Shown: positions 1 through 64,000 of the stretch, piece after piece | Layout of the letters: every line of letters starts with the position of its first letter | How positions within the stretch are numbered: position 1 is the first letter of the stretch | Source: a virus | IMG/VR virus record: IMGVR_UViG_3300042565_001021 | Coordinates: 62,001-126,000 of that record | DNA: 64,000 bases | Strand: one strand, 5' to 3' | Program-made: the position numbers and the translations under genes | The notes under the pieces: generated by a model | The model's database searches: none | The model's input: only the letters and a program-made list of their open reading frames with translations | Told to the model about the DNA's origin: nothing

Positions 1-60
1 ACGCCAGTTCTTGTATTCCTTAAGTGCCATAATGCCTTCTGCCGGTTTTTGTGCTTCCAT
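1..60 (-). CDS. Partial hypothetical protein (N-terminus only)
   Basis: The first 20 codons of a minus-strand gene run off the left edge of the window. The ATG at 58-60 overlaps the stop of the upstream gene (TAATG) and has a GAGGAA ribosome binding site inside that gene's last codons. The visible N-terminus (MEAQKPAEGIMALKEY) is not recognised. Confidence 0.6.
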   Translation of the reverse strand, partial: MEAQKPAEGIMALKEYKNWR

Positions 61-404
61 TAAACGGTTTCCTCTTTATCAAAAAGTGTAATTGTGCCGC
101 CGCCTACTTGTACGACGTGGACAGTCTTTCCTTTAAATCTTTCTATTAGATCAGCCACTAACTCACGTTGACTAGTGTGCTGCGTTACAAACTTACCGGT
201 GCGATGATTAAACACTAACTGGACCTCTTGTTCTTTATGCTTTACAGTTTCGATTCGTATAATTACATTTTCGTCGAGGACACGCTGAATGATCTCGAGC
301 TGACGATACTTGGCATACAGCATCAAAAACTTGTACAAGCCAAGTATCGGAAGATAACAGAGCGCGCCAATAAGTAGCGCAGTAAGAATAAAGTTTAAGT
401 CCAT
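60..404 (-). CDS. Small membrane-anchored hypothetical protein
   Basis: 114 residues, starting at ATG 402-404, which has a GAGGAA ribosome binding site 6-7 bases upstream. A longer in-frame extension exists but would run far into the upstream gene, so I reject it. Residues 4-30 form one hydrophobic membrane segment (FILTALLIGALC), followed by a charged basic/acidic domain that is probably cytoplasmic. The gene overlaps the end of its upstream neighbour by 10 bases, as in a translationally coupled operon. Function unknown. Confidence 0.7.
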   Translation of the reverse strand: MDLNFILTALLIGALCYLPILGLYKFLMLYAKYRQLEIIQRVLDENVIIRIETVKHKEQEVQLVFNHRTGKFVTQHTSQRELVADLIERFKGKTVHVVQVGGGTITLFDKEETV

Positions 405-1252
405 AGTGAATTCCTCATTTTGACAAGACGGATTAGCATTTCGGTGTCTTCCTTCTCCCATTGTTCTTCCAGAGAGTCTCGTAATTCCGACAGTCGATTG
501 TATTCTCGCTGTTCTGCCGGAGTCATTTTGCTCTTGCCAGATATTCCGAGCCACCCGGCAAAATCATGGTCTTCATCTTTATACTTAGCACTCATCTTCT
601 CCCAGAACTGATCAAACCCGCTTGCTGACCACGGATCGCCACGCCGAGGACGAATAGTTTTCCACCATACATACAGCTCCATCTTTTCCTTAGCGGACTG
701 CGCCTGATGTGGAGAAGCGTGCCAGTTGGGATCGTTTGGGTCTGGAATGTCAAGCGTCATTTCCCACCGTAAGTGATCAACTCCTGCCTGAGGGCAGCGC
801 CAAGTTAATCCCCAGCGAAACCATCTGGACCTAGCATACCAAGGCACCAGATACTTAGACATATCTGCATTATCTCTCCACATAATGTGGCTGTGTGCTT
901 CTTCGATCTCGATGAAATCAACGAAGGAATCGAAGCAGCTAAACAGCATACGCTCAGAATACTCGTGCCACTTACCTACGCTGAGAGTGGAATTCAGACG
1001 GTGAGTACCACCACGCCAGTTGCTAACAAAGTAACGGACTTCGTCGAGGTGATCGATTGTGTTCTCAGGAATCTTCTCGAGCCAGTCCGGGATAGTTTCA
1101 GTGAAGAGCCAACCGATAGGGTGAGCAGCCTTGGTTTCCTTCTTCCACTTGCTCCAGCCGTTTAACGGCAAGGCAATAGGTCGTTCAAACTTGAACACCT
1201 TTTCGCGAATCCAGTCAACTATCCTTGACCCCGAGTAATGCCTGTTAGCCAC
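395..1252 (-). CDS. Conserved phage hypothetical protein, 285 aa
   Basis: Starts with GTG at 1250-1252, five bases after an AAAGGA ribosome binding site. The protein is rich in Trp and His (HSHIMWRDNAD; LVPWYARSRWFRWG) and ends in a charged helix (residues about 245-280). It resembles a hypothetical protein type common in large phages, but I cannot assign a function. It is the first gene after the promoter at 1281-1310 and couples to the small membrane gene downstream. Confidence 0.7.
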   Translation of the reverse strand: MANRHYSGSRIVDWIREKVFKFERPIALPLNGWSKWKKETKAAHPIGWLFTETIPDWLEKIPENTIDHLDEVRYFVSNWRGGTHRLNSTLSVGKWHEYSERMLFSCFDSFVDFIEIEEAHSHIMWRDNADMSKYLVPWYARSRWFRWGLTWRCPQAGVDHLRWEMTLDIPDPNDPNWHASPHQAQSAKEKMELYVWWKTIRPRRGDPWSASGFDQFWEKMSAKYKDEDHDFAGWLGISGKSKMTPAEQREYNRLSELRDSLEEQWEKEDTEMLIRLVKMRNSLWT

Positions 1253-1280
1253 TATGTTCCTTTAAAGGTATTTATTGTTT

Positions 1281-1310
1281 ATAATACGCTCAAACTTGGT
1301 TTTTTGTCAA
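1281..1310 (-). promoter_or_regulatory. Sigma70-type promoter
   Basis: On the minus strand TTGACA (1305-1310) and TATTAT (1281-1286) are separated by 18 bases, in the gap between the genes at 1322 and 1252. A late-promoter-like AATAAATA lies just downstream at 1269-1276, so the 285-residue gene may be transcribed both early and late. Confidence 0.6.
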
Positions 1311-1321
1311 CCGTTTTGGAT

Positions 1322-1702
1322 TCAGTTTAATAGCGTTGATCGGTGCTTGCGGATACGCTCGAAAACATCAACTAAGAGGTCATTTGGCGATACGTCGATT
1401 CCGTAGTTTTCGTTTATTGTGCGCACCATTACAACTTTGCCAAGGGCGTAATGCTGTTCTAGCGTTAGCTTTTCGATCTCTTCGGAATCCGGCATGCCGC
1501 ATCCTGAAAAGTCGGCTAGGCTTGACTCGTCACTGATGAAGCACTCGTCGTAGTTAATCTTAAAAATCTTCTGTAGGAACTCACGAGCGATCTCCTCGTA
1601 GTCTTCTACGTCGTCTGACGATGCGTACACGATCTTGCCTTCCGCAGCAGCCTTGCGGATCTTTGCTTCTGCGTCTTCTGGGGTGAGCTTTTTCTTTGCC
1701 AT
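1322..1702 (-). CDS. Hypothetical acidic protein, 126 aa
   Basis: The start at ATG 1700-1702 (MAKKKLTPED) is preferred over an upstream ATG because it follows a GAGAGGA ribosome binding site and avoids overlap with the upstream gene. The N-terminus is basic and the body acidic (SSDDVEDYEEIA). No domain is recognised. It is the last gene before the promoter gap at 1253-1321. Confidence 0.65.
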   Translation of the reverse strand: MAKKKLTPEDAEAKIRKAAAEGKIVYASSDDVEDYEEIAREFLQKIFKINYDECFISDESSLADFSGCGMPDSEEIEKLTLEQHYALGKVVMVRTINENYGIDVSPNDLLVDVFERIRKHRSTLLN

Positions 1703-1703
1703 A

Positions 1704-1973
1704 TTAGTATCCTCTCCTCCGTTTAACAAATTCTTCCACGTTTTTCTGGTTTATTTGAAGCAGAGCAAAGTCATAGCCACCGCCAAATAACGTTGCTGTT
1801 TCCTTTAGGTCTCGCATCGCCCATTCCATTGCAGTGCTAGGAAACAGTCCCATGCCAACATTGGGATTAGAATCGTCGGCGTATAGATAGCCTAACGCTT
1901 TATCAGCAACCCATTGTTCCATGTCATTCAATGTTGGCATTTGTGTATCGTTCCAGTATGTCTGCCATATCAA
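1704..1973 (-). CDS. Hypothetical protein sharing a segment with the (K/R)W family
   Basis: Up to 89 residues. Starts at 1973, 1940 or 1922 are possible, none with a strong ribosome binding site. The N-terminal segment DTQMPTLNDMEQW is identical, also at the DNA level, to part of the (K/R)W-family gene at 37767-37961. The C-terminus (EEFVKRRRGY) lacks the family ending. It overlaps the upstream gene. It may be a chimera formed by recombination with a family member, or a divergent member. Confidence 0.5.
   Translation of the reverse strand: MIWQTYWNDTQMPTLNDMEQWVADKALGYLYADDSNPNVGMGLFPSTAMEWAMRDLKETATLFGGGYDFALLQINQKNVEEFVKRRRGY
1911..1950. repeat. 40-bp perfect dispersed repeat, copy 1
   Basis: Forty bases are identical to 37863-37902 in the same orientation. 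Both copies encode the same reading frame (MPTLNDMEQW). The flanking sequence differs at once on both sides. Confidence 0.85.
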
Positions 1974-2280
1974 CTTGCTTCATCGTAACATCGTCGCTGT
2001 TTTGCTCTACGAACCCGGCGTAAACGCTTTGCGTGTAACCGCTAAAACGTTCAACCACTTTGCCGCAGTTGTAAACGCTGCCGCTGTCACCGTGAATCTC
2101 GTAGTAGTCACCCTTATCGACGATTTGCTTTATGCCGCTGTTCATCTGCCAGGAGTCGCTACCAGCGAACCCGCCATACCAGCCAGCTAAGACACGGTGG
2201 TAATGGCCATTGTTAGCAGCCTCTACTTTCTTGCCAGAAAACTCAACGATTACCCAAACGTCTGGATTGTATTCGCTCAT
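1924..2280 (-). CDS. Hypothetical protein, 118 aa
   Basis: ATG at 2278-2280. The protein is rich in Gly, Ser and aromatic residues (AGWYGGFAGSDSWQMNSG) and has no recognised catalytic motif. It is separated by one base from the end of the upstream gene at 2282 and its 3' end overlaps the next gene, so it belongs to the 1704-2865 run. Confidence 0.65.
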   Translation of the reverse strand: MSEYNPDVWVIVEFSGKKVEAANNGHYHRVLAGWYGGFAGSDSWQMNSGIKQIVDKGDYYEIHGDSGSVYNCGKVVERFSGYTQSVYAGFVEQNSDDVTMKQVDMADILERYTNANIE

Positions 2281-2281
2281 G

Positions 2282-2620
2282 TTAGTGCTTCTTCTTTAAC
2301 AGGTAAAATTCTTTCGCTTTAAGCAGCAAGTCTTTCATCCCTTCGTCGGTCGCTGCCATCCGGTTCATTTCTACAAACTGCGTGGGAGTGATCAAGTCTC
2401 CGTCATATGGAATGCCCATATTAGAACCTCGTATCATCAATGCCATTTTAGCTTTAGTTAGATCGTCGGTCAAGCATTCTTTAAACCACGTGAAATCTCG
2501 CTCTCTCCAGGAAATAGGACTGGAGCCAAATTCCAGAAAGTCATATTTCTTAAATAGCCAGAAGCCACGAGTTCTGCGAACTGCGTATACGCTGTCGATT
2601 ACTACCAGCTCAACTTTCAT
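2282..2620 (-). CDS. Hypothetical protein, 112 aa
   Basis: ATG at 2618-2620 overlaps the stop of the upstream gene by four bases (ATGA), implying coupled translation. The N-terminal half has alternating hydrophobic residues (VELVVIDSVYAV) that look like beta strands, and the C-terminus is lysine-rich. Not recognised. Confidence 0.65.
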   Translation of the reverse strand: MKVELVVIDSVYAVRRTRGFWLFKKYDFLEFGSSPISWRERDFTWFKECLTDDLTKAKMALMIRGSNMGIPYDGDLITPTQFVEMNRMAATDEGMKDLLLKAKEFYLLKKKH

Positions 2621-2865
2621 TCTTTCACTCCGAAATGCTTACGCAATGCTTCAAGGTAGTTATCGGTGCCCATAACTTTATTACCGTTGTCAATGGCCGA
2701 ATAAACGTTAGCGCATTCAATCACAATAAGCTCAGCGAACTGTTCGACCGCTGCGTCAAACTCGATAACGTCGTCGTCGTTAAGTTGATGACAGAACGCC
2801 CTGTACCGGTCATACAGCTCGGCTAAGTCAGTTTTTACTGCTAGGTCAATCACTCGTTGGTTCAT
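2617..2865 (-). CDS. FAELIVxEC-family small protein, copy 1
   Basis: 82 residues with core FAELIVIECANVY and the ending FGVKE. The same core and ending occur in the proteins at 4848-5075 and 56387-56650, so the phage has three paralogues. This is a common small hypothetical family of large phages with no known function. Its start overlaps the end of the RNA ligase C-terminal half by four bases. Confidence 0.65.
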   Translation of the reverse strand: MNQRVIDLAVKTDLAELYDRYRAFCHQLNDDDVIEFDAAVEQFAELIVIECANVYSAIDNGNKVMGTDNYLEALRKHFGVKE

Positions 2866-3455
2866 TCTTCTACTCCTTGTTCAATCCAGTGACAGTTAAA
2901 CAGCCAGCGCACTTCATCAACCTTAGTCTGAGTCGAGCACGACTTTGCGATTGCACCCTTTACTAACTCGTAGGTGTTTTCCTTCTGATCAAACATCTTG
3001 TACAGGAAACGCTGATACTTTTCTTCCTGCTTCTGTACAAACTCAACCGCGTAGATCTTACGGTCAACATCGAGCTTTGCTTTTGCAGCAGCAATACGCA
3101 GATCAATTAAGGTCAGCGAAGTATCACGAACACCGTTCCAGAACTTGTTTTCAAATTCCTCAAAACGTGCCAAGTCCTTAGCGTCCAGGAAAGTACGCAC
3201 GTCGTCGGCCTGCTCGTTAGCGATGATCTCGATCACGTTCTTTTCGCGGCCGATCATGTCCTTGGCCTTGTGCTTGATCATATAGTCTTCGCTTTTACAC
3301 TTTACGCGATGGCCAGAATCCCATGCAACAACAAATCCCTCTTCGCCTATTAGGCCACGCACAAAGGAAATGAACTCCTGTGGATCTGCCACAGAGTTAT
3401 GCGATTTAACTGTAGGAATGTTAAACTCGCGAATCTTATCTTGAAGTATTGTCAT
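2862..3455 (-). CDS. RNA ligase 1, C-terminal half (split gene)
   Basis: 197 residues that align with the C-terminal part of T4 RNA ligase 1: nucleotidyltransferase motif IV (EEGFVV, residues 38-43), motif V (VKCKSEDY, 51-58, with Lys52 and Lys54), and the later DRKIYAVEF segment matching T4 DRKTYAMEA. The lysine-adenylation half lies at 4260-4847, beyond a GIY-YIG cassette. The half has its own promoter (3465-3493) and ATG but no visible ribosome binding site, so the mRNA would be nearly leaderless. The two chains could assemble into one ligase that repairs nicked RNA such as cleaved tRNA. Confidence 0.75.
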   Translation of the reverse strand: MTILQDKIREFNIPTVKSHNSVADPQEFISFVRGLIGEEGFVVAWDSGHRVKCKSEDYMIKHKAKDMIGREKNVIEIIANEQADDVRTFLDAKDLARFEEFENKFWNGVRDTSLTLIDLRIAAAKAKLDVDRKIYAVEFVQKQEEKYQRFLYKMFDQKENTYELVKGAIAKSCSTQTKVDEVRWLFNCHWIEQGVEE

Positions 3456-3464
3456 AGTGTTACT

Positions 3465-3493
3465 ATTATACTACCAAAAAGAATAAATGTCAA
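3465..3493 (-). promoter_or_regulatory. Sigma70-type promoter giving a near-leaderless mRNA
   Basis: TTGACA (3488-3493), a 17-base spacer and TATAAT (3465-3470) point toward the RNA ligase C-terminal half. Only nine bases separate the -10 element from the ATG at 3455, leaving room for a leader of about two bases. Confidence 0.75.
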
Positions 3494-3507
3494 GAAATAT
3501 TTTATAG

Positions 3508-3551
3508 GATAAATAATAGTGCGGGCCGCGATACTTGTAATATCCGCCCGC
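3508..3551 (+). promoter_or_regulatory. Late promoter plus two-tier hairpin leader of endonuclease cassette 1
   Basis: GATAAATA (3508-3515) matches the T4 late promoter core at seven of eight positions. A hairpin follows at once: outer stem GCGGGC (3521-3526) with GCCCGC (3546-3551), inner stem GATA (3530-3533) with TATC (3541-3544). The same layout with different paired bases precedes the cassettes at 32727, 43392 and 51302. Confidence 0.7.
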
Positions 3552-3574
3552 TCTAGACGAACCAGGAGGCTCAT

Positions 3575-4312
3575 ATGTCCAGCAACGATATTTATCAGCT
3601 GTATTACACATACCAACTAATTGATCCACGATCAAACTTACCATTTTACATTGGCTTCGCAAAAGATCCGCTGCGACCATATGATCATTTAGCGCAGTGT
3701 AAGAATTGGTTAGCAGGTAAGAAAGTTCCTCATCCAAACTATATCAAAATGGCCAAAATAAGAGACATTCTTAGTGAGGGTTACGAGTTCAAATTTGAAA
3801 TTATTTACAAAAGTTACGATCCAAATCAAGCATACGACAAAGAAACTGAGTTAATAACAAAGTATGGAAGACAAGACTTAAAGACAGGATTCTTATCTAA
3901 TATGAATGCTGGAGGCCGCGGCTGTCTAAATCCAAGTGACGAAGTAAGAAAGAAAATAAGTGACGGAAACTGCGGCACATTAGTTGAACGATGGGGCAAG
4001 GAACGAGCAGAGAAACAACTGGCGTTTCTTCGCAAACAACCCAAAGAAGTGATGGCAGAGCGCGGAATGAGAGGCGCTAAACACATCATTGACAACGGTT
4101 GGTCCAAAGAAACATTATCTAAAAGAAGTAAGTCAAGATTGCTAAACACGGTTAAACGCATCCAAAACCATTATCACCAGCCATACACCGAAGAGTTACG
4201 CATACAAGCAAGAAAAGACAAGGTTGCCTTTGTTGATAAGACAGCCTTGTCTAATTATGTCACAGAGGAAGATATTCGCCAGTTATCATATGACGGCAAG
4301 CCAACAGAGTAA
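3575..4312 (+). CDS. GIY-YIG homing endonuclease, cassette 1
   Basis: 245 residues. The N-terminal GIY-YIG nuclease core is visible as YQLYYTYQL...LPFYIGFAKD (about residues 7-32), followed by ETELITKYG around residue 91 with the catalytic-type Glu, and a DNA-binding part with SDEVRKKIS. It starts at ATG after AGGAGG. It lies antisense inside an RNA ligase gene and its 3' end overlaps the N-terminal half by 53 bases. It carries its own late promoter and leader. Free-standing endonucleases of this kind cut an uninterrupted allele and spread by recombination. Confidence 0.8.
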   Translation: MSSNDIYQLYYTYQLIDPRSNLPFYIGFAKDPLRPYDHLAQCKNWLAGKKVPHPNYIKMAKIRDILSEGYEFKFEIIYKSYDPNQAYDKETELITKYGRQDLKTGFLSNMNAGGRGCLNPSDEVRKKISDGNCGTLVERWGKERAEKQLAFLRKQPKEVMAERGMRGAKHIIDNGWSKETLSKRSKSRLLNTVKRIQNHYHQPYTEELRIQARKDKVAFVDKTALSNYVTEEDIRQLSYDGKPTE

Positions 4313-4847
4313 GCATGGGCTTATCGTAGTGAATCACAATCCGGTTATCAGGCGCTGTGTATTCAAATACCGGAGTGATTCCGTTTTCAATACACCAAGT
4401 CGAAAACGCCAGATACTCTGGATGAGCAGCAATAAACGGTTCCGCTTGAAGCGCAACATCAGTTAGTCCCATCTTCGTCCCAAAGCGAACCTTACCTTCA
4501 ACCATAAATGGTGACAGAAAAGAACCGTCAAGCTTGGTATAAACAGTATGCGGCTCAGAGAAATCAACATTCGCTAACTGCGTTTCTTCTTTCTCCATCA
4601 AGTTGAAAAATTTATGAAGAGGGCGACGAAGAATCTCACCAGTAGAAGAGCGGAAGATCATGCCGCGCAGTTCGCGCAGGATAGCGTGAGCTTCGTTTTC
4701 AACAGGAGGAAAGGTATCCGCCATCTGTACCACGTAGTTGATGACTGTGTAATCACCGTCCTTTACCGCGACAATGAACTCAGGCTTATCCGCAATCAGC
4801 GGCAATACCTGCGAAATGTTTGTGATCAACGGAAATTCATACTTCAT
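4260..4847 (-). CDS. RNA ligase 1, N-terminal half (split gene)
   Basis: 195 residues with the adenylation motif KLDGS (nucleophile Lys105), the RELRGMIF segment (58-65) and EYTAPDNRIV, all aligning with T4 RNA ligase 1. The reading frame stops after ITGEYLPL, the place where T4 continues toward motif IV, and the remainder resumes at 3455. Summed lengths suggest no coding sequence was lost. It follows the FAELIVxEC gene at 4848 without a gap. Confidence 0.8.
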   Translation of the reverse strand: MKYEFPLITNISQVLPLIADKPEFIVAVKDGDYTVINYVVQMADTFPPVENEAHAILRELRGMIFRSSTGEILRRPLHKFFNLMEKEETQLANVDFSEPHTVYTKLDGSFLSPFMVEGKVRFGTKMGLTDVALQAEPFIAAHPEYLAFSTWCIENGITPVFEYTAPDNRIVIHYDKPMLTLLACRHMITGEYLPL

Positions 4848-5075
4848 TTACTTTACTCCAAAGTGGTCTTTTATGTTTTTATCTACCCAGGCCAGCGTTC
4901 GTCCGACCTCGGTTCCTTCGTGCGGTGAAGGATTAGTGTACATCAAACATTCTTTCACAATCAGCTCTGCGAACTTTTCTGCGAACACACCCAATGATCC
5001 TTTACCGGACTCGTCGGCATGCTCGCTTGCGTATTGAAATGCTTCTGCTGCTAATGTGTCGATTCGATCGTTCAT
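4848..5075 (-). CDS. FAELIVxEC-family small protein, copy 2
   Basis: 75 residues with FAEKFAELIVKEC (residues 31-43) and the ending IKDHFGVK. It is paralogous to the genes at 2617 and 56387. Its ATG overlaps the upstream stop by four bases. Together with copy 1 it flanks the split RNA ligase gene on both sides. Confidence 0.7.
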   Translation of the reverse strand: MNDRIDTLAAEAFQYASEHADESGKGSLGVFAEKFAELIVKECLMYTNPSPHEGTEVGRTLAWVDKNIKDHFGVK

Positions 5076-5278
5076 TTTAATCCTTTCTTTCTTCGTTCGG
5101 CCTGTAATCTCAGTGTTTCTGCTGTTTGTGCTTGATTAAATTTTTGTTGTGCGTCTGCCCAGGCGTCTATCGCTTTCTCATAATCAGGACCGTCGGACGG
5201 ACTGATTTTCTTTACTGCTTTATAAGCCAAGACAACTTCTTTGTAGGCTGCTGCTACCGCAGGATCTTCGAATTTCAT
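5072..5278 (-). CDS. Small helical hypothetical protein, 68 aa
   Basis: Charged, Ala/Lys-rich protein (ADAQQKFNQAQTAETLRLQA) predicted to form helices, perhaps a coiled coil. ATG at 5276-5278 follows GGAGTTAAGG, which also ends the upstream frameshifted (K/R)W-family gene. Function unknown. Confidence 0.6.
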   Translation of the reverse strand: MKFEDPAVAAAYKEVVLAYKAVKKISPSDGPDYEKAIDAWADAQQKFNQAQTAETLRLQAERRKKGLK

Positions 5279-5282
5279 AACC

Positions 5283-5448
5283 TTAACTCCATTTTAGCGC
5301 GAAAGCCGCAGCGTCTTTGTCATCGTCAAATGCTATCCAGTCTTCAAACCCTTGTCCAAATACAACCTTGCCTTTACAGTTGTCATTTTATCCAGTCGCA
5401 CATCGCATCAAAGTCGACCTTGCTGTAATCGTAATCGATGACGTACAC
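5283..5448 (-). pseudogene. (K/R)W-family gene with a frameshift
   Basis: Reading from GTG 5446-5448, the frame gives VYVIDYDYSKVDFDAMCDWIK and stops at TGA (5383-5385). Skipping one base there (AAA T GAC) continues into CKGKVVFGQGFEDW and the canonical family ending DAAAFALKWS, with the stop at 5283. Both parts match family features (DAMCDW, then DDDKDAAAFALKW). It is either a decayed member or one that needs +1 frameshifting at the UGA-C stop. An AAGGCGAG ribosome binding site precedes the GTG. Confidence 0.6.
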
Positions 5449-5449
5449 G

Positions 5450-5866
5450 TTAGCTCGCCTTACAGCCAAGTGCCTTCAATGCGTTGACGAATTCTCTGCG
5501 GTTAGCCTTGTTCATCACAGGAAGTTTCTCAACGTGTAACGAGGTCGCTCCGGTGACCCACCGGCAACGATCGCAGGCGTCTTTTGCGTCCTTCAGACCG
5601 TAGCCCGTGTATTGACGCACAGTTTTAATCACTTCAACATACATTGGCACATTTGCGTCAATCAGTCGCACATCGCCGAGATGCGTCCCGGTCATCATAG
5701 TAAAGAAAACCGCGCCCTTGAAATCCTGACCGACAGTGGTGGCAATCGTGCCCCACATTTCCATGCCGGCTTCGGGCCCCCAGAGCTCAGTAATTGTCCG
5801 CATGAAGTCTGTTCCGGACACAATCAGATCTTCTTGCTGCTCAGATGTTAGTGTATTGTAGTCCAA
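5450..5866 (-). CDS. Protein with ribosomal L7/L12 C-terminal-like domain
   Basis: 138 residues. Residues 76-100 (YVEVIKTVRQYTGYGLKDAKDA, split here as VIKTVRQYTG and YGLKDAKDA) match the bacterial L7/L12 C-terminal domain (VIKxVRxxTGLGLKEAKxxV), and the last helix (FVNALKALGCKAS) fits its end. In ribosomes this domain recruits translation GTPases. The N-terminal 70 residues are not the usual L7/L12 dimerisation domain. It is the first gene after the promoter at 5899-5927. The domain call rests on the motif by eye. Confidence 0.65.
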   Translation of the reverse strand: MDYNTLTSEQQEDLIVSGTDFMRTITELWGPEAGMEMWGTIATTVGQDFKGAVFFTMMTGTHLGDVRLIDANVPMYVEVIKTVRQYTGYGLKDAKDACDRCRWVTGATSLHVEKLPVMNKANRREFVNALKALGCKAS

Positions 5867-5898
5867 TGTATCACTCCAGAATGCTATTTAATGCGACT

Positions 5899-5927
5899 AT
5901 TATAGCATCATTTGTAACCAAAGTCAA
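5899..5927 (-). promoter_or_regulatory. Sigma70-type promoter
   Basis: TTGACT (5922-5927), 17 bases, TATAAT (5899-5904), lying over the 3' end of the gene at 5908 and pointing toward the L7/L12-like gene. Confidence 0.75.
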
Positions 5928-6168
5928 CCGAATATATTTGCCGGTACGGAAACACCCTAACAGTGGTGCCGAGCTTTAACGCTAAAAATGTACCTAATGC
6001 TTCATCTTCGCAGTATAGGTCAATATTGGTTCCGGTGGAGCGAACCTCCCATCCTGCTCCTCCAATGGCAATATTTCTATTAGATGGCAACCAGTATCGT
6101 TGCTCGGAGATGTTGTCGTTACACCAGCTAACTACATTCTGAACCTTGTTACCTATTATTACGCCCAT
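5908..6168 (-). CDS. (K/R)W-family related protein, divergent ending
   Basis: 86 residues from ATG 6166-6168, which is nested in the Lys-Trp codons (AAATGG) ending the upstream family member. It keeps the family core VVSWCNDN but ends in TFLALKLG plus a 15-residue tail instead of LKW. It is the last member of the first array. Confidence 0.6.
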   Translation of the reverse strand: MGVIIGNKVQNVVSWCNDNISEQRYWLPSNRNIAIGGAGWEVRSTGTNIDLYCEDEALGTFLALKLGTTVRVFPYRQIYSVDFGYK

Positions 6169-6473
6169 TTTAGTTTCAATAGCGTCATTACCTCTTCGGA
6201 AACGTCGTACCACACACCTTTCACTTGCCGAACAATGAAGTAATCTTTATCTTCTACAAATGTTGCTCGTATCCATGTTAGCACTTTAGCATCGGCGGTA
6301 ATTGAATACATAGTCACACCGTCGACTACTGCCGATTCTAATACTGAATACATTTTTAATACCCCATACATCGGTTGAACTCCGACAATCTCGGCCGCAA
6401 TTAGATTAGGTACTATTCTTCGTATAAACGGAATCAGTACTTTTTGAAATTCTGTATGGTCTATCATAACCAT
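6159..6473 (-). CDS. (K/R)W-family mini-protein
   Basis: 104 residues ending EVMTLLKLKWA. Its start codon overlaps the end of the upstream member by 10 bases (ATG nested in AAA TGG). The N-terminal two thirds are unique to this copy. Function unknown. Confidence 0.65.
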   Translation of the reverse strand: MVMIDHTEFQKVLIPFIRRIVPNLIAAEIVGVQPMYGVLKMYSVLESAVVDGVTMYSITADAKVLTWIRATFVEDKDYFIVRQVKGVWYDVSEEVMTLLKLKWA

Positions 6474-6778
6474 TTTAATCTGAACATGAGCAGGTCTGCC
6501 TCATTGCGAAGAAAGATTCGGCAGTTTTTCTCACTGTGAGATATTCTCCAACGGTGCCTGCTGTGGTTACCGTCTGTCCCAAAGGCTTCTTTACACCAGG
6601 CTATTGCGTCGTGCCATTGCCTTAAAGGTATGTCAATTGCCCACTCGCCGTGGTAAGCTTTTCTTATCCAAATAGCATCAACAAGATACATCGAATCCAT
6701 CCCGTGGAGTACTTCGACGGTCCAGGTCCCTATAAGTTTTCGTGGACTGGCCTTAATCTGTGTCGTTGTTATTTCCAT
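6464..6778 (-). CDS. (K/R)W-family mini-protein
   Basis: 104 residues from ATG 6776-6778, one base after the upstream stop. It has the family features WHDAIAWCKEAFG and the ending NEADLLMFRLKWL. An in-frame extension upstream is rejected because it would run through the previous gene. Confidence 0.65.
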   Translation of the reverse strand: MEITTTQIKASPRKLIGTWTVEVLHGMDSMYLVDAIWIRKAYHGEWAIDIPLRQWHDAIAWCKEAFGTDGNHSRHRWRISHSEKNCRIFLRNEADLLMFRLKWL

Positions 6779-6779
6779 T

Positions 6780-7022
6780 TTACTTCCATCGTAGTGTAAA
6801 GTATGACGCGTCGGTTTCGTTTTCAAAAGCAAAGATCGAGTGCAGATAGAAGCCACGCAGGTTTTTTATCCTTGACTTAACTTTTCCGGTCTTGTGTTTT
6901 TCTACCCAGCGGACTAAGCTGCGATGTCGTAATGATCCTTCTGAGACCGGATCTAAGTTTGTGCGGTGTTCGATGGTAGCCAGGTGCCATCCGTTTCGAA
7001 GCGACTTGCGCAGCGATGCCAT
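6780..7022 (-). CDS. (K/R)W-family mini-protein
   Basis: 80 residues, basic N-terminus, ending FENETDASYFTLRWK, which matches the family ending (ExDAxxFxLRW). ATG one base after the stop of the gene at 7024. Confidence 0.65.
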   Translation of the reverse strand: MASLRKSLRNGWHLATIEHRTNLDPVSEGSLRHRSLVRWVEKHKTGKVKSRIKNLRGFYLHSIFAFENETDASYFTLRWK

Positions 7023-7023
7023 T

Positions 7024-7323
7024 TTATTCTGCCTTTCTTTCCCTGATCAAGAATTCAAACAGAGTTCCAATGAAAGCTTCTACTGTAGCCGGACCTGTTA
7101 CTTTTACGTGTGAATAGTCGAGGTTGTGACGCCTGAGAACGTGAATGATATAACTTTCAAACGAGATCCAGTGTCGTACCCAATCTTCCATGTCTTTAAA
7201 TGTATCTGTTCCGTCAAAGTCAATGTAGTATCGATCTTCAATACATCGTCCCGTCACCTTTATCTTTAACGGTGAGCAGTATTCAACTAGCGGTTGAATA
7301 ATAGAACTTACAGTATCATCCAT
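7024..7323 (-). CDS. Hypothetical protein within the (K/R)W array
   Basis: 99 residues. It sits in the array and overlaps its upstream neighbour (ATGGATGA), but the C-terminus (FLIRERKAE) lacks the family motif. It may be a divergent or truncated member. The central segment DTFKDMEDWVRHWI recalls the W-C helix of the family. Confidence 0.55.
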   Translation of the reverse strand: MDDTVSSIIQPLVEYCSPLKIKVTGRCIEDRYYIDFDGTDTFKDMEDWVRHWISFESYIIHVLRRHNLDYSHVKVTGPATVEAFIGTLFEFLIRERKAE

Positions 7324-7528
7324 TATGTTTCCATTTCAATGTAAAGAGCAATGCGTCTTGCTCGTTGCCAAATATGTATTCGTAAATGATGTCGTTAGTT
7401 ACGCTAACGTCGCTTACGTCAACTCCGTCTATAGTAATCAGATCAAGTTTAGAATCGTCAATGAATCTGCTCATTAAGTTAAGTTGTTCGTATGTTGGGT
7501 CTGCTATTAAAACCGTTTTCATTTCCAT
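7316..7528 (-). CDS. (K/R)W-family mini-protein
   Basis: 70 residues ending EQDALLFTLKWKHNG. The start ATG is nested in the AAATGG of the upstream member with a 10-base overlap (ATGGAAATGA). An alternative ATG lies two codons later. Confidence 0.65.
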   Translation of the reverse strand: MEMKTVLIADPTYEQLNLMSRFIDDSKLDLITIDGVDVSDVSVTNDIIYEYIFGNEQDALLFTLKWKHNG

Positions 7529-7734
7529 TTAAGCGAGATCCACGTGTAGGTCTCTTCCTCCATTTCGACCCAATATAGAATAGCCCCTGGACTAATAAAT
7601 ACCGGAATGCCGTATTCATTGATTAGCAGGTCTGTAAAGTCTCGAGAATTCAACGTGCCAAATTTGTGAGAAACCTTCGGAACAATCTCATTCATCAGTT
7701 TAGGAAATTGTCGTAGATCAACTTTCATAACCAC
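7519..7734 (-). CDS. (K/R)W-family mini-protein
   Basis: 71 residues ending YTWISLKWK. The start is a GTG nested in AAG TGG of the upstream gene, or the ATG two codons later (MKVDLRQ). Overlap of 10 bases. Confidence 0.6.
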   Translation of the reverse strand: MVMKVDLRQFPKLMNEIVPKVSHKFGTLNSRDFTDLLINEYGIPVFISPGAILYWVEMEEETYTWISLKWK

Positions 7735-7940
7735 TTCAGAGCAAATAGTGTTGCGTCTTTATCGTTTTCAAAAGTAAACTGTAGGTTCCCAAACATGCTG
7801 TACAGTTCCCACTTGAATGGGTTGTCTTCGTCTCGGGCATCTCTATGAAGCCAGCCGCCTTGACCAACGTTTTCTAGACACCATTGGATCATTTCTTCCT
7901 GTTTATGGTAATACTCTTTGTCAAGGTTAACGCTTTTCAT
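7725..7940 (-). CDS. (K/R)W-family mini-protein
   Basis: 71 residues with the typical W-C helix (QEEMIQWCLENVG) and ending ENDKDATLFALKWL. ATG follows GGAGTTAAG two bases after the upstream stop, so this member has its own ribosome binding site. Confidence 0.7.
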   Translation of the reverse strand: MKSVNLDKEYYHKQEEMIQWCLENVGQGGWLHRDARDEDNPFKWELYSMFGNLQFTFENDKDATLFALKWL

Positions 7941-7941
7941 C

Positions 7942-8151
7942 TTAACTCCACTTCAACGAAAAGAAAGAGGCATCGTCGGCGTATTCAAACAGCACAGATA
8001 ACCCAAATACTACACTTGGTTGGAACTCTACTTCGCCCCTTGAATTTTTCTTACACCACTTAACCATCTCGGTTGTCTCGTCGAGGTACGGATTAGTAAG
8101 GTGTGGCAGTCGAACCACGGAAGAATTTGCGTACAATCGCCCCATGCCCAT
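7942..8151 (-). CDS. (K/R)W-family mini-protein, first of array 1
   Basis: 69 residues with ETTEMVKWCKKNSRG and ending EYADDASFFSLKWS. It begins one base into the stop of the membrane gene upstream. In transcription order it is the first clear member of array 1. Confidence 0.65.
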   Translation of the reverse strand: MGMGRLYANSSVVRLPHLTNPYLDETTEMVKWCKKNSRGEVEFQPSVVFGLSVLFEYADDASFFSLKWS

Positions 8152-8390
8152 TATACGCCCACCCTATTAACGATTCCGTAGATGTTAGCTAACATGAAGT
8201 AAGAGTTAACTATTAGCACCGAACGAAGCGATTCAGACGCTTCGGACTTTACGATGAGCCATATAGATGCGCCGCAGCCGACGCAGAAGAAGCAGTAACC
8301 TATCAACTGTATCTCAACCTGCGCAGTAGCCACTAACGCGGCGCCGACAATGTTACCGATCAGCGCCAACGCATCCATTAGCTTTTTCAC
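8151..8390 (-). CDS. Small integral membrane protein
   Basis: 79 residues with about three hydrophobic segments (IGNIVGAALVATA, LIGYCFFCVGCGASIWLIV, VLIVNSYFMLANIYGIV). The size and hydropathy resemble short transporter-like phage proteins, but no transporter motif is clear. It overlaps the upstream stop by four bases. Confidence 0.65.
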   Translation of the reverse strand: MKKLMDALALIGNIVGAALVATAQVEIQLIGYCFFCVGCGASIWLIVKSEASESLRSVLIVNSYFMLANIYGIVNRVGV

Positions 8391-8629
8391 TCTTTGCCTT
8401 CCCTTGCTACAAACAGAACACAGCCAAAGTTCCAGCGTGTTAGTATCTTGTGTTCTTTGTCGGAGCCATCGACGATGACCTTCGAAATGTACCTGTCGTC
8501 TGACGACGCGGAGCTAGGTCGCTGCTTGCCCGAGATCAGCGTGTGTTTGCAGTAATTGACATTGCCGGCATCATATGGAAAGCCACTGCCGTCGCCGTCA
8601 CCCCAGAACTTACAACGAGAGCATTTCAT
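8387..8629 (-). CDS. Small Cys-rich protein
   Basis: 80 residues starting MKCSRCKFWGDG. The CxxC at residues 3-6, a Cys-His pair near residue 27 (NYCKHTLI) and a later Cys could form a zinc site. ATGA overlap with the upstream gene. Function unknown. Confidence 0.6.
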   Translation of the reverse strand: MKCSRCKFWGDGDGSGFPYDAGNVNYCKHTLISGKQRPSSASSDDRYISKVIVDGSDKEHKILTRWNFGCVLFVAREGKE

Positions 8630-8913
8630 GTTTCTTGCCTTCCTTTAAATTTTAAGAAAAGTGCTGTTAAAAGAGGATCGTCTGACGGAAGATGAATCGT
8701 TATATACCGAGACCCAGTTGACTCTTGTACAAAGTCTCTTACGTCTTTATGAAACAATTTTACCAGCGTCTTTTCGTTACAGACCGCGAATACAAAATCT
8801 GCGCCCTGGGACGGATCGTCTAGTGCTGCCATTCTAATCCTTATGTGAGAAAGGTACTCGCTCAATGAGCAGTTTTCCCATGTACGTAGATTTATCTTAC
8901 GCTTCCGCGACAT
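8626..8913 (-). CDS. Hypothetical protein, weakly (K/R)W-like
   Basis: 95 residues with a basic N-terminus (MSRKRKINLRTW). The ending DPLLTALFLKFKGRQET resembles a degraded family ending (LFLKF instead of LFALKW). Overlaps the upstream gene by 17 bases. Confidence 0.55.
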   Translation of the reverse strand: MSRKRKINLRTWENCSLSEYLSHIRIRMAALDDPSQGADFVFAVCNEKTLVKLFHKDVRDFVQESTGSRYITIHLPSDDPLLTALFLKFKGRQET

Positions 8914-9355
8914 ATTCTTCGGTAGGTGTTACGATGATAATCTTGCTAAAGCCCTCAAGTCGCGTAGGGCGAACGTATTCCTTGCCGAGGTCCTTAGTAA
9001 CAGCAGCAGGGATCTCGAATGCCACAGCCACTACATCGTAGCCAGCAGCGATTAGCAGATCAATCTTTGGCCTACGAGTCGTTAGCGTTAAGTTAGCCCG
9101 ATCCCATATCAAATGCCGATACATGTCGATCATGCTCTTAACTCGATCGTTGAACCAATGGCTGGCTGCGTCGATGTTTGCCCTGATTACGTCGCCAAAG
9201 GTTTTCTCTTCTGCCTTTATTTCGCTCTCAACAAGAGCGTCGGGCGCAAGGTGTACAAACTTCTTCTGTAAAAGATAAGGAGCAGACCAGCTTAGCTGGG
9301 CTGTACACGGAATGCCTACTAACAGGTAGGCAACTGGTTTAATGGTAGTATCCAT
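8897..9355 (-). CDS. Polynucleotide-kinase-like P-loop protein with a degenerate Walker A
   Basis: 152 residues. The order of segments fits phage AAA_33-type nucleotide kinases: beta strand AYLLVGIP at the N-terminus, IWDRANLTLTTRRPK in the middle, VVAVAFEIP, and LEGFSKIIIV near the end. The expected GxPGSGKST loop reads GIPCTAQLSW here, lacking the glycines and catalytic Lys, so it is probably a pseudokinase. The start MDTTIKP is chosen because the promoter at 9362-9390 puts transcription at this ATG. Confidence 0.55.
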   Translation of the reverse strand: MDTTIKPVAYLLVGIPCTAQLSWSAPYLLQKKFVHLAPDALVESEIKAEEKTFGDVIRANIDAASHWFNDRVKSMIDMYRHLIWDRANLTLTTRRPKIDLLIAAGYDVVAVAFEIPAAVTKDLGKEYVRPTRLEGFSKIIIVTPTEEYVAEA

Positions 9356-9361
9356 ACTAAC

Positions 9362-9390
9362 ACTATACACTCTTTCGAGGAGTGTGTCAA
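9362..9390 (-). promoter_or_regulatory. Sigma70-type promoter for a leaderless mRNA
   Basis: TTGACA (9385-9390), 17 bases, TATAGT (9362-9367). Exactly six bases separate the -10 element from the ATG at 9353-9355, so the predicted start of transcription is the start codon itself. Confidence 0.75.
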
Positions 9391-9399
9391 CCAGTATTT

Positions 9400-9801
9400 T
9401 TACGGGTTTTTATCGTTTTCGGGATCGGTACAAAGTGCTTCGAGTAGCTTGTAATGGTTGTAAGACTCTTTGAGCGCAGCAAACTTTTCGAGCTTCTTTG
9501 GGTCTGGTATTAGGATGGCCAACCGCTCTTGCATAACCTTCATAGTCAGCATCATCTCTTTTACGCTCACACCATCTACTTCAACATCATCAGCTTGCAT
9601 TGTTCCGTGCACTACCAGCCCTGGGTTAGTTGCTCCGGTGACGTTTACTGTCGATCCAGCCCAAGTCGGCATAGAACCGGTGGTAGTCAGAGTTGTGTAG
9701 GTATTGTTGTTGGCGCCATACGTTGGAGAAATGGTATAAACGGTTCCGGATGCAGCAGTTATTGAGCCCGTATTAGGCCATTGGATATTGTTAGATGACA
9801 T
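9400..9801 (-). CDS. Virion structural protein (fibre or neck-like)
   Basis: 133 residues. A Ser/Thr/Gly-rich beta part (TYTTLTTTGSMPTWAGSTVNV) is followed by HGTMQADDVEVDGVSVKEMM and a helical tail with KLEKFAALKESYNHYKLLEAL. This combination is typical of small structural proteins of T4-like environmental phages. ATG at 9799-9801 with a short gap to the gene at 9823. Probably late. Confidence 0.5.
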   Translation of the reverse strand: MSSNNIQWPNTGSITAASGTVYTISPTYGANNNTYTTLTTTGSMPTWAGSTVNVTGATNPGLVVHGTMQADDVEVDGVSVKEMMLTMKVMQERLAILIPDPKKLEKFAALKESYNHYKLLEALCTDPENDKNP

Positions 9802-9822
9802 AGTAAAATTACTTATGCCAGC

Positions 9823-10440
9823 TTAATGCCGCACCTCGTAAACTACTTCAAAATCTTCGCATTCCAAAAACATCTGGGGTGTTGGTTTTGGATTTTCGGA
9901 TACCATTTTTTCGAAAGATCTAAATCTGGTCTGATAATCATCAAGACCCCGTAAGGCACCGCGAATTAGCTCAACGCAACTGAGTGCCGAATCACTTGTT
10001 AAATCAAACAATGTATCGTATGGACGACCCAGATACCCTTTAGCCTGGTCCATAATCTGCGCCCAATGGTCGAGTGTGAGAGACTTTGGTTTTAGCAGGG
10101 CAACTGATCCACATTGGCCATTAAATACTTGGGCAAAGGTTGAGTAATGAACTCCTGAACGGGTAGCTTCGATCATTCGAAAGTCTGCGTCAGACCGAAC
10201 TTCGTCTTCTGTGTTCATTAGGACGTGACTGTAGTAGCCGCGCCTTCTAGTCTGTATCCAATGCGCTATAGCGATCGCGTAGGTCGAAAGGTGCCCGTTT
10301 TGTCTTGTGAGGACAATGTAGTAGCTATCAACTAACATTCCTCTAACTGTTTCAATTTCTGTTTCAGTAAGAACCTTATCGGTTTTCCACGAAATAGATC
10401 CTACCCAAGTTACGATTTTACTTATTAAAGATGAAAACAT
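9823..10440 (-). CDS. Permuted papain-like / NlpC-type peptidase or amidase
   Basis: 205 residues. YYSHVLM (about residue 70) provides a His, and ALSCVELIRGAL (about 155-166) a Cys-containing helix after YDTLFDLTSD. The His-before-Cys order fits YiiX/YaeF-type permuted papain-fold enzymes, which cleave amide bonds in peptides or lipids. It is driven by the late promoter at 10461-10468 with a hairpin around its ribosome binding site, so it may be a virion or lysis-stage enzyme. Confidence 0.55.
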   Translation of the reverse strand: MFSSLISKIVTWVGSISWKTDKVLTETEIETVRGMLVDSYYIVLTRQNGHLSTYAIAIAHWIQTRRRGYYSHVLMNTEDEVRSDADFRMIEATRSGVHYSTFAQVFNGQCGSVALLKPKSLTLDHWAQIMDQAKGYLGRPYDTLFDLTSDSALSCVELIRGALRGLDDYQTRFRSFEKMVSENPKPTPQMFLECEDFEVVYEVRH

Positions 10441-10468
10441 AGTTACTTCTCCGTCTGTAACTATTTAC
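10441..10468 (-). promoter_or_regulatory. Late promoter with hairpin framing the ribosome binding site
   Basis: On the minus strand GTAAATAG (10461-10468) is followed by AGTTAC, a ten-base loop containing GGAG, and GTAACT, ending right at the ATG of the 9823-10440 gene. The arms are 10457-10462 and 10441-10446. The same layout is at 52271-52297. Confidence 0.6.
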
Positions 10469-10481
10469 CGAAAAGCTAGTC

Positions 10482-10515
10482 AAAAAAATAGAGCCACTTA
10501 ATTCGCGGCTCTATT
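10482..10515 (-). terminator. Rho-independent terminator
   Basis: Nine-base arms AATAGAGCC and GGCTCTATT (10487-10495, 10507-10515) with a run of T on the minus strand. It ends the phosphoesterase transcript before the late promoter of the next gene. Confidence 0.85.
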
Positions 10516-10518
10516 TTG

Positions 10519-11355
10519 TTACAGGATGAAATGCGCGTCTGGATTCCAGCCAGTCATTTCGGTACCGTAGCTGCTTTGGTAGCCACGTGGGTTACACAGA
10601 ACGCGGGTGTAATCGCCAACCATGTAATCCATAACCGAATGTACGTGCCCGTGGATCCAATACTTGATGCGCGGGTTGTCTAGAATGAAATCATCCAACC
10701 GGCTGTGGTAGCCACCGTTCATCAGGAACTGGTCTCTATACCTGTTATCAACGCTCTGTCCAGTTGGCGCGTGGTGCGTAATCATAACCACCGTCTTGTC
10801 GATGTTGTGCGGGTTGTCCAGAATAATCTTGAAGTACTGGAGCGAGCGAACATGCTCGTTAATCGCATCGTGCGGCGTAAAACGAACATACTCGGTTGGC
10901 GTCCGAATCTTCTTAATCACCTCGAAGTCGTTCATACCGTGCTTAACGGCATGCACGGTAAGCGGATCACCACGGTTCATATCGGTCCAAAGTGTAGCAC
11001 CGACGAACAGCACGTTGTCCAGTTCGAAGCAATCATTTTCCATGATGCGGAAATTGTCCGGCAGCTCCTTGCGCATACGAGCATGGGTCTTTTCAAACGC
11101 CATGCGGTAATGCTCGTGGTTGCCAGCAATCATAAGGACATGCTGATACTTCTTCTCGCACTCCTCAATGAAGAATTGGTTGATCCGGCCCTTGTTGCTG
11201 ATCTTAATTCCGGTGCCGTGCTGATCGGGCTCGTACTTCTTCATCTCCTTTGCTTCGCAAGTATCGCCTGCAAGGATAAGAATGTCGCCGCCAGGCAGCG
11301 TTGGGTTAGTCTTCCCAACGTCCAAATGTAGATCTGAGCAATAATTGATTTTCAT
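10519..11355 (-). CDS. Calcineurin-like metallophosphoesterase
   Basis: 278 residues with the full set of family motifs: SDLHLD (Asp8, His10), GD (Asp31), GNHEH near residue 87, THHAP near residue 193, and HGHVH near 235. These bind two metal ions to hydrolyse phosphoesters; the substrate is unknown. The start MKINYC is chosen because the promoter's -10 ends seven bases upstream; a longer frame would begin inside the promoter. Flanked by a promoter and a strong terminator, so it is a single-gene unit. Confidence 0.85.
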   Translation of the reverse strand: MKINYCSDLHLDVGKTNPTLPGGDILILAGDTCEAKEMKKYEPDQHGTGIKISNKGRINQFFIEECEKKYQHVLMIAGNHEHYRMAFEKTHARMRKELPDNFRIMENDCFELDNVLFVGATLWTDMNRGDPLTVHAVKHGMNDFEVIKKIRTPTEYVRFTPHDAINEHVRSLQYFKIILDNPHNIDKTVVMITHHAPTGQSVDNRYRDQFLMNGGYHSRLDDFILDNPRIKYWIHGHVHSVMDYMVGDYTRVLCNPRGYQSSYGTEMTGWNPDAHFIL

Positions 11356-11362
11356 AGCCTTA

Positions 11363-11391
11363 ATTATACTATCTTTTTTGGTTTTTGTCAA
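11363..11391 (-). promoter_or_regulatory. Sigma70-type promoter for a leaderless mRNA
   Basis: TTGACA (11386-11391), 17 bases, TATAAT (11363-11368), then seven bases to the ATG at 11353-11355. No ribosome binding site fits, so the phosphoesterase is probably translated from a leaderless message. Confidence 0.8.
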
Positions 11392-11393
11392 CC

Positions 11394-11420
11394 AAAAATA
11401 AGGGCGTTGCCGCCCTTATT
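11394..11420 (-). terminator. Rho-independent terminator
   Basis: Perfect ten-base arms (11397-11406 and 11411-11420, AATAAGGGCG with CGCCCTTATT) and a four-base loop, followed on the minus strand by a T run. It ends the 11449-11691 gene directly upstream of the next promoter. Confidence 0.85.
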
Positions 11421-11448
11421 TTAAGCTTCGATTGTTTAATCCTAAAGA

Positions 11449-11691
11449 TTATAGATCGTAGTGAGCGCGTGAACCGAGCTGATCGCGAGCAGTCATACGG
11501 AATGCGCCTGCTCCACGATAGTTCTTGCGGCTTAGAACATTGAGACCAACCTGACGTAGCTCATGAATGCGAGCACGTAGGTTCTTAATGCCAAACTGTG
11601 AACGTGCCTGAGCAACGGTTAATTCACGGCCTGTACCACGCAGATACTCTTGTAAAAACTCGTTTTGGGTCATGTTGTTATTTCTTACCAT
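11449..11691 (-). CDS. Small helix-turn-helix-like protein
   Basis: 80 residues. LTVAQARSQFGIKNLRARIHEL (split as LTVAQARSQF and GIKNLRARIHEL, residues 24-45) looks like a winged or simple helix-turn-helix, followed by a basic GAGAFRMTARDQ segment. AGGAG lies upstream of ATG 11691. It is expressed from a late promoter (11730-11737) and closed by a terminator, so it is a single late unit and may bind DNA in the virion or late in infection. Confidence 0.5.
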   Translation of the reverse strand: MVRNNNMTQNEFLQEYLRGTGRELTVAQARSQFGIKNLRARIHELRQVGLNVLSRKNYRGAGAFRMTARDQLGSRAHYDL

Positions 11692-11712
11692 CTTTTAGTT
11701 CTCCTATATAGT

Positions 11713-11737
11713 TGCTGCTTATTCAGCAGCATTTATA
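11713..11737 (-). promoter_or_regulatory. Late promoter followed by a 7-bp hairpin
   Basis: TATAAATG (11730-11737, minus strand) runs directly into TGCTGCT, five bases, AGCAGCA (11725-11731 and 11713-11719). The hairpin would be at the 5' end of the late transcript, ahead of the AGGAG site. Confidence 0.7.
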
Positions 11738-11884
11738 CATTATGCGCTATTGCCGTTGCATAGTGCAAAACATTTGGTTAAATCAGTTTGGTTAGATCGC
11801 CCAAATCATTTGTTAACTTTTTTCATTATAAGGCGTTATTTGTATGTAGGCCTACAAACTTACACTAACCTTAAGGAAACCAAA

Positions 11885-12157
11885 ATGAACAAGATTATGA
11901 TTGTTTTACTTGCTGCTGTTTCTATGTCCGCTTTTGCTGCTGATGCTGCTAAGGCACCTGCTGCTCCTGCTGTTGCTGCTGCTCCTGCTGTTGCTGCTGC
12001 TCCTGCTGTTGCTGCTGCTCCTGCTGCTAAGGCAGAAGCACCAAAGGCTAAGGCAAAGCCTGCTAAAAGCAAAAAGGCAGCAAAGAAGCCAGCAGCAAAA
12101 ACTCCTGCTCCTGCTCCTGCTCCTGCCGCAGCGCCCGCCGCTGTTCCTGCTAAGTAA
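11885..12157 (+). CDS. Exported Ala/Pro/Lys-rich repeat protein
   Basis: 90 residues. A clear signal peptide (MNKIMIVLLAAVSMSAFAA, cleavage after AFA) is followed by three copies of PAVAAA, a Lys/Ala stretch (KAKAKPAKSKKAAKKPAAK) and a Pro/Ala tail. AAGGAAA lies ahead of the ATG. The composition resembles bacterial periplasmic acid-shock-like proteins, suggesting capture from a host. It is a lone plus-strand gene among minus-strand genes and ends at a bidirectional terminator. Function is inferred only as periplasmic. Confidence 0.65.
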   Translation: MNKIMIVLLAAVSMSAFAADAAKAPAAPAVAAAPAVAAAPAVAAAPAAKAEAPKAKAKPAKSKKAAKKPAAKTPAPAPAPAAAPAAVPAK

Positions 12158-12311
12158 TATTGAAGAAGAATTCTACGAAGACGATGACTTACTGCATGTC
12201 AATAACACACATCAAGCCAGAGTCAAGGATGACCTCAGCAACAAGGTTAAACTTAGATTGTTGATGGCACGTAGATTAGCATTACAGGCGTATGACAAAA
12301 CATGGACCTAA
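12158..12311 (+). other. Possible coding remnant without an ATG
   Basis: The frame reads IEEEFYEDDDLLHVNNT and ends in a basic helix KVKLRLLMARRLALQAYDK just before the terminator. It looks protein-like but has no ATG or GTG upstream of residue 37 outside the low-complexity frame. It could start at ATT, or be the tail of a gene cut by insertion of the repeat protein. Confidence 0.25.
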
Positions 12312-12326
12312 GGGTCCATGTTTTTT
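12299..12326. terminator. Bidirectional terminator
   Basis: Ten-base arms AACATGGACC and GGTCCATGTT with a four-base loop and a T run on the plus strand and a shorter one on the minus strand. It separates the plus-strand gene from the converging minus-strand gene at 12325. Confidence 0.85.
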
Positions 12327-12570
12327 ATCTGACGAATTTGCTTTGTAAGACAAGGAAAATAATTTCGGCTTCGGTTGGCTCGGCGTTAAGAAGTTTAATA
12401 AACCTTACCTTTTGCTTACAATTAGAATCTTCTTCAAAAATTAAATTAGAAGAATATTGAAGCATCAGAGGAATTCGATCACGATCTGTAAAACTATAAA
12501 TTCCGGCAGGATAAAAGTTATTGCCAAGAGGACCAGTATAAGTAGCCTGTACGGTTCTAACGTAGATCAT
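12325..12570 (-). CDS. Hypothetical protein, weakly (K/R)W-like
   Basis: 81 residues. The middle (AGIYSFTDRDRIPLML) is not recognised; the end (EPTEAEIIFLVLQSKFVR) recalls the family ending without the Lys-Trp. ATGA overlap with the upstream gene. Confidence 0.55.
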   Translation of the reverse strand: MIYVRTVQATYTGPLGNNFYPAGIYSFTDRDRIPLMLQYSSNLIFEEDSNCKQKVRFIKLLNAEPTEAEIIFLVLQSKFVR

Positions 12571-12779
12571 ACCTTCGTTAGCGTAAATGTTCCGTCGCCG
12601 TTATCTGACCAGTTAATGTCGTCGCCTTCTTGCCAACCAACTCGTTCCATCATGTCGAGCGGAAAGATCAGATAGCATTCACCGTCGGCATCTTCTTGAA
12701 CTGTTGCTGTCCAAGTTTTTGGTCCGTCTTCGAGAATGTCCCACACCTTTTGTTGGTCGTTAAGCATTTGGTCGGCCAT
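12567..12779 (-). CDS. AbrB/MazE-like small protein
   Basis: 70 residues. The C-terminal half (LIFPLDMMERVGWQEGDDINW, split as LIFPLDMMERVGW and QEGDDINW, then DNGDGTFTLTK) matches the swapped-hairpin AbrB/SpoVT fold found in DNA-binding antitoxins and in many phage proteins. It could be a DNA-binding regulator; there is no toxin partner next to it. Confidence 0.5.
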   Translation of the reverse strand: MADQMLNDQQKVWDILEDGPKTWTATVQEDADGECYLIFPLDMMERVGWQEGDDINWSDNGDGTFTLTKV

Positions 12780-13011
12780 TTTGCTCTTTCTTTAAAGCAT
12801 CCCAGGTTGCGCACTTAGAAATAACTTCTCCTAGTTCTGGTGCCATGTTGAGATTGAATACTTGTTGTTCAAATGGCTGCTTATATACCAGGGCATCTGA
12901 CCCAGGCATAAAGAACTTAACTACGCCAGTTAGATACATTGTGTTCCGTTTGAAGTCCATGCTCAATGATAGAACTTCTACTACAGACTTGAGCTCAAAA
13001 CTAACTTCCAT
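12760..13011 (-). CDS. Hypothetical protein, 83 aa
   Basis: The beta-rich N-terminal two thirds (NTMYLTGVVKFFMPGS) are followed by a short helix. Overlaps the AbrB-like gene by 20 bases. Not recognised. Confidence 0.55.
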   Translation of the reverse strand: MEVSFELKSVVEVLSLSMDFKRNTMYLTGVVKFFMPGSDALVYKQPFEQQVFNLNMAPELGEVISKCATWDALKKEQNGRPNA

Positions 13012-13012
13012 G

Positions 13013-13156
13013 TTATTTGTCCCATTCGATTTGGCAAAAGGTTACGGCAAGGGCCTGTAACATAAGACAAAGCGCAGTCGGAATCCATCCACCGTATGCT
13101 AACACTATCAAAGAAACAATAGCATTACATAGGTACGCATAATACAGAGGCCTCAT
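13013..13156 (-). CDS. Small membrane protein, 47 aa
   Basis: Start ATG 13154-13156 with GGGAGA upstream and an ATGA overlap with the preceding gene. Two hydrophobic stretches (AIVSLIVLAYGGW and ALCLMLQALAVTF) make a likely helical hairpin in the membrane; it ends EWDK. Confidence 0.55.
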   Translation of the reverse strand: MRPLYYAYLCNAIVSLIVLAYGGWIPTALCLMLQALAVTFCQIEWDK

Positions 13157-13431
13157 TTCTTTATCTCCCATTCGTATGGTTCGCGTTCTTCTTCGTGGCT
13201 CTCGCTTAGGTCAATCCAGGTCCGTTCTCCTGCCGGATGACCCATCGTAAATTCAAGCAGCTTGTCTTCGCGGTAAGCGCGACGGATATATTCGTGGCCG
13301 CCATCTACGCTTAGGTTACCGCACTTGCATGTTCGGAAATCGTGACCATACAGTGATTCAATGATGTCTCCACACAGCAGACACTGAGCCTTGTTTACAG
13401 TAACGACAGTACGGTAGAACTTATTCTCCAT
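13153..13431 (-). CDS. Zinc-ribbon phage protein
   Basis: 92 residues. CLLCGDIIES (Cys17, Cys20) and CKCGNLSVDGG (Cys34, Cys36) form a four-Cys zinc ribbon, followed by YIRRAYR. This small conserved phage family has no known activity; the zinc site may bind nucleic acid. Confidence 0.65.
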   Translation of the reverse strand: MENKFYRTVVTVNKAQCLLCGDIIESLYGHDFRTCKCGNLSVDGGHEYIRRAYREDKLLEFTMGHPAGERTWIDLSESHEEEREPYEWEIKK

Positions 13432-13433
13432 TT

Positions 13434-14786
13434 TTACATCCCCCTGAATACTTTACCGGAAATTCCCGTGGTACCGTCGGTTACAACAATACGGAACATT
13501 TCGAGATCTTCAAACTTGAAGGCTGTCGTAGTTACACGATCGCGCCGTTCTTGCCTGCCGTAGATCGAACCACTGTATGATGTAGTATGCTTGATCTTTA
13601 CCTTGTTGTCAACCAGCATATCTTCGATCTCGGCTAGGGTTGCGTCGTAATCATATTGGCAAGTTACGTCGTTATACTTCCCGTTGTCGCCACGCATCGC
13701 AATATACATCTTTCCATCGTGCCTAGCAATGATTGGGTCAGTGCTGTAAGAACCCACCCGTGGCCACATCGGTCCTACAATCTTCTCGCCGAGCGGTTCC
13801 AGCGTTGTGGTTATCTTGCTCATATCGATCTTAGTCGGAGACACAAGGATTACGTTGCCTACGTCGTCAATACCAACGTCCCGGCTAAGCTCAGCAGTTA
13901 CGGTCTTTGCTACCTCCAGCTTAGACAACGGGGTAGGAATCTTGTCAAGGATCGCTACCACCTTAGGTGAAGCGAGCGTAAAATACTGACCACCGTTAGC
14001 AGATTTGAACAAGTACTTGTCTGTCTGCTTGGTGTTGAATCTGTGAACTCCGGTGCCATAGGTGTAATAACGACTGCGACCGTCTTTAATCTCTTCTTCG
14101 TCAACCTCAAGGAAGAAGTACTTGCCCATGTAATAACATGTTTCGTATTTCCCGGCAATCTTGCTTGAGAGGAGCTCAATCTTGTCGCCTGGGTTGATAT
14201 CCTTTAGCGAAATCTTCGTGTTTACCTTCGTTGTCATTGCCGTGGCAGCGATAAACGGTTCAGAGGTCTCCGGTAGAAGGATGTTGTTTGCACCTTGCCG
14301 GCCCCAAACGCACTTGCCCTGGATAACGCCATTCACTATTGTGGAGCAGGAGAGCACACTCGCGAAGTTCTCGCTGCTGATCTCAAGATCGAAACCACGC
14401 GGGTCAGTAATGCGCCATTTCACATTACCGCCGCCGCCCCAGCCATAACGGCGAACTGACTTAGCAATCTGGAAGCCTTCGACTGGCACGTTGTCAAGGA
14501 TGCGCGGGTAGCAGTTAGCGATGAACAGCATACTGGCATCCCAATGCGTCACATTTGCTCCGTATCCACGATCGCCACCGCCTGTCACTGTGACATCATC
14601 GTCTTCGTTGATTTCTACTTTAACGCCGTGGCCATAAGCCCAGCTGTCTTGCGTTGATTTTCGTTTTTCAAACGCAGCGTCTTTCGTGTAAGGCGAAGCA
14701 AAGCCGAGTAGGCCATCTTCGTTGTTTGCGTCACCACGGTATTGAACGGTGGTGTAAAGCTTACGCGGAATAGTAGTTGTAACCAT
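13434..14786 (-). CDS. Large hypothetical protein, 450 aa
   Basis: A soluble, beta-rich protein without a signal peptide. Notable stretches are GGGDRGYGANVTHWD, GWGGGGNVKWRITDPRG and YSGSIYGRQERRDRV. AGAGGATAAT precedes ATG 14786. No domain is recognised; it is probably an early cytoplasmic protein because no late promoter is close. The largest unexplained gene between the ligase and the phosphoesterase. Confidence 0.65.
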   Translation of the reverse strand: MVTTTIPRKLYTTVQYRGDANNEDGLLGFASPYTKDAAFEKRKSTQDSWAYGHGVKVEINEDDDVTVTGGGDRGYGANVTHWDASMLFIANCYPRILDNVPVEGFQIAKSVRRYGWGGGGNVKWRITDPRGFDLEISSENFASVLSCSTIVNGVIQGKCVWGRQGANNILLPETSEPFIAATAMTTKVNTKISLKDINPGDKIELLSSKIAGKYETCYYMGKYFFLEVDEEEIKDGRSRYYTYGTGVHRFNTKQTDKYLFKSANGGQYFTLASPKVVAILDKIPTPLSKLEVAKTVTAELSRDVGIDDVGNVILVSPTKIDMSKITTTLEPLGEKIVGPMWPRVGSYSTDPIIARHDGKMYIAMRGDNGKYNDVTCQYDYDATLAEIEDMLVDNKVKIKHTTSYSGSIYGRQERRDRVTTTAFKFEDLEMFRIVVTDGTTGISGKVFRGM

Positions 14787-14838
14787 ATTATCCTCTAATT
14801 AAAAGTATATTAAATATTAACACATTAATTTACAATAG

Positions 14839-14892
14839 TCACTCCCACGCTTGTTCTTTTGTAAGAGCTGGTCTTTCGTATGGTCTGGCCAA
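14839..14892 (-). CDS. Possible 17-aa peptide
   Basis: TTG at 14890-14892 follows GGAGAG inside the upstream gene's last codons and opens a short frame (ARPYERPALTKEQAWE) that ends at 14839. The spacing and codon sense suggest expression, but so short a frame may be chance. Confidence 0.25.
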   Translation of the reverse strand: MARPYERPALTKEQAWE

Positions 14893-14893
14893 T

Positions 14894-15160
14894 TTACCAC
14901 TCTCCTGTTTTACGTGTGATTTTGTTGATCCGTTCTTGAAGGTCGATTACGTGAGCCCGTTGGGCGCGACATTCATCTTCAAGGTCAATGATTCTTTGCC
15001 GCAAGCGTTCAATCGTACCTGCTGCTTCGTCGCACGTATCCGAAATTCGGTCAGGCTTGCCATCCTTAGTGCGGCCGATCTTACGCCGGATCTCTGACCG
15101 CAGTTTTAGTTTTTCGAGGATGTCTTGCTCCTCGAATGGTTTTTCATTCTTTGCCGTCAT
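14894..15160 (-). CDS. Coiled-coil hypothetical protein
   Basis: 88 residues, highly charged, with heptad-like helices (TIERLRQRIIDLEDECRAQR; HVIDLQERINKI). Overlaps the upstream gene by 17 bases. It may be an oligomerising adaptor; function unknown. Confidence 0.6.
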   Translation of the reverse strand: MTAKNEKPFEEQDILEKLKLRSEIRRKIGRTKDGKPDRISDTCDEAAGTIERLRQRIIDLEDECRAQRAHVIDLQERINKITRKTGEW

Positions 15161-15434
15161 ACACTTCCCAGTCGTGCTTCCTACAGTCCCAATGGCGGTG
15201 ATCGTAAATCTTAGCGTTCAACGTGTAGCCAAACAGATTGATTTCAAACGACGGGCCTGCGTGGTCACTGCCTTTCCAGTTGAGATCAACCGCAAGCTCG
15301 AGCACGTTGTAAGCGTAGCGAGAGAACTGAACCTCCCACGACTTGTTTTCGCAGATTGGTCCAGTAGTACAACCGAGATTCTCAAACTCGCCGTGCTTGA
15401 ACGGATTACGGATAGCAAACCAGATATTAATCAT
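15144..15434 (-). CDS. Conserved phage hypothetical protein, 96 aa
   Basis: It contains GPSFEINLFGYTL and YDHRHWD, features of a widespread small phage protein family that is beta-rich and of unknown function. ATG at 15432-15434. Confidence 0.65.
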   Translation of the reverse strand: MINIWFAIRNPFKHGEFENLGCTTGPICENKSWEVQFSRYAYNVLELAVDLNWKGSDHAGPSFEINLFGYTLNAKIYDHRHWDCRKHDWEVYDGKE

Positions 15435-15446
15435 CCTTGGAACCCC

Positions 15447-15626
15447 TTAATAATTAATTCGCGCACGTTTTTCTTCCTTTGTTCTGTAGTCGAACCGGTG
15501 GCGTTTGCCGACCAGCCTGTAGAATTTCTTGTCCATTTTCTTGCCCAGCCACAACAGTGACAGGACAGTAACAGCGCCGATAGCAATGTCAGTTAGTGTT
15601 CTTTCAGTTGTTTGCTTTTTAGCCAT
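15447..15626 (-). CDS. Single-pass membrane protein, 59 aa
   Basis: ATG at 15624-15626 overlaps the upstream stop (TAATG). Residues 12-28 (TDIAIGAVTVLSLLWLG) span the membrane, and the rest is strongly basic (KKMDKKFYRLVGKRHRF), so the C-terminus is probably cytoplasmic. Confidence 0.6.
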   Translation of the reverse strand: MAKKQTTERTLTDIAIGAVTVLSLLWLGKKMDKKFYRLVGKRHRFDYRTKEEKRARINY

Positions 15627-15850
15627 TACAGCTTTTCTCCTGGAGTTATGTCAGCCCACTTCTTCCCGATGCGCCACGCTGACTCCGGAATAAACATTAT
15701 CGTTGAACCCAATCCTACTGCCATCGGGTTTGCCTTTTGCTCAGCGGCGTTGCTTACCTTTGCCGCTTCTTTTGCCTTTTGAAAAGTAGCAAGGTCCGGA
15801 AACCCAAACTCCTCAAAGTTCGTCCCGTCCAGTTTTCCTAAGTATTTCAC
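15626..15850 (-). CDS. Hypothetical protein, 74 aa
   Basis: ATG overlaps the ligase stop by four bases. No motif is recognised; the end reads AWRIGKKWADITPGEKL, similar to the very end of the ligase (GFAKGEKL). Confidence 0.6.
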   Translation of the reverse strand: MKYLGKLDGTNFEEFGFPDLATFQKAKEAAKVSNAAEQKANPMAVGLGSTIMFIPESAWRIGKKWADITPGEKL

Positions 15851-17256
15851 AGTTTCTCTCCCTTAGCAAAGCCGCGCCACGTCTTGAAGCGCGGGAACCT
15901 CATGCTCCAGTAATCGTTGTCGTCGGACTTAGTCAGCGCGTCTGCGCGGATCTCGCCAATGTCGCCAACGCAGCTCGGGCCGTTCGGCACTTCCGTTATC
16001 GTCTCCCACTTGCCCTTTACCTTCTTCTGCCAGGTAACCGGCTTGCCAGTGAAGTTCGCCCAAATCTGCGCACGTTGTTGAATGCTGTAACCACCACCGC
16101 AGGTGACCTTTACCTTCTTGCTGTCAACCACGCCTTCGAACACGATCGCGCCCATTGTGCCTTTGAACTTGCTGTCGGGCTTGCCTTCTTCGACATCGAC
16201 CGCAGTAAGCGACTCTTCGATGAACGGCTTCATCTTCATCCAGTTCAGCGAACGCTTACACTCGTACAGCGCCTCCGGATCCTTCAGCATAATGCCTTCG
16301 TACTTGCCCAGGAGCGCCAGTGCGTTGATTTCTAGCAACCGCGCCTTGCCTTCCTTAGTGTCCAGATCCACAAGTTCGGTGCCTACAACCGTTACGTTGG
16401 GCAGCTTGTCGCAGAATATGTTGGTGGACCAGTATATCAACGAAGCCGTGCGCGCCGCCTGCTTCTCGGTACTCTTGCCAGCTAAGAACTCGCTGAGTGG
16501 AAGGAAGTCAAACAAGTTGAGCACCGTGTCGTCTGCTTGGACGTCGGTCTTGCGCTTCGCTTGCTTCATCAAGTCCTGGAAGCTAGCGGACATCACTTCG
16601 CCGTCGAACACCATTGGATATCGGAGTTGCGACGCAATTGTCGCAAACTGCGATTTGATCTTTTCGAAGTTGAACAGCTCTTTGCCGTTGCGCGAATACT
16701 GGTTCACCTTGCCGTCGGGATAAACGATTGTGATGCAGCGCATGCCGTCAAGCTTGACGTCGATAATTTTCTTGCCGCACAGCAATTCCTCGGCTACGTT
16801 GCCTTCGTCGTCCACGCAGTCCTTAGCGAGCTGCACTTCGAACACCGGAATTGCGTATTTGGGGAAATCTTTTTCGCACACCTTGTTAACTGTGCTTTCG
16901 CTGAAGCCCGCCTTGAGGTCCTTTATAAGCACCAGGCGGTACCAGCCGTTCCATTCTTCGGTCGTTGCCAGTGCCATTGCTGCGCCAATTGCGTCCTGCG
17001 CAGCGTCACCAGTCAGCTTGCGCTCAGCAAGTTCCTGACACAGGTTGAAAAACATAGCAGGCGCAAGTCCAGGGCCGCTCTTCTTGCTTTCGGGCACCTT
17101 CTTCACTCCCAGTGTCAGCATCGGATCATACGCAATGCGAATGCCCCGGAACAGGTCATCATTGCCTGCTATGGCTTCTTGGAGCAGGAAGGTTTGTTTG
17201 GCCAGCTTTGAGTCGTTTGCTGTAATCTTCGCTAGCACAGTCCAGGGTTTGTTCAT
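15847..17256 (-). CDS. ATP-dependent DNA ligase
   Basis: 469 residues from ATG 17254-17256 (MNKPWTV) with AAGGA upstream. Motif I is KLDGMR with the adenylated Lys168; FDGEVMS (motif III-like), EGIMLKDPEALY (motif IV) and WMKMKPF (motif V) follow in order, then an OB-fold part with GTMGAIVFEG. It has an N-terminal helical domain as in T4 ligase. It seals nicks in phage DNA during replication and repair. It has its own early promoter at 17282-17310. Confidence 0.9.
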   Translation of the reverse strand: MNKPWTVLAKITANDSKLAKQTFLLQEAIAGNDDLFRGIRIAYDPMLTLGVKKVPESKKSGPGLAPAMFFNLCQELAERKLTGDAAQDAIGAAMALATTEEWNGWYRLVLIKDLKAGFSESTVNKVCEKDFPKYAIPVFEVQLAKDCVDDEGNVAEELLCGKKIIDVKLDGMRCITIVYPDGKVNQYSRNGKELFNFEKIKSQFATIASQLRYPMVFDGEVMSASFQDLMKQAKRKTDVQADDTVLNLFDFLPLSEFLAGKSTEKQAARTASLIYWSTNIFCDKLPNVTVVGTELVDLDTKEGKARLLEINALALLGKYEGIMLKDPEALYECKRSLNWMKMKPFIEESLTAVDVEEGKPDSKFKGTMGAIVFEGVVDSKKVKVTCGGGYSIQQRAQIWANFTGKPVTWQKKVKGKWETITEVPNGPSCVGDIGEIRADALTKSDDNDYWSMRFPRFKTWRGFAKGEKL

Positions 17257-17281
17257 GTCGTAGTCCTTATTTAATAAAGCT

Positions 17282-17310
17282 ATTATACAGCCAAACGGCT
17301 CAAATGTCAA
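17282..17310 (-). promoter_or_regulatory. Sigma70-type promoter of the ligase operon
   Basis: TTGACA (17305-17310), 17 bases, TATAAT (17282-17287), then AGCTTTATTxAATAA, a leader shared with the promoters at 20410, 36876 and 55593. Confidence 0.8.
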
Positions 17311-17620
17311 CCACTGTTTTCTTCATTATTCCGCCATATTTTAGCAAGAATATCGTTTCGTCTGCTGGGTTATTCCAGCAGCCATGGAGGTTGATGTTAG
17401 ACTTTAAAACTTCTGTAACCAAATTGAAGCACGTCATGTGATCGTATACGTCTAGGTGCCTACACTTCCTAACCATAAACTTCTTGCGTATTAAGTTGTA
17501 GGCGATAATCGTATCGGCTCTTCCTATAATGTTTAGGTGGCGTATTACAGGAGTAGGCAGCGGATCACCTCTGGGATAAGAAGCAAAAACAAGATACTCC
17601 TCGTCACGCCAGACTAACAT
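17300..17620 (-). CDS. Hypothetical protein with (K/R)W-like ending
   Basis: 106 residues. The segment NPADETIFLLKYGG near the C-terminus resembles the family ending with Tyr for Trp and a 10-residue tail. It overlaps the upstream gene by 17 bases and its own end covers the ligase promoter. Confidence 0.55.
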   Translation of the reverse strand: MLVWRDEEYLVFASYPRGDPLPTPVIRHLNIIGRADTIIAYNLIRKKFMVRKCRHLDVYDHMTCFNLVTEVLKSNINLHGCWNNPADETIFLLKYGGIMKKTVVDI

Positions 17621-17984
17621 GGTTATTCTCTTTCAGCAGGTCGAATACGTGCTGCTTGGCTGCGGTGATTGCAGCTTGCATGAATACTACGTGTAGCAAA
17701 AAGACTGTGCCAATTACAAACCAACCTTGCCAAACAAATATTAAAAGGCAGGCGGTGTCAAAAGTAACGTCGATTATCCGCCAATACTTAGGAGGTAATG
17801 TTTCTGGTTTAGCCGCCAACGCTTTCCACACTGCCGGGACCAACGCCGCGCAGGAGACAATAAACAAAAACCAAACGTAAAACATAACCAAGTTAGCTGC
17901 ACCTTGGACTTGTTCGGCGAACGCAAAATACATCGCAGTTGCGAACAAGCCGTTGGTGCCAGACCAGTAAAAGAATCGTTTCAT
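17604..17984 (-). CDS. Four-helix membrane protein
   Basis: 126 residues with hydrophobic segments around residues 8-22, 34-52, 77-90 and 92-108. Basic loops (LAAKPETLPPKYWR) face the cytoplasm by the positive-inside rule. No family is recognised. Confidence 0.6.
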   Translation of the reverse strand: MKRFFYWSGTNGLFATAMYFAFAEQVQGAANLVMFYVWFLFIVSCAALVPAVWKALAAKPETLPPKYWRIIDVTFDTACLLIFVWQGWFVIGTVFLLHVVFMQAAITAAKQHVFDLLKENNHVSLA

Positions 17985-18142
17985 TTTGTTACTCCTGTAT
18001 CTTTTCGTCCTTGTTTCCGACCTGCGTCGTATGCTGACTTCACTATGCGTTGAAGCAAAGACAAGTCTGCCGGGTTGCTAAAAAATCTATTAGCGAGCTT
18101 GTGGTAAAGGACACTGCCAACCAACCAATCCGAAAAGTTCAT
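17981..18142 (-). CDS. Small hypothetical protein, 53 aa
   Basis: ATG 18140-18142 follows TGGAGGC; a longer ATG-less extension is rejected. It is a basic protein with KSAYDAGRKQGRKD at the end. ATGA overlap with the next gene. Confidence 0.55.
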   Translation of the reverse strand: MNFSDWLVGSVLYHKLANRFFSNPADLSLLQRIVKSAYDAGRKQGRKDTGVTK

Positions 18143-18465
18143 ATTGCCTCCACATGTTTGCACTTGCTGCGGAACGTAAATCCCTGGCAGGTACAGGTTT
18201 TGTTTACAGGATCAACGTAATACGTTTCGCCCTTGCTGCCTTTAACAGTTACGAGCGTAGGATCCGTCTCGACCACTCTCGCCTCGAAAAGGTTTTGCAC
18301 CTTCTCAAACTTGCGGCCGCGCTTGTCGATTTGCATCGGCTTGGTGAAGTAGGTAACCTCGCCTTTGAAGTTACAAAATGCGAAGCACTTGTCACCTTCA
18401 AGCAGATAAACGCCGGTCGGAGTAGCGTCTTTCCATTGCGTGATTTCGCGGAATGCTTCGGCCAT
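18139..18465 (-). CDS. SWIM-type zinc-finger protein
   Basis: 108 residues. The C-terminal NKTCTCQGFTFRSKCKHVEAI (split as NKTCTCQGF and SKCKHVEA) is the CxC...CxH pattern of SWIM zinc fingers, which bind nucleic acid or protein. The first 70 residues are a small beta domain. ATGA-type overlap with the next gene. Confidence 0.7.
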   Translation of the reverse strand: MAEAFREITQWKDATPTGVYLLEGDKCFAFCNFKGEVTYFTKPMQIDKRGRKFEKVQNLFEARVVETDPTLVTVKGSKGETYYVDPVNKTCTCQGFTFRSKCKHVEAI

Positions 18466-18466
18466 T

Positions 18467-18691
18467 TTATTTTGCCTTAAAGGAACTACACTTACCAGTT
18501 AAATTCAAGCAAACAAGATTCTTGCGATTCTTGTCGCACTCCAGATACGTCCAAAACTTCTCTGGATCCGGGACCTTAGGTAACAAACTAACATCACCTT
18601 TGTATGTTCCCGACCAGTCGCGAAAAGCATACCCGTCGGCATATTTCCGAACACCGAACTGGCAATCATCGCAGGATACCAGATTAGCCAT
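18467..18691 (-). CDS. Cys-rich small protein
   Basis: 74 residues with CDDC near the start, a single Cys (LECDKN) and a Cys pair near the end (VCLNLTGKC). The spacing suggests a zinc-binding or disulphide protein. Overlaps the upstream gene by eight bases. Confidence 0.6.
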   Translation of the reverse strand: MANLVSCDDCQFGVRKYADGYAFRDWSGTYKGDVSLLPKVPDPEKFWTYLECDKNRKNLVCLNLTGKCSSFKAK

Positions 18692-18899
18692 TTTGGAAAA
18701 CTCCGTACTTGAGAAGCATCATCGCGTATGCTCCTGGGTTGTTAGGTTCTTTGTAGCAGTTGTGACTAATTAGATCGTAGCAGCTCGAGCAAAAGAATCC
18801 AGTAATGCCAAAGTAATCACGGCATGACCACCATTGGCTACCGCGTACATACCGGTTCGGCTTGCCGCAGTGGGTACAGGTCTCAGCCATATATGCCAT
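18684..18899 (-). CDS. Zinc-finger-like small protein
   Basis: 71 residues with CTHCGKPNRY and CSSCYDLISHNC, two CxxC knuckles that fit a treble-clef-like site. It ends GAYAMMLLKYGVFQNG, weakly like the (K/R)W ending. The start ATG (18897-18899) lies in the end of the upstream gene; a second ATG is three codons on. Confidence 0.6.
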   Translation of the reverse strand: MAYMAETCTHCGKPNRYVRGSQWWSCRDYFGITGFFCSSCYDLISHNCYKEPNNPGAYAMMLLKYGVFQNG

Positions 18900-19068
18900 A
18901 TCCTAAAAATCCAAACCCAGCAAAGCCGATGACCAAAAGCTTTTGCCGGAAGTATCGTGGCGTGCCGCGTGGCGCCGGAGTAATCTGGTTAACAATTTCG
19001 TCGCCTATTAGGAGCACAATAGAAAGTGTTACAAGGAAAGCGCCGAAGATAATAAGACCGGTTTTCAT
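18883..19068 (-). CDS. Small membrane protein, 61 aa
   Basis: Start ATG 19066-19068. Two membrane helices (GLIIFGAFLVTLSIVLLIG and LLVIGFAGFGFLGYGIYG) enclose a basic loop. The longer upstream frame is the neighbouring gene read out of phase and is rejected. Confidence 0.6.
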   Translation of the reverse strand: MKTGLIIFGAFLVTLSIVLLIGDEIVNQITPAPRGTPRYFRQKLLVIGFAGFGFLGYGIYG

Positions 19069-19070
19069 TT

Positions 19071-19310
19071 TTACACCTTTACTGGAGCAGTGGTTGTAGG
19101 AGTAAGCTCGACTTCGCCAACGAAGTAATCGCTCTGACTTCTCTTTTCGAGCCTCTTCAGTTCCTTTGCTTTCTTCTCTGCAAACGAAAACGTGGCCCAT
19201 GTCATGGCAAGTTCGGGCGCCGGATACCAACACCCGGTAGATTCGCGATATTCAGTAACTCCGGTTGGCCGCACGACGCGGTAAATGTAAAAACGGCGAT
19301 GTGTGTTCAT
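19071..19310 (-). CDS. Hypothetical protein, 79 aa
   Basis: The N-terminal beta segment (RRFYIYRVVRPTG) is followed by a Lys/Glu-rich helix (FAEKKAKELKRLEKR). ATGA overlap with the membrane gene upstream. Not recognised. Confidence 0.6.
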   Translation of the reverse strand: MNTHRRFYIYRVVRPTGVTEYRESTGCWYPAPELAMTWATFSFAEKKAKELKRLEKRSQSDYFVGEVELTPTTTAPVKV

Positions 19311-19495
19311 TTTTTGCTCAATTGCCCTTCGCGGTAAGAAACCAGGATTACCAATGCGGTGAACACTGGGCTATATCCTATCCACAGTAAGCTCATTCTC
19401 TCAACTGCATCGGGTTGATCGACATACTGCGCAAAGATAGCGACAGCAAGTAACACCCACGGCATAAAAATTGCTGCTAGTGCAGGGGCTCTCAT
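19307..19495 (-). CDS. Two-helix membrane protein, 62 aa
   Basis: Hydrophobic segments at residues 6-23 (LAAIFMPWVLLAVAIFAQ) and 35-53 (SLLWIGYSPVFTALVILVS), ending in a short basic tail. Overlaps the Tat-signal gene upstream by four bases. Confidence 0.6.
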   Translation of the reverse strand: MRAPALAAIFMPWVLLAVAIFAQYVDQPDAVERMSLLWIGYSPVFTALVILVSYREGQLSKK

Positions 19496-19938
19496 GTTAA
19501 ATACGATGCAGCAAGGACCACTTTTCCGTGGGTGTTAGCGAACCAAATGAAGTTTGACATGTAGCTCGGGTTTATAGGAAACTGGTCAAATTTCAGTGCC
19601 ATCCTCAGTAGCGACACAGTGAACAGTTCTTCTGCTATGACGGGCGGCAACTTAGTTGCTTTCAACATCAGTTCCTCGCCCGGCATATTAAGCAATGCCC
19701 AGACAGCGGCGTTATTTTCTTCAGTGACCTCCGGAACGCGGAAGTTCTCTTTCAGATGCGCTAGGACGAGGTCAAACTTTTTTGTGGCCTCAGCCTTATC
19801 GGTTATCCCGCGGCAGTCCTCGTACAGTTCCAGGGCGCGGGCATACTTATCAACCTGCCCGATGTTTGCGAATGCTGCCGGAGTTGCCGCAGCAGCCGCG
19901 AGCGCAGCAAGTGATTTTAGAAATCCACGACGGTCCAT
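19492..19938 (-). CDS. Protein with a twin-arginine (Tat) signal peptide
   Basis: 148 residues starting MDRRGFLKSLAALAAAAA. RRGFLK fits the Tat consensus, followed by a weakly hydrophobic Ala-rich stretch and an AFA cleavage site at about residue 24. The mature part (helical, EDCRGITDKAEATKKFD) is not recognised. It would be exported folded into the periplasm, which is rare for phage proteins. Gene order places it with other membrane and envelope genes (17.6-19.5 kb). Confidence 0.65.
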   Translation of the reverse strand: MDRRGFLKSLAALAAAAATPAAFANIGQVDKYARALELYEDCRGITDKAEATKKFDLVLAHLKENFRVPEVTEENNAAVWALLNMPGEELMLKATKLPPVIAEELFTVSLLRMALKFDQFPINPSYMSNFIWFANTHGKVVLAASYLT

Positions 19939-19965
19939 GTTTGGCTCCTGTTGTGTTTTGGTAGC

Positions 19966-20376
19966 TTAGGCAACAGCGCCAGCAGCAACAGCCGACTTGG
20001 TCGACACTGTGGAAAGCTTGTATTTCTTTTTGGCGCCCCAGGTCTGCTCCACGATGAACGGATACTTGTGTGCCTTGGCATTGTAGCCAACCACCTTCAC
20101 GCGGCCCAGCGACGGCACCACGTAAATCTTGTTCTCGTCGAACGCATTGCCCAGGATGTACTTGTAACGGCCCAGCGCCGCTTCCTTGGGACTCACCGGA
20201 GCAGACGCGCCAGTGGCGCCGCGCGCCACCCCTTCGATCTTGCAGCGGGCGGTCGTAGCGTCGTAGCGGATAATGCCAACTGTGAAATCCACGCCAGTTT
20301 TGGCAGCAACAAGGGCCAGCGCAGCTTCCAGTTCTTTGCGCAGGTTAGCAACAGCAGGCTTGGAAAGTGTGGTCAT
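19966..20376 (-). CDS. Hypothetical protein, 136 aa
   Basis: An N-terminal helix (NLRKELEAALALVAAKTG) is followed by a beta domain with KVVGYNAKAHKYPFIVE, which resembles small phage proteins of the transcription-unit type seen in large phages. It is the first gene after the promoter at 20410-20437. Confidence 0.6.
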   Translation of the reverse strand: MTTLSKPAVANLRKELEAALALVAAKTGVDFTVGIIRYDATTARCKIEGVARGATGASAPVSPKEAALGRYKYILGNAFDENKIYVVPSLGRVKVVGYNAKAHKYPFIVEQTWGAKKKYKLSTVSTKSAVAAGAVA

Positions 20377-20409
20377 TTGCTTTACTCCGTGTTGTTATTC
20401 AATAAAGCT

Positions 20410-20437
20410 ATTATACGCTCTTTTACCAAAAAGTCAA
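20410..20437 (-). promoter_or_regulatory. Sigma70-type promoter module
   Basis: TTGACT (20432-20437), 16 bases, TATAAT (20410-20415), then AGCTTTATTGAATAAC and CGGAG. Nearly identical to the modules at 36876, 55593 and 55794 (plus strand). Confidence 0.8.
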
Positions 20438-20465
20438 CCAAAATCTGCGAATTTTAGCCAAAAAA

Positions 20466-20504
20466 TTAGGCCCAACTAAATCAATGACTTAGCGGACCTA
20501 ATTC
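20466..20504. promoter_or_regulatory. Hairpin with TAAGTCATTGATTTA motif in its loop
   Basis: Arms ATTAGGCCC and GGACCTAAT (one mismatch) enclose the 15-base motif TAAATCAATGACTTA at 20477-20491. It could be the terminator of the 20521 gene and also an upstream operator for the promoter at 20410. Confidence 0.5.
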
Positions 20505-20520
20505 TGCGTGTGAAGCGAGG

Positions 20521-20979
20521 TTACTTTGCTGATTCTGCGGCGCGAGCTTGAAGTTCAGCCATAATGTCTTCGGCGCTCTTGGTTGTGGAAGCGGACTTGG
20601 AAGCCGGCTTCTTTGCTGCGGCCTTCGCAGTAGGCTTTGCTGTAACTTTGGCCTTTGCTGCTTTTGCTTTTGGTGCTACGGCCTTCTTCTCAGTTCCGGT
20701 CTTGAGGACCTTGGTCTTTGCGGCCTTTACAACTTTTGTGCCGCTGTACTTCTCATCTGCCTCATCCAGGGCAGCTTTGTATTCCGGGCTTTGGGCCAGG
20801 TCAGTAGTAAGCAAATACTTGACTACTTCGGGCTTGTCCATCTCTGACGGTAGCTCGACTAGGTTGATGTCCGTATGCCCGTTCTTGTCCAAAATCTTAA
20901 CACGGGTCATATCATTCGCAAAACGAACTTTCACTTCACCCTTGTGCTTCGAAACACCTGCTACTTTAAATCCTGCCAT
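20521..20979 (-). CDS. Protein with a histone-H1-like basic tail
   Basis: 152 residues. Residues 1-80 form a folded domain (FKVAGVSKHKGEVKVRF). Residues 85-138 are Lys/Ala/Pro-rich (AAKAKVTAKPTAKAAAKKPA), like bacterial and eukaryotic H1 tails that bind DNA or RNA. It ends in a short acidic helix. GAAGGAGAA precedes the ATG. It may bind phage or host DNA early in infection. Confidence 0.6.
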   Translation of the reverse strand: MAGFKVAGVSKHKGEVKVRFANDMTRVKILDKNGHTDINLVELPSEMDKPEVVKYLLTTDLAQSPEYKAALDEADEKYSGTKVVKAAKTKVLKTGTEKKAVAPKAKAAKAKVTAKPTAKAAAKKPASKSASTTKSAEDIMAELQARAAESAK

Positions 20980-21036
20980 TTGTGATTCTCCTTCTGTTGG
21001 TGGTTAGATACTGCTGTTTTCAAAACTTATAAAACT

Positions 21037-21065
21037 ACTATACACGGTTTTGGATCGGATAGCAA
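21037..21065 (-). promoter_or_regulatory. Sigma70-type promoter
   Basis: TTGCTA (21060-21065), 17 bases, TATAGT (21037-21042), followed by a leader of about 50 bases to the H1-like gene. Confidence 0.65.
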
Positions 21066-21097
21066 CCGAATTTTGGGGTCAATTTAACCAAAAACTT

Positions 21098-21667
21098 TCA
21101 ATTGAATCCGCCGAATGCTTTAACCGTTAGCACGACTATGATTGCTCCGAGCACCCACTTGTTAATCACAAGCATCGTTAAGAACTCGATGAAATTAACA
21201 CGCTCACCAACATGCAATTCTCTTCGACTAACTTCACTTCTCGAGTTCTTGCGTAGCGTGGTTCCTAACGACGAGTTTGGATTATCCCAAACATCTGCCA
21301 TGTGTCGGGCATCGTCGCCCCTGCTAACTAACTCCAGAGCAGCTTCAAACTTGATACCGTTTTGCTTTGCCAGATCAATTGCGCGAACTGCTTTGTTCAG
21401 GCTTGTTAGGAACAGAACCTCCTCTGCGACTTCAACCGGAAGACCTGCTCGAGTACCGTCACGCGAATCCATTACTAATGTGTTGAGGAAAGAATCGAGT
21501 TCTTGTGTTCCCCAGGTACCGCAGATCTTTGCTTGAAGGATTGGCATGCGCTCAAGCTCGGCAGTGACCAAAATCAATTCTGGGACCGTAGCTGGAACCT
21601 CGTCGAGATCAATCAGCTTGAACTCCGCAAAAGAAACTTTCTCTGGTGGAGTGTCTTTAAGACTCAT
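21098..21667 (-). CDS. Tail-anchored membrane protein, 189 aa
   Basis: Start MSLKDTPPEK at 21665-21667 overlaps the upstream stop by four bases. The soluble helical domain is followed by one C-terminal membrane helix (KWVLGAIIVVLTVKAFGG). Function unknown. Confidence 0.6.
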   Translation of the reverse strand: MSLKDTPPEKVSFAEFKLIDLDEVPATVPELILVTAELERMPILQAKICGTWGTQELDSFLNTLVMDSRDGTRAGLPVEVAEEVLFLTSLNKAVRAIDLAKQNGIKFEAALELVSRGDDARHMADVWDNPNSSLGTTLRKNSRSEVSRRELHVGERVNFIEFLTMLVINKWVLGAIIVVLTVKAFGGFN

Positions 21668-21963
21668 TCTTTTCCGCCGAGGGATTTCCACACTTGCGAC
21701 TTTTCATACGCGATCCTGCGCTTGCGGCGTTCCCACATGTCGTACAGAGTAACTACGCCTAAGAACCCGCCGGCGCCAACTGCTGCAAAAGCAATGATAC
21801 CGAGAAAGATAACTAAGCCGACGTAGAAAGGTAGCAACACTAGCCACCAAGACCACGTCGCAATTGTCCCAATCTCAAAAATTTTACATAAGACGAAGAT
21901 AATGCCGAGCAAGCCAAGCCAGCTGCCGATTCCTACGTTAACAGTTGCTTTTTCTTCGCTCAT
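21664..21963 (-). CDS. Small membrane protein, 99 aa
   Basis: Three hydrophobic segments between residues 12 and 72 (GSWLGLLGIIFVLCKIFE; TWSWWLVLLPFYVGLVIFLG; FAAVGAGGFLGVVTLY) and a basic C-terminus (WERRKRRIAYEK). Confidence 0.6.
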   Translation of the reverse strand: MSEEKATVNVGIGSWLGLLGIIFVLCKIFEIGTIATWSWWLVLLPFYVGLVIFLGIIAFAAVGAGGFLGVVTLYDMWERRKRRIAYEKSQVWKSLGGKE

Positions 21964-22335
21964 TTAATAAATGCACCCATGATATTCGTCTTCGATGACA
22001 GCACCAGTCTTCTTACACCATGCCATCATTTGCTTGATGCTGACAAAATCTTTTCCGCAAGCAAATAGTGCTCGGTCATTGTCCCAGCTACCACAGGTGA
22101 CATGACAAACTCGGCCACCTTCGCTATATTGATCGTCAGGATCAAACCAATCGCCTGCTTGCTGTTCAGCAAACGCCTCGTCGGTCAATCTCTCAGCAGC
22201 TAGCCCATTACCATCGGTAAAGTCTGGCGGATCACTGTTGATCCATTCCCATAGCGCAGGCCCAACGAGTTTGGTATAAGTGTCTCCTTGACCTTCAAGG
22301 ACAATAAGGTAGACCGGCTTCTCTTTTTTAGCCAT
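21964..22335 (-). CDS. Hypothetical protein, 123 aa
   Basis: Start MAKKEKPVYL (22333-22335); the upstream in-frame hydrophobic extension belongs to another frame of the previous gene. It contains an SIKQMMAWCKKTG helix like that of the (K/R)W family but ends in EYHGCIY. Confidence 0.55.
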   Translation of the reverse strand: MAKKEKPVYLIVLEGQGDTYTKLVGPALWEWINSDPPDFTDGNGLAAERLTDEAFAEQQAGDWFDPDDQYSEGGRVCHVTCGSWDNDRALFACGKDFVSIKQMMAWCKKTGAVIEDEYHGCIY

Positions 22336-22621
22336 TTTGTTTATCCTTTGCAAGAATACAAGTGCCACGAATATAAACGCCGCCTGCCCCGCTGCGAGTA
22401 TTAGCTGTAACACCTTGCGACCAGAGGATGAACTCTATTGCCTCAATCTCGCTTTGTGTCGGTTTGCTGCGCAAAGTGACGTACCTCTTCCCAACATCTT
22501 TGCCACCACGTTGCCCCACCGGACAGTCAGTATACGAATGCGAACCTACGCGAGACATGACGCGCTTAACTGCGGCACGAAACTGCTTGGTCGTTGCGTA
22601 TGGGCGATTAAGGATATCCAT
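22328..22621 (-). CDS. Hypothetical protein, 97 aa
   Basis: Start MDILNRP (22619-22621) behind AAGGT. A basic N-terminus (FRAAVKRVMSRVG) precedes a beta part (KRYVTLRSKPTQSEI). Overlaps the downstream gene by eight bases. Confidence 0.55.
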   Translation of the reverse strand: MDILNRPYATTKQFRAAVKRVMSRVGSHSYTDCPVGQRGGKDVGKRYVTLRSKPTQSEIEAIEFILWSQGVTANTRSGAGGVYIRGTCILAKDKQNG

Positions 22622-22625
22622 TGTT

Positions 22626-22925
22626 TTACCTTGGAGGTTGACTGATGGAGTCTTTCTTCGTCTCAACTACAGAACAGTTAACGTAGGTGTCGCCAACTTT
22701 CGCAATGCCCACTCGAGAACAATCCTGGACGATGGTGCTGGCGCTAAAGTGCGAGCCAATGGTTGCGCCAATGACGCCGACGATGGCGATCTCCGCCGCA
22801 ATCGTAACGACGGAGATACACATGCGCTGGATTTTGTCAATGACGATTTTTGTTTTTGGCTCAGGCGGGTTTGGTAGCGCCGCGCTGGCCATTGTTGGTA
22901 GGGTGTCGCCGTCTTTATCACCCAT
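22626..22925 (-). CDS. Single-pass membrane protein, 99 aa
   Basis: An acidic/Pro N-terminus, then one membrane helix (CISVVTIAAEIAIVGVIGA, about residues 36-54) and an external part with two Cys (QDCSRVG, VNCSVV) that could pair in the periplasm. Confidence 0.55.
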   Translation of the reverse strand: MGDKDGDTLPTMASAALPNPPEPKTKIVIDKIQRMCISVVTIAAEIAIVGVIGATIGSHFSASTIVQDCSRVGIAKVGDTYVNCSVVETKKDSISQPPR

Positions 22926-23049
22926 TCTCAGTCACCCGCACTTTGAAGCCCAGGTCCTGCATTTCGTCAGCGAACGCTTGGCCAACAGCCTCGTCGTCGA
23001 AGTCTTGTTCGTCGATGATCACAGTGCCGGAATATACGAGTACAGTCAT
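22918..23049 (-). CDS. Small acidic protein, 43 aa
   Basis: ATG 23047-23049 with AAAAGGAG upstream. The frame MTVLVYSGTVIIDEQDF continues to FKVRVTENG and overlaps the next gene. A good ribosome binding site and coupled end support expression. Confidence 0.55.
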   Translation of the reverse strand: MTVLVYSGTVIIDEQDFDDEAVGQAFADEMQDLGFKVRVTENG

Positions 23050-23067
23050 TTGTGTTTCTCCTTTTAG

Positions 23068-23247
23068 TTAACGTCCGTTTGCTTTTTTGAAAGCGTCAAT
23101 CCAATCTTGCGGGACGACCCATACTTGAAACTCGCTGCGCGGTACGCCCAGCACATCCATTAACCGCATCTTAAACGAACCCCAACCATGGCGATCCCAT
23201 CCTGGAATGTGCTTGACTGCGGCTACGGTTGCTCGAATGTGTTTCAT
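23068..23247 (-). CDS. Small hypothetical protein, 59 aa
   Basis: Start MKHIRAT at 23245-23247, just after the promoter leader (TAGGACGG). The middle (GWGSFKMRLMDVLGVPRSE) and WIDAFKKANGR ending are not recognised. Confidence 0.55.
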   Translation of the reverse strand: MKHIRATVAAVKHIPGWDRHGWGSFKMRLMDVLGVPRSEFQVWVVPQDWIDAFKKANGR

Positions 23248-23272
23248 GTCCGTCCTACGATTCAATAAAGCA

Positions 23273-23300
23273 ATTATACAGCCTTTTAAAGAAAAGTCAA
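23273..23300 (-). promoter_or_regulatory. Sigma70-type promoter module
   Basis: TTGACT (23295-23300), 16 bases, TATAAT (23273-23278) and the shared leader GCTTTATTGAAT. It starts the early operon 23247-21098. Confidence 0.8.
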
Positions 23301-23307
23301 CCGGAAT

Positions 23308-23335
23308 CTTAGGTTAAACCTAAGTCATTGATTTA
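23308..23335. promoter_or_regulatory. 8-bp palindrome joined to the TAAGTCATTGATTTA motif
   Basis: CTTAGGTT (23308-23315) and AACCTAAG (23317-23324) are perfectly complementary around one base, and the motif occupies 23321-23335. It sits 20 bases upstream of the promoter's -35 and just after the stop of the late operon, so it may be a terminator and an operator at once. Confidence 0.5.
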
Positions 23336-24559
23336 ATAGCGTAATCCAGCCATTTCTTCTATGTATTCGCGGAGTTCTTTGTCGATGGCTGGCTTGGCAA
23401 TGATGTTCCAAATGCGATCTTGCACTTCGTATCTCAAATCCATCGAGTCATACAGCGTATCTTTTTCTGCTATGTCTTCGAAGTCCATGTTCATGCTGCC
23501 CAACCAATCGCCTATTATAAACTGTACGTCGGTATCATCTAAGTCCTCGCCTGCTAAGAACATGTCAGAATCTAGGCCGGCTATAATCGCATCGGTTAGT
23601 CCTTGCCCGTCTCGAAGAAGTGCGTTATGTACTAGCGTAGATAACTTTCGAGGAATATGACCGTTGGATTGTTTTGCTAACGTGCGATAAATCGCATCGC
23701 TTACTTTCAACACTAAGTTCCTGTTACTAACTGACCGTAAAATTGTCTCAGCCATACTATGTTTAAGGTTCTCGAAGTCTTCGGCGAATTCTTCGGCACC
23801 AACTACAAACTCAACTACGTTGTTTGCTAATGCCTCGTTCATAAACAGATCAACCACTTGCGGGAACCTTCGTAGTAACGGGTCTAACTTAATAGGTATG
23901 TCCTGTATGTCCATAAACTGTCTGGCGCGGAAATGGAACTGGTACTTTTCTCCAGGACTAACAGGTGCCTTAGGTAAAAGGATGTATAAGTTTCCTTCCT
24001 TGTTGTAACGCTCAAACATGTTATTATTCTTTGCTGCCGTACACCAAGTTGTACCTTGCCCGTAATACTTCGCTGCTTCTACGTTCAGTATATGCAGGAT
24101 CCGTAAAGTGTCGTCGTCGAGCACTACGTTTACTTGTCCTTTATCTACTACGACATCTTGCGGTTCAGGATAAGTAGCAACGGTTTGCTCAAAGTCTTGC
24201 ATTGACCTGAACCGGTTGATATCTCTGTGCTCTGGCTTGAGTTGCTGCTTAGTCTTTAGCTTGTGGAACCGCTCTAACGCAGATGCGCCGCGTGATTCAA
24301 AGTCTTCGTACTTAGTAACGACGCCAAGTTGAGCAGCATAGGTTTTACATAACCACTGGGTGTATTCTTTGTGCGGGGTTGGATCCATTTCCTCGAAACC
24401 CCCAAGCAACCAGTTTATGTCGATTTCCGTTTTATTTAATTCGTCTTGTTGATCGTAAATTGATCGATCCTTTTTAGCAACCGCGAGAAGCTTTTCACCA
24501 AAGTTTTGTGCTGTGGTTTGACGATTGTACTCTACCAGGAATTCTACTGCTCTTACCAT
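23333..24559 (-). CDS. Putative capsid-packaged protein with a GTTWCTA domain
   Basis: 408 residues from ATG 24557-24559 (MVRAVEFLVE), nested in the Trp codon ending the upstream gene. The N-terminus fits the M-x-R/K-A-x-E-F-x-x-E tag of this operon, with LVE as the likely cleavage site. The core YYGQGTTWCTAAKNNN...YNKEGNLYILLPK is a domain seen in other large phages with unknown function. It is the last of thirteen genes in the late operon. Confidence 0.65.
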   Translation of the reverse strand: MVRAVEFLVEYNRQTTAQNFGEKLLAVAKKDRSIYDQQDELNKTEIDINWLLGGFEEMDPTPHKEYTQWLCKTYAAQLGVVTKYEDFESRGASALERFHKLKTKQQLKPEHRDINRFRSMQDFEQTVATYPEPQDVVVDKGQVNVVLDDDTLRILHILNVEAAKYYGQGTTWCTAAKNNNMFERYNKEGNLYILLPKAPVSPGEKYQFHFRARQFMDIQDIPIKLDPLLRRFPQVVDLFMNEALANNVVEFVVGAEEFAEDFENLKHSMAETILRSVSNRNLVLKVSDAIYRTLAKQSNGHIPRKLSTLVHNALLRDGQGLTDAIIAGLDSDMFLAGEDLDDTDVQFIIGDWLGSMNMDFEDIAEKDTLYDSMDLRYEVQDRIWNIIAKPAIDKELREYIEEMAGLRY

Positions 24560-24978
24560 CGCGCCGCTGCCTTTACAAGTTCTATACTTAGTGGTTCTAC
24601 GCTTACTATTTGATCGGGAGTTACCCAGCCTTTCTTCTTTAGCCATTTGCCTTCGTTGCTTGCTTGTGACAACGGATCTGAATCATCTACTTCCCACGTA
24701 TTTATATCGTCGTTAAACGATACGATAGAGACAATGCCCGAGCCCATCTTCTTAGCTAATTCCCATTCCCACTTTGCTGCCCAGCGTGTTGCGTCCTTCT
24801 TGGATGTCATAGCAAAGATCTCGCCAATGTTGCCATACTGGCCGCCTGCTGCTTTAACAAAATTAGTAGGGTTAGCACCAGTAATCCCTTTAGCTTGGAT
24901 TTTTGAAACTGTTACAGTTCTAGTAACGTGATACAAAGTTGCCCCGGTTGATTCAGTTATAAACTCTTTAGCTTTCAT
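24553..24978 (-). CDS. Putative packaged protein, ADP-ribosyltransferase-like
   Basis: 141 residues starting MKAKEFITESTG (GGAGG six bases upstream). After the tag, LYHVTRTVTVSKIQAKGI is an opening like those of ADP-ribosyltransferase-fold proteins (LYHxT...I...G), followed by FAMTSKKDATRWAAKW. Catalytic residues cannot be fixed by eye, so the fold call is weak. Cleavage after FITE would free the domain in the capsid. Confidence 0.5.
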   Translation of the reverse strand: MKAKEFITESTGATLYHVTRTVTVSKIQAKGITGANPTNFVKAAGGQYGNIGEIFAMTSKKDATRWAAKWEWELAKKMGSGIVSIVSFNDDINTWEVDDSDPLSQASNEGKWLKKKGWVTPDQIVSVEPLSIELVKAAARW

Positions 24979-25829
24979 TACCATCCTCCCGGCGGCTCTG
25001 CAGGCAACCCTGCCCCTTTAAGGTCAGAAGCAGAAACTTTTGCTCCACCAGGTGGTGAAACCGGTTTTGGTTCTTTAACTCCGTTCTTCGAATCTACAAA
25101 TCGTTTCCATAAGCTCTTCTCTATTGCTATACACTTCCCACTAAACCATACCTCGTTTTTCATAGGGTGGTTTAAAGCAAAAGACTTGATAGTTTTAATT
25201 TGCATGCCTGTCCTGTCAGGAGCCATGCCTCTGTTTAAGACATCAATGAAATCCTCTGACCCAACTTTTCCGTTTGACAGATACCGTAACTCTTTTTCTA
25301 CTCTTGGCATCTTTACTGCTTTGACAAACTCAGCGTATGAAGTGTCGGGTAAGTACAGATAGTTTCTACACATGTCAGCGATGCCTTCAAACGTGGTGTG
25401 AATGTTAGGTTCAAACTCTGGCAAATGCGCCTTCACTTCCCATATGTCTTTCTCTGGACAAATGCCTATCCTTGTTCCGTTGAACGGAAATAAAGCATAT
25501 AAAGATCCACCAAATGCGTTAGCATACGTCCGATCACTTGTAGCAATTAAGCTCTTGCTACGCTTTGGCCAAAGTGCGTAATTAGGACTATTGTCCATCA
25601 ATAGCGTATAGTGATTAGAAGTGTTCTGTGACTTGCGCTCGCTGTTTGTTGTATCAATGAACACTAACGGTTCTTGGTGGTCTTTCATTGAACGCCAGAT
25701 CGGATTCTCTAACATAGGCAGAGCTTCTGTACAGTGAGCGTTCAGCAGCTCCATAGCCTTCTCTAGCTGAAGGTTCTCAGCCTGGTATGGGGTAACCGCG
25801 GCTTCAACAGTAAATTCTTTTGCTCTCAT
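24978..25829 (-). CDS. Putative packaged protein, ADP-ribosyltransferase-like (Alt-like)
   Basis: 283 residues starting MRAKEFTVEAAV. IWRSMKDH (about residue 44) could be the first Arg motif, and WPKRSKSLIATSDRTYANAF (about 85-104) the Ser-Thr-Ser-like strand, followed by GGSLYALFPFNGTRIGIC, a combination typical of phage ADP-ribosyltransferase-like proteins. The C-terminal tail is Pro/Gly-rich. T4 Alt, which is packaged and injected, is the functional precedent. ATG two bases after the upstream stop. Confidence 0.5.
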   Translation of the reverse strand: MRAKEFTVEAAVTPYQAENLQLEKAMELLNAHCTEALPMLENPIWRSMKDHQEPLVFIDTTNSERKSQNTSNHYTLLMDNSPNYALWPKRSKSLIATSDRTYANAFGGSLYALFPFNGTRIGICPEKDIWEVKAHLPEFEPNIHTTFEGIADMCRNYLYLPDTSYAEFVKAVKMPRVEKELRYLSNGKVGSEDFIDVLNRGMAPDRTGMQIKTIKSFALNHPMKNEVWFSGKCIAIEKSLWKRFVDSKNGVKEPKPVSPPGGAKVSASDLKGAGLPAEPPGGW

Positions 25830-25831
25830 GA

Positions 25832-26461
25832 TTACTCGAATGTCACCCAAGGATCGGCAGCTATTATAGTCCCGTCTGCTCTCATTAACCAATTCTCAGA
25901 ATGTAGGTCAAGAATGATTTCTGTTAGGTTATGCGCATCAGCATACACTTGCGCAGCTTTATAAAGAAATGTTGTTGCTTCTAATATTCCGCTTACGGTG
26001 TTTGCACCAGTAAGCTTACTGTCAAGTAATACCTGTTCTAATCTATTAGATTCGTAACCTAAACCGTGTCCTTCGCACTTGACTGAGTTGGCGACATCCC
26101 ATAATACATTTGCGAGATAGTCGTTGTTAAGAGGATACAATCGTTCAATTCTGATTTGTAACACTTCCTCTGCGTCTACGTCTATACCATGTATAACCGG
26201 AAAATGTTTACTTTTGTACCCGTGGTCTACACAGAAGTGCACAAATGCCAAAGATGCTTTATGAACTCCTTTATCGGAGCCACCGAACCCGCCGCCTACG
26301 ACTTTAACGACAGTATCAGGGTCAGAAAAATGATTCCACACTGTGGCTGTGTATCCTTTGCCAACTTGGTTCCATCCAGACTGCTTACGAATTTCATCGT
26401 TAACGAATCCTGGGTCAAGCTCGTTTAGCTGTTCGTTCTCGAATAGTTCAGTTAGAAACAT
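25832..26461 (-). CDS. Putative packaged kinase-like protein
   Basis: 209 residues starting MFLTELFENE, close to the T4 Alt N-terminus (MELITELFDE), with LTE as possible cleavage site. The kinase fold is indicated by GKGYTATVW (Gly-rich loop, about 34-42), TVVKVVG (ATP-binding Lys), RIERLYPL (hinge) and DLHSENWLMRADG...DPW (catalytic Asp/Asn and metal-binding Asp, about 185-205). The substrate is unknown. Paralogous to 27017-27868, 57956-58729 and the end of 58726-59907. Confidence 0.6.
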   Translation of the reverse strand: MFLTELFENEQLNELDPGFVNDEIRKQSGWNQVGKGYTATVWNHFSDPDTVVKVVGGGFGGSDKGVHKASLAFVHFCVDHGYKSKHFPVIHGIDVDAEEVLQIRIERLYPLNNDYLANVLWDVANSVKCEGHGLGYESNRLEQVLLDSKLTGANTVSGILEATTFLYKAAQVYADAHNLTEIILDLHSENWLMRADGTIIAADPWVTFE

Positions 26462-26468
26462 AATATTC

Positions 26469-27017
26469 TCATAATGTGAACAGTGGACCTTGGATAAACC
26501 AGGTCTCTGTCCTTTCTTTAATCATTCCGTTGCGTAAAGCTTCGATGACGTCGGGTGTAAAGTCTCGATTCCGCCAACCTGATATTATCAGATGTGTTTC
26601 GACCGGAGCGTTACCTTCGAGCTCTAACTGGGCATTCATTCGGTGTCTACCTTCGTGCCCAGTTACCCAAGCCGGGAGAATAAACTTTCCGTTCTCCCAT
26701 TCTTCGTCTACGCTTATGTATAGTGTTGGTGCGCCGAAGCTTCCTCCGGTTCGAGCATGATTTTTCATTTTTTCAATGCTGCTTCTTGCTGAGTCGTCAA
26801 CGGTCAAGTTGCTTGCTAAATTTAAGAACTTGCTTGGCTTCATCATCACCCGCAGGCCCATGTAATCGATTTCTTGGTTGTTAGGCGTCTGGCCCCAACC
26901 TGATTGGTTATCAATGTTTAGCTCAGTAATTCTTGTCAACTCTTCAGACAACACCTTATCGACTTCTTTCTGAAGAATATCAAATACCGTTTCGTTAATG
27001 AATTCTTGTGCTCTCAT
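26469..27017 (-). CDS. Putative packaged ParB/sulfiredoxin-like protein
   Basis: 182 residues starting MRAQEFINETVF. FILPAWVTGHEGRHRMNAQL (about 118-137) resembles the GxHRxxA motif of ParB-like or sulfiredoxin-like folds, which bind nucleotides. The first 40 residues after the tag are a charged helix. ATG overlaps the upstream kinase-like gene's stop. Confidence 0.5.
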   Translation of the reverse strand: MRAQEFINETVFDILQKEVDKVLSEELTRITELNIDNQSGWGQTPNNQEIDYMGLRVMMKPSKFLNLASNLTVDDSARSSIEKMKNHARTGGSFGAPTLYISVDEEWENGKFILPAWVTGHEGRHRMNAQLELEGNAPVETHLIISGWRNRDFTPDVIEALRNGMIKERTETWFIQGPLFTL

Positions 27018-27868
27018 TAGTCGTTCGCTCCTGGCGCCCACATATCTCCGTTAGGCTTAAAGCTAGTGCTGTTGCTGTTCGATCCGCTCTTATCAATTCC
27101 TGGGCGGGCTCCCCTCTCGTCGCTAGAGACGACCTTGTCACCGCTAACATCGCTGCTCCGTTCGTCTCGTTCGTCTGAGTAAAAATATCCTTGCTCGTCA
27201 CTGAATACCTGATCTGCTTCGGAATACCACGGGTCAGCAGCTATGATAGTTCCGTTTGGCCTCATTAACCAGTTGCCGCCGTGCAAATCTATCCAGCCTT
27301 CGTTTATATTGTGAGCTTCCAAATAAACTGGTAAGGCCTTGCTCAAATACTTAATAGCTTCGACTATCTCGTCGACGTTATTGTTCTCTTTCATGCCCTG
27401 TATTCCTGAATACTTCATTGCTGACAGCAATTCGATTTTCGATTTAGTTAATGCTGCGCCGCCGGTAACAGCATTAGCTAATCTGCTTAGACCGCTCCTT
27501 ACGTCACCGCTACTAATAGGAAGCAACTTCTCCATTCTGATCTGTAATACTTCGGCGTCGTCTATGTTTATTCCGTGAACGATAGGATAGTGCTTACTCG
27601 TGTGTCCGTGATCAACTAGAAAGTGAATAAACGCTAAAGTAATATTTCGATAGCCACCTTGCGCTTCGTAGTCTCCACCACCGACTACTTTAACTACGGT
27701 GTCTGGTTCTTGATAGTGTTGCCAAACTGACGCAGTAGCACCTTGTCCTAGCTTATCCCAGGCTCGTAAGTTTTTAAACTTACCTTGTGATTGCTGCTTG
27801 ATAACCTGGTTAACATAATCCGGGGCAAGTTCGGTTAGTTCAGTGTCAAATAATTCAGTTAGGAACAT
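27017..27868 (-). CDS. Putative packaged kinase-like protein with a disordered tail
   Basis: 283 residues starting MFLTELFDTELTE. GQGATASVWQHY, TVVKVVGGG, RMEKLLPI and DLHGGNWLMRPNG...DPWYSE mark the kinase fold as in 25832-26461. The last 65 residues are Ser/Asp/Arg-rich and disordered (SDERDERSSDVSGDK), possibly a target-binding or autophosphorylated tail. A GTAAATAC late-promoter-like sequence sits right before its ATG. Confidence 0.6.
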   Translation of the reverse strand: MFLTELFDTELTELAPDYVNQVIKQQSQGKFKNLRAWDKLGQGATASVWQHYQEPDTVVKVVGGGDYEAQGGYRNITLAFIHFLVDHGHTSKHYPIVHGINIDDAEVLQIRMEKLLPISSGDVRSGLSRLANAVTGGAALTKSKIELLSAMKYSGIQGMKENNNVDEIVEAIKYLSKALPVYLEAHNINEGWIDLHGGNWLMRPNGTIIAADPWYSEADQVFSDEQGYFYSDERDERSSDVSGDKVVSSDERGARPGIDKSGSNSNSTSFKPNGDMWAPGAND

Positions 27869-27877
27869 AGTTAGTAT

Positions 27878-28822
27878 TTACCTGTCGAACAATGCTGCGA
27901 TTTCTGCGGATTTCTTAGCTAACATCTCTTTAGTGTACTTTGCCTTCTCTATTGCCGCAGGGGTTTCTGCTTTGGCGAACTTACTGCTATTTATCGCTGT
28001 GTTGATTTTACCTAAGTAGATTTCTTTTACTCTCGGAATAAGTTCTTCTTTGCCTACGCTCTGTAAGATGCCTTTAATACTGTCGATCATATCGGCTACG
28101 CGGACTTCTCCGCCTACTAACCCGGGATACTGCTTAACTAACGGAGATGGTGTTCCTCCGAAAAACTTAACTATGTCAAGTGCCCAGGTCTTTGGGTTGT
28201 TAGTGACTGTCTTTAGGTCAACATCCTTAACTGTGCGGAACGGGACGAATGTGCCATTTTGGAATTTTGCTTGAACTCCGTGGCCGCCGCCGATGCTCAG
28301 ATTGAGGACTTCACCGAGCGACGAGTAAAGTGAGTTTGCTAACACACCTTTCATGTTCCACTCTGGCCGTAGTGCGTTAGTCCAGTCTTTATTCTCGTAG
28401 TAAGATGTGATTAGGTCGATCTGAACATAATCGTTTCCTATCTTTAGGATAACATTAACGCCGTTGTCTGAAGAAAAAGCAGAGGTTGAATCGCAAAACT
28501 CTTTAATAGCGTCGTTGTAGATCTTAAGGTTTGCGTTATTTGTGGTTCCTTCAATGCGTGGGATATGGAACTGGACATCAACGTCGCCATACTCTTTGTC
28601 TGGCTGTTGAACTAAGTCCCGTTCGTAGTATGTTGCGCTGCCACCCGGTGCCGATATCTCTGTTGGTCCTAATCCTTTTGTCTTTAGGAAGTTGTTCAAG
28701 GCGGGAATAAACTGAGTAGTTAATACCTTCATACATTGCTGAACGAGCCGTGGGGTAATAACTGTGTTTTGTGTTAGTGTCGATGCCCATCCACCTTCTA
28801 AAATAATTTCGTTAATTTTCAT
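27878..28822 (-). CDS. Putative packaged nucleotidyltransferase-like protein
   Basis: 314 residues starting MKINEIILEGGW, with ILE as the possible cleavage site. GGSATYYERDL (about 60-70), GDVDVQFHIP (about 78-87) and VQIDLI form the GS...DxD...D pattern of the nucleotidyltransferase fold. Such enzymes add nucleotides to tRNA, DNA or proteins; the substrate is unknown. ATGA overlap with the upstream gene. Confidence 0.55.
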   Translation of the reverse strand: MKINEIILEGGWASTLTQNTVITPRLVQQCMKVLTTQFIPALNNFLKTKGLGPTEISAPGGSATYYERDLVQQPDKEYGDVDVQFHIPRIEGTTNNANLKIYNDAIKEFCDSTSAFSSDNGVNVILKIGNDYVQIDLITSYYENKDWTNALRPEWNMKGVLANSLYSSLGEVLNLSIGGGHGVQAKFQNGTFVPFRTVKDVDLKTVTNNPKTWALDIVKFFGGTPSPLVKQYPGLVGGEVRVADMIDSIKGILQSVGKEELIPRVKEIYLGKINTAINSSKFAKAETPAAIEKAKYTKEMLAKKSAEIAALFDR

Positions 28823-29604
28823 AATATGTTCTTATCCCCAATAAACCAGGTTGTATTCATAAGATTTTCACTCATTTCCTTATTAGTTTTTAGATGTCGA
28901 GTCATCTTACTTTCAATGAATATTTCGCTTGGTCCTGCTTTTTCATATGCTGCTTCATTCCATTCTTTTTCTAAAGAGTTGATATCCGGGAAATCACCGG
29001 TTTGATCAGTTAATGTTAATCCTCTACCTTTAGCTAAGATAAGTTTCTTAAGCCATGTAAATCCTTCAGGAGTTAACCCTTCATTTTTTGAGATTTGTAT
29101 TTTTACTACAGCTTTAAGACGATGTGTTACGCAGCCAATTAATGCAGTAACATAACCGGGACCATTAACAAAGTTCCTAATTCCTTTTAACTCATTTCCT
29201 TTTAGTATTACTAGTGCATCAATACTGTCATCACCAATGAACGAGTAGACATCTTGATCATTTATATTACAGTGATATACATCTTTACCATCTAAACTAT
29301 TTACAATTTGAGATTTAGTAATTATTTGATTTTTCATATCTTGAGTTATATCTAATGCAGAATGGGCGTAGTCAATTTCAGTTAACCCTTCTTCGTTTGT
29401 CATCAACTTTTTAACACGCGGCTTGAATAGCTGGACATCTCCCTTATCGGTCTTTAACACTGGCTGATTGTGCTTATCCTTCTTAAAGCCTTTGATCTCG
29501 GCAGGGCTGTTCTTAAATTTACCCTTCATTACAACATCCCCGGTTTCCAATTCCGGAGGTTGGTAGGTTTCTGCACCTTCTACAATAAACTCGTTTGCTC
29601 TCAT
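28819..29604 (-). CDS. Putative packaged protein, 261 aa
   Basis: Starts MRANEFIVEGAE. A small beta domain (GKFKNSPAEIKGFKKD, then KGDVQLFKPRVKKL) follows, a module also seen near the N-terminus of tagged proteins in other T4-like phages. The rest (AVVKIQISKNEGLTPEGF) is not recognised. A+T-rich compared with neighbours, suggesting separate acquisition. Confidence 0.55.
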   Translation of the reverse strand: MRANEFIVEGAETYQPPELETGDVVMKGKFKNSPAEIKGFKKDKHNQPVLKTDKGDVQLFKPRVKKLMTNEEGLTEIDYAHSALDITQDMKNQIITKSQIVNSLDGKDVYHCNINDQDVYSFIGDDSIDALVILKGNELKGIRNFVNGPGYVTALIGCVTHRLKAVVKIQISKNEGLTPEGFTWLKKLILAKGRGLTLTDQTGDFPDINSLEKEWNEAAYEKAGPSEIFIESKMTRHLKTNKEMSENLMNTTWFIGDKNIL

Positions 29605-30011
29605 TCTTTGTTGCCACCTTTATATAGATCAGCAATACCTTTGCCAAAGTCATTTCCGTTGTATATACGCATAGACGATGGGATAATATCGTTGCCTAAC
29701 TCTTTAGCAAAGACATACATCTCTTTCGCAATACCTTGTCGGCGATACTCTGGCTTTACTTCGACGAATACTGCTTCTAAGTTGTTGTCTGTCACTTTGT
29801 ATGTTACGTTGCCTACTTTGTTGCCTTTAGCAGTGAAGGCGTCAATGTGAAAGTTTTCGCTTGTATTAATCTTCTTAGTTGGCGAATACGGTAGCGGGCC
29901 GTGGTATGCTTTAAGCATATACTTGCCGCCGAGTATCTCTTTCGTCTTTTCAAACCCGCGGCGGAATACTTGCGGGTTGATGCTGTCAGTTATGAACTCA
30001 GATGATTTCAT
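29601..30011 (-). CDS. Putative packaged GNAT-like acetyltransferase
   Basis: 136 residues starting MKSSEFITDS. VEVKPEYRRQGIAKEMYVFA (about 95-114) matches GNAT motif A (V.P.yRgqGiG..L) that binds acetyl-CoA; here RRQGIA. The tag has Asp rather than Glu at the putative cleavage site (ITD), so processing is uncertain. Coupled by ATGA to its neighbours. Confidence 0.6.
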   Translation of the reverse strand: MKSSEFITDSINPQVFRRGFEKTKEILGGKYMLKAYHGPLPYSPTKKINTSENFHIDAFTAKGNKVGNVTYKVTDNNLEAVFVEVKPEYRRQGIAKEMYVFAKELGNDIIPSSMRIYNGNDFGKGIADLYKGGNKE

Positions 30012-30448
30012 TGCACTCCTTTAATTACTAATCGCCAATCACTAAATTTTAATCGCAACACAGTTAAGAACTGATCTTTATCTGACTCAGTCTGAAATAG
30101 TAAAGTGTTACTAAGCTTATCCCCACTAACTCGCTCACCGTCCGGAAATCGATATATCTGTCCTAAGTATTCAAAATAAAACATGTCAGTTTGATGATCT
30201 TGTAATACTACTGGACCAGAAAAGTGTTTCACTGATAATAATTTACCAAGAGGAATAACAAGAAAACTAACTGGAGAAACCTTTGCCCCGATCTGCGGTG
30301 TAACTTGTTGCTGTTGAGCCAAGAAACTTTGAAGAATCTTAAAATCATCATTATCCTCAAATAACTCAGGACGATCTAATAGCATAATACGGACATCCTC
30401 GTATTGCTCATCTAACACATCAATATAAGAGAACTCAGAGGATTTCAT
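30008..30448 (-). CDS. Hypothetical protein with a partial tag
   Basis: 146 residues starting MKSSEFSYID, keeping the first six tag residues but not the cleavage Glu. The C-terminus LFQTESDKDQFLTVLRLKFSDW recalls the (K/R)W-family ending (ESDKDQF...LRLKF). If it is packaged, the tag would not be removed in the usual way. Confidence 0.55.
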   Translation of the reverse strand: MKSSEFSYIDVLDEQYEDVRIMLLDRPELFEDNDDFKILQSFLAQQQQVTPQIGAKVSPVSFLVIPLGKLLSVKHFSGPVVLQDHQTDMFYFEYLGQIYRFPDGERVSGDKLSNTLLFQTESDKDQFLTVLRLKFSDWRLVIKGVQ

Positions 30449-30870
30449 ATTTGCTGTAACACCGGAATTGATGTTAACCCTAATTCAATAGCTCGTTGCA
30501 CACGGTGATTTCCGTCTATTATAAAACCATCTTTAGCTAATACCGGTGGAGTTTGAGTTAAACTTTGATAAGTAACATTTCTGGCGCGAGCCTGGTCCAT
30601 TTTAAATGGATCAGAGTTAATAATATCCGTCCCTGCTTCTTGATCGCTAAACGTTCTATATCGAGATGCTTCGTCAGAACTAATATTTGTTAATTTATAT
30701 TTGTGCTTAGAGATATACGTCCTATCACCTGCACCCAAATACATGTGCTCATCTAAATAATCTGCTACTACACTTCCGCGCACTATGTCACCAGGTTTGC
30801 CCCAAGCAAAGCCAACAACTCGCTTAATAAAGTCGATCAACCCCTCAGTTATGAATTCTGTCGACTTCAT
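30445..30870 (-). CDS. Putative packaged ParB-like protein
   Basis: 141 residues starting MKSTEFITEGLI. The C-terminal KDGFIIDGNHRVQRAIELG (about 116-134) is a clear ParB N-domain-like motif (DGxHR), a fold that binds or hydrolyses nucleotides and can cut DNA. The start is chosen at the tag; a six-codon extension upstream is less likely because of the TAATG junction. Confidence 0.6.
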   Translation of the reverse strand: MKSTEFITEGLIDFIKRVVGFAWGKPGDIVRGSVVADYLDEHMYLGAGDRTYISKHKYKLTNISSDEASRYRTFSDQEAGTDIINSDPFKMDQARARNVTYQSLTQTPPVLAKDGFIIDGNHRVQRAIELGLTSIPVLQQI

Positions 30871-31280
30871 TATCTCTTCCGTGTGCAAGCAGGGTGTGAA
30901 CCGTCACTCAATGATTTGCGGATTGCTTCGGAGTAGCGTGTCCATTTCGTTAGCTCTGCGTCGCTCAGTTCCATAAAGCGATTGTCCATCTCTACCCAGG
31001 CTTTTTCAATATCCGTTAATGGTTTGTTATACTGGTATTCGTGCTCGCGGATCTTATCTTCAGCGTTGATTGCTGCTGCGCGATGCTGTACAATACACTT
31101 CTTCGCTGCTTCGCTTGCTGCACCAGAATCAAAACGGTTCTTACCTTCAAAGCGTCCAATCTCTTTGCCATCAGCAGTAGCTACGAAGGTGTTCGTTAAA
31201 TCACCATCCTCGTCTTGGAGGCGGGTAATCTCATACTTTACCTTGCGAGCATCTTCTTTTAGGAATTCTTTGCTTAACAT
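30870..31280 (-). CDS. Putative packaged protein, 136 aa
   Basis: Starts MLSKEFLKEDAR, a variant tag with LKE as the cleavage motif. The rest is charged (GKEIGRFEGKNRFDSG) with a helical C-terminal half. No domain is recognised. The stop overlaps the next gene (TAATG). Confidence 0.55.
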   Translation of the reverse strand: MLSKEFLKEDARKVKYEITRLQDEDGDLTNTFVATADGKEIGRFEGKNRFDSGAASEAAKKCIVQHRAAAINAEDKIREHEYQYNKPLTDIEKAWVEMDNRFMELSDAELTKWTRYSEAIRKSLSDGSHPACTRKR

Positions 31281-31972
31281 TAAACGGTTTCTCCCCAGGC
31301 AGTCATTAAGTTAACCACCATGCTGTCATTGTTTGGTCCATACAAAGGGAGTAAATAAAAAGACTCAGCGTGTAGCATAACTTCGTTTTTACTTCTGACT
31401 GCTTCTTTAACTGCGCCGACTTGATAGTCCCCGTCATCAAGCATCCATTTAATGGCCCCTATTAGGTTACGGTTGTTAGTATCTCCAACCCAATAACTCT
31501 TGCTAAATCCCGCTGCGGCAACTACCTCGCTAGGATAATGGTTAAACAAGAACATGTCGAGATGCTCAGTAAGGTCAGATATCTCGGGCGACCAACAAGC
31601 AGTAAATTCTCCTCTTGGAATGACTAATAAAGGATTGCCGTAGTCTCTAGCCATACCTTGAGATCCGGTCGCAAACAAAGCATTACTTCTGAACTTTATG
31701 CCAGTCGTTTCCTCGAAATATGCGTCGGCAATCTGATGAATAGCAAGGGGAGTATCTTTTGGCTTTCTGTTGACCGGGCACATGAGCACAGTGACTTGGT
31801 CAACACCCCTTCTTCCGTGATATAAGTCGTGCCTGTATAAGTCAAAGTCGATGGACTTTAGGTAAGGTTGACACTCGCTTTTTAGTACCTCAGCAAAACG
31901 GCGGAATTCCGGGGAGATAACAATTTCTTTCCCGGCTACAGTTACTTCAGTTATAAATTCAGAGCTTTTCAC
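31280..31972 (-). CDS. Putative packaged protein, ADP-ribosyltransferase-like
   Basis: 230 residues starting MKSSEFITEVTV, first gene of the thirteen-gene late operon. LYHGRRGVDQV (about residue 51) fits a first ART motif, and KFRSNALFATGSQGMARDYG (about 94-113) fits the Ser-x-Ser strand plus A..YG. VIPRGEFTACWSPEISDL follows. This order is typical of Alt-type ADP-ribosyltransferase-like phage proteins; the catalytic Glu is not certain. Confidence 0.55.
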   Translation of the reverse strand: MKSSEFITEVTVAGKEIVISPEFRRFAEVLKSECQPYLKSIDFDLYRHDLYHGRRGVDQVTVLMCPVNRKPKDTPLAIHQIADAYFEETTGIKFRSNALFATGSQGMARDYGNPLLVIPRGEFTACWSPEISDLTEHLDMFLFNHYPSEVVAAAGFSKSYWVGDTNNRNLIGAIKWMLDDGDYQVGAVKEAVRSKNEVMLHAESFYLLPLYGPNNDSMVVNLMTAWGETV

Positions 31973-31973
31973 T

Positions 31974-32004
31974 ACTCGACATCCTTGGACATCGAGTATT
32001 TATC
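31974..32004 (-). promoter_or_regulatory. Late promoter and hairpin of the packaged-effector operon
   Basis: GATAAATA (31997-32004, minus strand) is followed at once by a hairpin with arms at 31991-31997 and 31974-31980 (outer ACTCGA with TCGAGT, inner TCC with GGA, two mismatches between). It precedes thirteen overlapping tagged genes with no later strong promoter seen. Confidence 0.65.
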
Positions 32005-32007
32005 TGT

Positions 32008-32595
32008 TTAGCGTCGAGTAATGATTTCGTCCACTAAGCCAAAGTCCAGGGCTTCTTGTGCGGACATGAAATTATCACGCTCCATGGCAGCAGCAAATTC
32101 GTCAAACGTCTTGCCTTTGCTATTGTGATCAACGTAGATCTGCGTAAGAACCTTCTTCATTTTGAGGATTTCTTCGACCTGAATAAGCATGTCCGTTGCT
32201 TGACCACGTGCACCACCGCTAGGTTGGTGAATCATGTGTCGTGCATACGGGAGGATCATGCGCTTACCTTTCGCGCCTGCTTGAGCAAGCAACGAACCCA
32301 TGCTACAGGCCTGACCCATTACGATAGTGCGAACGTCACACTTTACGAATTGCATGGTATCGTAGATGGCCATACCTGCCGTTACGATGCCGCCCGGGGA
32401 GTTGATGTAAAAGATAATCTCTTTGTCTGCATCTTCTGCTTCAAGGAACAACATTTGCGCTACGACTACGCTAGACGACACCTCGTTTACGTCATCGTGA
32501 AGCATAACGATACGGTCTTTAAGCAAGCGACTGTAGATATCGTAGCTACGTTCGCCTTTAGCGGTTTGCTCGACTACCATTGGAATAAGGGACAC
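32008..32595 (-). CDS. clpP: ClpP serine protease subunit
   Basis: 195 residues, full length for a mature ClpP. The catalytic triad is Ser98 (GQACSMGS), His123 (HMIHQPSGG) and Asp174 (MERDNFMS). YINSPGG forms the substrate-stabilising turn. The start is GTG 32593-32595 with GAAAGGTAA upstream. ClpP forms a tetradecamer working with host ClpX or ClpA. The phage also encodes a ClpS-like adaptor (47408-47719). It has its own promoter. Confidence 0.92.
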
Positions 32596-32622
32596 GGGTT
32601 ACCTTTCAAATTGTTAAGTTAT

Positions 32623-32652
32623 ATACTAACATAACTGAATAGCAAAGGTCAA
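32623..32652 (-). promoter_or_regulatory. Sigma70-type promoter of clpP
   Basis: TTGACC (32647-32652), 18 bases, TAGTAT (32623-32628), with a leader of about 25 bases carrying the ribosome binding site. Confidence 0.6.
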
Positions 32653-32661
32653 TCTGTTTGG

Positions 32662-32704
32662 CATAAATAAAAGTGCAGTTCGCGATGTTGAAGCATCCAA
32701 CTGC
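32662..32704 (+). promoter_or_regulatory. Late promoter plus two-tier hairpin leader of endonuclease cassette 2
   Basis: CATAAATA (32662-32669), then outer stem GCAGTT/AACTGC (32675-32680, 32699-32704) and inner stem GATG/CATC (32684-32687, 32694-32697). Compared with cassette 1 the paired bases change together. Confidence 0.7.
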
Positions 32705-32726
32705 CCTAGACTAACCAGGAGGCTAT

Positions 32727-33275
32727 ATGTCCAGCAATAATACTTATTACGTTTACGCATATCTGCGCAATAAAGACTCAAAAACTGCTAAAGCAGGAAC
32801 ACCTTATTATATTGGCAAAGGATCAGGACGACGCGCCTGGGTAACCCATAAACATAAGACCCCGGTGCCGAAAGATAAAACGTTTATTGTTCTACTTGAA
32901 CAGAATTTAACTGAAGTCGGAGCATTAGCCTTAGAGAGGAGAATGATTGCTTGGCATGGAAGAAAAGATTTAGGAACAGGCATTCTATTAAATAGAACAG
33001 ACGGAGGAGACGGTTGTAGCGGAGTTATTATGTCTGAATTAACTAAAGAAAAACGTAATGCTGCGCAAAGAGGAAAGAAGTTGTCAGAAGAACATAAGAG
33101 AAAAATATCTGTCGGTTCAAAATCAAGACCGCCTATATCCGAAGAAACGAGAGAAAAATTTAGGCTACGAAACAAAAACCGGGCGCCGATGACAGCTGAA
33201 GAGAGGGTAAAATTATCAATTGCAGTAACGCAGTCATGGGCAAGAAGAAAATTACTTAAATCTTCTGCCGCTTAA
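32727..33275 (+). CDS. GIY-YIG homing endonuclease, cassette 2
   Basis: 182 residues. TYYVYAYL...GTPYYIGKGSGRRAW (about 5-37) is the GIY-YIG core, and LERRMIAWHGR carries the catalytic-type Glu. Three NUMOD3-like DNA-binding repeats follow (LSEEHKRKIS, ISEETREKFR, MTAEERVKLS). AGGAGG precedes the ATG. Inserted between clpP and a SprT-like gene, overlapping the latter's end by 20 bases. Confidence 0.85.
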   Translation: MSSNNTYYVYAYLRNKDSKTAKAGTPYYIGKGSGRRAWVTHKHKTPVPKDKTFIVLLEQNLTEVGALALERRMIAWHGRKDLGTGILLNRTDGGDGCSGVIMSELTKEKRNAAQRGKKLSEEHKRKISVGSKSRPPISEETREKFRLRNKNRAPMTAEERVKLSIAVTQSWARRKLLKSSAA

Positions 33276-33690
33276 TCCATTTGATTTCATCATATGTTGT
33301 TTTCAACGGAATACCAAAGCTTGCTAATTTCTTTCGAAATATGAAAAACGAAGGACCATGACTTAAGAGCGGAGCCCTACCTGAAGTTATTCTATCGGCG
33401 CCAAGGACCGACCATTGGTATTGATGGCACATTTCATGCGCTAGGATCATTATCATCCATTGAATACAGAAGAACCTGTAATTTAGCTTTATCTTCGTGT
33501 AATGCTTCGGCTCAGAAAAGCCTATACACATTCCCCACACGTTTAGGTTGCGTAGGTTGATGCTTGGGTGTTTTAACTTACCGTCGAATATATGGGTATT
33601 TAATAGATCGTATGCTTGGTGCACATCTTCTATTTTAGGCTGATACTTCTTCTTCCGCTGATAACGCTTACTAGGCAACGGAATCTTCAT
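33256..33690 (-). CDS. SprT-like zinc metalloprotease
   Basis: 144 residues from ATG 33688-33690 (a GTG ten codons upstream lies in a hairpin arm). LAHEMCHQYQW (about residue 83) is the HExxH zinc site, and SHGPSFFIF supplies a third ligand region. The first half (YDLLNTHIFDGKL) matches the SprT domain start. SprT-type proteases degrade proteins on DNA; the phage role is unknown. Confidence 0.7.
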   Translation of the reverse strand: MKIPLPSKRYQRKKKYQPKIEDVHQAYDLLNTHIFDGKLKHPSINLRNLNVWGMCIGFSEPKHYTKIKLNYRFFCIQWMIMILAHEMCHQYQWSVLGADRITSGRAPLLSHGPSFFIFRKKLASFGIPLKTTYDEIKWIKRQKI

Positions 33691-33713
33691 TAGTTCGATA
33701 AGGGAAGTAGAAG

Positions 33714-33737
33714 GAAGCACATGTTATTTAGTGCTTC
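33714..33737 (-). promoter_or_regulatory. 7-bp hairpin with a CTAAATAA late-promoter-like loop
   Basis: Arms GAAGCAC and GTGCTTC (perfect) enclose TAAATAACAT. On the minus strand CTAAATAA resembles the late promoter core, so transcription could start inside the hairpin, as at 44382-44429. It may instead end the gene at 33759. Confidence 0.4.
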
Positions 33738-33758
33738 GCTTCTACTATTTTGGAGTGG

Positions 33759-34211
33759 TTAATTCCAGATTTTTACTTGGTGCTTACACAGCAGACCGGT
33801 TGTGTCCGGAGTAACGTCAATCAATAACCCGGCCTCTTGGATTACATACGTTCCGTTGGACAGCTCAAGAAACTTGTACTTATCCAGCATATACCAGCCT
33901 GCGTCGTACCGCCCTTCGACAGGCGTATGCGCTGCAATATTGACGAAGTAGTTATTGGTCTTCTTGTCGTGGCAGGCGTCGGTAATTTCCCAGGTCCGAA
34001 GGAGAGCGTCGATGCATCGTCCGGTAACATCTTCGTAACTTGCGGCTGGTGCTGTGGCTACTTGTTCAACGGTTGCGACCTTTGGATCTTCTTTCTGAAG
34101 TTCAGACGCAAGCCAAAACCCTCCAGCAGTCACTGCGGCCGATACTGCAAAGACCGCAACTATTGTCAGTCCAATTCGGATTTTTCGGAAGTGTTCAGGG
34201 GGTATCATCAT
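33759..34211 (-). CDS. Membrane-anchored hypothetical protein, 150 aa
   Basis: One N-terminal membrane helix (IGLTIVAVFAVSAAVTAGGFW, split as IGLTIVAVFAV and SAAVTAGGFW, residues 13-33) and a periplasmic domain with four Cys (TGRCIDAL, DACHDKK, LLCKHQV). It may be a small envelope protein. Its start overlaps the upstream gene. Confidence 0.6.
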   Translation of the reverse strand: MMIPPEHFRKIRIGLTIVAVFAVSAAVTAGGFWLASELQKEDPKVATVEQVATAPAASYEDVTGRCIDALLRTWEITDACHDKKTNNYFVNIAAHTPVEGRYDAGWYMLDKYKFLELSNGTYVIQEAGLLIDVTPDTTGLLCKHQVKIWN

Positions 34212-34326
34212 TTGGTGGTTTCCTTTTGACAGCTTCTGCTACAAGAGAGACAACCGTCGGCGCCATAAGAAGCACACCGATCAGTATCCCGAGAAGCATA
34301 GCATTTTGTTCAGTGAGTTCACACAT
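34195..34326 (-). CDS. Small membrane protein, 43 aa
   Basis: Start MCELTEQNAM (34324-34326) nested in the end of the gene at 34319. Residues 10-31 form a membrane helix (MLLGILIGVLLMAPTVVSLV) with a charged tail. Confidence 0.5.
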   Translation of the reverse strand: MCELTEQNAMLLGILIGVLLMAPTVVSLVAEAVKRKPPNDDTP

Positions 34327-34537
34327 CGTCGTCACTTCTTTCCACAATGAAGTTTGCGGTGGTTTGGACGATGTAATCAACTTCTTCGAACTCCACGTCT
34401 GGACGCTTGGAAAGCACGAATGCCTTCCTGGCATCACGAGTGGCGCGATCAAGGAAGACTTCGCACGGAGTGTAAAACACGCTCCAGCCCTCCCTGCTAC
34501 CGTCGTCCTCGTCGTAATACAACAGGAAGACGTCCAT
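34319..34537 (-). CDS. Hypothetical acidic protein, 72 aa
   Basis: Begins with a beta segment (MDVFLLYYDEDDGS) and has a basic helix (DRATRDARKAFVLSKRP), ending ERSDDDV. Not recognised. Confidence 0.55.
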   Translation of the reverse strand: MDVFLLYYDEDDGSREGWSVFYTPCEVFLDRATRDARKAFVLSKRPDVEFEEVDYIVQTTANFIVERSDDDV

Positions 34538-34540
34538 TGA

Positions 34541-34738
34541 TTACCCCTTTACCTTGTAAGGCACGGAGGTCTTCACGACCTGCTTGATGGCTTCAAGCGC
34601 CATCTCGTACGAGGCAGCGGGCACCTCGGCAATCACATACGACGCAGCTTTCTGCGTGTTGTATTGCAGTTCATAAACGGCCTTGGTAGCGGCCACCGTT
34701 ACTGCTTCGTTCAAAACTACTGCTTGGGCTTTTGCCAT
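34541..34738 (-). CDS. Hypothetical Ala-rich protein, 65 aa
   Basis: ATG 34736-34738 with a GGAG site. Ala/Val-rich (VTVAATKAVYELQYNT) with alternating hydrophobic positions. Function unknown. Confidence 0.55.
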   Translation of the reverse strand: MAKAQAVVLNEAVTVAATKAVYELQYNTQKAASYVIAEVPAASYEMALEAIKQVVKTSVPYKVKG

Positions 34739-34775
34739 TTTTACTACTCCTTATTGTGCTACGGTTGAAAAACTT

Positions 34776-35036
34776 TTAGCCTTGATCCTTTTGTGCGTTA
34801 GGTTTAAGTTGCGGCTCCATTTTGATGTCGAGCTCGCGGATAGTTTCGCTTGGAAGCCAAATGCCACTCGGCACTTTTACCTGACACCCTTGCATCGGTC
34901 CCCAGCGCACAGGCAGTCCGCTGTCTTCCCACTTGCTTTGGCATTCCCACTTGGCCATTCCGTACACAAACAGGATCATAGCAGGCAGTAGAAGAATTAA
35001 AAGAATGAGCCACACGTCGCCTTTTTGCTTTTTCAT
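34776..35036 (-). CDS. Single-pass membrane protein, 86 aa
   Basis: Residues 9-27 (WLILLILLLPAMILFVYG) cross the membrane. The outer part has CQSKWEDSGLPVRWGPMQGC, two Cys likely to form a disulphide, followed by a Pro-rich end. A small conserved phage type. ATGA overlap with the upstream gene. Confidence 0.65.
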   Translation of the reverse strand: MKKQKGDVWLILLILLLPAMILFVYGMAKWECQSKWEDSGLPVRWGPMQGCQVKVPSGIWLPSETIRELDIKMEPQLKPNAQKDQG

Positions 35037-35353
35037 TTGTCCTCCACTGTGGTTAAAACTGCTCTGTCGTCTTCGACAGTTATTTCGTAGGTGTAGTCAC
35101 CTTCGTCGCTCGGATGGCACAGGTAAATGTCGCCAGCGCCTTCTTTGAAGTTAGCAATCACTTGCGCGGCCAAGCAGTCCAGACCGTTAGCAAACTCGCC
35201 ATCGGGCATCGTCATAGGAATTCCTTGGCCGATTGTGAAATACTTGAGATAATTTTCTAGTGTTTCTTTGAAGTCGGCTCCGTCGCAATGCTTGTAGAAA
35301 GCATACAGCGGTTTTCCTGCTTCGACAAAGCGGACCACGCAGCAGGTGCTCAT
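35033..35353 (-). CDS. Hypothetical protein, 106 aa
   Basis: Start MSTCCVVRFVEAG at 35351-35353 with GAGGGA upstream. AFYKHCDGADFKETLENYL and DIYLCHPSDEGDYTYEI are features of a small phage family of unknown function, possibly a two-strand alpha/beta fold. Confidence 0.6.
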   Translation of the reverse strand: MSTCCVVRFVEAGKPLYAFYKHCDGADFKETLENYLKYFTIGQGIPMTMPDGEFANGLDCLAAQVIANFKEGAGDIYLCHPSDEGDYTYEITVEDDRAVLTTVEDK

Positions 35354-35354
35354 G

Positions 35355-35483
35355 CTATTCGATCCCTCGTTGTGCGTTGTGCTTCTGACGTGCGCGAGTC
35401 GCAAACTTGCCGCGCTTGACTTTGTGCTGGCCAGCGCCGCAGGTCTTTGCGTTCTTTGCGACGAAATTGCGTTGCTTAATCAT
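35355..35483 (-). CDS. Small very basic protein, 42 aa
   Basis: Start MIKQRNFVAKNAK (35481-35483), GAAGA upstream. About a third Lys/Arg (QHKVKRGKFATRARQKH), with one Cys. It may bind nucleic acid. Confidence 0.5.
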   Translation of the reverse strand: MIKQRNFVAKNAKTCGAGQHKVKRGKFATRARQKHNAQRGIE

Positions 35484-35538
35484 TTTTGTCTTCTTCACTT
35501 TAGTCTTTGTCGGGGACGGTTTCCGCCATAACTCTTGC

Positions 35539-35697
35539 CTACTGCCCAGGTGCGTATACTGTACGCTGAGGTCCTGCGTCGCTGTCGATCCCGTACAGGA
35601 TGTTAAGAACCCCGTAATCAGTGTTGATGTCGTCAACGTTCTCAATGACGTCGTAGCGAGCATCGTGCGGCTTTGAGATTCTAACTGTGGTCGCCAA
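35539..35697 (-). CDS. Small hypothetical protein, 52 aa
   Basis: A TTG start (35695-35697) directly after the upstream stop, with AAGGTGA seven bases before it. The frame ATTVRISKPHDARYDVIE continues to QRTVYAPGQ. Good coding sense and packing support it. Confidence 0.5.
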   Translation of the reverse strand: MATTVRISKPHDARYDVIENVDDINTDYGVLNILYGIDSDAGPQRTVYAPGQ

Positions 35698-35907
35698 TTA
35701 CTTCACCTTTACCACGTAACCGTTTTCGATAGTGGCCTCGGCGTACCAGCTGTGGGCCTGCGGATAGTGCGGCCCTTCCAGGCATACTGTGCCTTGCTTG
35801 GGTTCGTTGCCGCCGAATGGCCCTGGTTGATAGATGCGGACCTTCTCGCCTGCGGCAACAGCTTCCTTCAGCGCCTTCTTCGTTTTGAAATTCGTTGTCG
35901 TGTACAT
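35698..35907 (-). CDS. Conserved phage small protein, 69 aa
   Basis: Start MYTTTNFKTK (35905-35907), GGAG upstream. FKTKKALKEAVAAGEKVRIYQP and a Gly/Pro-rich beta part (FGGNEPKQGTVCLEGPHYP) mark a family common in phages with no known role. Confidence 0.6.
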   Translation of the reverse strand: MYTTTNFKTKKALKEAVAAGEKVRIYQPGPFGGNEPKQGTVCLEGPHYPQAHSWYAEATIENGYVVKVK

Positions 35908-35909
35908 AT

Positions 35910-36200
35910 TTACATGCTCCAGTAAAGGTTGGTCGAAGGATCGCAAGGACCGCCTTGATCAGACCTGCGGATGAGCACCGGCTTGCCGCTCATCATGTTT
36001 GTCACTGTGACCAGCGGATCGTGTTTCATCGAAAAGTCTTCGTAGGTCATCACAACCCACTGCGCGGTGTTGCCGTATTCCTTGTTCAAACGTGCCGCTA
36101 CGCCTTTCGCGCCGCGTTCGGTGTCGTAGGAGGCCGAACCGTATTTGCCGGGCTTGCGGTAAAGTCGCTCAGTTCCGACATTCATTATCACGTAACTCAT
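35910..36200 (-). CDS. Conserved phage small protein, 96 aa
   Basis: Start MSYVIMNVGTERL (36198-36200), GGAGC upstream. The YxTERGAKGVAARLNKEYG segment resembles a small phage family that ends after a signature about access to host functions I cannot name. First gene after the promoter at 36232-36260. Confidence 0.55.
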   Translation of the reverse strand: MSYVIMNVGTERLYRKPGKYGSASYDTERGAKGVAARLNKEYGNTAQWVVMTYEDFSMKHDPLVTVTNMMSGKPVLIRRSDQGGPCDPSTNLYWSM

Positions 36201-36231
36201 TTGTTGCTCCGTTTTGTTAGCGTATGAGCGT

Positions 36232-36260
36232 ATTATACAGCCATTTCGCTCAAAGGTCAA
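36232..36260 (-). promoter_or_regulatory. Sigma70-type promoter module, variant B
   Basis: TTGACC (36255-36260), 17 bases, TATAAT (36232-36237), then ACGCTCATACGCTAAC and GGAGCAACAAATG. Almost identical over about 60 bases to 55123-55151 with its leader. Confidence 0.8.
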
Positions 36261-36263
36261 CCA

Positions 36264-36452
36264 TTATTTGCAAGTAGCAACCTTGCCGTCGGGCATGTAT
36301 TTTACAGTGACACCAGACGTGAATTGGAGATACAGAACGCCATCCACGCATGTCTGCGTTCCGCCGCCAGTTATAGCGGAGATATTGCGATCAACGACGC
36401 CGCAGGCAGACAGTGACAGGACAGCAGCAAGGATAAGGAGTGTGGTTTTCAT
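36264..36452 (-). CDS. Small lipoprotein
   Basis: 62 residues with a lipoprotein signal (MKTTLLILAAVLSLSAC; lipobox LSAC at 14-17). The mature part is a 45-residue beta domain with two further Cys. Anchored in the host envelope after lipidation of Cys17. It may act in exclusion or lysis. Confidence 0.65.
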   Translation of the reverse strand: MKTTLLILAAVLSLSACGVVDRNISAITGGGTQTCVDGVLYLQFTSGVTVKYMPDGKVATCK

Positions 36453-36464
36453 TTTGTTTCCTTT

Positions 36465-36842
36465 TTAGAGGTACATCATTTCTTCGGAGTTGCGCTTGGC
36501 AGTGGCCGCAGCGTCAAAGTCCCAGTTCCTCCAGCAAAACGCATTCAGGTCCAGCCTGTGCGTCCGTGCCATCCTGGAGCCCGGGTACGCAACAATGGTC
36601 ACGCACTTCTCAGTGATTTTGGTGATCGTCCCGGTGTAGGACAAGTTGTAGGAATCGTATTCGGCTTCGTCGCCGACGCGCAGGGTGACGCCTTGCTTGA
36701 TGCTGCCGTCTTTTTGCGCTTTGTGGATTGTGATGCTGTCGTAACCGCCTTTGACGAACTTGCCAAAGTAAGCCTGGTATTCGGTGGGGGAAGCAGGATA
36801 AATCGTGCCGTGGAATTTGCGGGCTTTGGACATGACGATCAT
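36465..36842 (-). CDS. Hypothetical protein, 125 aa
   Basis: Start ATG 36840-36842 after ACGGAG. A beta-rich domain (EYDSYNLSYTGTITKITEKC) precedes RMARTHRLDLNAFCWRNW. First gene after the promoter at 36876-36903. Confidence 0.6.
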   Translation of the reverse strand: MIVMSKARKFHGTIYPASPTEYQAYFGKFVKGGYDSITIHKAQKDGSIKQGVTLRVGDEAEYDSYNLSYTGTITKITEKCVTIVAYPGSRMARTHRLDLNAFCWRNWDFDAAATAKRNSEEMMYL

Positions 36843-36875
36843 TTGCTTTTCTCCGTTACGTTATTCAATAAAGCT

Positions 36876-36903
36876 ATTATACGCTCTTTTTAGGAAAAGT
36901 CAA
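36876..36903 (-). promoter_or_regulatory. Sigma70-type promoter module, variant A
   Basis: TTGACT (36898-36903), 16 bases, TATAAT (36876-36881), leader AGCTTTATTGAATAACG and CGGAG, as at 20410, 55593 and 55794. Confidence 0.8.
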
Positions 36904-36921
36904 CCGAAATCTTAGGCGTTG

Positions 36922-36935
36922 TAAGTCATTGATTA
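36922..36935. promoter_or_regulatory. TAAGTCATTGATT motif upstream of a promoter
   Basis: The 14-base motif lies 18 bases upstream of the -35 at 36898-36903 and spans the stop codon of the gene at 36926. See the copies at 20477, 23321 and 55672-55767. Confidence 0.5.
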
Positions 36936-37072
36936 CCTTCGGGTTTTATGTCTTTAAGATTGACCCATTTGTCACCTATTAGTATCTCAATGTCTCCGTT
37001 TTGGTACAAACGGAACACTCCGAGGTCAGTGACGCGCTCAGTATATGGCGGCGGAGTAGTCTGGTCTGGCAT
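36926..37072 (-). CDS. Small hypothetical protein, 48 aa
   Basis: Start MPDQTTPPPYT (37070-37072). The end GDKWVNLKDIKPEGNQ follows a beta hairpin (VFRLYQNGDIEILIG). No ribosome binding site; GTAAATAT just upstream looks like a late promoter close to the ATG, so it may be a leaderless late gene. The structure resembles small fibre-associated peptides. Confidence 0.5.
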   Translation of the reverse strand: MPDQTTPPPYTERVTDLGVFRLYQNGDIEILIGDKWVNLKDIKPEGNQ

Positions 37073-37120
37073 TGAAATATTTACGCCAGATTGCTGTAGA
37101 AAAAAGCTGAGCGTTAACTC

Positions 37121-37147
37121 AAAAGAAAAGCCCGTCAACCGGGCTTT
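37121..37147 (-). terminator. Rho-independent terminator
   Basis: Eight-base arms AAAGCCCG and CGGGCTTT (37140-37147 and 37127-37134), five-base loop, then a T-rich tail on the minus strand. It ends the structural gene at 37172. Confidence 0.85.
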
Positions 37148-37171
37148 CCTGTATTACTGCCTGTTAAAGCA

Positions 37172-37657
37172 TTAGGCTCCGCTGTAATCGATCGGAGGAG
37201 TAGCTGGTCCAGGAACCATAACAACAGTCTTAACGACCTTTGTTCCAGTTGAGTTAAACTTCTTGCCTGGTGGCACAAGAGCTTCGTCGAACGGGTAGAA
37301 CGTCGAAGTTGCGTTATCTGTTGCTGCGCCTTCTTGTGTTCCGTTGTTGTAAGTCTTGCCGTCTTCCTTAAACATAACCTTTAGGTCATAAGCAGGATCG
37401 GTATTTGCGATGTCTCCGGTGTCGCCAACGCGGGACGGTGCTGCTGCCGCTGAGTCTAAAGCTACAACCTTAACGATTGTGGAATCGCCCAAATCTACAG
37501 TTGCACCTGCTGCAACAGTTACTTCGTCGAATGGGTAAAAAGTTGATGTCGCGTTATCGACTGCTGTCCCTTCTTGAGTACCGTTGTTGTAGGTCTTGCC
37601 TTCGATCTTGAACATTACCTTTTCTGGTCCTGCGCTTCCATTTGTGTATGAGCTCAT
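37172..37657 (-). CDS. Virion-type protein with an internal duplication
   Basis: 161 residues made of two homologous halves. KVMFKIEGKTYNNGTQEG (about residue 14) recurs as KVMFKEDGKTYNNGTQEG (about 92), each followed by DNATSTFYPFDE. The beta-rich, Thr/Gly composition and the nearby late-promoter-like CTAAATAA (37696-37703) suggest a capsid decoration or fibre protein. It has AGGAG before the ATG and a strong terminator after it. Confidence 0.6.
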   Translation of the reverse strand: MSSYTNGSAGPEKVMFKIEGKTYNNGTQEGTAVDNATSTFYPFDEVTVAAGATVDLGDSTIVKVVALDSAAAAPSRVGDTGDIANTDPAYDLKVMFKEDGKTYNNGTQEGAATDNATSTFYPFDEALVPPGKKFNSTGTKVVKTVVMVPGPATPPIDYSGA

Positions 37658-37766
37658 TTCTTAATTCTCCTATAGTTGTCTATTACGACATACAATTATT
37701 TAGTCTAAGTTAACAACAACTATTATTTTTCTACCTTTTTTGAGGAGAAATATGCGTATATTTTGA

Positions 37767-37961
37767 TTACAGCCATTTTAGCTTAAACATTAGGAATTCT
37801 GCTTCGGTTTTGAACGCAAAGTTTCGCATACCAACTCGCTTCCCAGATTGAGTAGCCGTACACCATTGTTCCATGTCATTCAATGTTGGCATTTGTGTAT
37901 CGGAAGTGTCTATTTTAACCATGATGTAGTTTTCGGTGTATGCTACTTCTTTAATTTTCAT
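37767..37961 (-). CDS. (K/R)W-family mini-protein, last of array 2
   Basis: 64 residues with LNDMEQWCTATQSG and ending KTEAEFLMFKLKWL. It contains the 40-bp repeat shared with 1911-1950. Start overlaps the upstream member by 11 bases. Confidence 0.7.
   Translation of the reverse strand: MKIKEVAYTENYIMVKIDTSDTQMPTLNDMEQWCTATQSGKRVGMRNFAFKTEAEFLMFKLKWL
37863..37902. repeat. 40-bp perfect dispersed repeat, copy 2
   Basis: Identical to 1911-1950. It covers the W-C helix segment of the (K/R)W-family gene at 37767-37961, which is in its proper context here, so this is probably the source copy. Confidence 0.85.
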
Positions 37962-38337
37962 TTTTGCCCGACCAAATTAAAGCAAACCATACAGCATCTT
38001 TTTCTTGCGTGAAGCTAAACGTAACAGGTGCCCATCCTACAGCCTTCCATGAGCGTTTGCTTTTGATGTTATGATAACACCAGTCAACCCGTGGGTCCAC
38101 ATCAGTTACATACTTTACCATTTTTGGCACTGTAATATGGTACTTCATTTTCTGCTCGGCCCAGGTCAGAGCAAACAAAACCGCGTCTGCTTCTTTATAG
38201 AACCAGAATCGCACTGGTTGATAACACGAGTAATCCCACTCGGCATAGTTCATTCGTTCAAGACACCAATGGATGCGCGGGTCCTGAGCTTCTAATCGAG
38301 TATCTGGCAAATCTATCATGTGGGAACACCTCTTCAT
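37951..38337 (-). CDS. Double-unit (K/R)W-family protein
   Basis: 128 residues from ATG 38335-38337 (MKRCSHMIDL). It contains two family units in one chain: DPRIHWCLERMN...KEADAVLFALTW and DPRVDWCYHNIK...EKDAVWFALIW. This looks like a fusion of two tandem genes by loss of a stop, and it shows the size of one unit, about 60 residues. Confidence 0.7.
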   Translation of the reverse strand: MKRCSHMIDLPDTRLEAQDPRIHWCLERMNYAEWDYSCYQPVRFWFYKEADAVLFALTWAEQKMKYHITVPKMVKYVTDVDPRVDWCYHNIKSKRSWKAVGWAPVTFSFTQEKDAVWFALIWSGKNEN

Positions 38338-38759
38338 GATCCACCCCACCGCAGCGCGAACCACATGAAATCTTTTTCGTCTTTGAACGCGAAGAACACG
38401 TAATCGAGGCCGCCGATATCGTTGAGGCAGTAACCGTTATATTCTGTTTTAATCACCCGGTGGACGTCATAGCGGTACTTGTGCTTTATATTTTCTTTAC
38501 ACCAGTTATCCATTTCATCTAATGCTTGTAACCAGTCGCCGTACTTTGTCCAAATGTCTCCGAGCGGATCTTCAAACGTGCGAACGTAAGGATACCCCTC
38601 ATACCAATTTGTAATTTGGGTTGCTCGGTAAATGACATCGGGGTCAAACCTACGTGCGTATTCCTCTTCGGACTCGCACCCGTTCTTTTTTAGAAACCTT
38701 TTTCGTTTCTTCTCGTGATATTTTTTCGAGAGAGTTTCAAAGTAACCTTTTAAGACCAT
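38334..38759 (-). CDS. Long (K/R)W-family protein
   Basis: 141 residues. A basic N-terminal extension (KKYHEKKRKRFLKKNG) precedes the family core ALDEMDNWCKEN and the ending DEKDFMWFALRWGGS. The start ATG is nested in AAATGG of the upstream member (10-base overlap). Confidence 0.7.
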   Translation of the reverse strand: MVLKGYFETLSKKYHEKKRKRFLKKNGCESEEEYARRFDPDVIYRATQITNWYEGYPYVRTFEDPLGDIWTKYGDWLQALDEMDNWCKENIKHKYRYDVHRVIKTEYNGYCLNDIGGLDYVFFAFKDEKDFMWFALRWGGS

Positions 38760-39016
38760 TTTAGAGAAAACATGATTAGTTGCTGCTCGTCAACGAAACG
38801 AATCATAGCCTTTTTATTCAACTTAACGATTTCTGCTCCGCCGTATTCTTCAAATAGCCAATCTCGAAAAGCTTTTCCTTCACCGTAATTAGAAGGAATA
38901 TAGTACCTACCTATACCTAATCCGTGCGGCGGATCTATGTTGCGACTCTCGTACCAATGGAGCAGCACCTTTGCGCCGATAGGGTTATACGGTATCATTG
39001 AATATTTTACGACCAT
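38750..39016 (-). CDS. (K/R)W-family mini-protein
   Basis: 88 residues ending DEQQLIMFSLKWS. Start nested in CGATGG of the upstream member with a 10-base overlap. The N-terminal half is unique (GIGRYYIPSNYGEG). Confidence 0.65.
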   Translation of the reverse strand: MVVKYSMIPYNPIGAKVLLHWYESRNIDPPHGLGIGRYYIPSNYGEGKAFRDWLFEEYGGAEIVKLNKKAMIRFVDEQQLIMFSLKWS

Positions 39017-39222
39017 CGCAGTAGAAACAGCATACGTTCTTTGTCATCACGAAATCTAAATGCGTTAAACGAGAGTCTTACTCCGCAGTCGTTTTCTTTA
39101 CACCAAATTTCAAGCTCGTCAAGCATAGTGCTCATTCGCACAGCTCTATCGCCTGCTACAGCAAACACAGAGATCTCAGAAACTCCGAGAGTGACAAACT
39201 CTAATTTTTTGCCGAACGACAT
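39007..39222 (-). CDS. (K/R)W-family mini-protein
   Basis: 71 residues with LDELEIWCKENDCG and ending RDDKERMLFLLRWS. It follows the zinc-finger gene by one base. Confidence 0.7.
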   Translation of the reverse strand: MSFGKKLEFVTLGVSEISVFAVAGDRAVRMSTMLDELEIWCKENDCGVRLSFNAFRFRDDKERMLFLLRWS

Positions 39223-39223
39223 T

Positions 39224-39511
39224 TTAGTGTAGCGTGTGAGTTTTATACCCTTGAATCAGCACCTGGAGTCTCAGAAGCTCAGCTGTTACCTCGGGCGCAA
39301 GAGAAGCAATGGTTGCCTCGTGGATCCGAATCGCTTTCATGTTCTCGTCAAACTCGAGAAATGCCCCGCAGTAAAAGCACAGCGAAACATCGCCTGGTGC
39401 TGGGCCGCCCTGGCCTTCTTGCGAAGGAGAAGCAGCATCCAGCATTGATTCACAGCAAGGGCAAGTGACCTCTGGCAATAATGTTACTTCTGGTTCAAAA
39501 GACGAAGTCAT
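39224..39511 (-). CDS. Zinc-binding phage protein
   Basis: 95 residues. CPCCESMLD (Cys17, Cys19, Cys20) and CFYCGAFLEFD (about 46-56) form a zinc ribbon, followed by a helical part rich in Ala/Glu/Leu. A common small phage type, function unknown. It overlaps the end of the AAA+ gene by 17 bases. Confidence 0.65.
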   Translation of the reverse strand: MTSSFEPEVTLLPEVTCPCCESMLDAASPSQEGQGGPAPGDVSLCFYCGAFLEFDENMKAIRIHEATIASLAPEVTAELLRLQVLIQGYKTHTLH

Positions 39512-40616
39512 GGTATTTGCTCTTTTGCTTGGTAAAGGTAACAGTTGCGCCTTTGTCGTTGGAGTAAGTAAACGCTCCGGTTGCTGCGTCGATCTTCTTC
39601 AGATTCAGGTAAGTGAATTGGAAGTTTGCGCCTTCTGCGGGCAGCTTCGGATCTGTTGTAGATTTAGCAACAGCGGTGGCACCTTGAACCGATGGAGCAT
39701 CTTCGTCGTCATCAGTACCGTAGTAGTTGATGTGGAAGCGATCCTTGGATAGCGGGTTGCTTTCCATAGTCTTCGGGTGGTAAATCCCTTCCGGTACATC
39801 GATACCGTTGATCTTCATTGTGATGTCGTAAACGCCGCCGTCGTCGGACTGTGGCTTTGCGTTCAGCATCTTCATTGCTTCTTGTGCTGTTTCACCGTAG
39901 CGGTTCATTTCTTCAACAAGCGACTTCAGCATGTCGAAGTTGAATGCGCTGAACATAGAGCTAATGCGGCAGATGTTTTCGATCTGCTCTTTGTTCTTGA
40001 GGTTCTCTTCGCAGTATTCGGTAATGAATTCAGTTTCGAGTCCGTGGAAATCAAGCATGTAAAAGATTCGACCTGGACGGTTGCGCATGTGGGAATCAAT
40101 GCGCCACTTGTCGTTACAGGTGAGCACGAACAGTTTTTTACTTGGGAATACGCCGTCGAGCAGTGTCAGGATAGCGGATTGTTCGTCGGCGTCGTAGACC
40201 TTTTCGAACTCGTCGAACAGGATCATACAAGGCTGTTGAATGCTTTGGATTAGTGTGTTGAACTTTTCGCCGTTCCATGCGGTGTTGATGATAATAGTTG
40301 GCATGTCTTGCGCAGCACAAGCGATAGAAAGAGACTTTGCGAGCAGCGTCTTGCCGGAACCTTTTTCGCCTGTTAGCAGAACACCGGTCGTCGCTGGCCG
40401 GTCGTTGAATGTGTTCATGATGCGTTCTGTGTGACGCAGGGTGTCGCCGTACACTTTGTGCTTCAGTTCGAAGTCGTCAATGGACTCGAAGTAGAAGTTT
40501 TCGTACTGGTCCATTTTAATTGTGTAGTTGCCGGGAGGCAGGGCCGGAGTTAGGTTTAGAACCTCGTCGTCATAAGGAACAAAAGTGTTTCCGGATTTCC
40601 TAAATTGGGTAGCCAT
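39495..40616 (-). CDS. AAA+ ATPase
   Basis: 373 residues. Walker A GEKGSGKT (83-90), Walker B MILFDEFEKV (131-140), sensor-1-like LTCNDK (about 165-170) and NRPGRIFY (179-186) with arginine-finger candidates. The first 60 residues (YTIKMDQYENFYFESIDDFE) and the last 110 are specific to this protein. It probably remodels or disassembles a protein complex. It sits between two blocks of (K/R)W genes behind its own promoter. Confidence 0.85.
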   Translation of the reverse strand: MATQFRKSGNTFVPYDDEVLNLTPALPPGNYTIKMDQYENFYFESIDDFELKHKVYGDTLRHTERIMNTFNDRPATTGVLLTGEKGSGKTLLAKSLSIACAAQDMPTIIINTAWNGEKFNTLIQSIQQPCMILFDEFEKVYDADEQSAILTLLDGVFPSKKLFVLTCNDKWRIDSHMRNRPGRIFYMLDFHGLETEFITEYCEENLKNKEQIENICRISSMFSAFNFDMLKSLVEEMNRYGETAQEAMKMLNAKPQSDDGGVYDITMKINGIDVPEGIYHPKTMESNPLSKDRFHINYYGTDDDEDAPSVQGATAVAKSTTDPKLPAEGANFQFTYLNLKKIDAATGAFTYSNDKGATVTFTKQKSKYHDFVF

Positions 40617-40642
40617 TTGTCGCTTTCTTTAAATGATAAAAC

Positions 40643-40671
40643 ATTATATGCTACTTTGTGTTTTTGAGCAA
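40643..40671 (-). promoter_or_regulatory. Sigma70-type promoter of the AAA+ gene
   Basis: TTGCTC (40666-40671), 17 bases, TATAAT (40643-40648), leader of about 25 bases to ATG 40616. Confidence 0.65.
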
Positions 40672-40680
40672 GTATTTTGG

Positions 40681-40938
40681 TTATCGCGGTCCGGTGCTTC
40701 CCGTTCCTGTATCAAATGGCCATCTGGCTCGGGGAGCTTTATCTAACAAGTGCCCAGCAAGTAACAGGAACCAAGCTAAATCTTTTTCATTCGCAAAATA
40801 AAACTCGTCGTTGTTTGTCCTTGACCAACGGACATATTCTAAGCCAAAATGATCCTGGCAGATTTTAGTCACTTCGAAAAAGTGCGCCCCGTAAGTGTTT
40901 GGCGCTTTGAACCAGTGTTCGAAAATTACTTCTTTCAT
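40681..40938 (-). CDS. (K/R)W-family related protein, divergent ending
   Basis: 85 residues. FYFANEKDLAWFLLLAGHL matches the family ending up to the last residues, then a Pro/Arg-rich tail replaces LKW. ATGA overlap with the next upstream member. Confidence 0.6.
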   Translation of the reverse strand: MKEVIFEHWFKAPNTYGAHFFEVTKICQDHFGLEYVRWSRTNNDEFYFANEKDLAWFLLLAGHLLDKAPRARWPFDTGTGSTGPR

Positions 40939-41261
40939 TTCTTTAGCGGAATGTAAGGAGCGTAGAATGCTGCTCCCTCATAACCAACCATTAAAGAAGA
41001 CGTGTTGGACAGATGGCTACCTGTCAGGGCAAACCAGGTTATGTCCTTCTTGTAGCGAAACTGGAGAACACCACCAAATGTTAGCCTCCAGTTGCCGTGG
41101 TTGTCTCTTGTCTTTTTAGTAGCGTGGTTGTAGGATGTGCTGTGCTCTGGTCCAAAATGCTGAGTACATAACTGCCGTACTTCCTCACGCTTGTACGAGT
41201 ACCTGCCTTCAGCTTCGTACCATGATACTTTAGTTTTAGTTTTCTTGCTCATTATGACCAC
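40935..41261 (-). CDS. (K/R)W-family related protein, divergent ending
   Basis: 108 residues with VRQLCTQHFG and FRYKKDITWFALTGSHL, then a 25-residue tail. The start is a GTG nested in AGG TGG, or the ATG three codons later (MSKKTK). Confidence 0.6.
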   Translation of the reverse strand: MVIMSKKTKTKVSWYEAEGRYSYKREEVRQLCTQHFGPEHSTSYNHATKKTRDNHGNWRLTFGGVLQFRYKKDITWFALTGSHLSNTSSLMVGYEGAAFYAPYIPLKK

Positions 41262-41479
41262 CTCAGCAAAAACATTTCACGATCCTCGTCGCGCTCAAAG
41301 TATATCTGACCAAAAATGTTGTCAAAGAAATAACTTCCTATGCCTTCATATTCTTCTAACCAGTCCAACTGCCGCAAGACATTCTCGTCTTTTCTCGGAT
41401 CCCATAATGCTGCCCCGCTGTTAATAACAGGTTGCCAGTCGGTGCCTATCATTCCGTTTAGTTCTCGTCTCATGACCAT
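41252..41479 (-). CDS. (K/R)W-family mini-protein
   Basis: 75 residues ending ERDEDREMFLLRWS. ETNGMIGT-like N-terminus (RRELNGMIGTDW) shared with the next gene (RETNGMIGTEW), so the two are a recent tandem duplicate. Start nested in AAATGG. Confidence 0.7.
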   Translation of the reverse strand: MVMRRELNGMIGTDWQPVINSGAALWDPRKDENVLRQLDWLEEYEGIGSYFFDNIFGQIYFERDEDREMFLLRWS

Positions 41480-41715
41480 TTCAGTAAAAACATTTCACGA
41501 TCTTCGTCGCGTTCAAAGTAATACAGCTTGAAATGCGGATCGGAATAGTATTTTCCTAACCCTTCATACTCAGCTAGCCATATTTCAATCTGAATACCTT
41601 CAAACGAAATTCCGCTAAGATAGTCAAAGTCAATTAGCTCTCTTTCGAGATTCACGCACTGCCACTCGGTGCCAATCATCCCGTTAGTTTCGCGTTCCAC
41701 TGCTACTCCAACCAT
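41470..41715 (-). CDS. (K/R)W-family mini-protein
   Basis: 81 residues ending ERDEDREMFLLKWS, the closest paralogue of 41252-41479. Start nested in CTATGG of the upstream gene. Confidence 0.7.
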   Translation of the reverse strand: MVGVAVERETNGMIGTEWQCVNLERELIDFDYLSGISFEGIQIEIWLAEYEGLGKYYSDPHFKLYYFERDEDREMFLLKWS

Positions 41716-41939
41716 AGTAATGAAAACATCATAGCATCCTTTTCGTCAGCAAAGTAATAAGTGGTTATCCAGTCCTCTTTGTTGCGTGACGCCGATTCAT
41801 TGACGACAAACTTACCCCTGCCCACTACGTTACAAGCCCAGGCATATCTATCTTTAGGAGCACCTGGACCAGATCGTTTGCCAGAGTTCCCTTGAAGTTT
41901 TACCGGGTAAGGAAATTCAACTTTCATGTATTTCCCCAT
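41703..41939 (-). CDS. (K/R)W-family mini-protein
   Basis: 78 residues with DRYAWACNVVG and ending FADEKDAMMFSLLWLE. Start nested in AAATGG (MGKYMK) or the ATG three codons on. Confidence 0.7.
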   Translation of the reverse strand: MGKYMKVEFPYPVKLQGNSGKRSGPGAPKDRYAWACNVVGRGKFVVNESASRNKEDWITTYYFADEKDAMMFSLLWLE

Positions 41940-42145
41940 TTAAGAGCAAACATAACAGCGTCTTTCTCTTGTTGGAACAAGTATTCGCTGCGACAAAACC
42001 CTCCGGAAACACAGTCCCACTCTACTTCTTTTTTACCTAAGTGTTTCCTAGCCCAGGCAATCCGCTCCGATCCAATCCGCCCGTTTTTAACTATAATAGA
42101 GAACGGATAATAAGTTTTTTGTTTAAGAGTTGTCATTATGCCCAC
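41924..42145 (-). CDS. (K/R)W-family mini-protein
   Basis: 73 residues with SERIAWARKHLGKK and ending QQEKDAVMFALKWGNT. GTG nested in AGG TGG, or ATG three codons on (MTTLKQK). Confidence 0.7.
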   Translation of the reverse strand: MGIMTTLKQKTYYPFSIIVKNGRIGSERIAWARKHLGKKEVEWDCVSGGFCRSEYLFQQEKDAVMFALKWGNT

Positions 42146-42336
42146 CTCAACGCAAACAGCACGGCATCTTGTTCGTTGTAGAATACAAATGTTTTGTTAG
42201 CATCAAAATACCACGTAGACGGCGACGGCCGTCCAAACTGATCAAACGCCCAAGCCCAGCATTCTAAAATACCGTCTCTCTCGCGATACATGCGGCGTTT
42301 CTCATCGCTTATAGTAAATTTATTCATTTTACCCAC
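42136..42336 (-). CDS. (K/R)W-family mini-protein
   Basis: 66 residues, among the shortest members: LECWAWAFDQFG, then NEQDAVLFALRWA. GTG nested in AGG TGG or ATG at MNKFT. Confidence 0.7.
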   Translation of the reverse strand: MGKMNKFTISDEKRRMYRERDGILECWAWAFDQFGRPSPSTWYFDANKTFVFYNEQDAVLFALRWA

Positions 42337-42533
42337 CTTAACGCAAACAGCATGGCGTCTTTCTCATCTCTAAACGCATAAAGTCCAGAATAACAACACT
42401 TCCATCGTTCGGGCACGTCGCCGAACATTTCCATCGTCCACTTTATTCTTTCTTGGTCTGGATTCGTATCGCAGTGAACAGCGTAAGGAAACTTAAAACT
42501 GTCTGGAAGAAGGTCGAGTTCGTCAGTTTTCAT
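42324..42533 (-). CDS. (K/R)W-family mini-protein
   Basis: 69 residues with QERIKWTMEMFGD and ending RDEKDAMLFALRWVK. ATGA overlap with the upstream member. Confidence 0.7.
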   Translation of the reverse strand: MKTDELDLLPDSFKFPYAVHCDTNPDQERIKWTMEMFGDVPERWKCCYSGLYAFRDEKDAMLFALRWVK

Positions 42534-42754
42534 TTAACCCACCTCAGAGCGAACAGAACAGCGTCTGATTCTTTTTCAAAGGAAAACGTAAGTGGCCCGT
42601 ATCCTGTGTCTTCGTCTTCATGGGTGCTAGTCATTCGTCCGGTTATGTTCTTTGCTACCCAGCAAGCAGACCCTTGCATAACGCATTCGGTCCAGTTGTC
42701 AACAATGACGTTATACGGATACGGTGCCCATGGCAATTTTCTGTTCACAGCCAT
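42530..42754 (-). CDS. (K/R)W-family mini-protein, first of array 2
   Basis: 74 residues with ECVMQGSACWVAKNI and ending EKESDAVLFALRWVK. It overlaps the end of the TOPRIM gene by 10 bases, so the array is transcribed from that gene's promoter at 43288-43316. Confidence 0.7.
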   Translation of the reverse strand: MAVNRKLPWAPYPYNVIVDNWTECVMQGSACWVAKNITGRMTSTHEDEDTGYGPLTFSFEKESDAVLFALRWVK

Positions 42755-43281
42755 TTTGCGAACAGCTCCTTAAATTCTTCTTCGGTTAGGTCACCTACGT
42801 CCTTGCCTTCCGGCAGGAACACGCATTCAGCACCGTACTTAGCAAGCTTCTTACCTGCTGCGTCGCCCTGAACACAAGCTACCTTCCGCTGCGGCATCCC
42901 CATCAGCCAACCAGTTAGATGCTTTGGGTTGTTGCCCATTACAGCAACAGCAGGCAGACCGTGCCAGTGTAGCCGAGCAGCGTCAAACACGCCTTCGGTC
43001 AGGAACAGAAACTTGTCCGTCCAGCGTACAGTTTCGAGACCCCACACAGCCAGGTGAGCGTCTTTGCTTGCGCAAGGCTTGGTTACCCAGCTAAAGTATT
43101 TCTGTAGCTTTGGGTCGCCTACTTCCTTCTTAGGCTGTGACGGAGAATACGTCTGAAACCCAACTGCCTGCCCAGATAAATTCCATAACATCACAGTCAT
43201 CATTTTATCTGTCACCGTAAGGCTACTATACCGCTGCGGGTCAAAATAACGACTACGTAGATGAGTTAGCATTTTATCCAT
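42745..43281 (-). CDS. TOPRIM-domain primase-like protein
   Basis: 178 residues from ATG 43279-43281, six bases after the -10 box. FLFLTEGVFDAARLHWHGL (about 91-109) has the conserved Glu of TOPRIM, AVMGNN follows, and ACVQGDAAGKKLAKYG supplies the later acidic residue (DxD reduced to GDAAG). A longer DnaG or T7 gp4-like primase has an extra zinc-binding domain and helicase; here only the TOPRIM half remains, so it may be a primase subunit or act on nucleic acid otherwise. Confidence 0.6.
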   Translation of the reverse strand: MDKMLTHLRSRYFDPQRYSSLTVTDKMMTVMLWNLSGQAVGFQTYSPSQPKKEVGDPKLQKYFSWVTKPCASKDAHLAVWGLETVRWTDKFLFLTEGVFDAARLHWHGLPAVAVMGNNPKHLTGWLMGMPQRKVACVQGDAAGKKLAKYGAECVFLPEGKDVGDLTEEEFKELFAKWL

Positions 43282-43287
43282 GTTTGT

Positions 43288-43316
43288 ATTATACATGAAA
43301 ATTTACTAAATGTCAA
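43288..43316 (-). promoter_or_regulatory. Sigma70-type promoter for a leaderless mRNA
   Basis: TTGACA (43311-43316), 17 bases, TATAAT (43288-43293), then six bases to the ATG. It drives the TOPRIM gene and (K/R)W array 2. Confidence 0.8.
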
Positions 43317-43324
43317 CCAAAAAA

Positions 43325-43366
43325 GATAAATAAGTGTGGACCACGGAGTTCGCCGCTCCCGCCCAC
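43325..43366 (+). promoter_or_regulatory. Late promoter plus two-tier hairpin leader of endonuclease cassette 3
   Basis: GATAAATA (43325-43332), outer stem GTGG/CCAC (43336-43339, 43363-43366) and inner stem GGAG/CTCC (43345-43348, 43356-43359). The sequence differs from the other three leaders but the pairing layout is the same. Confidence 0.6.
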
Positions 43367-43391
43367 TCTAACGCTATAAGGAGCAATCAGC

Positions 43392-44009
43392 ATGTATATT
43401 TATACTTCAGAACAAGTAAGACCATATGTTTATATGGGAATTCATAAAGTAACCGGTGAGATTTACATAGGTTATCGTGAAGCAAACTCAACTCCGTCAC
43501 ACCTTGATATCTTCGAATATCGGACTTCGTCTAAGATAGTTAAACCGAAGTTTGATGATTATACCTGGTATATAGTAGCAGAGTTCATAACAGGTGATGC
43601 GGCTTATGACTTTGAACAACAATTGATATTTGAAAATTGGGATAGTCCTCTTCTGTTAAACAGAAGCTGTCAATTTGGTCATCAGAAAAGATTTAAGTGT
43701 TCAAATAAAGGAAGAAAACAATCAGACAGTCATATCGCAAAGCTGACTGAGATTCGTAAAAATAGGACACTTCCGGCTGATTTCGGCGCAAAGGTCTCGG
43801 CTGGTCTCAAAGGAAAACCGAAATCCGAAGAGCATAAGATAAAAACAGGTAATGCCTTTCGAGGGATCCCTCGAACTGAAGAAACTAAGCAAAAAATTAA
43901 AGAGAAAAGAGCTCTTCAGGTAATAACACATGAATCAAGAATTAAAGCCGCAGCGACCCGAGCAAGAAACTTAGCATTGAAAAGTCAACCAAAAGAAATG
44001 GGCCCATAA
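43392..44009 (+). CDS. GIY-YIG homing endonuclease, cassette 3
   Basis: 205 residues. RPYVYMGIHKVTGEIYIGYRE (split as RPYVYMGIHKVT and GEIYIGYRE, about 9-29) is the nuclease core; FEQQLIFENW carries the Glu. NUMOD3-like repeats follow (QSDSHIAKLTEIR, KSEEHKIKTG, RTEETKQKIK). Placed in the gap upstream of the TOPRIM promoter, in the same antisense orientation as the other cassettes. Confidence 0.8.
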   Translation: MYIYTSEQVRPYVYMGIHKVTGEIYIGYREANSTPSHLDIFEYRTSSKIVKPKFDDYTWYIVAEFITGDAAYDFEQQLIFENWDSPLLLNRSCQFGHQKRFKCSNKGRKQSDSHIAKLTEIRKNRTLPADFGAKVSAGLKGKPKSEEHKIKTGNAFRGIPRTEETKQKIKEKRALQVITHESRIKAAATRARNLALKSQPKEMGP

Positions 44010-44043
44010 AGAGCCCATTGCTTGGGAGGTGCGTTGTTGCTTA

Positions 44044-44262
44044 TTAGGCTGCGATTTTCCAGTTCTTCTGAACTTCGGCTGTGATCTTATCAAAGCCCGA
44101 AGCGTAAATGTCAGCTAGGTTACACTGAAGGTTGATTGCTTGCGCAAGTGCGTCCTTCACTTCAACGTTAGGAACATAGCTAAGGCCTAGCGTTGCGACA
44201 CGGCGGGATTGCTCGATCATTTCTGCTGCGGTCATAGTTGCGATTTTTGTAATATCAAACAT
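44044..44262 (-). CDS. Small helical protein, 72 aa
   Basis: AAAAGGAG before ATG 44262. All-helical, phasin-like look (MIEQSRRVATLGLSYVPN; ASGFDKITAEVQKNWKIAA) but too short for a confident call. It follows a 29-residue peptide gene and a long inverted repeat with a late promoter, so it is probably late. Confidence 0.55.
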   Translation of the reverse strand: MFDITKIATMTAAEMIEQSRRVATLGLSYVPNVEVKDALAQAINLQCNLADIYASGFDKITAEVQKNWKIAA

Positions 44263-44280
44263 TTGTAAATCTCCTTTTAG

Positions 44281-44370
44281 TTAGATGTAGTAGCATTCTG
44301 CGAACCTACGGGTGGATCGACTATCAAACTTTGACAGCCAAACCAAAAGCTTCTCAATACGGTTATACAT
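44281..44370 (-). CDS. 29-aa peptide
   Basis: ATG 44368-44370 with AGGAG nine bases upstream, right after the inverted repeat. The frame reads MYNRIEKLLVWLSKFDSRST and ends RRFAECYYI. Basic and amphipathic. The strong ribosome binding site supports translation. Confidence 0.45.
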   Translation of the reverse strand: MYNRIEKLLVWLSKFDSRSTRRFAECYYI

Positions 44371-44381
44371 TTTGTAACTCC

Positions 44382-44429
44382 TATGCTGTGGTGCACAATA
44401 TTATTTAGCTTTTTGTGCACCACAGCATA
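44382..44429 (-). promoter_or_regulatory. 17-bp perfect inverted repeat with a late promoter in the loop
   Basis: Arms 44382-44398 and 44413-44429 pair perfectly (TATGCTGTGGTGCACAA with its complement). The 14-base loop holds GCTAAATA (44402-44409, minus strand), a late-promoter-like core. Read-through RNA from the tail-fibre gene would fold the whole hairpin; late RNA starting in the loop would lack one arm. Confidence 0.65.
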
Positions 44430-44458
44430 TTTTTGCTACCGTTTTTGAAGGATTTTGA

Positions 44459-45472
44459 TTAGCTAACCAGCGGGCCGTCGACCCACCTTGCCCCCCCGAG
44501 CGAAACCCAAAAGATCGGGTGCCCAATTTGCGGGTTGCTGTTGAACAGGATTAGCCCAGGTTTTTCGTTATGTGTTGGGCGGGTTGCTGTGCTACCGATT
44601 TGAGTGTCCCCTACATTGAGGCGATCCACGGTTACTGAGCCATCTATTTCTAAGGTCAAGTTTTCTTTGTTATTTGCGCTTAAAACTACTCGTTGCTCGC
44701 GTAAAGAGCCTACAACCGAGACGTCTTTTCGCAGTTTTCGCACCGTAACTTCACAGCCGTCGTCCCAGACTGATAGAGCACAAGACGGTTCTTCTGTGTT
44801 AATTCCAACTCGTCCATTCTGGACATAAAGAGAGTTATTTGCTAAAGACGTTGCTCCGCGCACAATTAATTCGCGTAGCTCTCCTAAACGTTGTAAGTTT
44901 GAATCGGTAATAGAACGGCCGATCCTGTTTCCAACTATAACTTCTTTACCGTTTAATGTAAGTTTAGAAGTGTCGATTCCTTCTTTTTGGACCTGATCAA
45001 ATAACAGGTTAGCATACTGTAAGAAGAACTCTTTATCCATCGATAACTTTAGCAAGCCCGCGGCGTGTTGGACTAGGTCTTTGTAAAACGGTGAGTCAGA
45101 TGGGATTTCGCCAGTTAGGATTAAGTCTCCATCGACTGTTAGGTTGCCCTTAACTTCGACACTAGATACTACCAGGTTATTTTCTACTACTGTGTTATCG
45201 TCGAGAATAGTTATACGGCAGTCAGTGGCATCGTCTTGAATTCCTGTACTACCAAAGTTCTTAATAATCCCGCCAATGATACGATCGCCGGATAGCATCA
45301 CTGAGTCTAGTTTAACGAGCCTTGAAACTTCTTTTACAACAGTTTCGTTCAGATCAATTTGACCAAGCTTACGCATCACGTCAGCTTGTACTTGTTTTGC
45401 TATTTGTTCTTGTAGCTTAGTTACAAACGATCCGGTTAGTTCGGCGGCGATTTCGTCTATTTTAGAACTCAC
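44459..45472 (-). CDS. Tail-fibre or baseplate-wedge-type structural protein
   Basis: 337 residues. A helical N-terminus (residues 1-60) leads to repeated beta-strand segments (VVSSVEVKGNLTVDGDLILTG) and RVGINTEEPSCALSVWDDG, a ph fragment typical of T4-like phage fibre proteins. It ends VSLGGARWVDGPLVS. Four-base overlap with the gene at 45469. It is a late structural gene. Confidence 0.65.
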   Translation of the reverse strand: MSSKIDEIAAELTGSFVTKLQEQIAKQVQADVMRKLGQIDLNETVVKEVSRLVKLDSVMLSGDRIIGGIIKNFGSTGIQDDATDCRITILDDNTVVENNLVVSSVEVKGNLTVDGDLILTGEIPSDSPFYKDLVQHAAGLLKLSMDKEFFLQYANLLFDQVQKEGIDTSKLTLNGKEVIVGNRIGRSITDSNLQRLGELRELIVRGATSLANNSLYVQNGRVGINTEEPSCALSVWDDGCEVTVRKLRKDVSVVGSLREQRVVLSANNKENLTLEIDGSVTVDRLNVGDTQIGSTATRPTHNEKPGLILFNSNPQIGHPIFWVSLGGARWVDGPLVS

Positions 45473-45786
45473 TGCGCTGTATCCTTGATTCTACTTTCTA
45501 TAATTTCGTAAAAGGAATCTAGCTCGCCACCAAACTTTCCTTTAAGGTGCGCAATGCCTTCTGCGACAGTAACGTAATCTTGTCTATTCCAAGCGTCAAC
45601 TAGTGCCTGATGAATGCGAGAATAACGCTCTATGTCAGGCATCTCTCCTAACGCAATAGCTTCTGCTGGTACTACGCAGAATGCTGTTACTGGATCTCTA
45701 TCCTCGACTTGGAAGGTTTCAAGTTCTAAAACACTGTGTCGGTTTCTTAGCTCTTCAGCTACATCTCTACCAAATATAATATGCAT
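45469..45786 (-). CDS. Conserved T4-like phage protein, 105 aa
   Basis: Starts MHIIFGRDVAEELRNRHSVL, with TAFCVVPAEAI and HLKGKFGGELDSFYE. This conserved small protein usually lies next to fibre or structural genes of T4-like phages; function unknown. AATAAATA stands just before the ATG without a ribosome binding site, so it may be leaderless and late. Confidence 0.6.
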   Translation of the reverse strand: MHIIFGRDVAEELRNRHSVLELETFQVEDRDPVTAFCVVPAEAIALGEMPDIERYSRIHQALVDAWNRQDYVTVAEGIAHLKGKFGGELDSFYEIIESRIKDTAQ

Positions 45787-45798
45787 ACAACTATTTAT

Positions 45799-46386
45799 TC
45801 ACTGTTTCAGCTGCTGAAATTTTTCCATAAACAGTTTGTAAGAGGTAAGGGAATCGAGCGGAGCATTAAAGCTCTGTAGTCGCTCTAAGGAAACTTCGGG
45901 CATGTCTGGCCAATGCTTGCCACGACTTGGCATGAACGCATGGGCTTCAATCTTTTGTGCTATCTTGTCGGCTTTCTTAATAAGAGCCTCTTCTTCGGGC
46001 GTTGGAGGTTCTAAGGTCATAGCCTTGTAAACGGCAGTCATCAGCCCGGCTTCAATCTGCTTAATAATAGGTCGAAGCTTAGGAATGCGTTTCACTGGGC
46101 TTGGCCAGTCCCCAGTGTAAATCTCTGCTGCGTCGTGTAACAATGCCAGCAATATAACTCGGGCTGAATCTTTAGTCAATCCGTAATACCGGTCATGCTC
46201 AAGTAACGCGGCAACCTCGTCGGCAACAAACATTGAGTGTTGGGCAACATTATACGCGACTACAGTGATTGTATGACCACAGAACCGAGGCATGCGCGAT
46301 AGTCCCCAGGCGATATCCTCGATATTAATTGTGCTTGGGTCAGGGTTCTCTAAGTCGACGAGTTGCCCCGTTACTGTTTCAAGCAT
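45799..46386 (-). CDS. HD-domain phosphohydrolase (YfbR-type nucleotidase-like)
   Basis: 195 residues. His50 (NVAQHSM), His84-Asp85 (LLHDAAEIYTGD) and the later LIKKADKIAQKIEAHAF supply the HD metal site, and GDWPSPVK matches the 5'-deoxynucleotidase type. It probably hydrolyses nucleotide monophosphates, shaping dNTP pools. It lies upstream of the fibre gene cluster with a short gap. Confidence 0.75.
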   Translation of the reverse strand: MLETVTGQLVDLENPDPSTINIEDIAWGLSRMPRFCGHTITVVAYNVAQHSMFVADEVAALLEHDRYYGLTKDSARVILLALLHDAAEIYTGDWPSPVKRIPKLRPIIKQIEAGLMTAVYKAMTLEPPTPEEEALIKKADKIAQKIEAHAFMPSRGKHWPDMPEVSLERLQSFNAPLDSLTSYKLFMEKFQQLKQ

Positions 46387-46387
46387 A

Positions 46388-46876
46388 TCATCTAGCCAAG
46401 CCGCAAGATTTTATCATAGTGATTAGCTGATGTGTCGGAGTGTCTGCTCCATACGTAATAACTTCGTATTTGCCTTCTTCGTTATAGTAGAAGGCATCCT
46501 CAGGACTAAAGCCTGCCTCGGCTAAATCTGTTTTAACCGCAGTTTTGTAATCCATTGCTCCCCAAATGCGCTCCGGCAGGACGATCCCGCAACAAGTGAC
46601 CAACCCATTTAACGAGTCGGCGTCTTCAGCAAACGACCCTGTTGGGAATTCTCTCTCGAGGGTTAGCCTGGCAAGTTTCTCTAGGATGTCTACGCTTGCG
46701 CCACCGTTTAAGATGATAAGTGTCTTGTCTTTAGTTGCCCATTCGTGTAACATAGTTTTCTGCGTATCAGTCTGCCAATTGTCAGTAAACATGTTAGCGA
46801 CTAAGTGAGCAGTCTGTACGCCTTGTTGAATAGACGACAGGTAAAAGTTTACGAACGAGTATAGTCGGTAGTTCAT
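46388..46876 (-). CDS. Possible peptidyl-tRNA hydrolase 2-like protein
   Basis: 162 residues from ATG 46874-46876 (MNYRLYSFVNFYLSS). GVQTAHLVANMF near the N-terminus resembles the GK.AAQ..HA helix of PTH2, and WATKDKTLIILNGG and GLVTCCGIVLPERIW would fit the following strands. Length and order fit but the catalytic Lys is not clear. Coupled by ATGA to the exonuclease upstream. Confidence 0.35.
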   Translation of the reverse strand: MNYRLYSFVNFYLSSIQQGVQTAHLVANMFTDNWQTDTQKTMLHEWATKDKTLIILNGGASVDILEKLARLTLEREFPTGSFAEDADSLNGLVTCCGIVLPERIWGAMDYKTAVKTDLAEAGFSPEDAFYYNEEGKYEVITYGADTPTHQLITMIKSCGLAR

Positions 46877-47406
46877 TTCTTCTTTACCCCGCATTGTTTG
46901 TAGATTGCCTGAACGCCTTTTGCTTGCGAATAGGCATCAGCTAACGCATTGTGCGCTTGAGAGTTGCTTGTCTTGAAGGAATAGTCGCCCATGTCGCCTA
47001 CTGTGCGGCTGTCACGGATTCTCCAGTATTCCCACGGACACGGCTTGCCAAGCTGCTTATACATGTGCTGAAGAATAAGGATGTCGAACAAAGGTCCTTG
47101 TGCCCAAATCTTGTCAGCACCTACAATGTAGCGGCTAATCTGATTAGTGAACTCATCCATACTGATCCGGCCGTCCTCCCCCATGGCTTCATCTTGTGCG
47201 GCTTGTGGCTGTCGCATCCACCAGTCCATTGTGCTCGGATCAACGACCCGGCCGCGTTCAGTTTGCTCTTCTACGTCGACGCGGATATATAACGGCATGT
47301 TCGGTTCCGCATCGCTGTACGGATCAAACTTTACCGCACCGAAGGTGAGAACTACTGCGTCCTCACCTGTTGCGCAGGTTTCAAGGTCTAACATGAGTTG
47401 AGCCAT
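46873..47406 (-). CDS. DEDD-type 3'-5' exonuclease
   Basis: 177 residues. MLDLET (Asp7, Glu9) is exo motif I, STMDWWMRQPQ and WAQGPLFDILIL (about 105-116) cover motif II, and HNALADAYSQA motif III. It belongs to the family of Rv2179c/DexA-like exonucleases, which trim RNA or DNA. It shares its transcript with the PTH2-like and HD proteins. Confidence 0.75.
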   Translation of the reverse strand: MAQLMLDLETCATGEDAVVLTFGAVKFDPYSDAEPNMPLYIRVDVEEQTERGRVVDPSTMDWWMRQPQAAQDEAMGEDGRISMDEFTNQISRYIVGADKIWAQGPLFDILILQHMYKQLGKPCPWEYWRIRDSRTVGDMGDYSFKTSNSQAHNALADAYSQAKGVQAIYKQCGVKKK

Positions 47407-47407
47407 C

Positions 47408-47719
47408 TTAGATTACCGGCTCCAATCTCACCAAAAGTGGAAATCCATTGTTGCGAGCAAGCATCGTTACTTCAACGCCTTTTTGCTCTGCTAGCTCATA
47501 CGGCAGAACAGCAACTACAGCAGATCCGTCAACGTGGATCTTTTCGCAAATATCAGCGGCTGACTCTGGAGAATGATCGAATACCTCGACCAGGCTCATA
47601 ACTACGAATTCCATTGTCGTAGTTTCGTCGTTGATGTAGATGACGTTAAACAAGGGAGGCGGCTTTAAATCTAGCTTCGGCTTAATTTTTTCTTTAATTC
47701 CAATGTCGGCGTGTGCCAT
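47408..47719 (-). CDS. clpS: ClpS-like adaptor protein
   Basis: 103 residues. PPLFNVIYINDETTTMEFVV (21-40) matches the ClpS core (YxVxLxNDDxTTMEFVV), followed by HVDGSAVVAVLPYELAEQKG and LARNNGFPLLVRLEPVI. The N-terminal tail is disordered, as in ClpS. ClpS binds host ClpA and delivers N-degron substrates to ClpP. The phage encodes ClpP as well, 15 kb away. Confidence 0.85.
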   Translation of the reverse strand: MAHADIGIKEKIKPKLDLKPPPLFNVIYINDETTTMEFVVMSLVEVFDHSPESAADICEKIHVDGSAVVAVLPYELAEQKGVEVTMLARNNGFPLLVRLEPVI

Positions 47720-47750
47720 TTTGTGTTACCTGTTTTGTGAGGTGAAGGTA

Positions 47751-47990
47751 TTACAGTATGCTACAGATAAGGCGTAAAGCTTTGACTGCGGTTTCAAGGA
47801 GCCGCTTCTGCGCGTCTGTCTCGGCTGCGTCTTGGAGCTTTTTTAAGTCTAGCAGTTGATCGCTTAGGTTCTTGAATTCTTCTTCGTTAATCTGATTAGA
47901 GTTCAGTAGCGTCTTGTATCTGCTAACTCGAGCAGCGAGCTCTGCCACTTGTCTGTCTTCGTGGTTTAGAAGTTCGTTAAGGTTCATCAT
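47751..47990 (-). CDS. Small coiled-coil protein, 79 aa
   Basis: Start MMNLNELL (47988-47990), GGAG upstream. A helical charged protein (NQINEEEFKNLSDQLLDLKK) of a type common in T4-like phages, function unknown. Separated from the ClpS gene by 31 bases. Confidence 0.6.
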   Translation of the reverse strand: MMNLNELLNHEDRQVAELAARVSRYKTLLNSNQINEEEFKNLSDQLLDLKKLQDAAETDAQKRLLETAVKALRLICSIL

Positions 47991-47991
47991 T

Positions 47992-48378
47992 TTAATTGTG
48001 ACTCCTTGCTCCGAGAGCATATAGAATAGTGCTGGCTGCGGTTCTCATGTTCTCAGCTGACTCTTTACAATAAACTACGCTGCCGCCTACCTTAAATCGC
48101 AACACCAAGCCTGCCATAGTCGAAGCGAACTCTTTTGATACTTCGTCTGGACGATGACCTGCGTAGATAACCGCAGTGTTCGACAGTTGCCGCATTACTT
48201 CGTGCTCTGCTCGTTCCTTGTTAGTATCTCCGCAAGCACCGTTGAGCTTAACTGCGCGATCAGACATAGACACATAGGTCATGTATTCTTGGTTGTCGAA
48301 CCTAGCAGTAAATGCTCCACACCCTGCCAGGGCAGTAACTACGGCCATAGCCGTAAGTAACTTGATATATGGTTTCAC
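47992..48378 (-). CDS. Lipoprotein, 128 aa
   Basis: GTG start after AAGGAG. Signal with lipobox LAGC at residues 17-20 (VVTALAGCGAF). The mature domain is helical, with two more Cys pairs. It is likely in the inner or outer membrane. First gene of a transcript from the promoter at 48398-48426. Confidence 0.7.
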   Translation of the reverse strand: MKPYIKLLTAMAVVTALAGCGAFTARFDNQEYMTYVSMSDRAVKLNGACGDTNKERAEHEVMRQLSNTAVIYAGHRPDEVSKEFASTMAGLVLRFKVGGSVVYCKESAENMRTAASTILYALGARSHN

Positions 48379-48397
48379 CTAATTCTCCTTATATAAC

Positions 48398-48426
48398 ATA
48401 CTACGGGATTTGCCGTAGTAAGTCAA
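48398..48426 (-). promoter_or_regulatory. Sigma70-type promoter
   Basis: TTGACT (48421-48426), 17 bases, TAGTAT (48398-48403). The spacer holds an inverted repeat (CTACGG/CCGTAG), a possible operator. Confidence 0.7.
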
Positions 48427-48435
48427 TCTTTTTGG

Positions 48436-48454
48436 TTAATATTTCTGTTTTGGT
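48436..48454. repeat. 19-bp direct repeat, left copy
   Basis: TTAATATTTCTGTTTTGGT is repeated exactly at 49041-49059. The two copies bracket the tagged gene 48454-49041; the right copy is the last codons and stop of the bS21 gene. Confidence 0.85.
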
Positions 48455-49041
48455 TATATCTCTTCAAACAAGGTCTCAGCATACCAAACCCACCCTTGGC
48501 CACGATTATTTACATCTTCTGAAAAGTAATTCTTACCTGGACCCAACTTAGTTGATTCGAACATGTAACATAAGTCTGGATCATTGATCGGCTCTACTAG
48601 CTTGGTCTTTTCTCCAGTTATCTTATTCAATACAGACGGAGTAGCCATTCCATATTTTCCTAACGAATTGATTAACTCTTGCCCTCCGGCGAAAATAGCT
48701 CCATCTGCTATAACTGGATCCTTAGCAAATTCTTTAACTGCGTAGAGTAACCATTTAATCGCTGAAGTTTTTCTAAAGGTTGGAACTATGTAAATTAGAT
48801 CAATATGAGAATAAATGTTGCCTAGTAGCCTGTCTCGACTAATCTTAACAAACCCTATTAACAATGCCTGATCTTTTTTAAGAATCAAGTATTTGTCTTT
48901 TTCCCAAAGCGATAATGTTTCTGAGACCTCAGTTATTTTTACAGCATCGTCTATCTCGGCATTGATGAACTGATGATCTACTTTATCATCTGGAAATTCC
49001 CCGAACTGCGTTGCTTCGGGCGTAAACTCATTCGACTTCAT
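48454..49041 (-). CDS. Putative packaged GNAT-like protein, inserted cassette
   Basis: 195 residues starting MKSNEFTPEATQ, an outlying copy of the tag of the 23-32 kb operon (TPE as the cleavage site). FVKISRDRLLGNIYSHIDLIYIVPTFR (split as FVKISRDRLLG and IDLIYIVPTFR) and KTSAIKWLLYAVKEFA look like GNAT motif A without a clear acetyl-CoA loop. It lies between 19-bp repeats, suggesting insertion at the end of the bS21 gene. Confidence 0.6.
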   Translation of the reverse strand: MKSNEFTPEATQFGEFPDDKVDHQFINAEIDDAVKITEVSETLSLWEKDKYLILKKDQALLIGFVKISRDRLLGNIYSHIDLIYIVPTFRKTSAIKWLLYAVKEFAKDPVIADGAIFAGGQELINSLGKYGMATPSVLNKITGEKTKLVEPINDPDLCYMFESTKLGPGKNYFSEDVNNRGQGWVWYAETLFEEI

Positions 49042-49059
49042 TAATATTTCTGTTTTGGT
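49041..49059. repeat. 19-bp direct repeat, right copy
   Basis: Second copy of the repeat at 48436-48454. It encodes the C-terminal PKQKY and the stop of the bS21-like gene on the minus strand. Confidence 0.85.
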
Positions 49060-49286
49060 AAAGAATCGCCTGCCAACTTACGTTCCCAACGCTTCTTAGC
49101 TTGGCTAGCAGCCCGCTTTCTTTTGGTCGTCGGTTTTTCGTAAGACTCGCGCTCGCGCAGTTCAATCATTAAACCGCTGTCTTGTATCTTGTTTCTAAAC
49201 TTGCGCATTGCTGCTTCAAACTTGCCTTCAGCGACATACACCTTCGATCCTGGCGCCATCGGCGGCACATAGTTATTTTGAGACAT
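49041..49286 (-). CDS. Ribosomal protein bS21 homologue
   Basis: 81 residues. KFEAAMRKFRNKIQDSGLM (22-40) and ERESYEKPTTKRKRAASQAK match bacterial S21 (F..ALRRFKR...G...E.RRREFYEKPT..RKRK...A.KR). The N-terminal 15 residues (MSQNNYVPPMAPGSK) are an extension. bS21 sits near the anti-Shine-Dalgarno end of 16S rRNA and affects mRNA choice; phage copies could replace the host protein. The stop codon overlaps the next gene's start. Confidence 0.85.
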   Translation of the reverse strand: MSQNNYVPPMAPGSKVYVAEGKFEAAMRKFRNKIQDSGLMIELRERESYEKPTTKRKRAASQAKKRWERKLAGDSLPKQKY

Positions 49287-49656
49287 TCTTATCCTTTAAG
49301 GTAAATTGCGCGAAAAAATCTATCGGCTTTTCAATTTTGTTATTATTCATTATAAACTTCTTTTGACCATAATAAAAGTTTTTTGGGTTAACTACTAGCC
49401 GGTCTTTTATCTCGCTGCAAACAGTATTTACGGTGTTCACTATAACCGTGTTAGATTTCTCAACCACTTTGTTTAGCCATTCTTCGTCGTTCATCTCTGC
49501 CCGATAAAGATACACGTTGAACTGGCGTTCCGAATACTGTAAGAAAAGTGCTAAGTCGTCAACTTCTTCCAATGTAGGGTCGATGACGACTACACTATAC
49601 GCTCGTCCTTTTACAACATCAGGTGGAGTAACTAATTTACTTAGGCGTTTGTTCAT
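49273..49656 (-). CDS. Hypothetical protein, 127 aa
   Basis: A Rossmann-like N-terminus (AYSVVVIDPTLEEVDDLALF, then NTVIVNTVNTVCSEI) with a lysine-rich C-terminal end (GQKKFIMNNNKIEK). Similar small phage proteins lie next to the membrane coiled-coil gene as here. Overlaps its upstream gene by 20 bases. Confidence 0.6.
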   Translation of the reverse strand: MNKRLSKLVTPPDVVKGRAYSVVVIDPTLEEVDDLALFLQYSERQFNVYLYRAEMNDEEWLNKVVEKSNTVIVNTVNTVCSEIKDRLVVNPKNFYYGQKKFIMNNNKIEKPIDFFAQFTLKDKNVSK

Positions 49657-51229
49657 TTAAATACGCTGCGATCTGATCTTGTTCAGTTTGACTAAGATCG
49701 TCAATGTCGTACTCTCCGCTTTCGACTTTAGAAAGCAAAAGCTTGATATACTCTTTATCGTAAGCATAAGTGTCAGTAACGTTTTTATCAACCTGGAACC
49801 AGTTTTCACCGCTCCATTTAAATAATGTGCTAGGAACCATATCAACACGCAAGAACAAGTCTCCGGCCTCAGGATCTTTCGGGAATGTTACTCCAAAGTG
49901 GGCATTACCTCCCTTAGGGAAATTTTCAGGTAATCCTTCTAACGGTGGAAGAACTATTTTATGCTTTGCTGGAAACTGCGGCAGTGGCTGAGGATCCGCA
50001 CTTACAGTAAGGCTGGTCACCTCGGGCGTTTGTTCGTCTGTCGGGAGCGTTTCCAGCAAATTCGCTGCGTTGTTTTGAATAATAGCCGAAATCTCTTTAC
50101 TTTCTCCAGGTTGTTCAAGGATAAGCTCTACTGCTTTTTCTAAATCTCCGTTAAGACGCGCAATTTCTGCGTCACGAGCTGCTATTGCTTCCTCGGCCTT
50201 TTGCTGCTCTACTGCCTGTTCAGCAGCAATCTGAATAATCTCTGCTTGCCGGGCCTGCTCTGCCTCTGCGGCACACTCGGCTCGGGTTGCTGCGATTGCT
50301 TCTTCAACAAGCTTTAGCATCTCATCTTCGGATGGGGAAGGAATAGGTTCCGGTGGTAGCATGAGAGCAACAGGAACAGAATCCGCCTGAGCCTGTAATG
50401 CTGCTAGCTCTGCTGCCTCTTTTGTTTCTTCGATCTGCTCAATTATTTCGTCGTGCTTCTTTTTACGCCTATCAAGCTTAGACCAGTCAATAGACGAGGT
50501 TGCTGCTAGGATTAGAACAATGGCAAGTGGATCAAACACAAACACAATGATTATGATTACCCACCGAACGGCCGATTCTAATAGATTATGATCAGGGTTG
50601 TCGCCGTAAATTAGCGCAGCCACGTACCTAATAGGCCCGACCTCCGCTTCTACTTTACGGAACTGACTTGCGACTGGCGCTCGTTCTTCTTGTAGTTTCG
50701 TGATTGTCTTTTGCGCGGCATCAATGTCTTTCTGTAATGCTGCGCGTTCTTTAGCTTGCGACCTGCGCAAGTTAGCTGACCTAGTAGCACCGGTGTCATC
50801 GGTCGTTCTGGCCATTGTTTGATCAACTGCGCTGTCAAGCTGAACTAGTGCCTTACGCGCCGAGGCGATGTTGTCTTTTTGTGTTAGTATCTTCTCATCG
50901 TATAACGCAACTTGGGCCTGTATGTCACCAGACGGCACAGCTTGTTCTAAGTGGGCTTTTGAAAGGAATCCGAAGATACCCATTGAGGTAATGAACATCA
51001 ACACGCCAACAGCAACCGTTAGATAGGATTTGATTTTCCAATCGGCACGTGACCAGTTGTAGTGTAACCAAACTGTAGAAACAACTTTGCCGAGTTCTAA
51101 TGCTATTCCCATAACGATAATAGGAATAACAGCCGCGGCAAAGATTGCTGTGAGACCGACTACTGAATACCAAGCGGCAATGAAAGATATCGAAAGAGCC
51201 GTTAAAAGAGTTATAAGACCTAGAATCAA
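49637..51229 (-). CDS. Large membrane coiled-coil protein
   Basis: 530 residues from TTG 51227-51229, which follows GGAG by eight bases. Four membrane segments (to about residue 95, and around 220-245) alternate with coiled coils (ARKALVQLDSAVD; ERAALQKDIDAAQKTITKLQ). A long Ala/Glu-rich helix (EQQKAEEAIAARDAEIARLN) precedes a C-terminal domain with FKWSGENWFQVDKNVTD. This type is common in T4-like phages; its function is unknown. The longest frame would begin inside the endonuclease leader. Confidence 0.65.
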   Translation of the reverse strand: MILGLITLLTALSISFIAAWYSVVGLTAIFAAAVIPIIVMGIALELGKVVSTVWLHYNWSRADWKIKSYLTVAVGVLMFITSMGIFGFLSKAHLEQAVPSGDIQAQVALYDEKILTQKDNIASARKALVQLDSAVDQTMARTTDDTGATRSANLRRSQAKERAALQKDIDAAQKTITKLQEERAPVASQFRKVEAEVGPIRYVAALIYGDNPDHNLLESAVRWVIIIIVFVFDPLAIVLILAATSSIDWSKLDRRKKKHDEIIEQIEETKEAAELAALQAQADSVPVALMLPPEPIPSPSEDEMLKLVEEAIAATRAECAAEAEQARQAEIIQIAAEQAVEQQKAEEAIAARDAEIARLNGDLEKAVELILEQPGESKEISAIIQNNAANLLETLPTDEQTPEVTSLTVSADPQPLPQFPAKHKIVLPPLEGLPENFPKGGNAHFGVTFPKDPEAGDLFLRVDMVPSTLFKWSGENWFQVDKNVTDTYAYDKEYIKLLLSKVESGEYDIDDLSQTEQDQIAAYLNEQTPK

Positions 51230-51247
51230 AAGTAATGCTCCAAAAAA

Positions 51248-51290
51248 GATAAATAATAGTGCAGTTCGCGATACGCAAATATCCAACTGC
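51248..51290 (+). promoter_or_regulatory. Late promoter plus two-tier hairpin leader of endonuclease cassette 4
   Basis: GATAAATA (51248-51255), outer stem GCAGTT/AACTGC (51261-51266, 51285-51290), inner stem GATA/TATC (51270-51273, 51280-51283). It lies about 18 bases from the likely start of the membrane gene on the other strand. Confidence 0.7.
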
Positions 51291-51301
51291 CTTAGTCATC
51301 C

Positions 51302-51880
51302 TTGGGAGGATATATGACCAACACTACTATTTATGATAACACTACTGCCACAAAAACACAAGAGTTTAAGCCAACTTACCTATACATAAAACAGCATAAT
51401 GTTACCGGATTGAAGTATTTCGGTAAAACCATTAGTAGCGATCCTGTTAAATATAAAGGTTCTGGGTTAATGTGGAAAAGACACCTTAAGAAACACGGAA
51501 ATAACGTTACAACTACTTGGTTGAGGTTGTTTACTGATCAAAAAGAGTTAACTGAATTTGCTCTCGACTTTTCAAAAGAAAATAACATTATCGAATCCAA
51601 GGAATGGGCAAACTTATTATTTGAAGATGGAGTTGCCGGCGGGTTTGGTGGTCATACTATTAAAGGTAGAAAGTTAGGTCCTATGTCTGAAGAACATAAA
51701 AGAGCACTATCTATTGCTAATCGTGGAAAAGGTCGCCCACCTATTTCAGAAGAAACCAGAGTTAAAATGTCAGCAGCAAGAAAAGGGAAGCCGGCTGCAA
51801 ATGCCGGAAAGAAGCACTCCGAAGAAGCCAGGCGCAAAATATCTGAGGCCAGAAAAAGATACCTTAGTAAGGTCTTATAA
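51302..51880 (+). CDS. GIY-YIG homing endonuclease, cassette 4
   Basis: 192 residues from ATG 51314 region (MTNTTIYDN; GGGAGG upstream) or the upstream in-frame start. PTYLYIKQHNVTGLKYFGKT (split as PTYLYIKQHNV and TGLKYFGKT) is the nuclease core, here with KYFGKT for YIG. NUMOD3-like repeats MSEEHKRALS, ISEETRVKMS and HSEEARRKIS follow. Same leader as cassettes 1 and 2. Confidence 0.8.
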   Translation: MGGYMTNTTIYDNTTATKTQEFKPTYLYIKQHNVTGLKYFGKTISSDPVKYKGSGLMWKRHLKKHGNNVTTTWLRLFTDQKELTEFALDFSKENNIIESKEWANLLFEDGVAGGFGGHTIKGRKLGPMSEEHKRALSIANRGKGRPPISEETRVKMSAARKGKPAANAGKKHSEEARRKISEARKRYLSKVL

Positions 51881-51916
51881 TTTCCGGGGGCGACCGTAAC
51901 TCAAATATTACGGCGA

Positions 51917-52270
51917 TTATACCTGCCAAGGTCTACCAAGAGTAGGAGCAACCAAACCGGTGTTTAGCACGTTGAGTGGGCGGTGGTCGTAGTTGGTTGG
52001 CCAAACTGGTTCGGCCGCAGCAGTTGTTCCGGCGACCGTGCACTTGTAGTAATGACCGTTTGATGGTACTCGGACATACTCGTTTAACAGGTATGCTGTA
52101 GAGACTTTCCAATCTCTAAAAGTAGTAGGGACGAATACTTGAAACTGCCAGGTTGTGCCTCCGCTAACTACCATAGGTAGGGCTGCTGATCGTGCGGCAT
52201 CAGCCAAAGCCAACTTAGCTGTCCTGCGGTCTGCTTTGTCGACGAGATGAGAAATTCCGTTGCTTGACAT
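51917..52270 (-). CDS. Virion protein with a carbohydrate-binding-like module
   Basis: 117 residues. The N-terminal helix (DKADRRTAKLALADAAR) is followed by WKVSTAYLLNEYVRVPSNGHYY, which matches the W.....Y..G..V...G..Y.. pattern of chitin-binding type-3-like modules, and ends in PTLGRPWQV. It probably sits on a fibre or capsid. Expressed from a late promoter with a hairpin around its ribosome binding site. Confidence 0.6.
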   Translation of the reverse strand: MSSNGISHLVDKADRRTAKLALADAARSAALPMVVSGGTTWQFQVFVPTTFRDWKVSTAYLLNEYVRVPSNGHYYKCTVAGTTAAAEPVWPTNYDHRPLNVLNTGLVAPTLGRPWQV

Positions 52271-52297
52271 ACTGTAAGTCTCCTTACAGTATTTATC
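52271..52297 (-). promoter_or_regulatory. Late promoter with 8-bp hairpin framing the ribosome binding site
   Basis: GATAAATA (52290-52297, minus strand) is followed by ACTGTAAG, GAGA, CTTACAGT, ending right before the ATG at 52270. AAGGAG is in the stem and loop of the hairpin. Confidence 0.7.
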
Positions 52298-52316
52298 CTG
52301 ACGGAAGAGTTACTGC

Positions 52317-52493
52317 TTAGTTCGCGCGGAGTTGTTCGATTTCGACATAGGCGCACTTGCGCACGTTAACCGCTTCGATTACAGCGTCGTCGAACGGATT
52401 GTCGTATATGGAGATCAAGTCCTGATACAGTTCCATGATCTCAGCCTCATCAACGTTGGCGTCAGTGATCTGGTGTATGAGTTTGTGTGCCAT
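52317..52493 (-). CDS. Small acidic protein, 58 aa
   Basis: ATG 52491-52493 with CCGGAG upstream. The frame MAHKLIHQITDANVDEAEIM continues to EIEQLRAN. Helical, not recognised. It is the only gene of the promoter at 52528-52556. Confidence 0.6.
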   Translation of the reverse strand: MAHKLIHQITDANVDEAEIMELYQDLISIYDNPFDDAVIEAVNVRKCAYVEIEQLRAN

Positions 52494-52527
52494 TTTGGAT
52501 CTCCGGTTGTTTTCTTACTATGAATAC

Positions 52528-52556
52528 ATTATACTACCATTTGCCAAAAAGGTCAA
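52528..52556 (-). promoter_or_regulatory. Sigma70-type promoter
   Basis: TTGACC (52551-52556), 17 bases, TATAAT (52528-52533). A late-promoter-like CTAAATAC lies 20 bases upstream. Confidence 0.75.
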
Positions 52557-52592
52557 CTGGTATTTTACGCTAGTATTTAGCTGAAAATCCCT

Positions 52593-52898
52593 TTATTTGC
52601 GCTGAGTTAGCACGATCATCATCTGTAACTTGCTGGCTTTATCGAGCATTCCATTAATGTAGTCGCCCCATTCTCTTTCTAGGCGCTTACGCTTTTCCTT
52701 TACAGCAGGAGGTCCAGGACGATGTAACATGTTACAATACCTTGTCCAATGATGTAGGTGCTCGACGTCAATGCGAAACAGAATGGCTTGAACCTTTCTG
52801 TAATCTTCGTATGCGTCTTGATCGTAAATTGGACCAGCAAGTGAGAACATTGTTTTCACGTGCGGCCATTCTCGAGGATGATTGATGTAACGTTCCAC
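52593..52898 (-). CDS. Hypothetical basic protein, 101 aa
   Basis: Helical, with His- and Arg-rich middle (VEHLHHWTRYCNMLHRPGP) and a basic segment (KEKRKRLEREWG). Not recognised. Starts two bases after the stop of the gene at 52901. Confidence 0.55.
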   Translation of the reverse strand: MERYINHPREWPHVKTMFSLAGPIYDQDAYEDYRKVQAILFRIDVEHLHHWTRYCNMLHRPGPPAVKEKRKRLEREWGDYINGMLDKASKLQMMIVLTQRK

Positions 52899-52900
52899 GT

Positions 52901-53227
52901 TTACTTGATCTTGTTAGCCAGGATACCGAACGTCAAGTACTTCTCAACGTCATCTTTGAAATACGGAAATATCGAGAACAGCTGGAATGCGTCGACCTCG
53001 GTATACTTGCCACGATTCGCAGCATCCTTCGACCGCATTACCTTGTCTTGCTCGTTTTGTCCGGCCCACCCTTTGCCGTACCGCTTGAACTGGAGCGTCT
53101 TACCGCGAGCACCCCAACCTGCGTAATAAACGCCGTCGACCTCGAACGCAGTCCACACCTTGTCGTGCTTGCTGCCGTCGCGATCAGTCTTGTTACACCA
53201 GCCAATGAATCGATAGTTGATTTCCAT
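52901..53227 (-). CDS. Possible WGR-like protein, 108 aa
   Basis: DKVWTAFEVDGVYYAGWGARGKTLQFKRYG (split as DKVWTAFEVDGVYY and AGWGARGKTLQFKRYG) has the Trp-Gly-Arg-like strand turn of WGR domains; the rest is helical (FQLFSIFPYFKDDVEKYL). WGR domains bind nucleic acid. The match is short and uncertain. Confidence 0.45.
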   Translation of the reverse strand: MEINYRFIGWCNKTDRDGSKHDKVWTAFEVDGVYYAGWGARGKTLQFKRYGKGWAGQNEQDKVMRSKDAANRGKYTEVDAFQLFSIFPYFKDDVEKYLTFGILANKIK

Positions 53228-53238
53228 GTTACTTTCTT

Positions 53239-53418
53239 TTAAAAGTTATTGTTGACGAGGTCCTGGATATTCCGCAATGCTAGCGAAGCGTCGCTGCTGT
53301 TGCGTGACATCCTGCCCCATTCGCACCAAGCGTTAATTCGAACGTTGATGTTCTCTTCGGTGTCCTCGGCTATTTCACGCAGCCCAAGGAAAATCGCTTT
53401 TTGTTCGGTCATTCCCAT
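53239..53418 (-). CDS. Small hypothetical protein, 59 aa
   Basis: ATG 53416-53418 (MGMTEQKAIFLGLREIAED), stop 53239. A helical protein with WCEWGRMSRN in the middle. No overlapping gene in other frames; weak ribosome binding site. Confidence 0.5.
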   Translation of the reverse strand: MGMTEQKAIFLGLREIAEDTEENINVRINAWCEWGRMSRNSSDASLALRNIQDLVNNNF

Positions 53419-53430
53419 GTTAGTTCATCC

Positions 53431-53643
53431 TCACTTCGGGGCCTTATACGGAGTAAAGTCCCCGAATTCTTTATCGAGCGCACCATTAACGTAGCCGCGC
53501 AGTCCGTAGGTCATGTTAAGTGACTTGTACCACTTCTCCTCTTTACACCGAGCCGCCCACCACTTGTCATAGGCTGCTTGACTGTCGTAGAGCTTGTGTT
53601 TGCTCTTTGAGCCGTAAAAGTAAATTTCGATCTTGTAGCTCAT
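53431..53643 (-). CDS. Hypothetical protein, 70 aa
   Basis: Start MSYKIEIYFYGSK (53641-53643), overlapping the upstream stop by four bases. Aromatic-rich (DKWWAARCKEEKWYKSL). Not recognised. Confidence 0.55.
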   Translation of the reverse strand: MSYKIEIYFYGSKSKHKLYDSQAAYDKWWAARCKEEKWYKSLNMTYGLRGYVNGALDKEFGDFTPYKAPK

Positions 53644-53801
53644 TCTGGGACGCACCTAGCAGTAGGAACAGCAAGGAGGCGTTTTGCTTCTTCACACGCT
53701 GCCGGCGAGCTAAACTCTCCAACGTTTACCCATCCTGTGTGAACAGAATACCGCTCAGCAGCAAGAACCTGCCAAATAAACAGAATCGTAATCGTTGTCA
53801 T
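53640..53801 (-). CDS. Small possibly exported protein, 53 aa
   Basis: ATG 53799-53801, ATGA overlap with the upstream gene. The hydrophobic N-terminus (TITILFIWQVLAAERYS) may be a signal or anchor, followed by two Cys (AACEEAKR, ARCVPE) that could form a disulphide. Confidence 0.55.
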   Translation of the reverse strand: MTTITILFIWQVLAAERYSVHTGWVNVGEFSSPAACEEAKRLLAVPTARCVPE

Positions 53802-54133
53802 AGTTTCACTCCGAGTGCCTTGATTTCATCCGGGTCAAGCTTGGAAAGTGCCCGCGCCTTTAATTCTTCCTTGCGACGTTTGGCTTCTTCTCGTTGTGCG
53901 TGTCGTTCTGCGCGGGCTTGGGCCTCGGCCGCAGCTTTCGCATCGGCTTCTTTATGCTTCTTCCACCAGTTGCGCACTTCCTCGTCGCCGAGCAGAATAA
54001 AGTCTTCAACTCCTTGGCGTTCGAGCTCTTGCATTGCTTTACAGGCAATACGAGCAAGGCGATCGATTTGTTCTTGGTCAGCAGCCGATCGTTGGCTACT
54101 AGGAAAGTCATCTTCGTAACTTCTGCAAGGCAT
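53798..54133 (-). CDS. Conserved phage coiled-coil protein, 111 aa
   Basis: IACKAMQELERQG, then WWKKHKEADAKAAAEAQARA and a basic end (SKLDPDEIKALGVKL). The pattern is a common small phage family of unknown function. First gene of the promoter at 54170-54198. Confidence 0.6.
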   Translation of the reverse strand: MPCRSYEDDFPSSQRSAADQEQIDRLARIACKAMQELERQGVEDFILLGDEEVRNWWKKHKEADAKAAAEAQARAERHAQREEAKRRKEELKARALSKLDPDEIKALGVKL

Positions 54134-54169
54134 GATGTTTTTCGATTCTGTTTTGTTAGCGTGTTTTAC

Positions 54170-54198
54170 ATTATACGCTGAAGTTGGTTAAAGGTCAA
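54170..54198 (-). promoter_or_regulatory. Sigma70-type promoter
   Basis: TTGACC (54193-54198), 17 bases, TATAAT (54170-54175), and a leader with GCTAAC as in the variant B modules. Confidence 0.75.
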
Positions 54199-54204
54199 CC
54201 AAAT

Positions 54205-54381
54205 TCATTTCATCAACCCACACGGGTCAGAAATCTTTGCGTTGGAAGCCGCAGTCTTCGCCCAGTTCTGCACAAACGCCTGGGCGTCGGCGAGCTCTTT
54301 GGTTTCTTGCGCAGTAAGCTTCCAGACTTTCTTGCGTTCGGTAAGCTTCAGGCAGGTTGCAGCAGCGGTCATAATGTCCAT
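54205..54381 (-). CDS. Small hypothetical protein, 58 aa
   Basis: ATG 54379-54381, one base from the upstream stop. The frame MDIMTAAATCLKLTERKK continues to AKISDPCGLMK. Helical, Lys/Ala-rich. Confidence 0.5.
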   Translation of the reverse strand: MDIMTAAATCLKLTERKKVWKLTAQETKELADAQAFVQNWAKTAASNAKISDPCGLMK

Positions 54382-54579
54382 TTAATGGCCTTTCCTTTCG
54401 GCTAGCACTTTCTTGAATGCCTTATTCGTCAGGTTAAACACTTTCTGGGAATCTGTTTCGTAAATGAACGCAACTAGGTCAAAGTCCATCCCGTAGAACG
54501 GGCTATTCATCGAACCGGACATGTGGTTATGGTAGGCGTCTTCCGCCATCCGTTCAATTACGTGGCTTATGAGTTTCAT
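54382..54579 (-). CDS. Hypothetical protein, 65 aa
   Basis: A helix (ISHVIERMAEDAYHNHM) then FDLVAFIYETDSQKVFNL. It follows the larger gene upstream by one base. Not recognised. Confidence 0.55.
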   Translation of the reverse strand: MKLISHVIERMAEDAYHNHMSGSMNSPFYGMDFDLVAFIYETDSQKVFNLTNKAFKKVLAERKGH

Positions 54580-54580
54580 T

Positions 54581-55090
54581 TTATCCCTCGTTCTGCATTG
54601 CGTTGATCATGTGCTGACGCGCAGGATTCTCCATCGCGCAGCGGGCCACGAACTTGTTCAGCTCGTCGGTGCGCGTCTGTTCGGCGTCGCCCTCGGCTTC
54701 CATGCGCTGCATTTCGCGCTCCGCGTTCATCGCCTCCGCGGCGTTGCCGACATCAACCGCAGGAGCAGCGACCGGAGCAGCCTTAGCTTTCGCTTCAGCA
54801 GCCAGGGCCAGTTGCTTCCAGTACACGCCGATGCGCATGTTACCGCACTTCATCGGCTTGCGCCAGTAAGCGATCTGCTTGGCAGTCAAGTAGCCTTTGC
54901 GCAGGTAGAACTGCGCCATCGAAGTGCCCATCCGCGCATGGCACGGGCGGAAACCTTCGCCGTTCAAGTATTTGGTGTTTTCTTGCGCCTGCTCGTCACG
55001 CGTCTGATGCTCGTTCAGGACGACCAGCGCCCTTGCTACGGCCTTGTCGTTCTCGCGCAGTAGCTTGCACAAGGTGTCTTTGTTAAGCAT
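54581..55090 (-). CDS. Conserved phage protein, 169 aa
   Basis: ALVVLNEHQTRDEQAQENTKY, GFRPCHARMGTSMAQFYL and YLTAKQIAYWRKPM are signatures of a small domain found in many phages, of unknown function. The C-terminal half is a charged helix rich in Glu/Ala. First gene of the promoter at 55123-55151. Confidence 0.6.
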   Translation of the reverse strand: MLNKDTLCKLLRENDKAVARALVVLNEHQTRDEQAQENTKYLNGEGFRPCHARMGTSMAQFYLRKGYLTAKQIAYWRKPMKCGNMRIGVYWKQLALAAEAKAKAAPVAAPAVDVGNAAEAMNAEREMQRMEAEGDAEQTRTDELNKFVARCAMENPARQHMINAMQNEG

Positions 55091-55122
55091 TTTGTTGCTC
55101 CGTATCGTTAGCGTATGAGCGT

Positions 55123-55151
55123 ATTATACAGCCATTTTGCCAAAAGGTCAA
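55123..55151 (-). promoter_or_regulatory. Sigma70-type promoter module, variant B
   Basis: TTGACC (55146-55151), 17 bases, TATAAT (55123-55128). Its leader GCTCATACGCTAAC...GGAGCAACAAAATG repeats that of 36232-36260. Confidence 0.8.
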
Positions 55152-55402
55152 CCTTTTTCTTCCTCGAACATTTCGACTGGAAACAGGTATCCGTGCACCG
55201 GTACATGGCGGACACGCTTGGCGCTAAAGTAGCAAACCTCCGGGAAGTACGAGCGAAAGACGGACTGCATGATGTAGGTCGCTTCGACGCCGTAGCGCCG
55301 CAGAATCTCGGCGCGTTTGAAATATTCTTTGTCCCACCATGCGCCCGTGCGTGGCACTTGCATGTCACGCAGGATTTGCGGCTTCGGAGTGTACTTGAAC
55401 AT
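55148..55402 (-). CDS. Hypothetical protein, 84 aa
   Basis: Start MFKYTPKPQIL (55400-55402). AWWDKEYFKRAEILRRYG and the basic YFSAKRVRHVPVHGYLF. Its 3' end lies over the next promoter. Not recognised. Confidence 0.55.
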   Translation of the reverse strand: MFKYTPKPQILRDMQVPRTGAWWDKEYFKRAEILRRYGVEATYIMQSVFRSYFPEVCYFSAKRVRHVPVHGYLFPVEMFEEEKG

Positions 55403-55404
55403 TC

Positions 55405-55560
55405 TTAGCAGCGGGCAGTGAGTTGCTTGGGCGCTGCGAAAGTGGTGTTGCAAACGGTAACCTTCACGCCTTCAGCGTTGAAGTAGGAAGTGTATTTCGG
55501 GGCCTTTGCGGCTTTGGTAGCGCCCGGCTTTGTTAACTTCACTTCGCGCATCTTGGGCAT
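55405..55560 (-). CDS. Small basic protein, 51 aa
   Basis: ATG 55558-55560 after GGAGCAAC. The frame MPKMREVKLTKPGATKAAK continues to FAAPKQLTARC. The basic start may bind nucleic acid. First gene of the promoter at 55593-55620. Confidence 0.55.
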   Translation of the reverse strand: MPKMREVKLTKPGATKAAKAPKYTSYFNAEGVKVTVCNTTFAAPKQLTARC

Positions 55561-55592
55561 TTTGTTGCTCCGTTGTGTTATTCAATAAAGCT

Positions 55593-55620
55593 ATTATACA
55601 GCCTTTTACCAAAAAGTCAA
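55593..55620 (-). promoter_or_regulatory. Sigma70-type promoter module, variant A
   Basis: TTGACT (55615-55620), 16 bases, TATAAT (55593-55598), leader AGCTTTATTGAATAAC. Divergent from the plus-strand module at 55794, with which it shares almost the whole sequence. Confidence 0.8.
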
Positions 55621-55671
55621 CCAAAACTTGCGCAGTGTCAGAAGTGAATTCTCTTTAAAATCAACAACTTG

Positions 55672-55767
55672 TAAGTCATTGATTCTACACAGGGTAGCGA
55701 GTGCGGCGGAATAGGCGACGTAAGTCATTGATTTATATAGGCCAGATTTTTGTAAGTCATTGATTTA
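55672..55767 (+). promoter_or_regulatory. Divergent control region with three TAAGTCATTGATT motifs
   Basis: Between the two divergent promoters lie three direct copies, at 55672-55684, 55721-55735 and 55753-55767, the last two preceding TATA(T/A)AGGCCA. Nothing coding is visible from 55561 to 55855. The position between promoters suggests a regulator binding site. Confidence 0.6.
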
Positions 55768-55793
55768 TAAAGGCCATTTATCTCACGTTTTGG

Positions 55794-55821
55794 TTGACTT
55801 TTTGGCAAAAGAGCGTATAAT
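55794..55821 (+). promoter_or_regulatory. Sigma70-type promoter module, variant A, plus strand
   Basis: TTGACT (55794-55799), 16 bases, TATAAT (55816-55821), leader AGCTTTATTGAATAACG and CGGAG. It starts the plus-strand operon 55856-57934. Confidence 0.85.
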
Positions 55822-55855
55822 AGCTTTATTGAATAACGCAACGGAGTAAAAGCAA

Positions 55856-56170
55856 ATGGCAAGAGCACGTAAAGCCCGCAGCGACAGAAACCACATGCTG
55901 TATGTCTTGACTAACGTGGTTACTGGCGAGCAGTATGTGGGCCTCACAGTAGGCGACACGCAAAAGGCGCTTAAGGTTCGCGTTCAAAAACACATCCGCC
56001 GCGCACTGACAGAAGGCCGTAACTGGACACTGTGCAAAGCGATCCGCGAACACGGTGCTAAAAACTTTGAAATGGGCATCCTGCAAGTCGTGCGTGGTAA
56101 ATTACTAGCGCATCGTACAGAGCTCGAGATGATCCGCGTTAACAACCCTGCGCTGAACACCGCCAAGTAA
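55856..56170 (+). CDS. Stand-alone GIY-YIG domain protein
   Basis: 104 residues. MLYVLTNVVTGEQYVGLTVG (about 14-33) is the GIY-YIG core and HRTELEMIRVNNPALNT has the catalytic-type Glu. Unlike the four cassettes it has no late promoter, hairpin or NUMOD repeats; it starts an early operon with a CGGAG site. It may be a domesticated nuclease. Confidence 0.75.
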   Translation: MARARKARSDRNHMLYVLTNVVTGEQYVGLTVGDTQKALKVRVQKHIRRALTEGRNWTLCKAIREHGAKNFEMGILQVVRGKLLAHRTELEMIRVNNPALNTAK

Positions 56171-56181
56171 GGAGCAGCAAA

Positions 56182-56376
56182 ATGACAGACGTTACCAAAA
56201 TCGACTACCGCAGCTTGAGAATGCTGGGTACGGCACACCTGCGCAGCAACCTCGAAAACCTCGAAGCTGTGCTGGCCGAGGGCGAAAAGGTTGACATGCA
56301 ACTGGTACGCGAAACGCGCCTCGAGCTGCAACGGCGCAGAGACTACCCGCAGTTCAGAGCCCCGACACGTTTTTAA
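56182..56376 (+). CDS. Small hypothetical protein, 64 aa
   Basis: AAGGAG before the ATG. A helical, charged protein (LRSNLENLEAVLAEGEKVD; ETRLELQRRRDYP). Not recognised. Confidence 0.6.
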   Translation: MTDVTKIDYRSLRMLGTAHLRSNLENLEAVLAEGEKVDMQLVRETRLELQRRRDYPQFRAPTRF

Positions 56377-56386
56377 GGAGTTATCA

Positions 56387-56650
56387 ATGAATACTGCTAT
56401 ACGAGAGCTGGTTGTCAAGGCATTGCAAGAAGTTCCGTACGAAAAAATTCAACCGCCGCTTTCATCCTCGGTTGAATACGACGAAATTTACATACCGCTC
56501 GTATTCGCAGAAAAGTTCGCTGAGCTTATTGCCAGAGAATGTTTAGCTGTATGCGACAGCGTTGAAGCTGACGAAGAACTGCCCGGGTTGGGCAACGGTG
56601 CATTAGTTTGTGGCATCGAAATTCGAGCAAAGTTTGGGATTAAAGAATGA
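56387..56650 (+). CDS. FAELIVxEC-family small protein, copy 3
   Basis: 87 residues from ATG 56387 (AAGGAG upstream). FAEKFAELIARECLAVC and the ending IRAKFGIKE match the minus-strand copies at 2617 and 4848. It is the only copy on the plus strand. Confidence 0.7.
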   Translation: MNTAIRELVVKALQEVPYEKIQPPLSSSVEYDEIYIPLVFAEKFAELIARECLAVCDSVEADEELPGLGNGALVCGIEIRAKFGIKE

Positions 56651-56826
56651 ACGACACCAACAAGCCTCAAAAGGCAGAGAACGGCAAAAAGGTCGCAGTC
56701 CAAAAGTATGCGACTGATACCTGTAACCATTCGTTCAAGCTTGTTTATACAGCTCCGCACGGACGCTGGTCCGCTTACAAGTGCGAAGTGTGCGGTTTGC
56801 AAAAAATATTCGATACAGTGAGTTAA
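56647..56826 (+). CDS. Small zinc-ribbon-like protein, 59 aa
   Basis: ATGA overlap with the upstream gene. DTCNHSFKLVYTAPHG and KCEVCGLQKI give a CxH...CxxC pattern like small phage zinc ribbons. Confidence 0.65.
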   Translation: MNDTNKPQKAENGKKVAVQKYATDTCNHSFKLVYTAPHGRWSAYKCEVCGLQKIFDTVS

Positions 56827-56831
56827 GAAAA

Positions 56832-56999
56832 ATGACCACGTTGCGTGAAATCATCGAAGGGTTTGAATACGACTTGTCGGAATATGAAAGCCCGGGTGGT
56901 TACCAGGACGCGGAATACTATGTGCGTTGCCGGGCAAAGGCAGACCTGCTCGAAGACGTTATCCGCACGTTGAAGGATTTCGAAAAGGAACAGAAATGA
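56832..56999 (+). CDS. Small acidic protein, 55 aa
   Basis: Starts MTTLREIIEGFEYDLSEYES and ends in a helix (AKADLLEDVIRTLKDFEKEQ). ATGA overlap with the next gene. Not recognised. Confidence 0.55.
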   Translation: MTTLREIIEGFEYDLSEYESPGGYQDAEYYVRCRAKADLLEDVIRTLKDFEKEQK

Positions 57000-57355
57000 C
57001 AGTTCAAGACACAACCAGCCCGGCATATATGTATGCTCGGCGCAAAGAAAAGGAAGCAAAAATGACAACCAAGAGATACACAAACGACGCAAGCCACAGC
57101 CGGTTCTACGTGTTTCGGCACAAGACGGTCGACGGGGTGCAAACGATGGAACACGCTCACAACGACGGCGATCCCGAACATGACTTTGTTTGGAAGAACG
57201 GCTTCTTCACCGCAGAATTGTTTGACGAAGTTACTGCTGATCAAGTTGCTTTCAATGCTGCCCGCGTTGGCCGGGAATTGAAGGACGGCTTCACTTACTG
57301 TATAGGTAAGGTGTTCGTTGAAGTAGACGGGCATTTCCAGATCCAGGTGTTCTAA
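56996..57355 (+). CDS. Hypothetical protein, 119 aa
   Basis: ATG 56996 overlaps the upstream stop; a second ATG (MTTKRYTNDASH) lies 22 codons on with an AAGGAAG site and may be the true start. The rest (FFTAELFDEVTADQVAF) is not recognised. Confidence 0.55.
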   Translation: MTVQDTTSPAYMYARRKEKEAKMTTKRYTNDASHSRFYVFRHKTVDGVQTMEHAHNDGDPEHDFVWKNGFFTAELFDEVTADQVAFNAARVGRELKDGFTYCIGKVFVEVDGHFQIQVF

Positions 57356-57356
57356 C

Positions 57357-57521
57357 ATGAATATCTGGATCGTAGTAGCCGGCGTATGCATATTTATCAT
57401 CTCTGTCTTTATCTTTGGCTTCATTGTTGGGCGCGAGTACGAAAAAGATAAGCAGCCACCAGTAGCAAGCAAAAACGACAGAGATGACTTTAGTCAGTTT
57501 CCACCGAGGAGAAACCATTGA
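57357..57521 (+). CDS. Single-pass membrane protein, 54 aa
   Basis: ATG 57357. Residues 4-25 (WIVVAGVCIFIISVFIFGFI) cross the membrane, followed by a charged tail (REYEKDKQPP; DRDDFSQFPPRRNH). Its stop overlaps the next gene's TTG. Confidence 0.6.
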   Translation: MNIWIVVAGVCIFIISVFIFGFIVGREYEKDKQPPVASKNDRDDFSQFPPRRNH

Positions 57522-57934
57522 AAAAGCCAATCGGCGGATGCCGTACTGATGGACACAGCGGCTTGTGGTCAAACGTGGCTGCTAACGTAACTATTACACG
57601 ACTCGAAATACCGTACCTAGACGGAGAGTCGCTGTTAGATTCCCGTTTTGGCGAGCTGCGGGTGTATTTTGACGAGTCCTGGGATACGCACAACGACGGC
57701 CTGATCTACACTGACAAAACCTGGATAGCTGACTTCCGTGCTCTGCTCGTTAAGAAAGGCTTCTCAGCACGGGCCGCAGAGGCAATCGAATACAGCGAAG
57801 CAGGAATGCAAGGAGACGAATACGTTAGCTTAGACATTGGTGATCCGTTCATTATCGAATGCGATACATTTATCAACTTTACTAACGGCAACAAACCCAA
57901 AGGTGTTACTGTTGAGGTAACGGCGTTCGACTAA
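57518..57934 (+). CDS. Conserved phage protein, 138 aa
   Basis: A TTG start (57518-57520) after GAGGAG. LRVYFDESWDTHNDGLIYTD and YSEAGMQGDEYVSLDIGDPF are signatures of a small family widespread in phages, function unknown. Last gene of the early plus-strand operon. Confidence 0.65.
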   Translation: MKKPIGGCRTDGHSGLWSNVAANVTITRLEIPYLDGESLLDSRFGELRVYFDESWDTHNDGLIYTDKTWIADFRALLVKKGFSARAAEAIEYSEAGMQGDEYVSLDIGDPFIIECDTFINFTNGNKPKGVTVEVTAFD

Positions 57935-57943
57935 GCATCCAGA

Positions 57944-57951
57944 GATAAATA
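57944..57951 (+). promoter_or_regulatory. Late promoter next to a start codon
   Basis: GATAAATA ends four bases before the ATG at 57956. There is no ribosome binding site. Late transcription would start at or near the ATG, giving a leaderless message. Confidence 0.55.
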
Positions 57952-57955
57952 ATGA

Positions 57956-58729
57956 ATGCGAGCAAACGAATTCATCATTGAAGGTCCTGTAGCACCAGTT
58001 TCCCAGGACAAAGAACAAATATTTAAACAGGTCTGGAATCACGAATTTGAAGAGCCAGGCAACCTGTGGGACGATCACGGCTACGATCGCCCTGAGGATA
58101 TAGAAAACCCATTTACGATAGACAATAAGCTTAGGCACGTCGGTACTGGTGCCGAAGCGGCAGTAGTTCGCTACGACGACGCAAACTCAGTATTTAAAAT
58201 CATTGGTACTTATCAACAGCTTGGGCAAAATGCTCATCTCCAGTACCTGTTAGCAACTAAAAAGTATGCTGGGTCAAATCCTTACCTCCCAAGAATCCTA
58301 AGCTTTAACGAAGTCCCGCAGATTTCAGGTAAGAACAAAAGCGTAAAAGGGTATGCTGTCAGGATGGAACGTTTATTTCCTTTTGACACCTCTTACAAAG
58401 GTGCGGCTACTCCAGAAATGGAGATTATGCTACAGAAAATATTCGGACCCGACTTTGTATCATACATGGAAAACACTAACCATTTTACCCGATACATCAA
58501 ATACGCCATTAACGGAAAATTAGCTTACTTAGTAATTGATCCGCAGTTCAAACAAGCAGCAGAACTTATTATCGCAGTAGCAAAGCAGATGGATTCGCAA
58601 TACGATGTTGATACTCTAATAGACTTACACATCGGAAACATAATGATTCGCCCGACTAAGTTTGGACCACAGCTTGTATTGTCTGATCCGTTATATAACG
58701 GCGGCGAACACCTAAGAACATCATCATGA
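57956..58729 (+). CDS. Putative packaged kinase-like protein
   Basis: 257 residues starting MRANEFIIEGPV, a perfect copy of the 23-32 kb tag. The kinase fold shows as VGTGAEAAVVRYDD (Gly-rich loop, about 62), VFKIIG (Lys), AVRMERLFPF (hinge), and IDLHIGNIMIRP...LSDPL (catalytic loop and metal Asp, about 222-244). The only tagged gene on the plus strand, after its own late promoter. Coupled by ATGA to the next kinase-like gene. Confidence 0.65.
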   Translation: MRANEFIIEGPVAPVSQDKEQIFKQVWNHEFEEPGNLWDDHGYDRPEDIENPFTIDNKLRHVGTGAEAAVVRYDDANSVFKIIGTYQQLGQNAHLQYLLATKKYAGSNPYLPRILSFNEVPQISGKNKSVKGYAVRMERLFPFDTSYKGAATPEMEIMLQKIFGPDFVSYMENTNHFTRYIKYAINGKLAYLVIDPQFKQAAELIIAVAKQMDSQYDVDTLIDLHIGNIMIRPTKFGPQLVLSDPLYNGGEHLRTSS

Positions 58730-59907
58730 ATCTAAATCAAATCAGACCACAATTTGTTATCGTGATAGGAGGCGCGGGATCAGGCAAAAATTACTTTATT
58801 TCAAATGATCCTACCTACTCAAAGTTTTTACTCGTTGATGTAGATGCTATAAAAGGCGAGCTCGGTGTTGGCCCAGCTATTTCCGCAATTAAGCCAATGC
58901 TCGAAAAAGCCTTTGCCGAAAAGAAGAACGTAGCTCACCCAACAACTGGCACGAACCTAAAGGCACAGCAGAACAAGTTAGCTCTCGCACAAAGGAACGG
59001 ATACTCAACGACCATAGTATTAGTTGATACTCCAATTGACCAAGCAATAGCGCAAGTGCGGAAACGCTACAGAGAAGGCGGACACGACGTCGCGCTTGAC
59101 AAGATTGTTAGTTCAAACAAGTTAGCCCGAGAGAACTTCGAAGCTCTTAAAGGGTTAGCTGATAACGCAATTGTAACAGGTAACGAGACTAACGAAGCTG
59201 CTCTTCCGTATGCTGACCCGGCAGAGCAGGCCAAATACCAACGGGTGTGGCATGCCGACCGAATTTCGGACCCAGCTGATTTTTCATCCTCTTACTACAA
59301 TAAATCTAATCCGTTTCTGACTCCGGCGCACAGAAAGATTCACGACGACGGATACGAGCTACTAGGGTCGGGGGTAGAAGCAGTAGTTGTTCGCAAACCA
59401 GGTGACAACTCGGTTGTTAAGATATTCGGAACGGAGAAAGCAATTAGAGACTGCGCAGCTATGCAATACCTTTTACTGAGCCGAAAATACTCTAACGTTA
59501 ATCCTTACTTCCCTAAGATAACTTCAGTTCAACAAGTCAAAGCACCTGCAGCAGGTAACATAATGTTCGCTATTCATATGGAACATCTGACAGAGTCAAT
59601 GAGTGCAAACGGGTTTGATATAGAGGTAATTTTTAAAACAATCTTTACAGACCAATACTTAGAGCGATTTACAGGCGTTGCTTCTAAGGGTATCGCAACT
59701 CAATTAGCGTATGCTGTTAGTTCAGCTGTAGACGGGACCATACATCCTACTAAAATAAAAGACCGGAATTTCCTTAATGCTGCTGCGCTAATCAACAAAG
59801 TTTATAGAAAGAGTGACGCCGGAATCGACTTACACAGTGGTAACATTATGATTCGTTACTCTGACGTTGGTCCGCAGTTGGTAATTACCGATCCAGTAAT
59901 TGATTAG
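58726..59907 (+). CDS. P-loop NTPase fused to a kinase-like domain
   Basis: 393 residues. The N-terminal P-loop GGAGSGKNY (17-25) with LLVDVDAIKGEL and IVLVDTPIDQAI resembles zeta-toxin or AAA_33-type small-molecule kinases. The second half repeats the kinase-like fold: GSGVEAVVVRKPG (about 207), VVKIFG, IHMEHL and IDLHSGNIMIRY...ITDPV at the end. It has no tag. It is translated together with the tagged kinase and may be its partner. Confidence 0.65.
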   Translation: MNLNQIRPQFVIVIGGAGSGKNYFISNDPTYSKFLLVDVDAIKGELGVGPAISAIKPMLEKAFAEKKNVAHPTTGTNLKAQQNKLALAQRNGYSTTIVLVDTPIDQAIAQVRKRYREGGHDVALDKIVSSNKLARENFEALKGLADNAIVTGNETNEAALPYADPAEQAKYQRVWHADRISDPADFSSSYYNKSNPFLTPAHRKIHDDGYELLGSGVEAVVVRKPGDNSVVKIFGTEKAIRDCAAMQYLLLSRKYSNVNPYFPKITSVQQVKAPAAGNIMFAIHMEHLTESMSANGFDIEVIFKTIFTDQYLERFTGVASKGIATQLAYAVSSAVDGTIHPTKIKDRNFLNAAALINKVYRKSDAGIDLHSGNIMIRYSDVGPQLVITDPVID

Positions 59908-60131
59908 TGAATGGTGTGTTCGTAGATTTGGTTTGGGTGTTCGATACCAAACACCTTACAAATCTCTTTTACGGATTCCGGAAGTTCCATACAATGTTCA
60001 GGCATAAAGACGGACTTTAAGTTTCCGTCTGCGTCAAGAATGAACCCGTAGTCCTCAGAAGTAATCTCATCATCGTCTATTAGGTCTGCGTCGACTTCTT
60101 CAAACTCTACTGTTGCTGATTTGTTGGACAT
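59904..60131 (-). CDS. Small acidic protein, 75 aa
   Basis: Starts MSNKSATVEFEEVDADLIDD, with YGFILDADGNLKSVFMP, which resembles a small conserved phage family. Convergent with the plus-strand operon, overlapping by four bases. Confidence 0.6.
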   Translation of the reverse strand: MSNKSATVEFEEVDADLIDDDEITSEDYGFILDADGNLKSVFMPEHCMELPESVKEICKVFGIEHPNQIYEHTIH

Positions 60132-60774
60132 TGACTACTCCTTCGATAGTGATGAACCGCTTATAGTACTTTAGGACGTTCTCAAGAAGGTGCCTAACTA
60201 CTATGTGATTTGCTCCGAACGCTTCTACGTAAGACTTGTATAAAGCGGTCTTTACTACATTCTTTCCGGATATCTTCTCCGGACATTCCTTTAAGAAAAT
60301 CTCTGCTGCGATGCTGTATCCGTATGCTTCTATTTCGTCTGTGCTACCTAAATACTCTTGATTCTCGCGCAAGGCTTTGTCTTCTTTAGCACTAACAAAA
60401 AAGGTAGGTCCAAGATCAAAGTCTCTTGCCCTGTACTGCTCTTGGTGTACTAGTTCGTGTCCGATACATTCAACTACGCAAAGAGAAATAGACGGCCAGT
60501 CAATATCTTGGAATCGAATAGTTTTTTGTTTAGGTGAATATGTTACATAGATGCTAACTGATGGCAAACCTGCTTGATCCTCAAACGGATCATACAATCC
60601 GCCTATTACAATATCGTTCTTATCTACTTTGCTATCTCGTTTAGTAAACAAACGAATCTCGTCGGTGCCTACTACTTTGCGCATCTTTTTTGTTAACTCA
60701 GTGACAGCCATCCTGCTCGTCGTTAACGAACCTAATTCCAACATCTTAGCGTAGCTGTCACGAATTGGTATCAC
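60100..60774 (-). CDS. Zinc-metallopeptidase-like protein
   Basis: 224 residues from GTG 60772-60774. VECIGHELVHQEQYRARD (about 108-125) is an HExxH zinc site, and EIEAYGYSIAAE (about 150) supplies a Glu as the third ligand. Similar proteins are seen in large phages. The substrate is unknown. Confidence 0.6.
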   Translation of the reverse strand: MIPIRDSYAKMLELGSLTTSRMAVTELTKKMRKVVGTDEIRLFTKRDSKVDKNDIVIGGLYDPFEDQAGLPSVSIYVTYSPKQKTIRFQDIDWPSISLCVVECIGHELVHQEQYRARDFDLGPTFFVSAKEDKALRENQEYLGSTDEIEAYGYSIAAEIFLKECPEKISGKNVVKTALYKSYVEAFGANHIVVRHLLENVLKYYKRFITIEGVVNVQQISNSRV

Positions 60775-60782
60775 ATAATTAC

Positions 60783-61418
60783 TTATCTCTTTCTGTAAAA
60801 GATGTGGTCGTCAATTTGCGTAACGAAATGAAGTTGCTTACCCCAGGACGGAGAGACGTACGATGCGTGATAATTAGTAGCACCTTCAGTGATATCTACT
60901 ATCATTTCTTTCTTAGAAAGAAGTTCGGTTGCTGCTTTCACGCTTTGCGTCCAGGTAACGCTGTTCTTGTCAATACCTTTTCTGTTATCTTCGCAGAGCC
61001 ACGAGAACTGGCACACAGTCGTCTTCAGACTGTTTACCCCTTCATAAATAACACCACAGACGGTATTTGGGTAACCAGGTGCTTTCGCCCGGTTTAAGAC
61101 TACTTGGCCTACTGCCAGTTTCCCGACATAGCTTTGATTACCTGCCTCGTAGTAAATGTTCTCAGACATACACTTCAAGTCATCTTTCGGAACTTCGATT
61201 ACTTTCGGCTTGTTATCTGAAAACTGCTTTGTTACTGAGTCAATTTTGCTCTGTAACGATACTGATTCTAATAGTCGATTAAACGAGTAGCTAGTGCTTT
61301 GCGTAGTAGTCTCGATATAAGTTTTAATAGTGGCCTGCTTAGCCGACATCGAGAAAAATACAACTAACCAAACGAGTATTGCAAACGACAACTTTCCTTG
61401 GAATATACTTCGTTCCAT
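60783..61418 (-). CDS. SleB-like cell wall hydrolase
   Basis: 211 residues. An N-terminal signal or anchor (FAILVWLVVFFSMSA) is followed by a linker, then MSENIYYEAGNQSYVGKLAV (with the catalytic Glu) and VVLNRAKAPGYPNTVCGVIY, which match the SleB/CwlJ lytic transglycosylase fold that cuts peptidoglycan. GGAG before the ATG. A late promoter with hairpin precedes it, so it is an endolysin candidate with its own export signal. Confidence 0.8.
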   Translation of the reverse strand: MERSIFQGKLSFAILVWLVVFFSMSAKQATIKTYIETTTQSTSYSFNRLLESVSLQSKIDSVTKQFSDNKPKVIEVPKDDLKCMSENIYYEAGNQSYVGKLAVGQVVLNRAKAPGYPNTVCGVIYEGVNSLKTTVCQFSWLCEDNRKGIDKNSVTWTQSVKAATELLSKKEMIVDITEGATNYHASYVSPSWGKQLHFVTQIDDHIFYRKR

Positions 61419-61445
61419 GTTGGGTCTCCTTTTTGCGCTTCGTTT

Positions 61446-61473
61446 CAGGTATTTTAACCTGTTTGTTATTTAC
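61446..61473 (-). promoter_or_regulatory. Late promoter plus hairpin of the hydrolase
   Basis: GTAAATAA (61466-61473, minus strand) is followed after five bases by CAGGT, six bases, ACCTG (61457-61461, 61446-61450). Confidence 0.55.
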
Positions 61474-61537
61474 TTCATACAATCATATATTATAGTAGCA
61501 CATAACTACTAAATTACCTAGTATTTTGGCTAGGTAA

Positions 61538-62485
61538 CTACGACAACAACGGTGGTAAATTCTCTCCGTTTGCACCTCCGTGGCTATAAGGCGGGCCACC
61601 TGTGTAGGTCCACATTGTTTTCGCCCCACCTCTTGGCGCAGTTTTGTAAGATACGTGTACCCAGCCTACTCCGGATGATCCTGACCGTTCGTAAATTACT
61701 TGCGTAAATGGCAATCCGGAATCTACTATCCATTTGAACATTTCGATTGTTCCGTTTACGCTTCCTGCTACTTGTATATCGGCAGCAAGCCCAAGTCCGT
61801 GGTCGGTATTGCCTTTTCCTCCAGACACTGGTCGCCAGCCACTTGTGATCGAAAACTTATGTGCGGTGTATATCGGGTCTAATATCGCTGTGCACAACGA
61901 TGCCCAATTACAACAAATCTGCTTGGCTGTTAAACCGCGTTGAGCTACTGGAATACCTTTACAGTCAGCTAGTTTAAAATACTTACTAACCGGTATCCTT
62001 GTTTCCTGAGCAGTAATAACATCTGGAAACTGTTCGCACCCTACAGGGTCAGGAACAGGAGCAACTGGTGCGCCTGCTTGCGGTTCGGTACTCATCGCCG
62101 GTGATGCTACTTCTTCAGCGGCCGAAGCTTTAACTTGCGCTTCTGGCGTGTTATCGTACACGGTGGCCCCTCCTACTAGGTAAACTCCTGGTTCTACTAC
62201 TGCGAATACTGGAAATGGACTGTCTCCAACAAACACATTAGGTGAACCAGTAGTTGGGTGACCACAAGTTGCTACGTCACCCAATCGACTAGTTGGAATG
62301 CCATTTGTTATGACCACCGGAGATCCAGTAGCCATAACTGGAGATTGATGTTTTCCTTTTCCGTGCGGAGCAACTGGGTCTCCGATGCGAGCCTGCTGGG
62401 CTCCATTAGTGGTAACGTTCGACGATCCAACTAGGATTACACCACCAGCAACATCTATTCCTCTACGCGCAGCTCCTCTTGACAT
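61538..62485 (-). CDS. PAAR-domain protein with an M15 peptidase domain
   Basis: 315 residues. N-terminal PAAR repeats with Gly-rich turns (VAGGVILVGSSNVTTNG; GSPVVITNGIPTSRLGD) and metal-site His/Cys (CGHPTTGSPNVFV) form a spike tip; a linker leads to FSITSGWRPVSGGKGNTDHG (split as FSITSGWRP and KGNTDHGLGLAAD) and GWVHVSYK, the D-Ala-type peptidase M15 zinc site (His, Asp, His). It would sit on the tail tip and open peptidoglycan during injection. Start ATG 62483-62485 or TTG two codons before. Confidence 0.8.
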   Translation of the reverse strand: MSRGAARRGIDVAGGVILVGSSNVTTNGAQQARIGDPVAPHGKGKHQSPVMATGSPVVITNGIPTSRLGDVATCGHPTTGSPNVFVGDSPFPVFAVVEPGVYLVGGATVYDNTPEAQVKASAAEEVASPAMSTEPQAGAPVAPVPDPVGCEQFPDVITAQETRIPVSKYFKLADCKGIPVAQRGLTAKQICCNWASLCTAILDPIYTAHKFSITSGWRPVSGGKGNTDHGLGLAADIQVAGSVNGTIEMFKWIVDSGLPFTQVIYERSGSSGVGWVHVSYKTAPRGGAKTMWTYTGGPPYSHGGANGENLPPLLS

Positions 62486-62487
62486 GA

Positions 62488-63111
62488 TCAAGAGTAATCG
62501 TCGTAACTACTAACAGTCCCGCCGCTACTTACAATGTTTCCAATGTTACTATAATGTGAAGAGTCATATGGGAGAGGAGTAGGATCTGTCATTTCTGCCT
62601 CTACATCTGCTAGCTCTCCGGACTTTCGTAGTGCGTTTATCGTAGCAGCACGATCAAGAGCATAGATGTCACTGTTACTGCTTACTGTAACAATTCCATA
62701 ATCTTCGTTTGACGCTCTGTCTCGTATATCTTGTATATCTTTGCTTATCACTATTTGAGTACCGTGGATCAATGCTACGTTACTATTAAGCGACACAAAA
62801 TCACTGTGGATCAATGCTACGTTACTATTGAGTTGGGCGTCGGATAGTTCTTTAATTTTAGCAGACACTGACGCCGCAGCATTTTGATACGAAATAGCAT
62901 ATTCAAACTCACTACTAATAGAAGAACTAACTTCGCCAACATTGCCAATGTTAGCAAGGTTCCCTGTTACGTTAGCTAAAAACTGAAATTCGGATGAAAA
63001 CGTGTCCGGACCTATAACTGAGAAGGACGACGGGTTTCTGGCTATAGTGAATGTGCCAAACTCTGAAGTTATCGTTGCTATGTTTCCAAACTCGATATTT
63101 ACTAACGGCAT
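62488..63111 (-). CDS. Virion structural protein, Ser/Asn-rich
   Basis: 207 residues. Two 20-base-scale internal repeats (LNSNVALIHSDF; LNSNVALIHGTQ) and beta-rich Ser/Ile segments (ISSEFEYAISYQ). Driven by a perfect late promoter and adjacent to the spike gene, so it is probably a baseplate or fibre component. Confidence 0.6.
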   Translation of the reverse strand: MPLVNIEFGNIATITSEFGTFTIARNPSSFSVIGPDTFSSEFQFLANVTGNLANIGNVGEVSSSISSEFEYAISYQNAAASVSAKIKELSDAQLNSNVALIHSDFVSLNSNVALIHGTQIVISKDIQDIRDRASNEDYGIVTVSSNSDIYALDRAATINALRKSGELADVEAEMTDPTPLPYDSSHYSNIGNIVSSGGTVSSYDDYS

Positions 63112-63133
63112 TAATAGATTCCTCTAGACACTA

Positions 63134-63141
63134 TATTTATA
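63134..63141 (-). promoter_or_regulatory. Perfect T4-type late promoter TATAAATA
   Basis: TATAAATA followed by TAGTG and, 12 bases on, AGAGGAA before the ATG at 63111. The best late promoter in the window. Confidence 0.8.
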
Positions 63142-63451
63142 CGATAATGCCTGGCTTACGAACCGTTTGAATACCAGTTGTCTTCTCACGGTAATGGTCA
63201 GCTAACTGATCAACTGTTTCGCCGTGGAGCATAACATGCTTCTTGTCAAGACGAATGTTTTTTCCTGCCTCAACTGAGAACAAGGCCGGCATTAAAACTA
63301 TTCCGTTCTGTGACGGAACAATAGCTAACGGTGTAGTGATGGTAAAGCTATCCTCGTCGTCGCTAACCACCCTGGCTACAATCTCGTCTCCGTTTAAAAT
63401 TTTAAATGAGACTATCTTCTCTGCTTCATACTTTTGTTTTTCTACTAACAT
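63137..63451 (-). CDS. Sm-like small phage protein, 104 aa
   Basis: KIVSFKILNGDEIVARVVSDD and FTITTPLAIVPSQNGIVL have the strand pattern of Sm/Lsm folds (two Sm-like motifs, residues 12-50). This small family is found next to structural genes in T4-like phages. Overlaps the next upstream gene by seven bases. Confidence 0.6.
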   Translation of the reverse strand: MLVEKQKYEAEKIVSFKILNGDEIVARVVSDDEDSFTITTPLAIVPSQNGIVLMPALFSVEAGKNIRLDKKHVMLHGETVDQLADHYREKTTGIQTVRKPGIIV

Positions 63452-64000
63452 GGTTTTCCTTTATTTGGGTTATACCATAAGCCGGTATATGGCATTAAAA
63501 GTGAATCTTCATTCATTAAGTTCTGCGACGGATAATGATCATGTCTTTCTAGTATCCACATATATCTGTACAAGCTCGGGTCAGATTCATCTTCAGGGTA
63601 CATATCGACCCGAGTGACTGCTGGGTCAATGATACGTTCTGTCTTAGTATCAAACACCATTGGTTTCATGCCTAAGGCGGGCAACGTCTTAGTCCATAAT
63701 ACTCGACCTGCCCAAGATTGTTCGTTGTCACTTTGAATTGATTTAACGAATTTTTCCTTTACGTGCTTGTACAATTTTCCTGCCAGTTGCAATCCTTTAT
63801 ACGGGGAATAAGAAGCTACGTTCTTTGCCTGCCATACTTTACCGTTAATATGGGTAACAAAGGTCGCAATCGCAGCAATCTTCTTTTCGTCGTCAACTAA
63901 GATCAACGTTCTAACATTACCTTGTTCAGCATAGTACAAGATAAACTGTTCAAAGGATCCACGAGGAGAAGAGACAGCAAGACGCTTTTCAGCTTCGCTG
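63445..64000 (-). CDS. Hypothetical protein, 5' end outside the window
   Basis: The frame stays open to the window edge (SEAEKRLAVSSPRGSFEQF precedes the internal TTG at 63939), so the true start lies beyond base 64000. The visible 185 residues have GNAT-like features (LVDDEKKIAAIATFV, then YKGLQLAGKLYKHVKEK) but no clear acetyl-CoA loop. Confidence 0.6.
   Translation of the reverse strand, partial: SEAEKRLAVSSPRGSFEQFILYYAEQGNVRTLILVDDEKKIAAIATFVTHINGKVWQAKNVASYSPYKGLQLAGKLYKHVKEKFVKSIQSDNEQSWAGRVLWTKTLPALGMKPMVFDTKTERIIDPAVTRVDMYPEDESDPSLYRYMWILERHDHYPSQNLMNEDSLLMPYTGLWYNPNKGKPC

Follow-up and report, generated by a model that had tools for sequence, protein, structure and literature searches.

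Endonuclease cassettes of the window and their surroundings

The window analysed here is a stretch of 64,000 nucleotides, bases 62001-126000 of a 155,045-base virus record (IMGVR_UViG_3300042565_001021), and its genes of T4 type include those for an RNA ligase/tail-fibre attachment catalyst, a primase and a ClpP-like protease. Four leaders of homing endonuclease genes, predicted from the letters alone, were located as claimed at 3508, 32662, 43325 and 51248, each with an ATAAATA late-promoter box (3509, 32663, 43326 and 51249, respectively) and with two-tier stems. In leader 1, the outer arms (3521-3526/3546-3551) read GCGGGC/GCCCGC and the inner arms (3530-3533/3541-3544) GATA/TATC. Since leaders 2 and 4 have the outer stem in common, the window alone provides three outer and three inner variants. 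The features of the four cassettes and of their neighbours are as follows.

3509..3515, plus strand: cassette 1 sense late-promoter box ATAAATA; predicted mRNA start at 3521; TAAATA conserved
3509..3583, minus strand: cassette 1 predicted antisense RNA; 5′ end at 3583 (GCTG); model match 3509-3602, E 2.5e-11
3521..3551, minus strand: cassette 1 two-tier hairpin P1/P2, the hairpin of the original prediction; covariation and wobble
3553..3582, minus strand: cassette 1 second hairpin P3′, over the endonuclease Shine-Dalgarno sequence and start codon; fold and wobble
3589..3595, minus strand: cassette 1 antisense late-promoter box ATAAATA; sequence motif
3575..4312, plus strand: endonuclease 1; GIY-YIG below the Pfam cut-off; inside the RNA ligase gene
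3465..3493, minus strand: sigma70 promoter for the RNA ligase 3′ half; 12/12 matches, spacer 17
2862..3455, minus strand: split RNA ligase, 3′ half; phrog_562 208-363
4260..4847, minus strand: split RNA ligase, 5′ half; phrog_562 30-194
32663..32669, plus strand: cassette 2 sense late-promoter box; sequence
32663..32735, minus strand: cassette 2 predicted antisense RNA; model match 32663-32754, E 2.6e-12; fold
32741..32747, minus strand: cassette 2 antisense box, variant ATAAGTA; sequence, variant class
32727..33275, plus strand: endonuclease 2; no Pfam match alone; tblastn relatives include an annotated Seg-like endonuclease
32008-32595, minus strand: ClpP-like gene beside endonuclease 2, which lies upstream of it
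43326..43332, plus strand: cassette 3 sense late-promoter box; sequence
43326..43391, minus strand: cassette 3 predicted antisense RNA; model match 43326-43410, E 1.4e-11; fold
43397..43403, minus strand: cassette 3 antisense late-promoter box; sequence
43392..44009, plus strand: endonuclease 3; no Pfam match alone; assigned by the shared leader
51249..51255, plus strand: cassette 4 sense late-promoter box; sequence
51249..51322, minus strand: cassette 4 predicted antisense RNA; model match 51249-51341, E 1.4e-11; fold
51328..51334, minus strand: cassette 4 antisense late-promoter box; sequence
51314..51880, plus strand: endonuclease 4; NUMOD3 (Pfam)

Endonuclease 1 splits a gene for a T4 gp63-like RNA ligase (2862-4847), and its insertion gives the 5′ half of this gene its stop. 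The RNA ligase gene is intact in three related loci (L128, L130 and L131), and in a fourth (L129) a different endonuclease interrupts it at the same site. A perfect sigma70 consensus, TTGACA-17-TATAAT, nearly abuts the start codon of the 3′ half, leaving this start almost leaderless, and this divergent promoter arrived with the insertion. A divergent sigma70 promoter was nevertheless rejected as a part of the cassette, because such promoters are found mainly with minus-strand neighbours and belong to them, the split RNA ligase being the exception. The idea that all the cassettes split genes was also discarded, since PHROGs searches on ten other loci found mostly different flanking genes.

The primase-like protein encoded at 42745-43296 (minus strand) matches only positions 141-334 of phrog_849. 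Its gene begins next to endonuclease 3, has a TTGACA/TATAAT promoter that almost touches the ATG, and may be a second split or truncated gene. The N-terminal part of the primase was not found elsewhere in the record, and a search for intact primase relatives for cassette 3 returned only the window's own near-identical contig. In Sinorhizobium phage phiM9, one cassette likewise adjoins a primase gene (15307-16377). Apart from the cassettes, the window encodes at 58726-59907 (plus strand) an AAA_33/zeta-like domain fused to a C-terminal part that matches the phage protein kinase family phrog_15752.

Distribution and covariation of the leader element

An 18-base pattern of the hairpin core matched at least 117 IMG/VR stretches and a relaxed pattern at least 120; among the matches listed, 142 non-redundant leaders remained after those more than 90% alike had been dropped. 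In nearly all of the listed matches, a start codon and a nuclease ORF come next, in agreement with the claim that the cassettes encode homing-endonuclease-like proteins. Clear ORF-less remnants number only three among the 142 leaders (L084, L219 and L267), and these are broken off inside or just past the hairpin P3. In 95 downstream proteins, Pfam recognized NUMOD3 (36 proteins), several HNH models, GIY-YIG, SegE, the I-TevI DNA-binding domain and one TnsA-like nuclease; nucleases of several folds thus share a single leader.

A covariance model of the element (R1) found ten copies in this 155-kb genome, all of them with an ORF; other records contain as many as twelve (12 elements in a genome of 142 kb). 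Among cultured phages, it detected one copy each in Caulobacter phage Cr30 (E 1.5e-5), Variovorax phage V45v66 (E 9.6e-10) and Pseudoalteromonas phage XG4 (E 2.8e-7) and two in phiM9 (E 2.5e-8 and 1.2e-5); those of Cr30 and phiM9 sit at annotated homing endonucleases. The copies span 136923-137021 in Cr30, 85995-86077 in V45v66, and 28169-28254 and 14763-14858 in phiM9. No copy was found by R1 in T4, Aeh1, S-PM2, phiM12, phiN3 and several other phages. The sole match in bacterial genome contigs, L324 (DITO01000157.1), comes from a metagenome-assembled Erysipelotrichaceae genome; this contig of 3.5 kb may belong to a phage and have been binned with that genome. Rfam 15 gave no family match above the gathering cut-off: neither strand of the window matched, and the best weak match was atoC (13.9 bits vs 50 needed). 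A megablast search of INPHARED and a blastn search with the consensus returned nothing.

The original prediction held that the paired bases of the leaders change together under selection for pairing, and this covariation persists in a larger alignment. In 128 aligned leaders, 9 of the 11 pairs of P1/P2 have changed on both sides, and double-changed cells amount to 327; shuffling yields 106 ± 8, and sliding the partner strand no more than 24. Some positions are fixed by the search patterns; pairs 3-5 of P1 and pairs 3-4 of P2 are free in one or both of them. P3, which lies in no search pattern, has arms that complement each other better within a leader than between leaders (3.9 vs 2.6 pairs; equalled in 0 of 2000 permutations). 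Across the leaders, loops vary and stems persist, and an invariant TCGCGA/TGG core with bulged Gs stands amid otherwise variable stems.

The tops of P2 in the IMG/VR leaders occur as reverse-complement pairs, for example AATTGGCGTT and AACGCCAATT; six such pairs were seen, which suggests hairpin inversion by template switching. These inversions, together with the same left boundary found in front of unrelated nucleases, are what could be expected of a DNA-level element, either a strand-specific single-stranded hairpin or a recombination arm, that helps endonuclease genes to spread or to be exchanged. Such an element would leave the two promoter boxes and their transcription-start geometry, described below, unexplained, and no matching right-end element was noticed in an unsystematic inspection. 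We regard this explanation as extremely unlikely.

Strand of the selected structure and geometry of the promoter boxes

Three features absent from the original prediction bear on the strand that carries the structure: the ribosome-binding site is covered by a second hairpin, an ATAAATA (or ATAAGTA) box stands on the opposite strand just within each ORF, and a wobble asymmetry assigns the structure to the opposite strand. The ten inner pairs of P1/P2, read on the endonuclease strand, contain 42 A.C or C.A combinations, no G.U and one other mismatch among 1280 cells, and the A.C cells are spread over at least 18 distinct stem contexts. The departure that an RNA helix tolerates is G.U, and an A.C cell is a G.U on the other strand; the structure thus appears to have been selected on the antisense strand. 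P3 follows the same rule. Its alignment was anchored on CTA and CAGC, and its third pair, fixed by these anchors, is yet a permanent wobble, G.U on the antisense strand and C.A on the sense strand in 131/131 leaders. The free pairs 4 and 5 of P3 contain 68 G.U, no A.C and 3 other mismatches on the antisense strand. Because of this wobble pattern, the extended helix P3′ of 8-9 bp exists on the antisense strand only. The mean minimum free energy is also lower for the antisense strand (-17.5 vs -12.2 kcal/mol), which has the lower value in 95% of cases. Mutation bias could tilt the ratio of A.C to G.U, but it would neither fix a permanent wobble nor suppress the other mismatches. Counting A.C against G.U can in this way expose an apparent mRNA leader structure as belonging to the other strand.

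The original prediction regarded the hairpin as the selected 5′ end of the late endonuclease mRNA, where it might stabilize the message or tune its translation. The conserved sense promoter does place the mRNA start at the first base of the stem, and P1/P2 is still able to form on the sense strand, with -8.2 kcal/mol. Selection on the mRNA strand is opposed, however, not only by the inner-stem counts but also by the wobbles of the second hairpin and its full helix on the antisense strand alone, by the antisense fold advantage of about 5 kcal/mol and by the late-promoter box on the opposite strand (CAGC-N5-TATTTAY on the sense strand), which an mRNA leader does not explain. This part of the prediction was not borne out, and we consider it very unlikely that the pairing is selected on the mRNA; a weaker mirror image of the hairpin would remain in the late mRNA and may have an additional role there.

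The two boxes have fixed positions. On the sense side, RTAAATA is followed after 5 nt by the G that is the first base of P1 in 116 of 130 leaders. On the antisense side, RTAAATA-N5-GCTG, or CAGC-N5-TATTTAY on the sense strand, lies just inside the endonuclease start. CAGC and TAYTTA (antisense TAARTA-N5-GCTG), a combination that was part of no search pattern, are spaced by 4-6 nt in 123 of 142 leaders and by exactly 5 nt in 103 of these 123. The start codon precedes TATTTA by 5 nt in 77 leaders, by 3 nt in 23 and by 4 nt in 17, and in a further group, which includes cassettes 1, 2 and 4 of the window, it lies upstream of CAGC. With the start codon floating over three reading frames, the antisense box is kept as DNA rather than as protein; conservation of TATTTAY as a coding sequence was rejected on the same grounds. 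The variant TAAGTA occurs in the antisense box of about 15% of the elements and was not seen on the sense side, and the antisense box is displaced or unclear in two copies from cultured phages, V45v66 and XG4. An outer stem between RTAAATA and TATTTAY was also dismissed, because TACTTA variants keep the sense TAAATA and the end bases show no covariation.

In this genome, RTAAATA occurs upstream of ORFs at 22 of 86 sites, as against 3 of 94 for control motifs, about ten of the 22 being the cassettes themselves; judged by this distribution, it is a promoter-like motif. The late sigma factor gp55 was not detected in this record. In two other phages that carry the element, a gene for a T4-type late sigma factor (gp55) adjoins a cassette; in these (L252 and L105), the cassette sits between an SbcD-like (gp47) gene and the gp55 gene.

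Many cassettes lie antisense within arrays of minus-strand genes, and a T-rich stretch follows the hairpin on the minus strand. The hairpin might hence serve mainly as a terminator or insulator against minus-strand transcription crossing the cassette, with the antisense box keeping the neighbour transcribed or being incidental. Among cassettes whose ORF is at least 100 aa long, however, the antisense box is kept in 63 of 64 with minus-strand neighbours and in 40 of 40 with co-directional ones, and the hairpin is kept with co-directional upstream genes as well. This equality also disposed of the proposal that the box is a promoter of the divergent neighbour only. Neighbouring minus-strand genes often have a sigma70 promoter of their own, and conserved bulged Gs, P3′ and a promoter at a fixed distance would all be superfluous in a plain terminator. 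A terminator or insulator as the main function is therefore judged unlikely.

A putative cis-antisense RNA and its relation to known systems

The explanation we favour, with some reserve, is that the conserved leader probably encodes a small cis-antisense RNA, whose gene overlaps the endonuclease gene at its 5′ end. It rests on conservation, covariation, strand asymmetry, fixed promoter geometry and coupling to nuclease ORFs, all of them properties of the sequences; from these we infer transcription, termination and repression for the antisense RNA. The late promoter RTAAATA-N5-GCTG inside the endonuclease start would fire away from the endonuclease and yield an RNA of about 65-75 nt, predicted to fold into P3′ (8-9 bp), one spacer base, the bulged hairpin P1/P2 and a U-rich tract. 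The loop of P3′ would be complementary to the Shine-Dalgarno sequence, and the U-rich 3′ tract would coincide with the endonuclease's own late promoter, so that the two putative promoters would be convergent. Since complementarity would be complete over both the leader and the ribosome-binding site of the endonuclease mRNA, such an RNA would probably limit late translation of the endonuclease by pairing and possibly by promoter collision.

On the minus strand, cassette 1 presents in order the box (3595-3589), the predicted start G (3583), P3′ (3582-3553) and P1/P2 (3551-3521) with two bulged Gs in its 3′ arm, followed by ACTATTATTTAT down to 3509, where it coincides with the sense promoter. 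The predicted RNA is about 75 nt long in cassette 1 and 66-74 nt in the other three cassettes. The antisense strand is T-rich 3′ of the hairpin, and this T-richness is kept in cultured phages in which the sense box has degenerated. AC precedes the U-tract next to the stem, and a simple terminator scan made no call; by its composition, the U-rich tail fits a terminator, though an imperfect one.

The combination of variable loops and fixed stems fits an antisense RNA, because its target is its own complement, always in cis. The two conserved bulged Gs exceed what plain antisense pairing needs and suggest a bound protein. With the invariant core amid variable stems, the association with nucleases of unrelated folds and the up to 12 copies per genome, they could also point to an RNA acting in trans or to a ribonucleoprotein partner, such as a cofactor of the nuclease or of a late-transcription factor recognized through the bulged-G helix. 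However, intact copies almost always overlap a nuclease ORF, the ORF-less ones being broken, and the unrelated folds of the nucleases make a single protein cofactor role unlikely. This alternative to a cis-acting antisense RNA is given little credence. An extension of the antisense reading that is no less speculative is a mobile RNA module, in which one structured antisense RNA gene would be attached to endonucleases of unrelated folds, its bulged-G core would be bound by a protein of the phage or host, and the RNA would also act in trans, for example by setting the dose of the roughly ten cassettes per genome.

The repression supposed for the cis-antisense RNA is suggested by its layout and by the precedent of sar in phage P22. 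The sar RNA has two stem-loops and covers the ribosome-binding site of its target, and the promoters are convergent. It is about 68 nt long, is antisense to ant, and pairs with the target mRNA and inhibits it (PMC12197685). The present element resembles sar in its putative opposite-strand promoter at the start of the target gene, a frame-independent RTAAATA-N5-GCTG motif, in its complementarity to the target ribosome-binding site and in being folded on the antisense strand; this is a likeness of layout, and no homology is claimed. Whereas sar is a single system directed at an antirepressor in a temperate phage, the element here forms a covarying family that precedes many nucleases of no mutual relation, and its phages are of the lytic type, with late boxes of the gp55 type.

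Antisense RNA over a homing endonuclease gene has been described in the T4-like cyanophage S-PM2, namely CfrI (PMC2984593, PMC12197685). Unlike the present element, CfrI is about 225 nt long, links psbA to the endonuclease gene and is a single confirmed case, and R1 has no match in the S-PM2 genome. With no match in Rfam either, we call the element a new RNA family, although cis-antisense control itself is already known. Antisense control of a phage homing endonuclease has one confirmed case, CfrI, and the element would widen it to a whole family, defined by covariation. Members of this phage group may contain as many as a dozen selfish endonuclease genes, and burdens of this size raise the question of how they are kept in check. 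The coupling of a conserved RNA to several nuclease folds suggests a portable control of dosage, carried along with the parasite. Cultured phages of Sinorhizobium, Caulobacter and Variovorax offer a way to test this.

T4 I-TevI, I-TevII, I-TevIII and SegB and MobE of Aeh1 combine a late promoter with a hairpin that sequesters the ribosome-binding site; the structure in the read-through mRNA hides this site, and transcripts with the late start escape (PMC2988022, PMC3014915). The present cassettes share with this type a late promoter (RTAAATA at a fixed spacing) immediately upstream of the endonuclease and a structure around the ribosome-binding site. The layout nevertheless differs from that of I-TevI, as had been noted in the original prediction: there is no mRNA-strand helix with its 5′ arm upstream of the late start, both arms being downstream of the predicted start, and the pairing is selected on the opposite strand. 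In the same window, several late-type genes (at 52296, 32003 and 10468, all on the minus strand) possess a hairpin in which the 5-nt spacer downstream of RTAAATA forms the 5′ arm and the Shine-Dalgarno sequence lies in the loop, as in CTGTAAGGAGACTTACAG. By analogy with T4 gene e, late transcripts of these genes would lack the 5′ arm and translation from read-through transcripts would be blocked.
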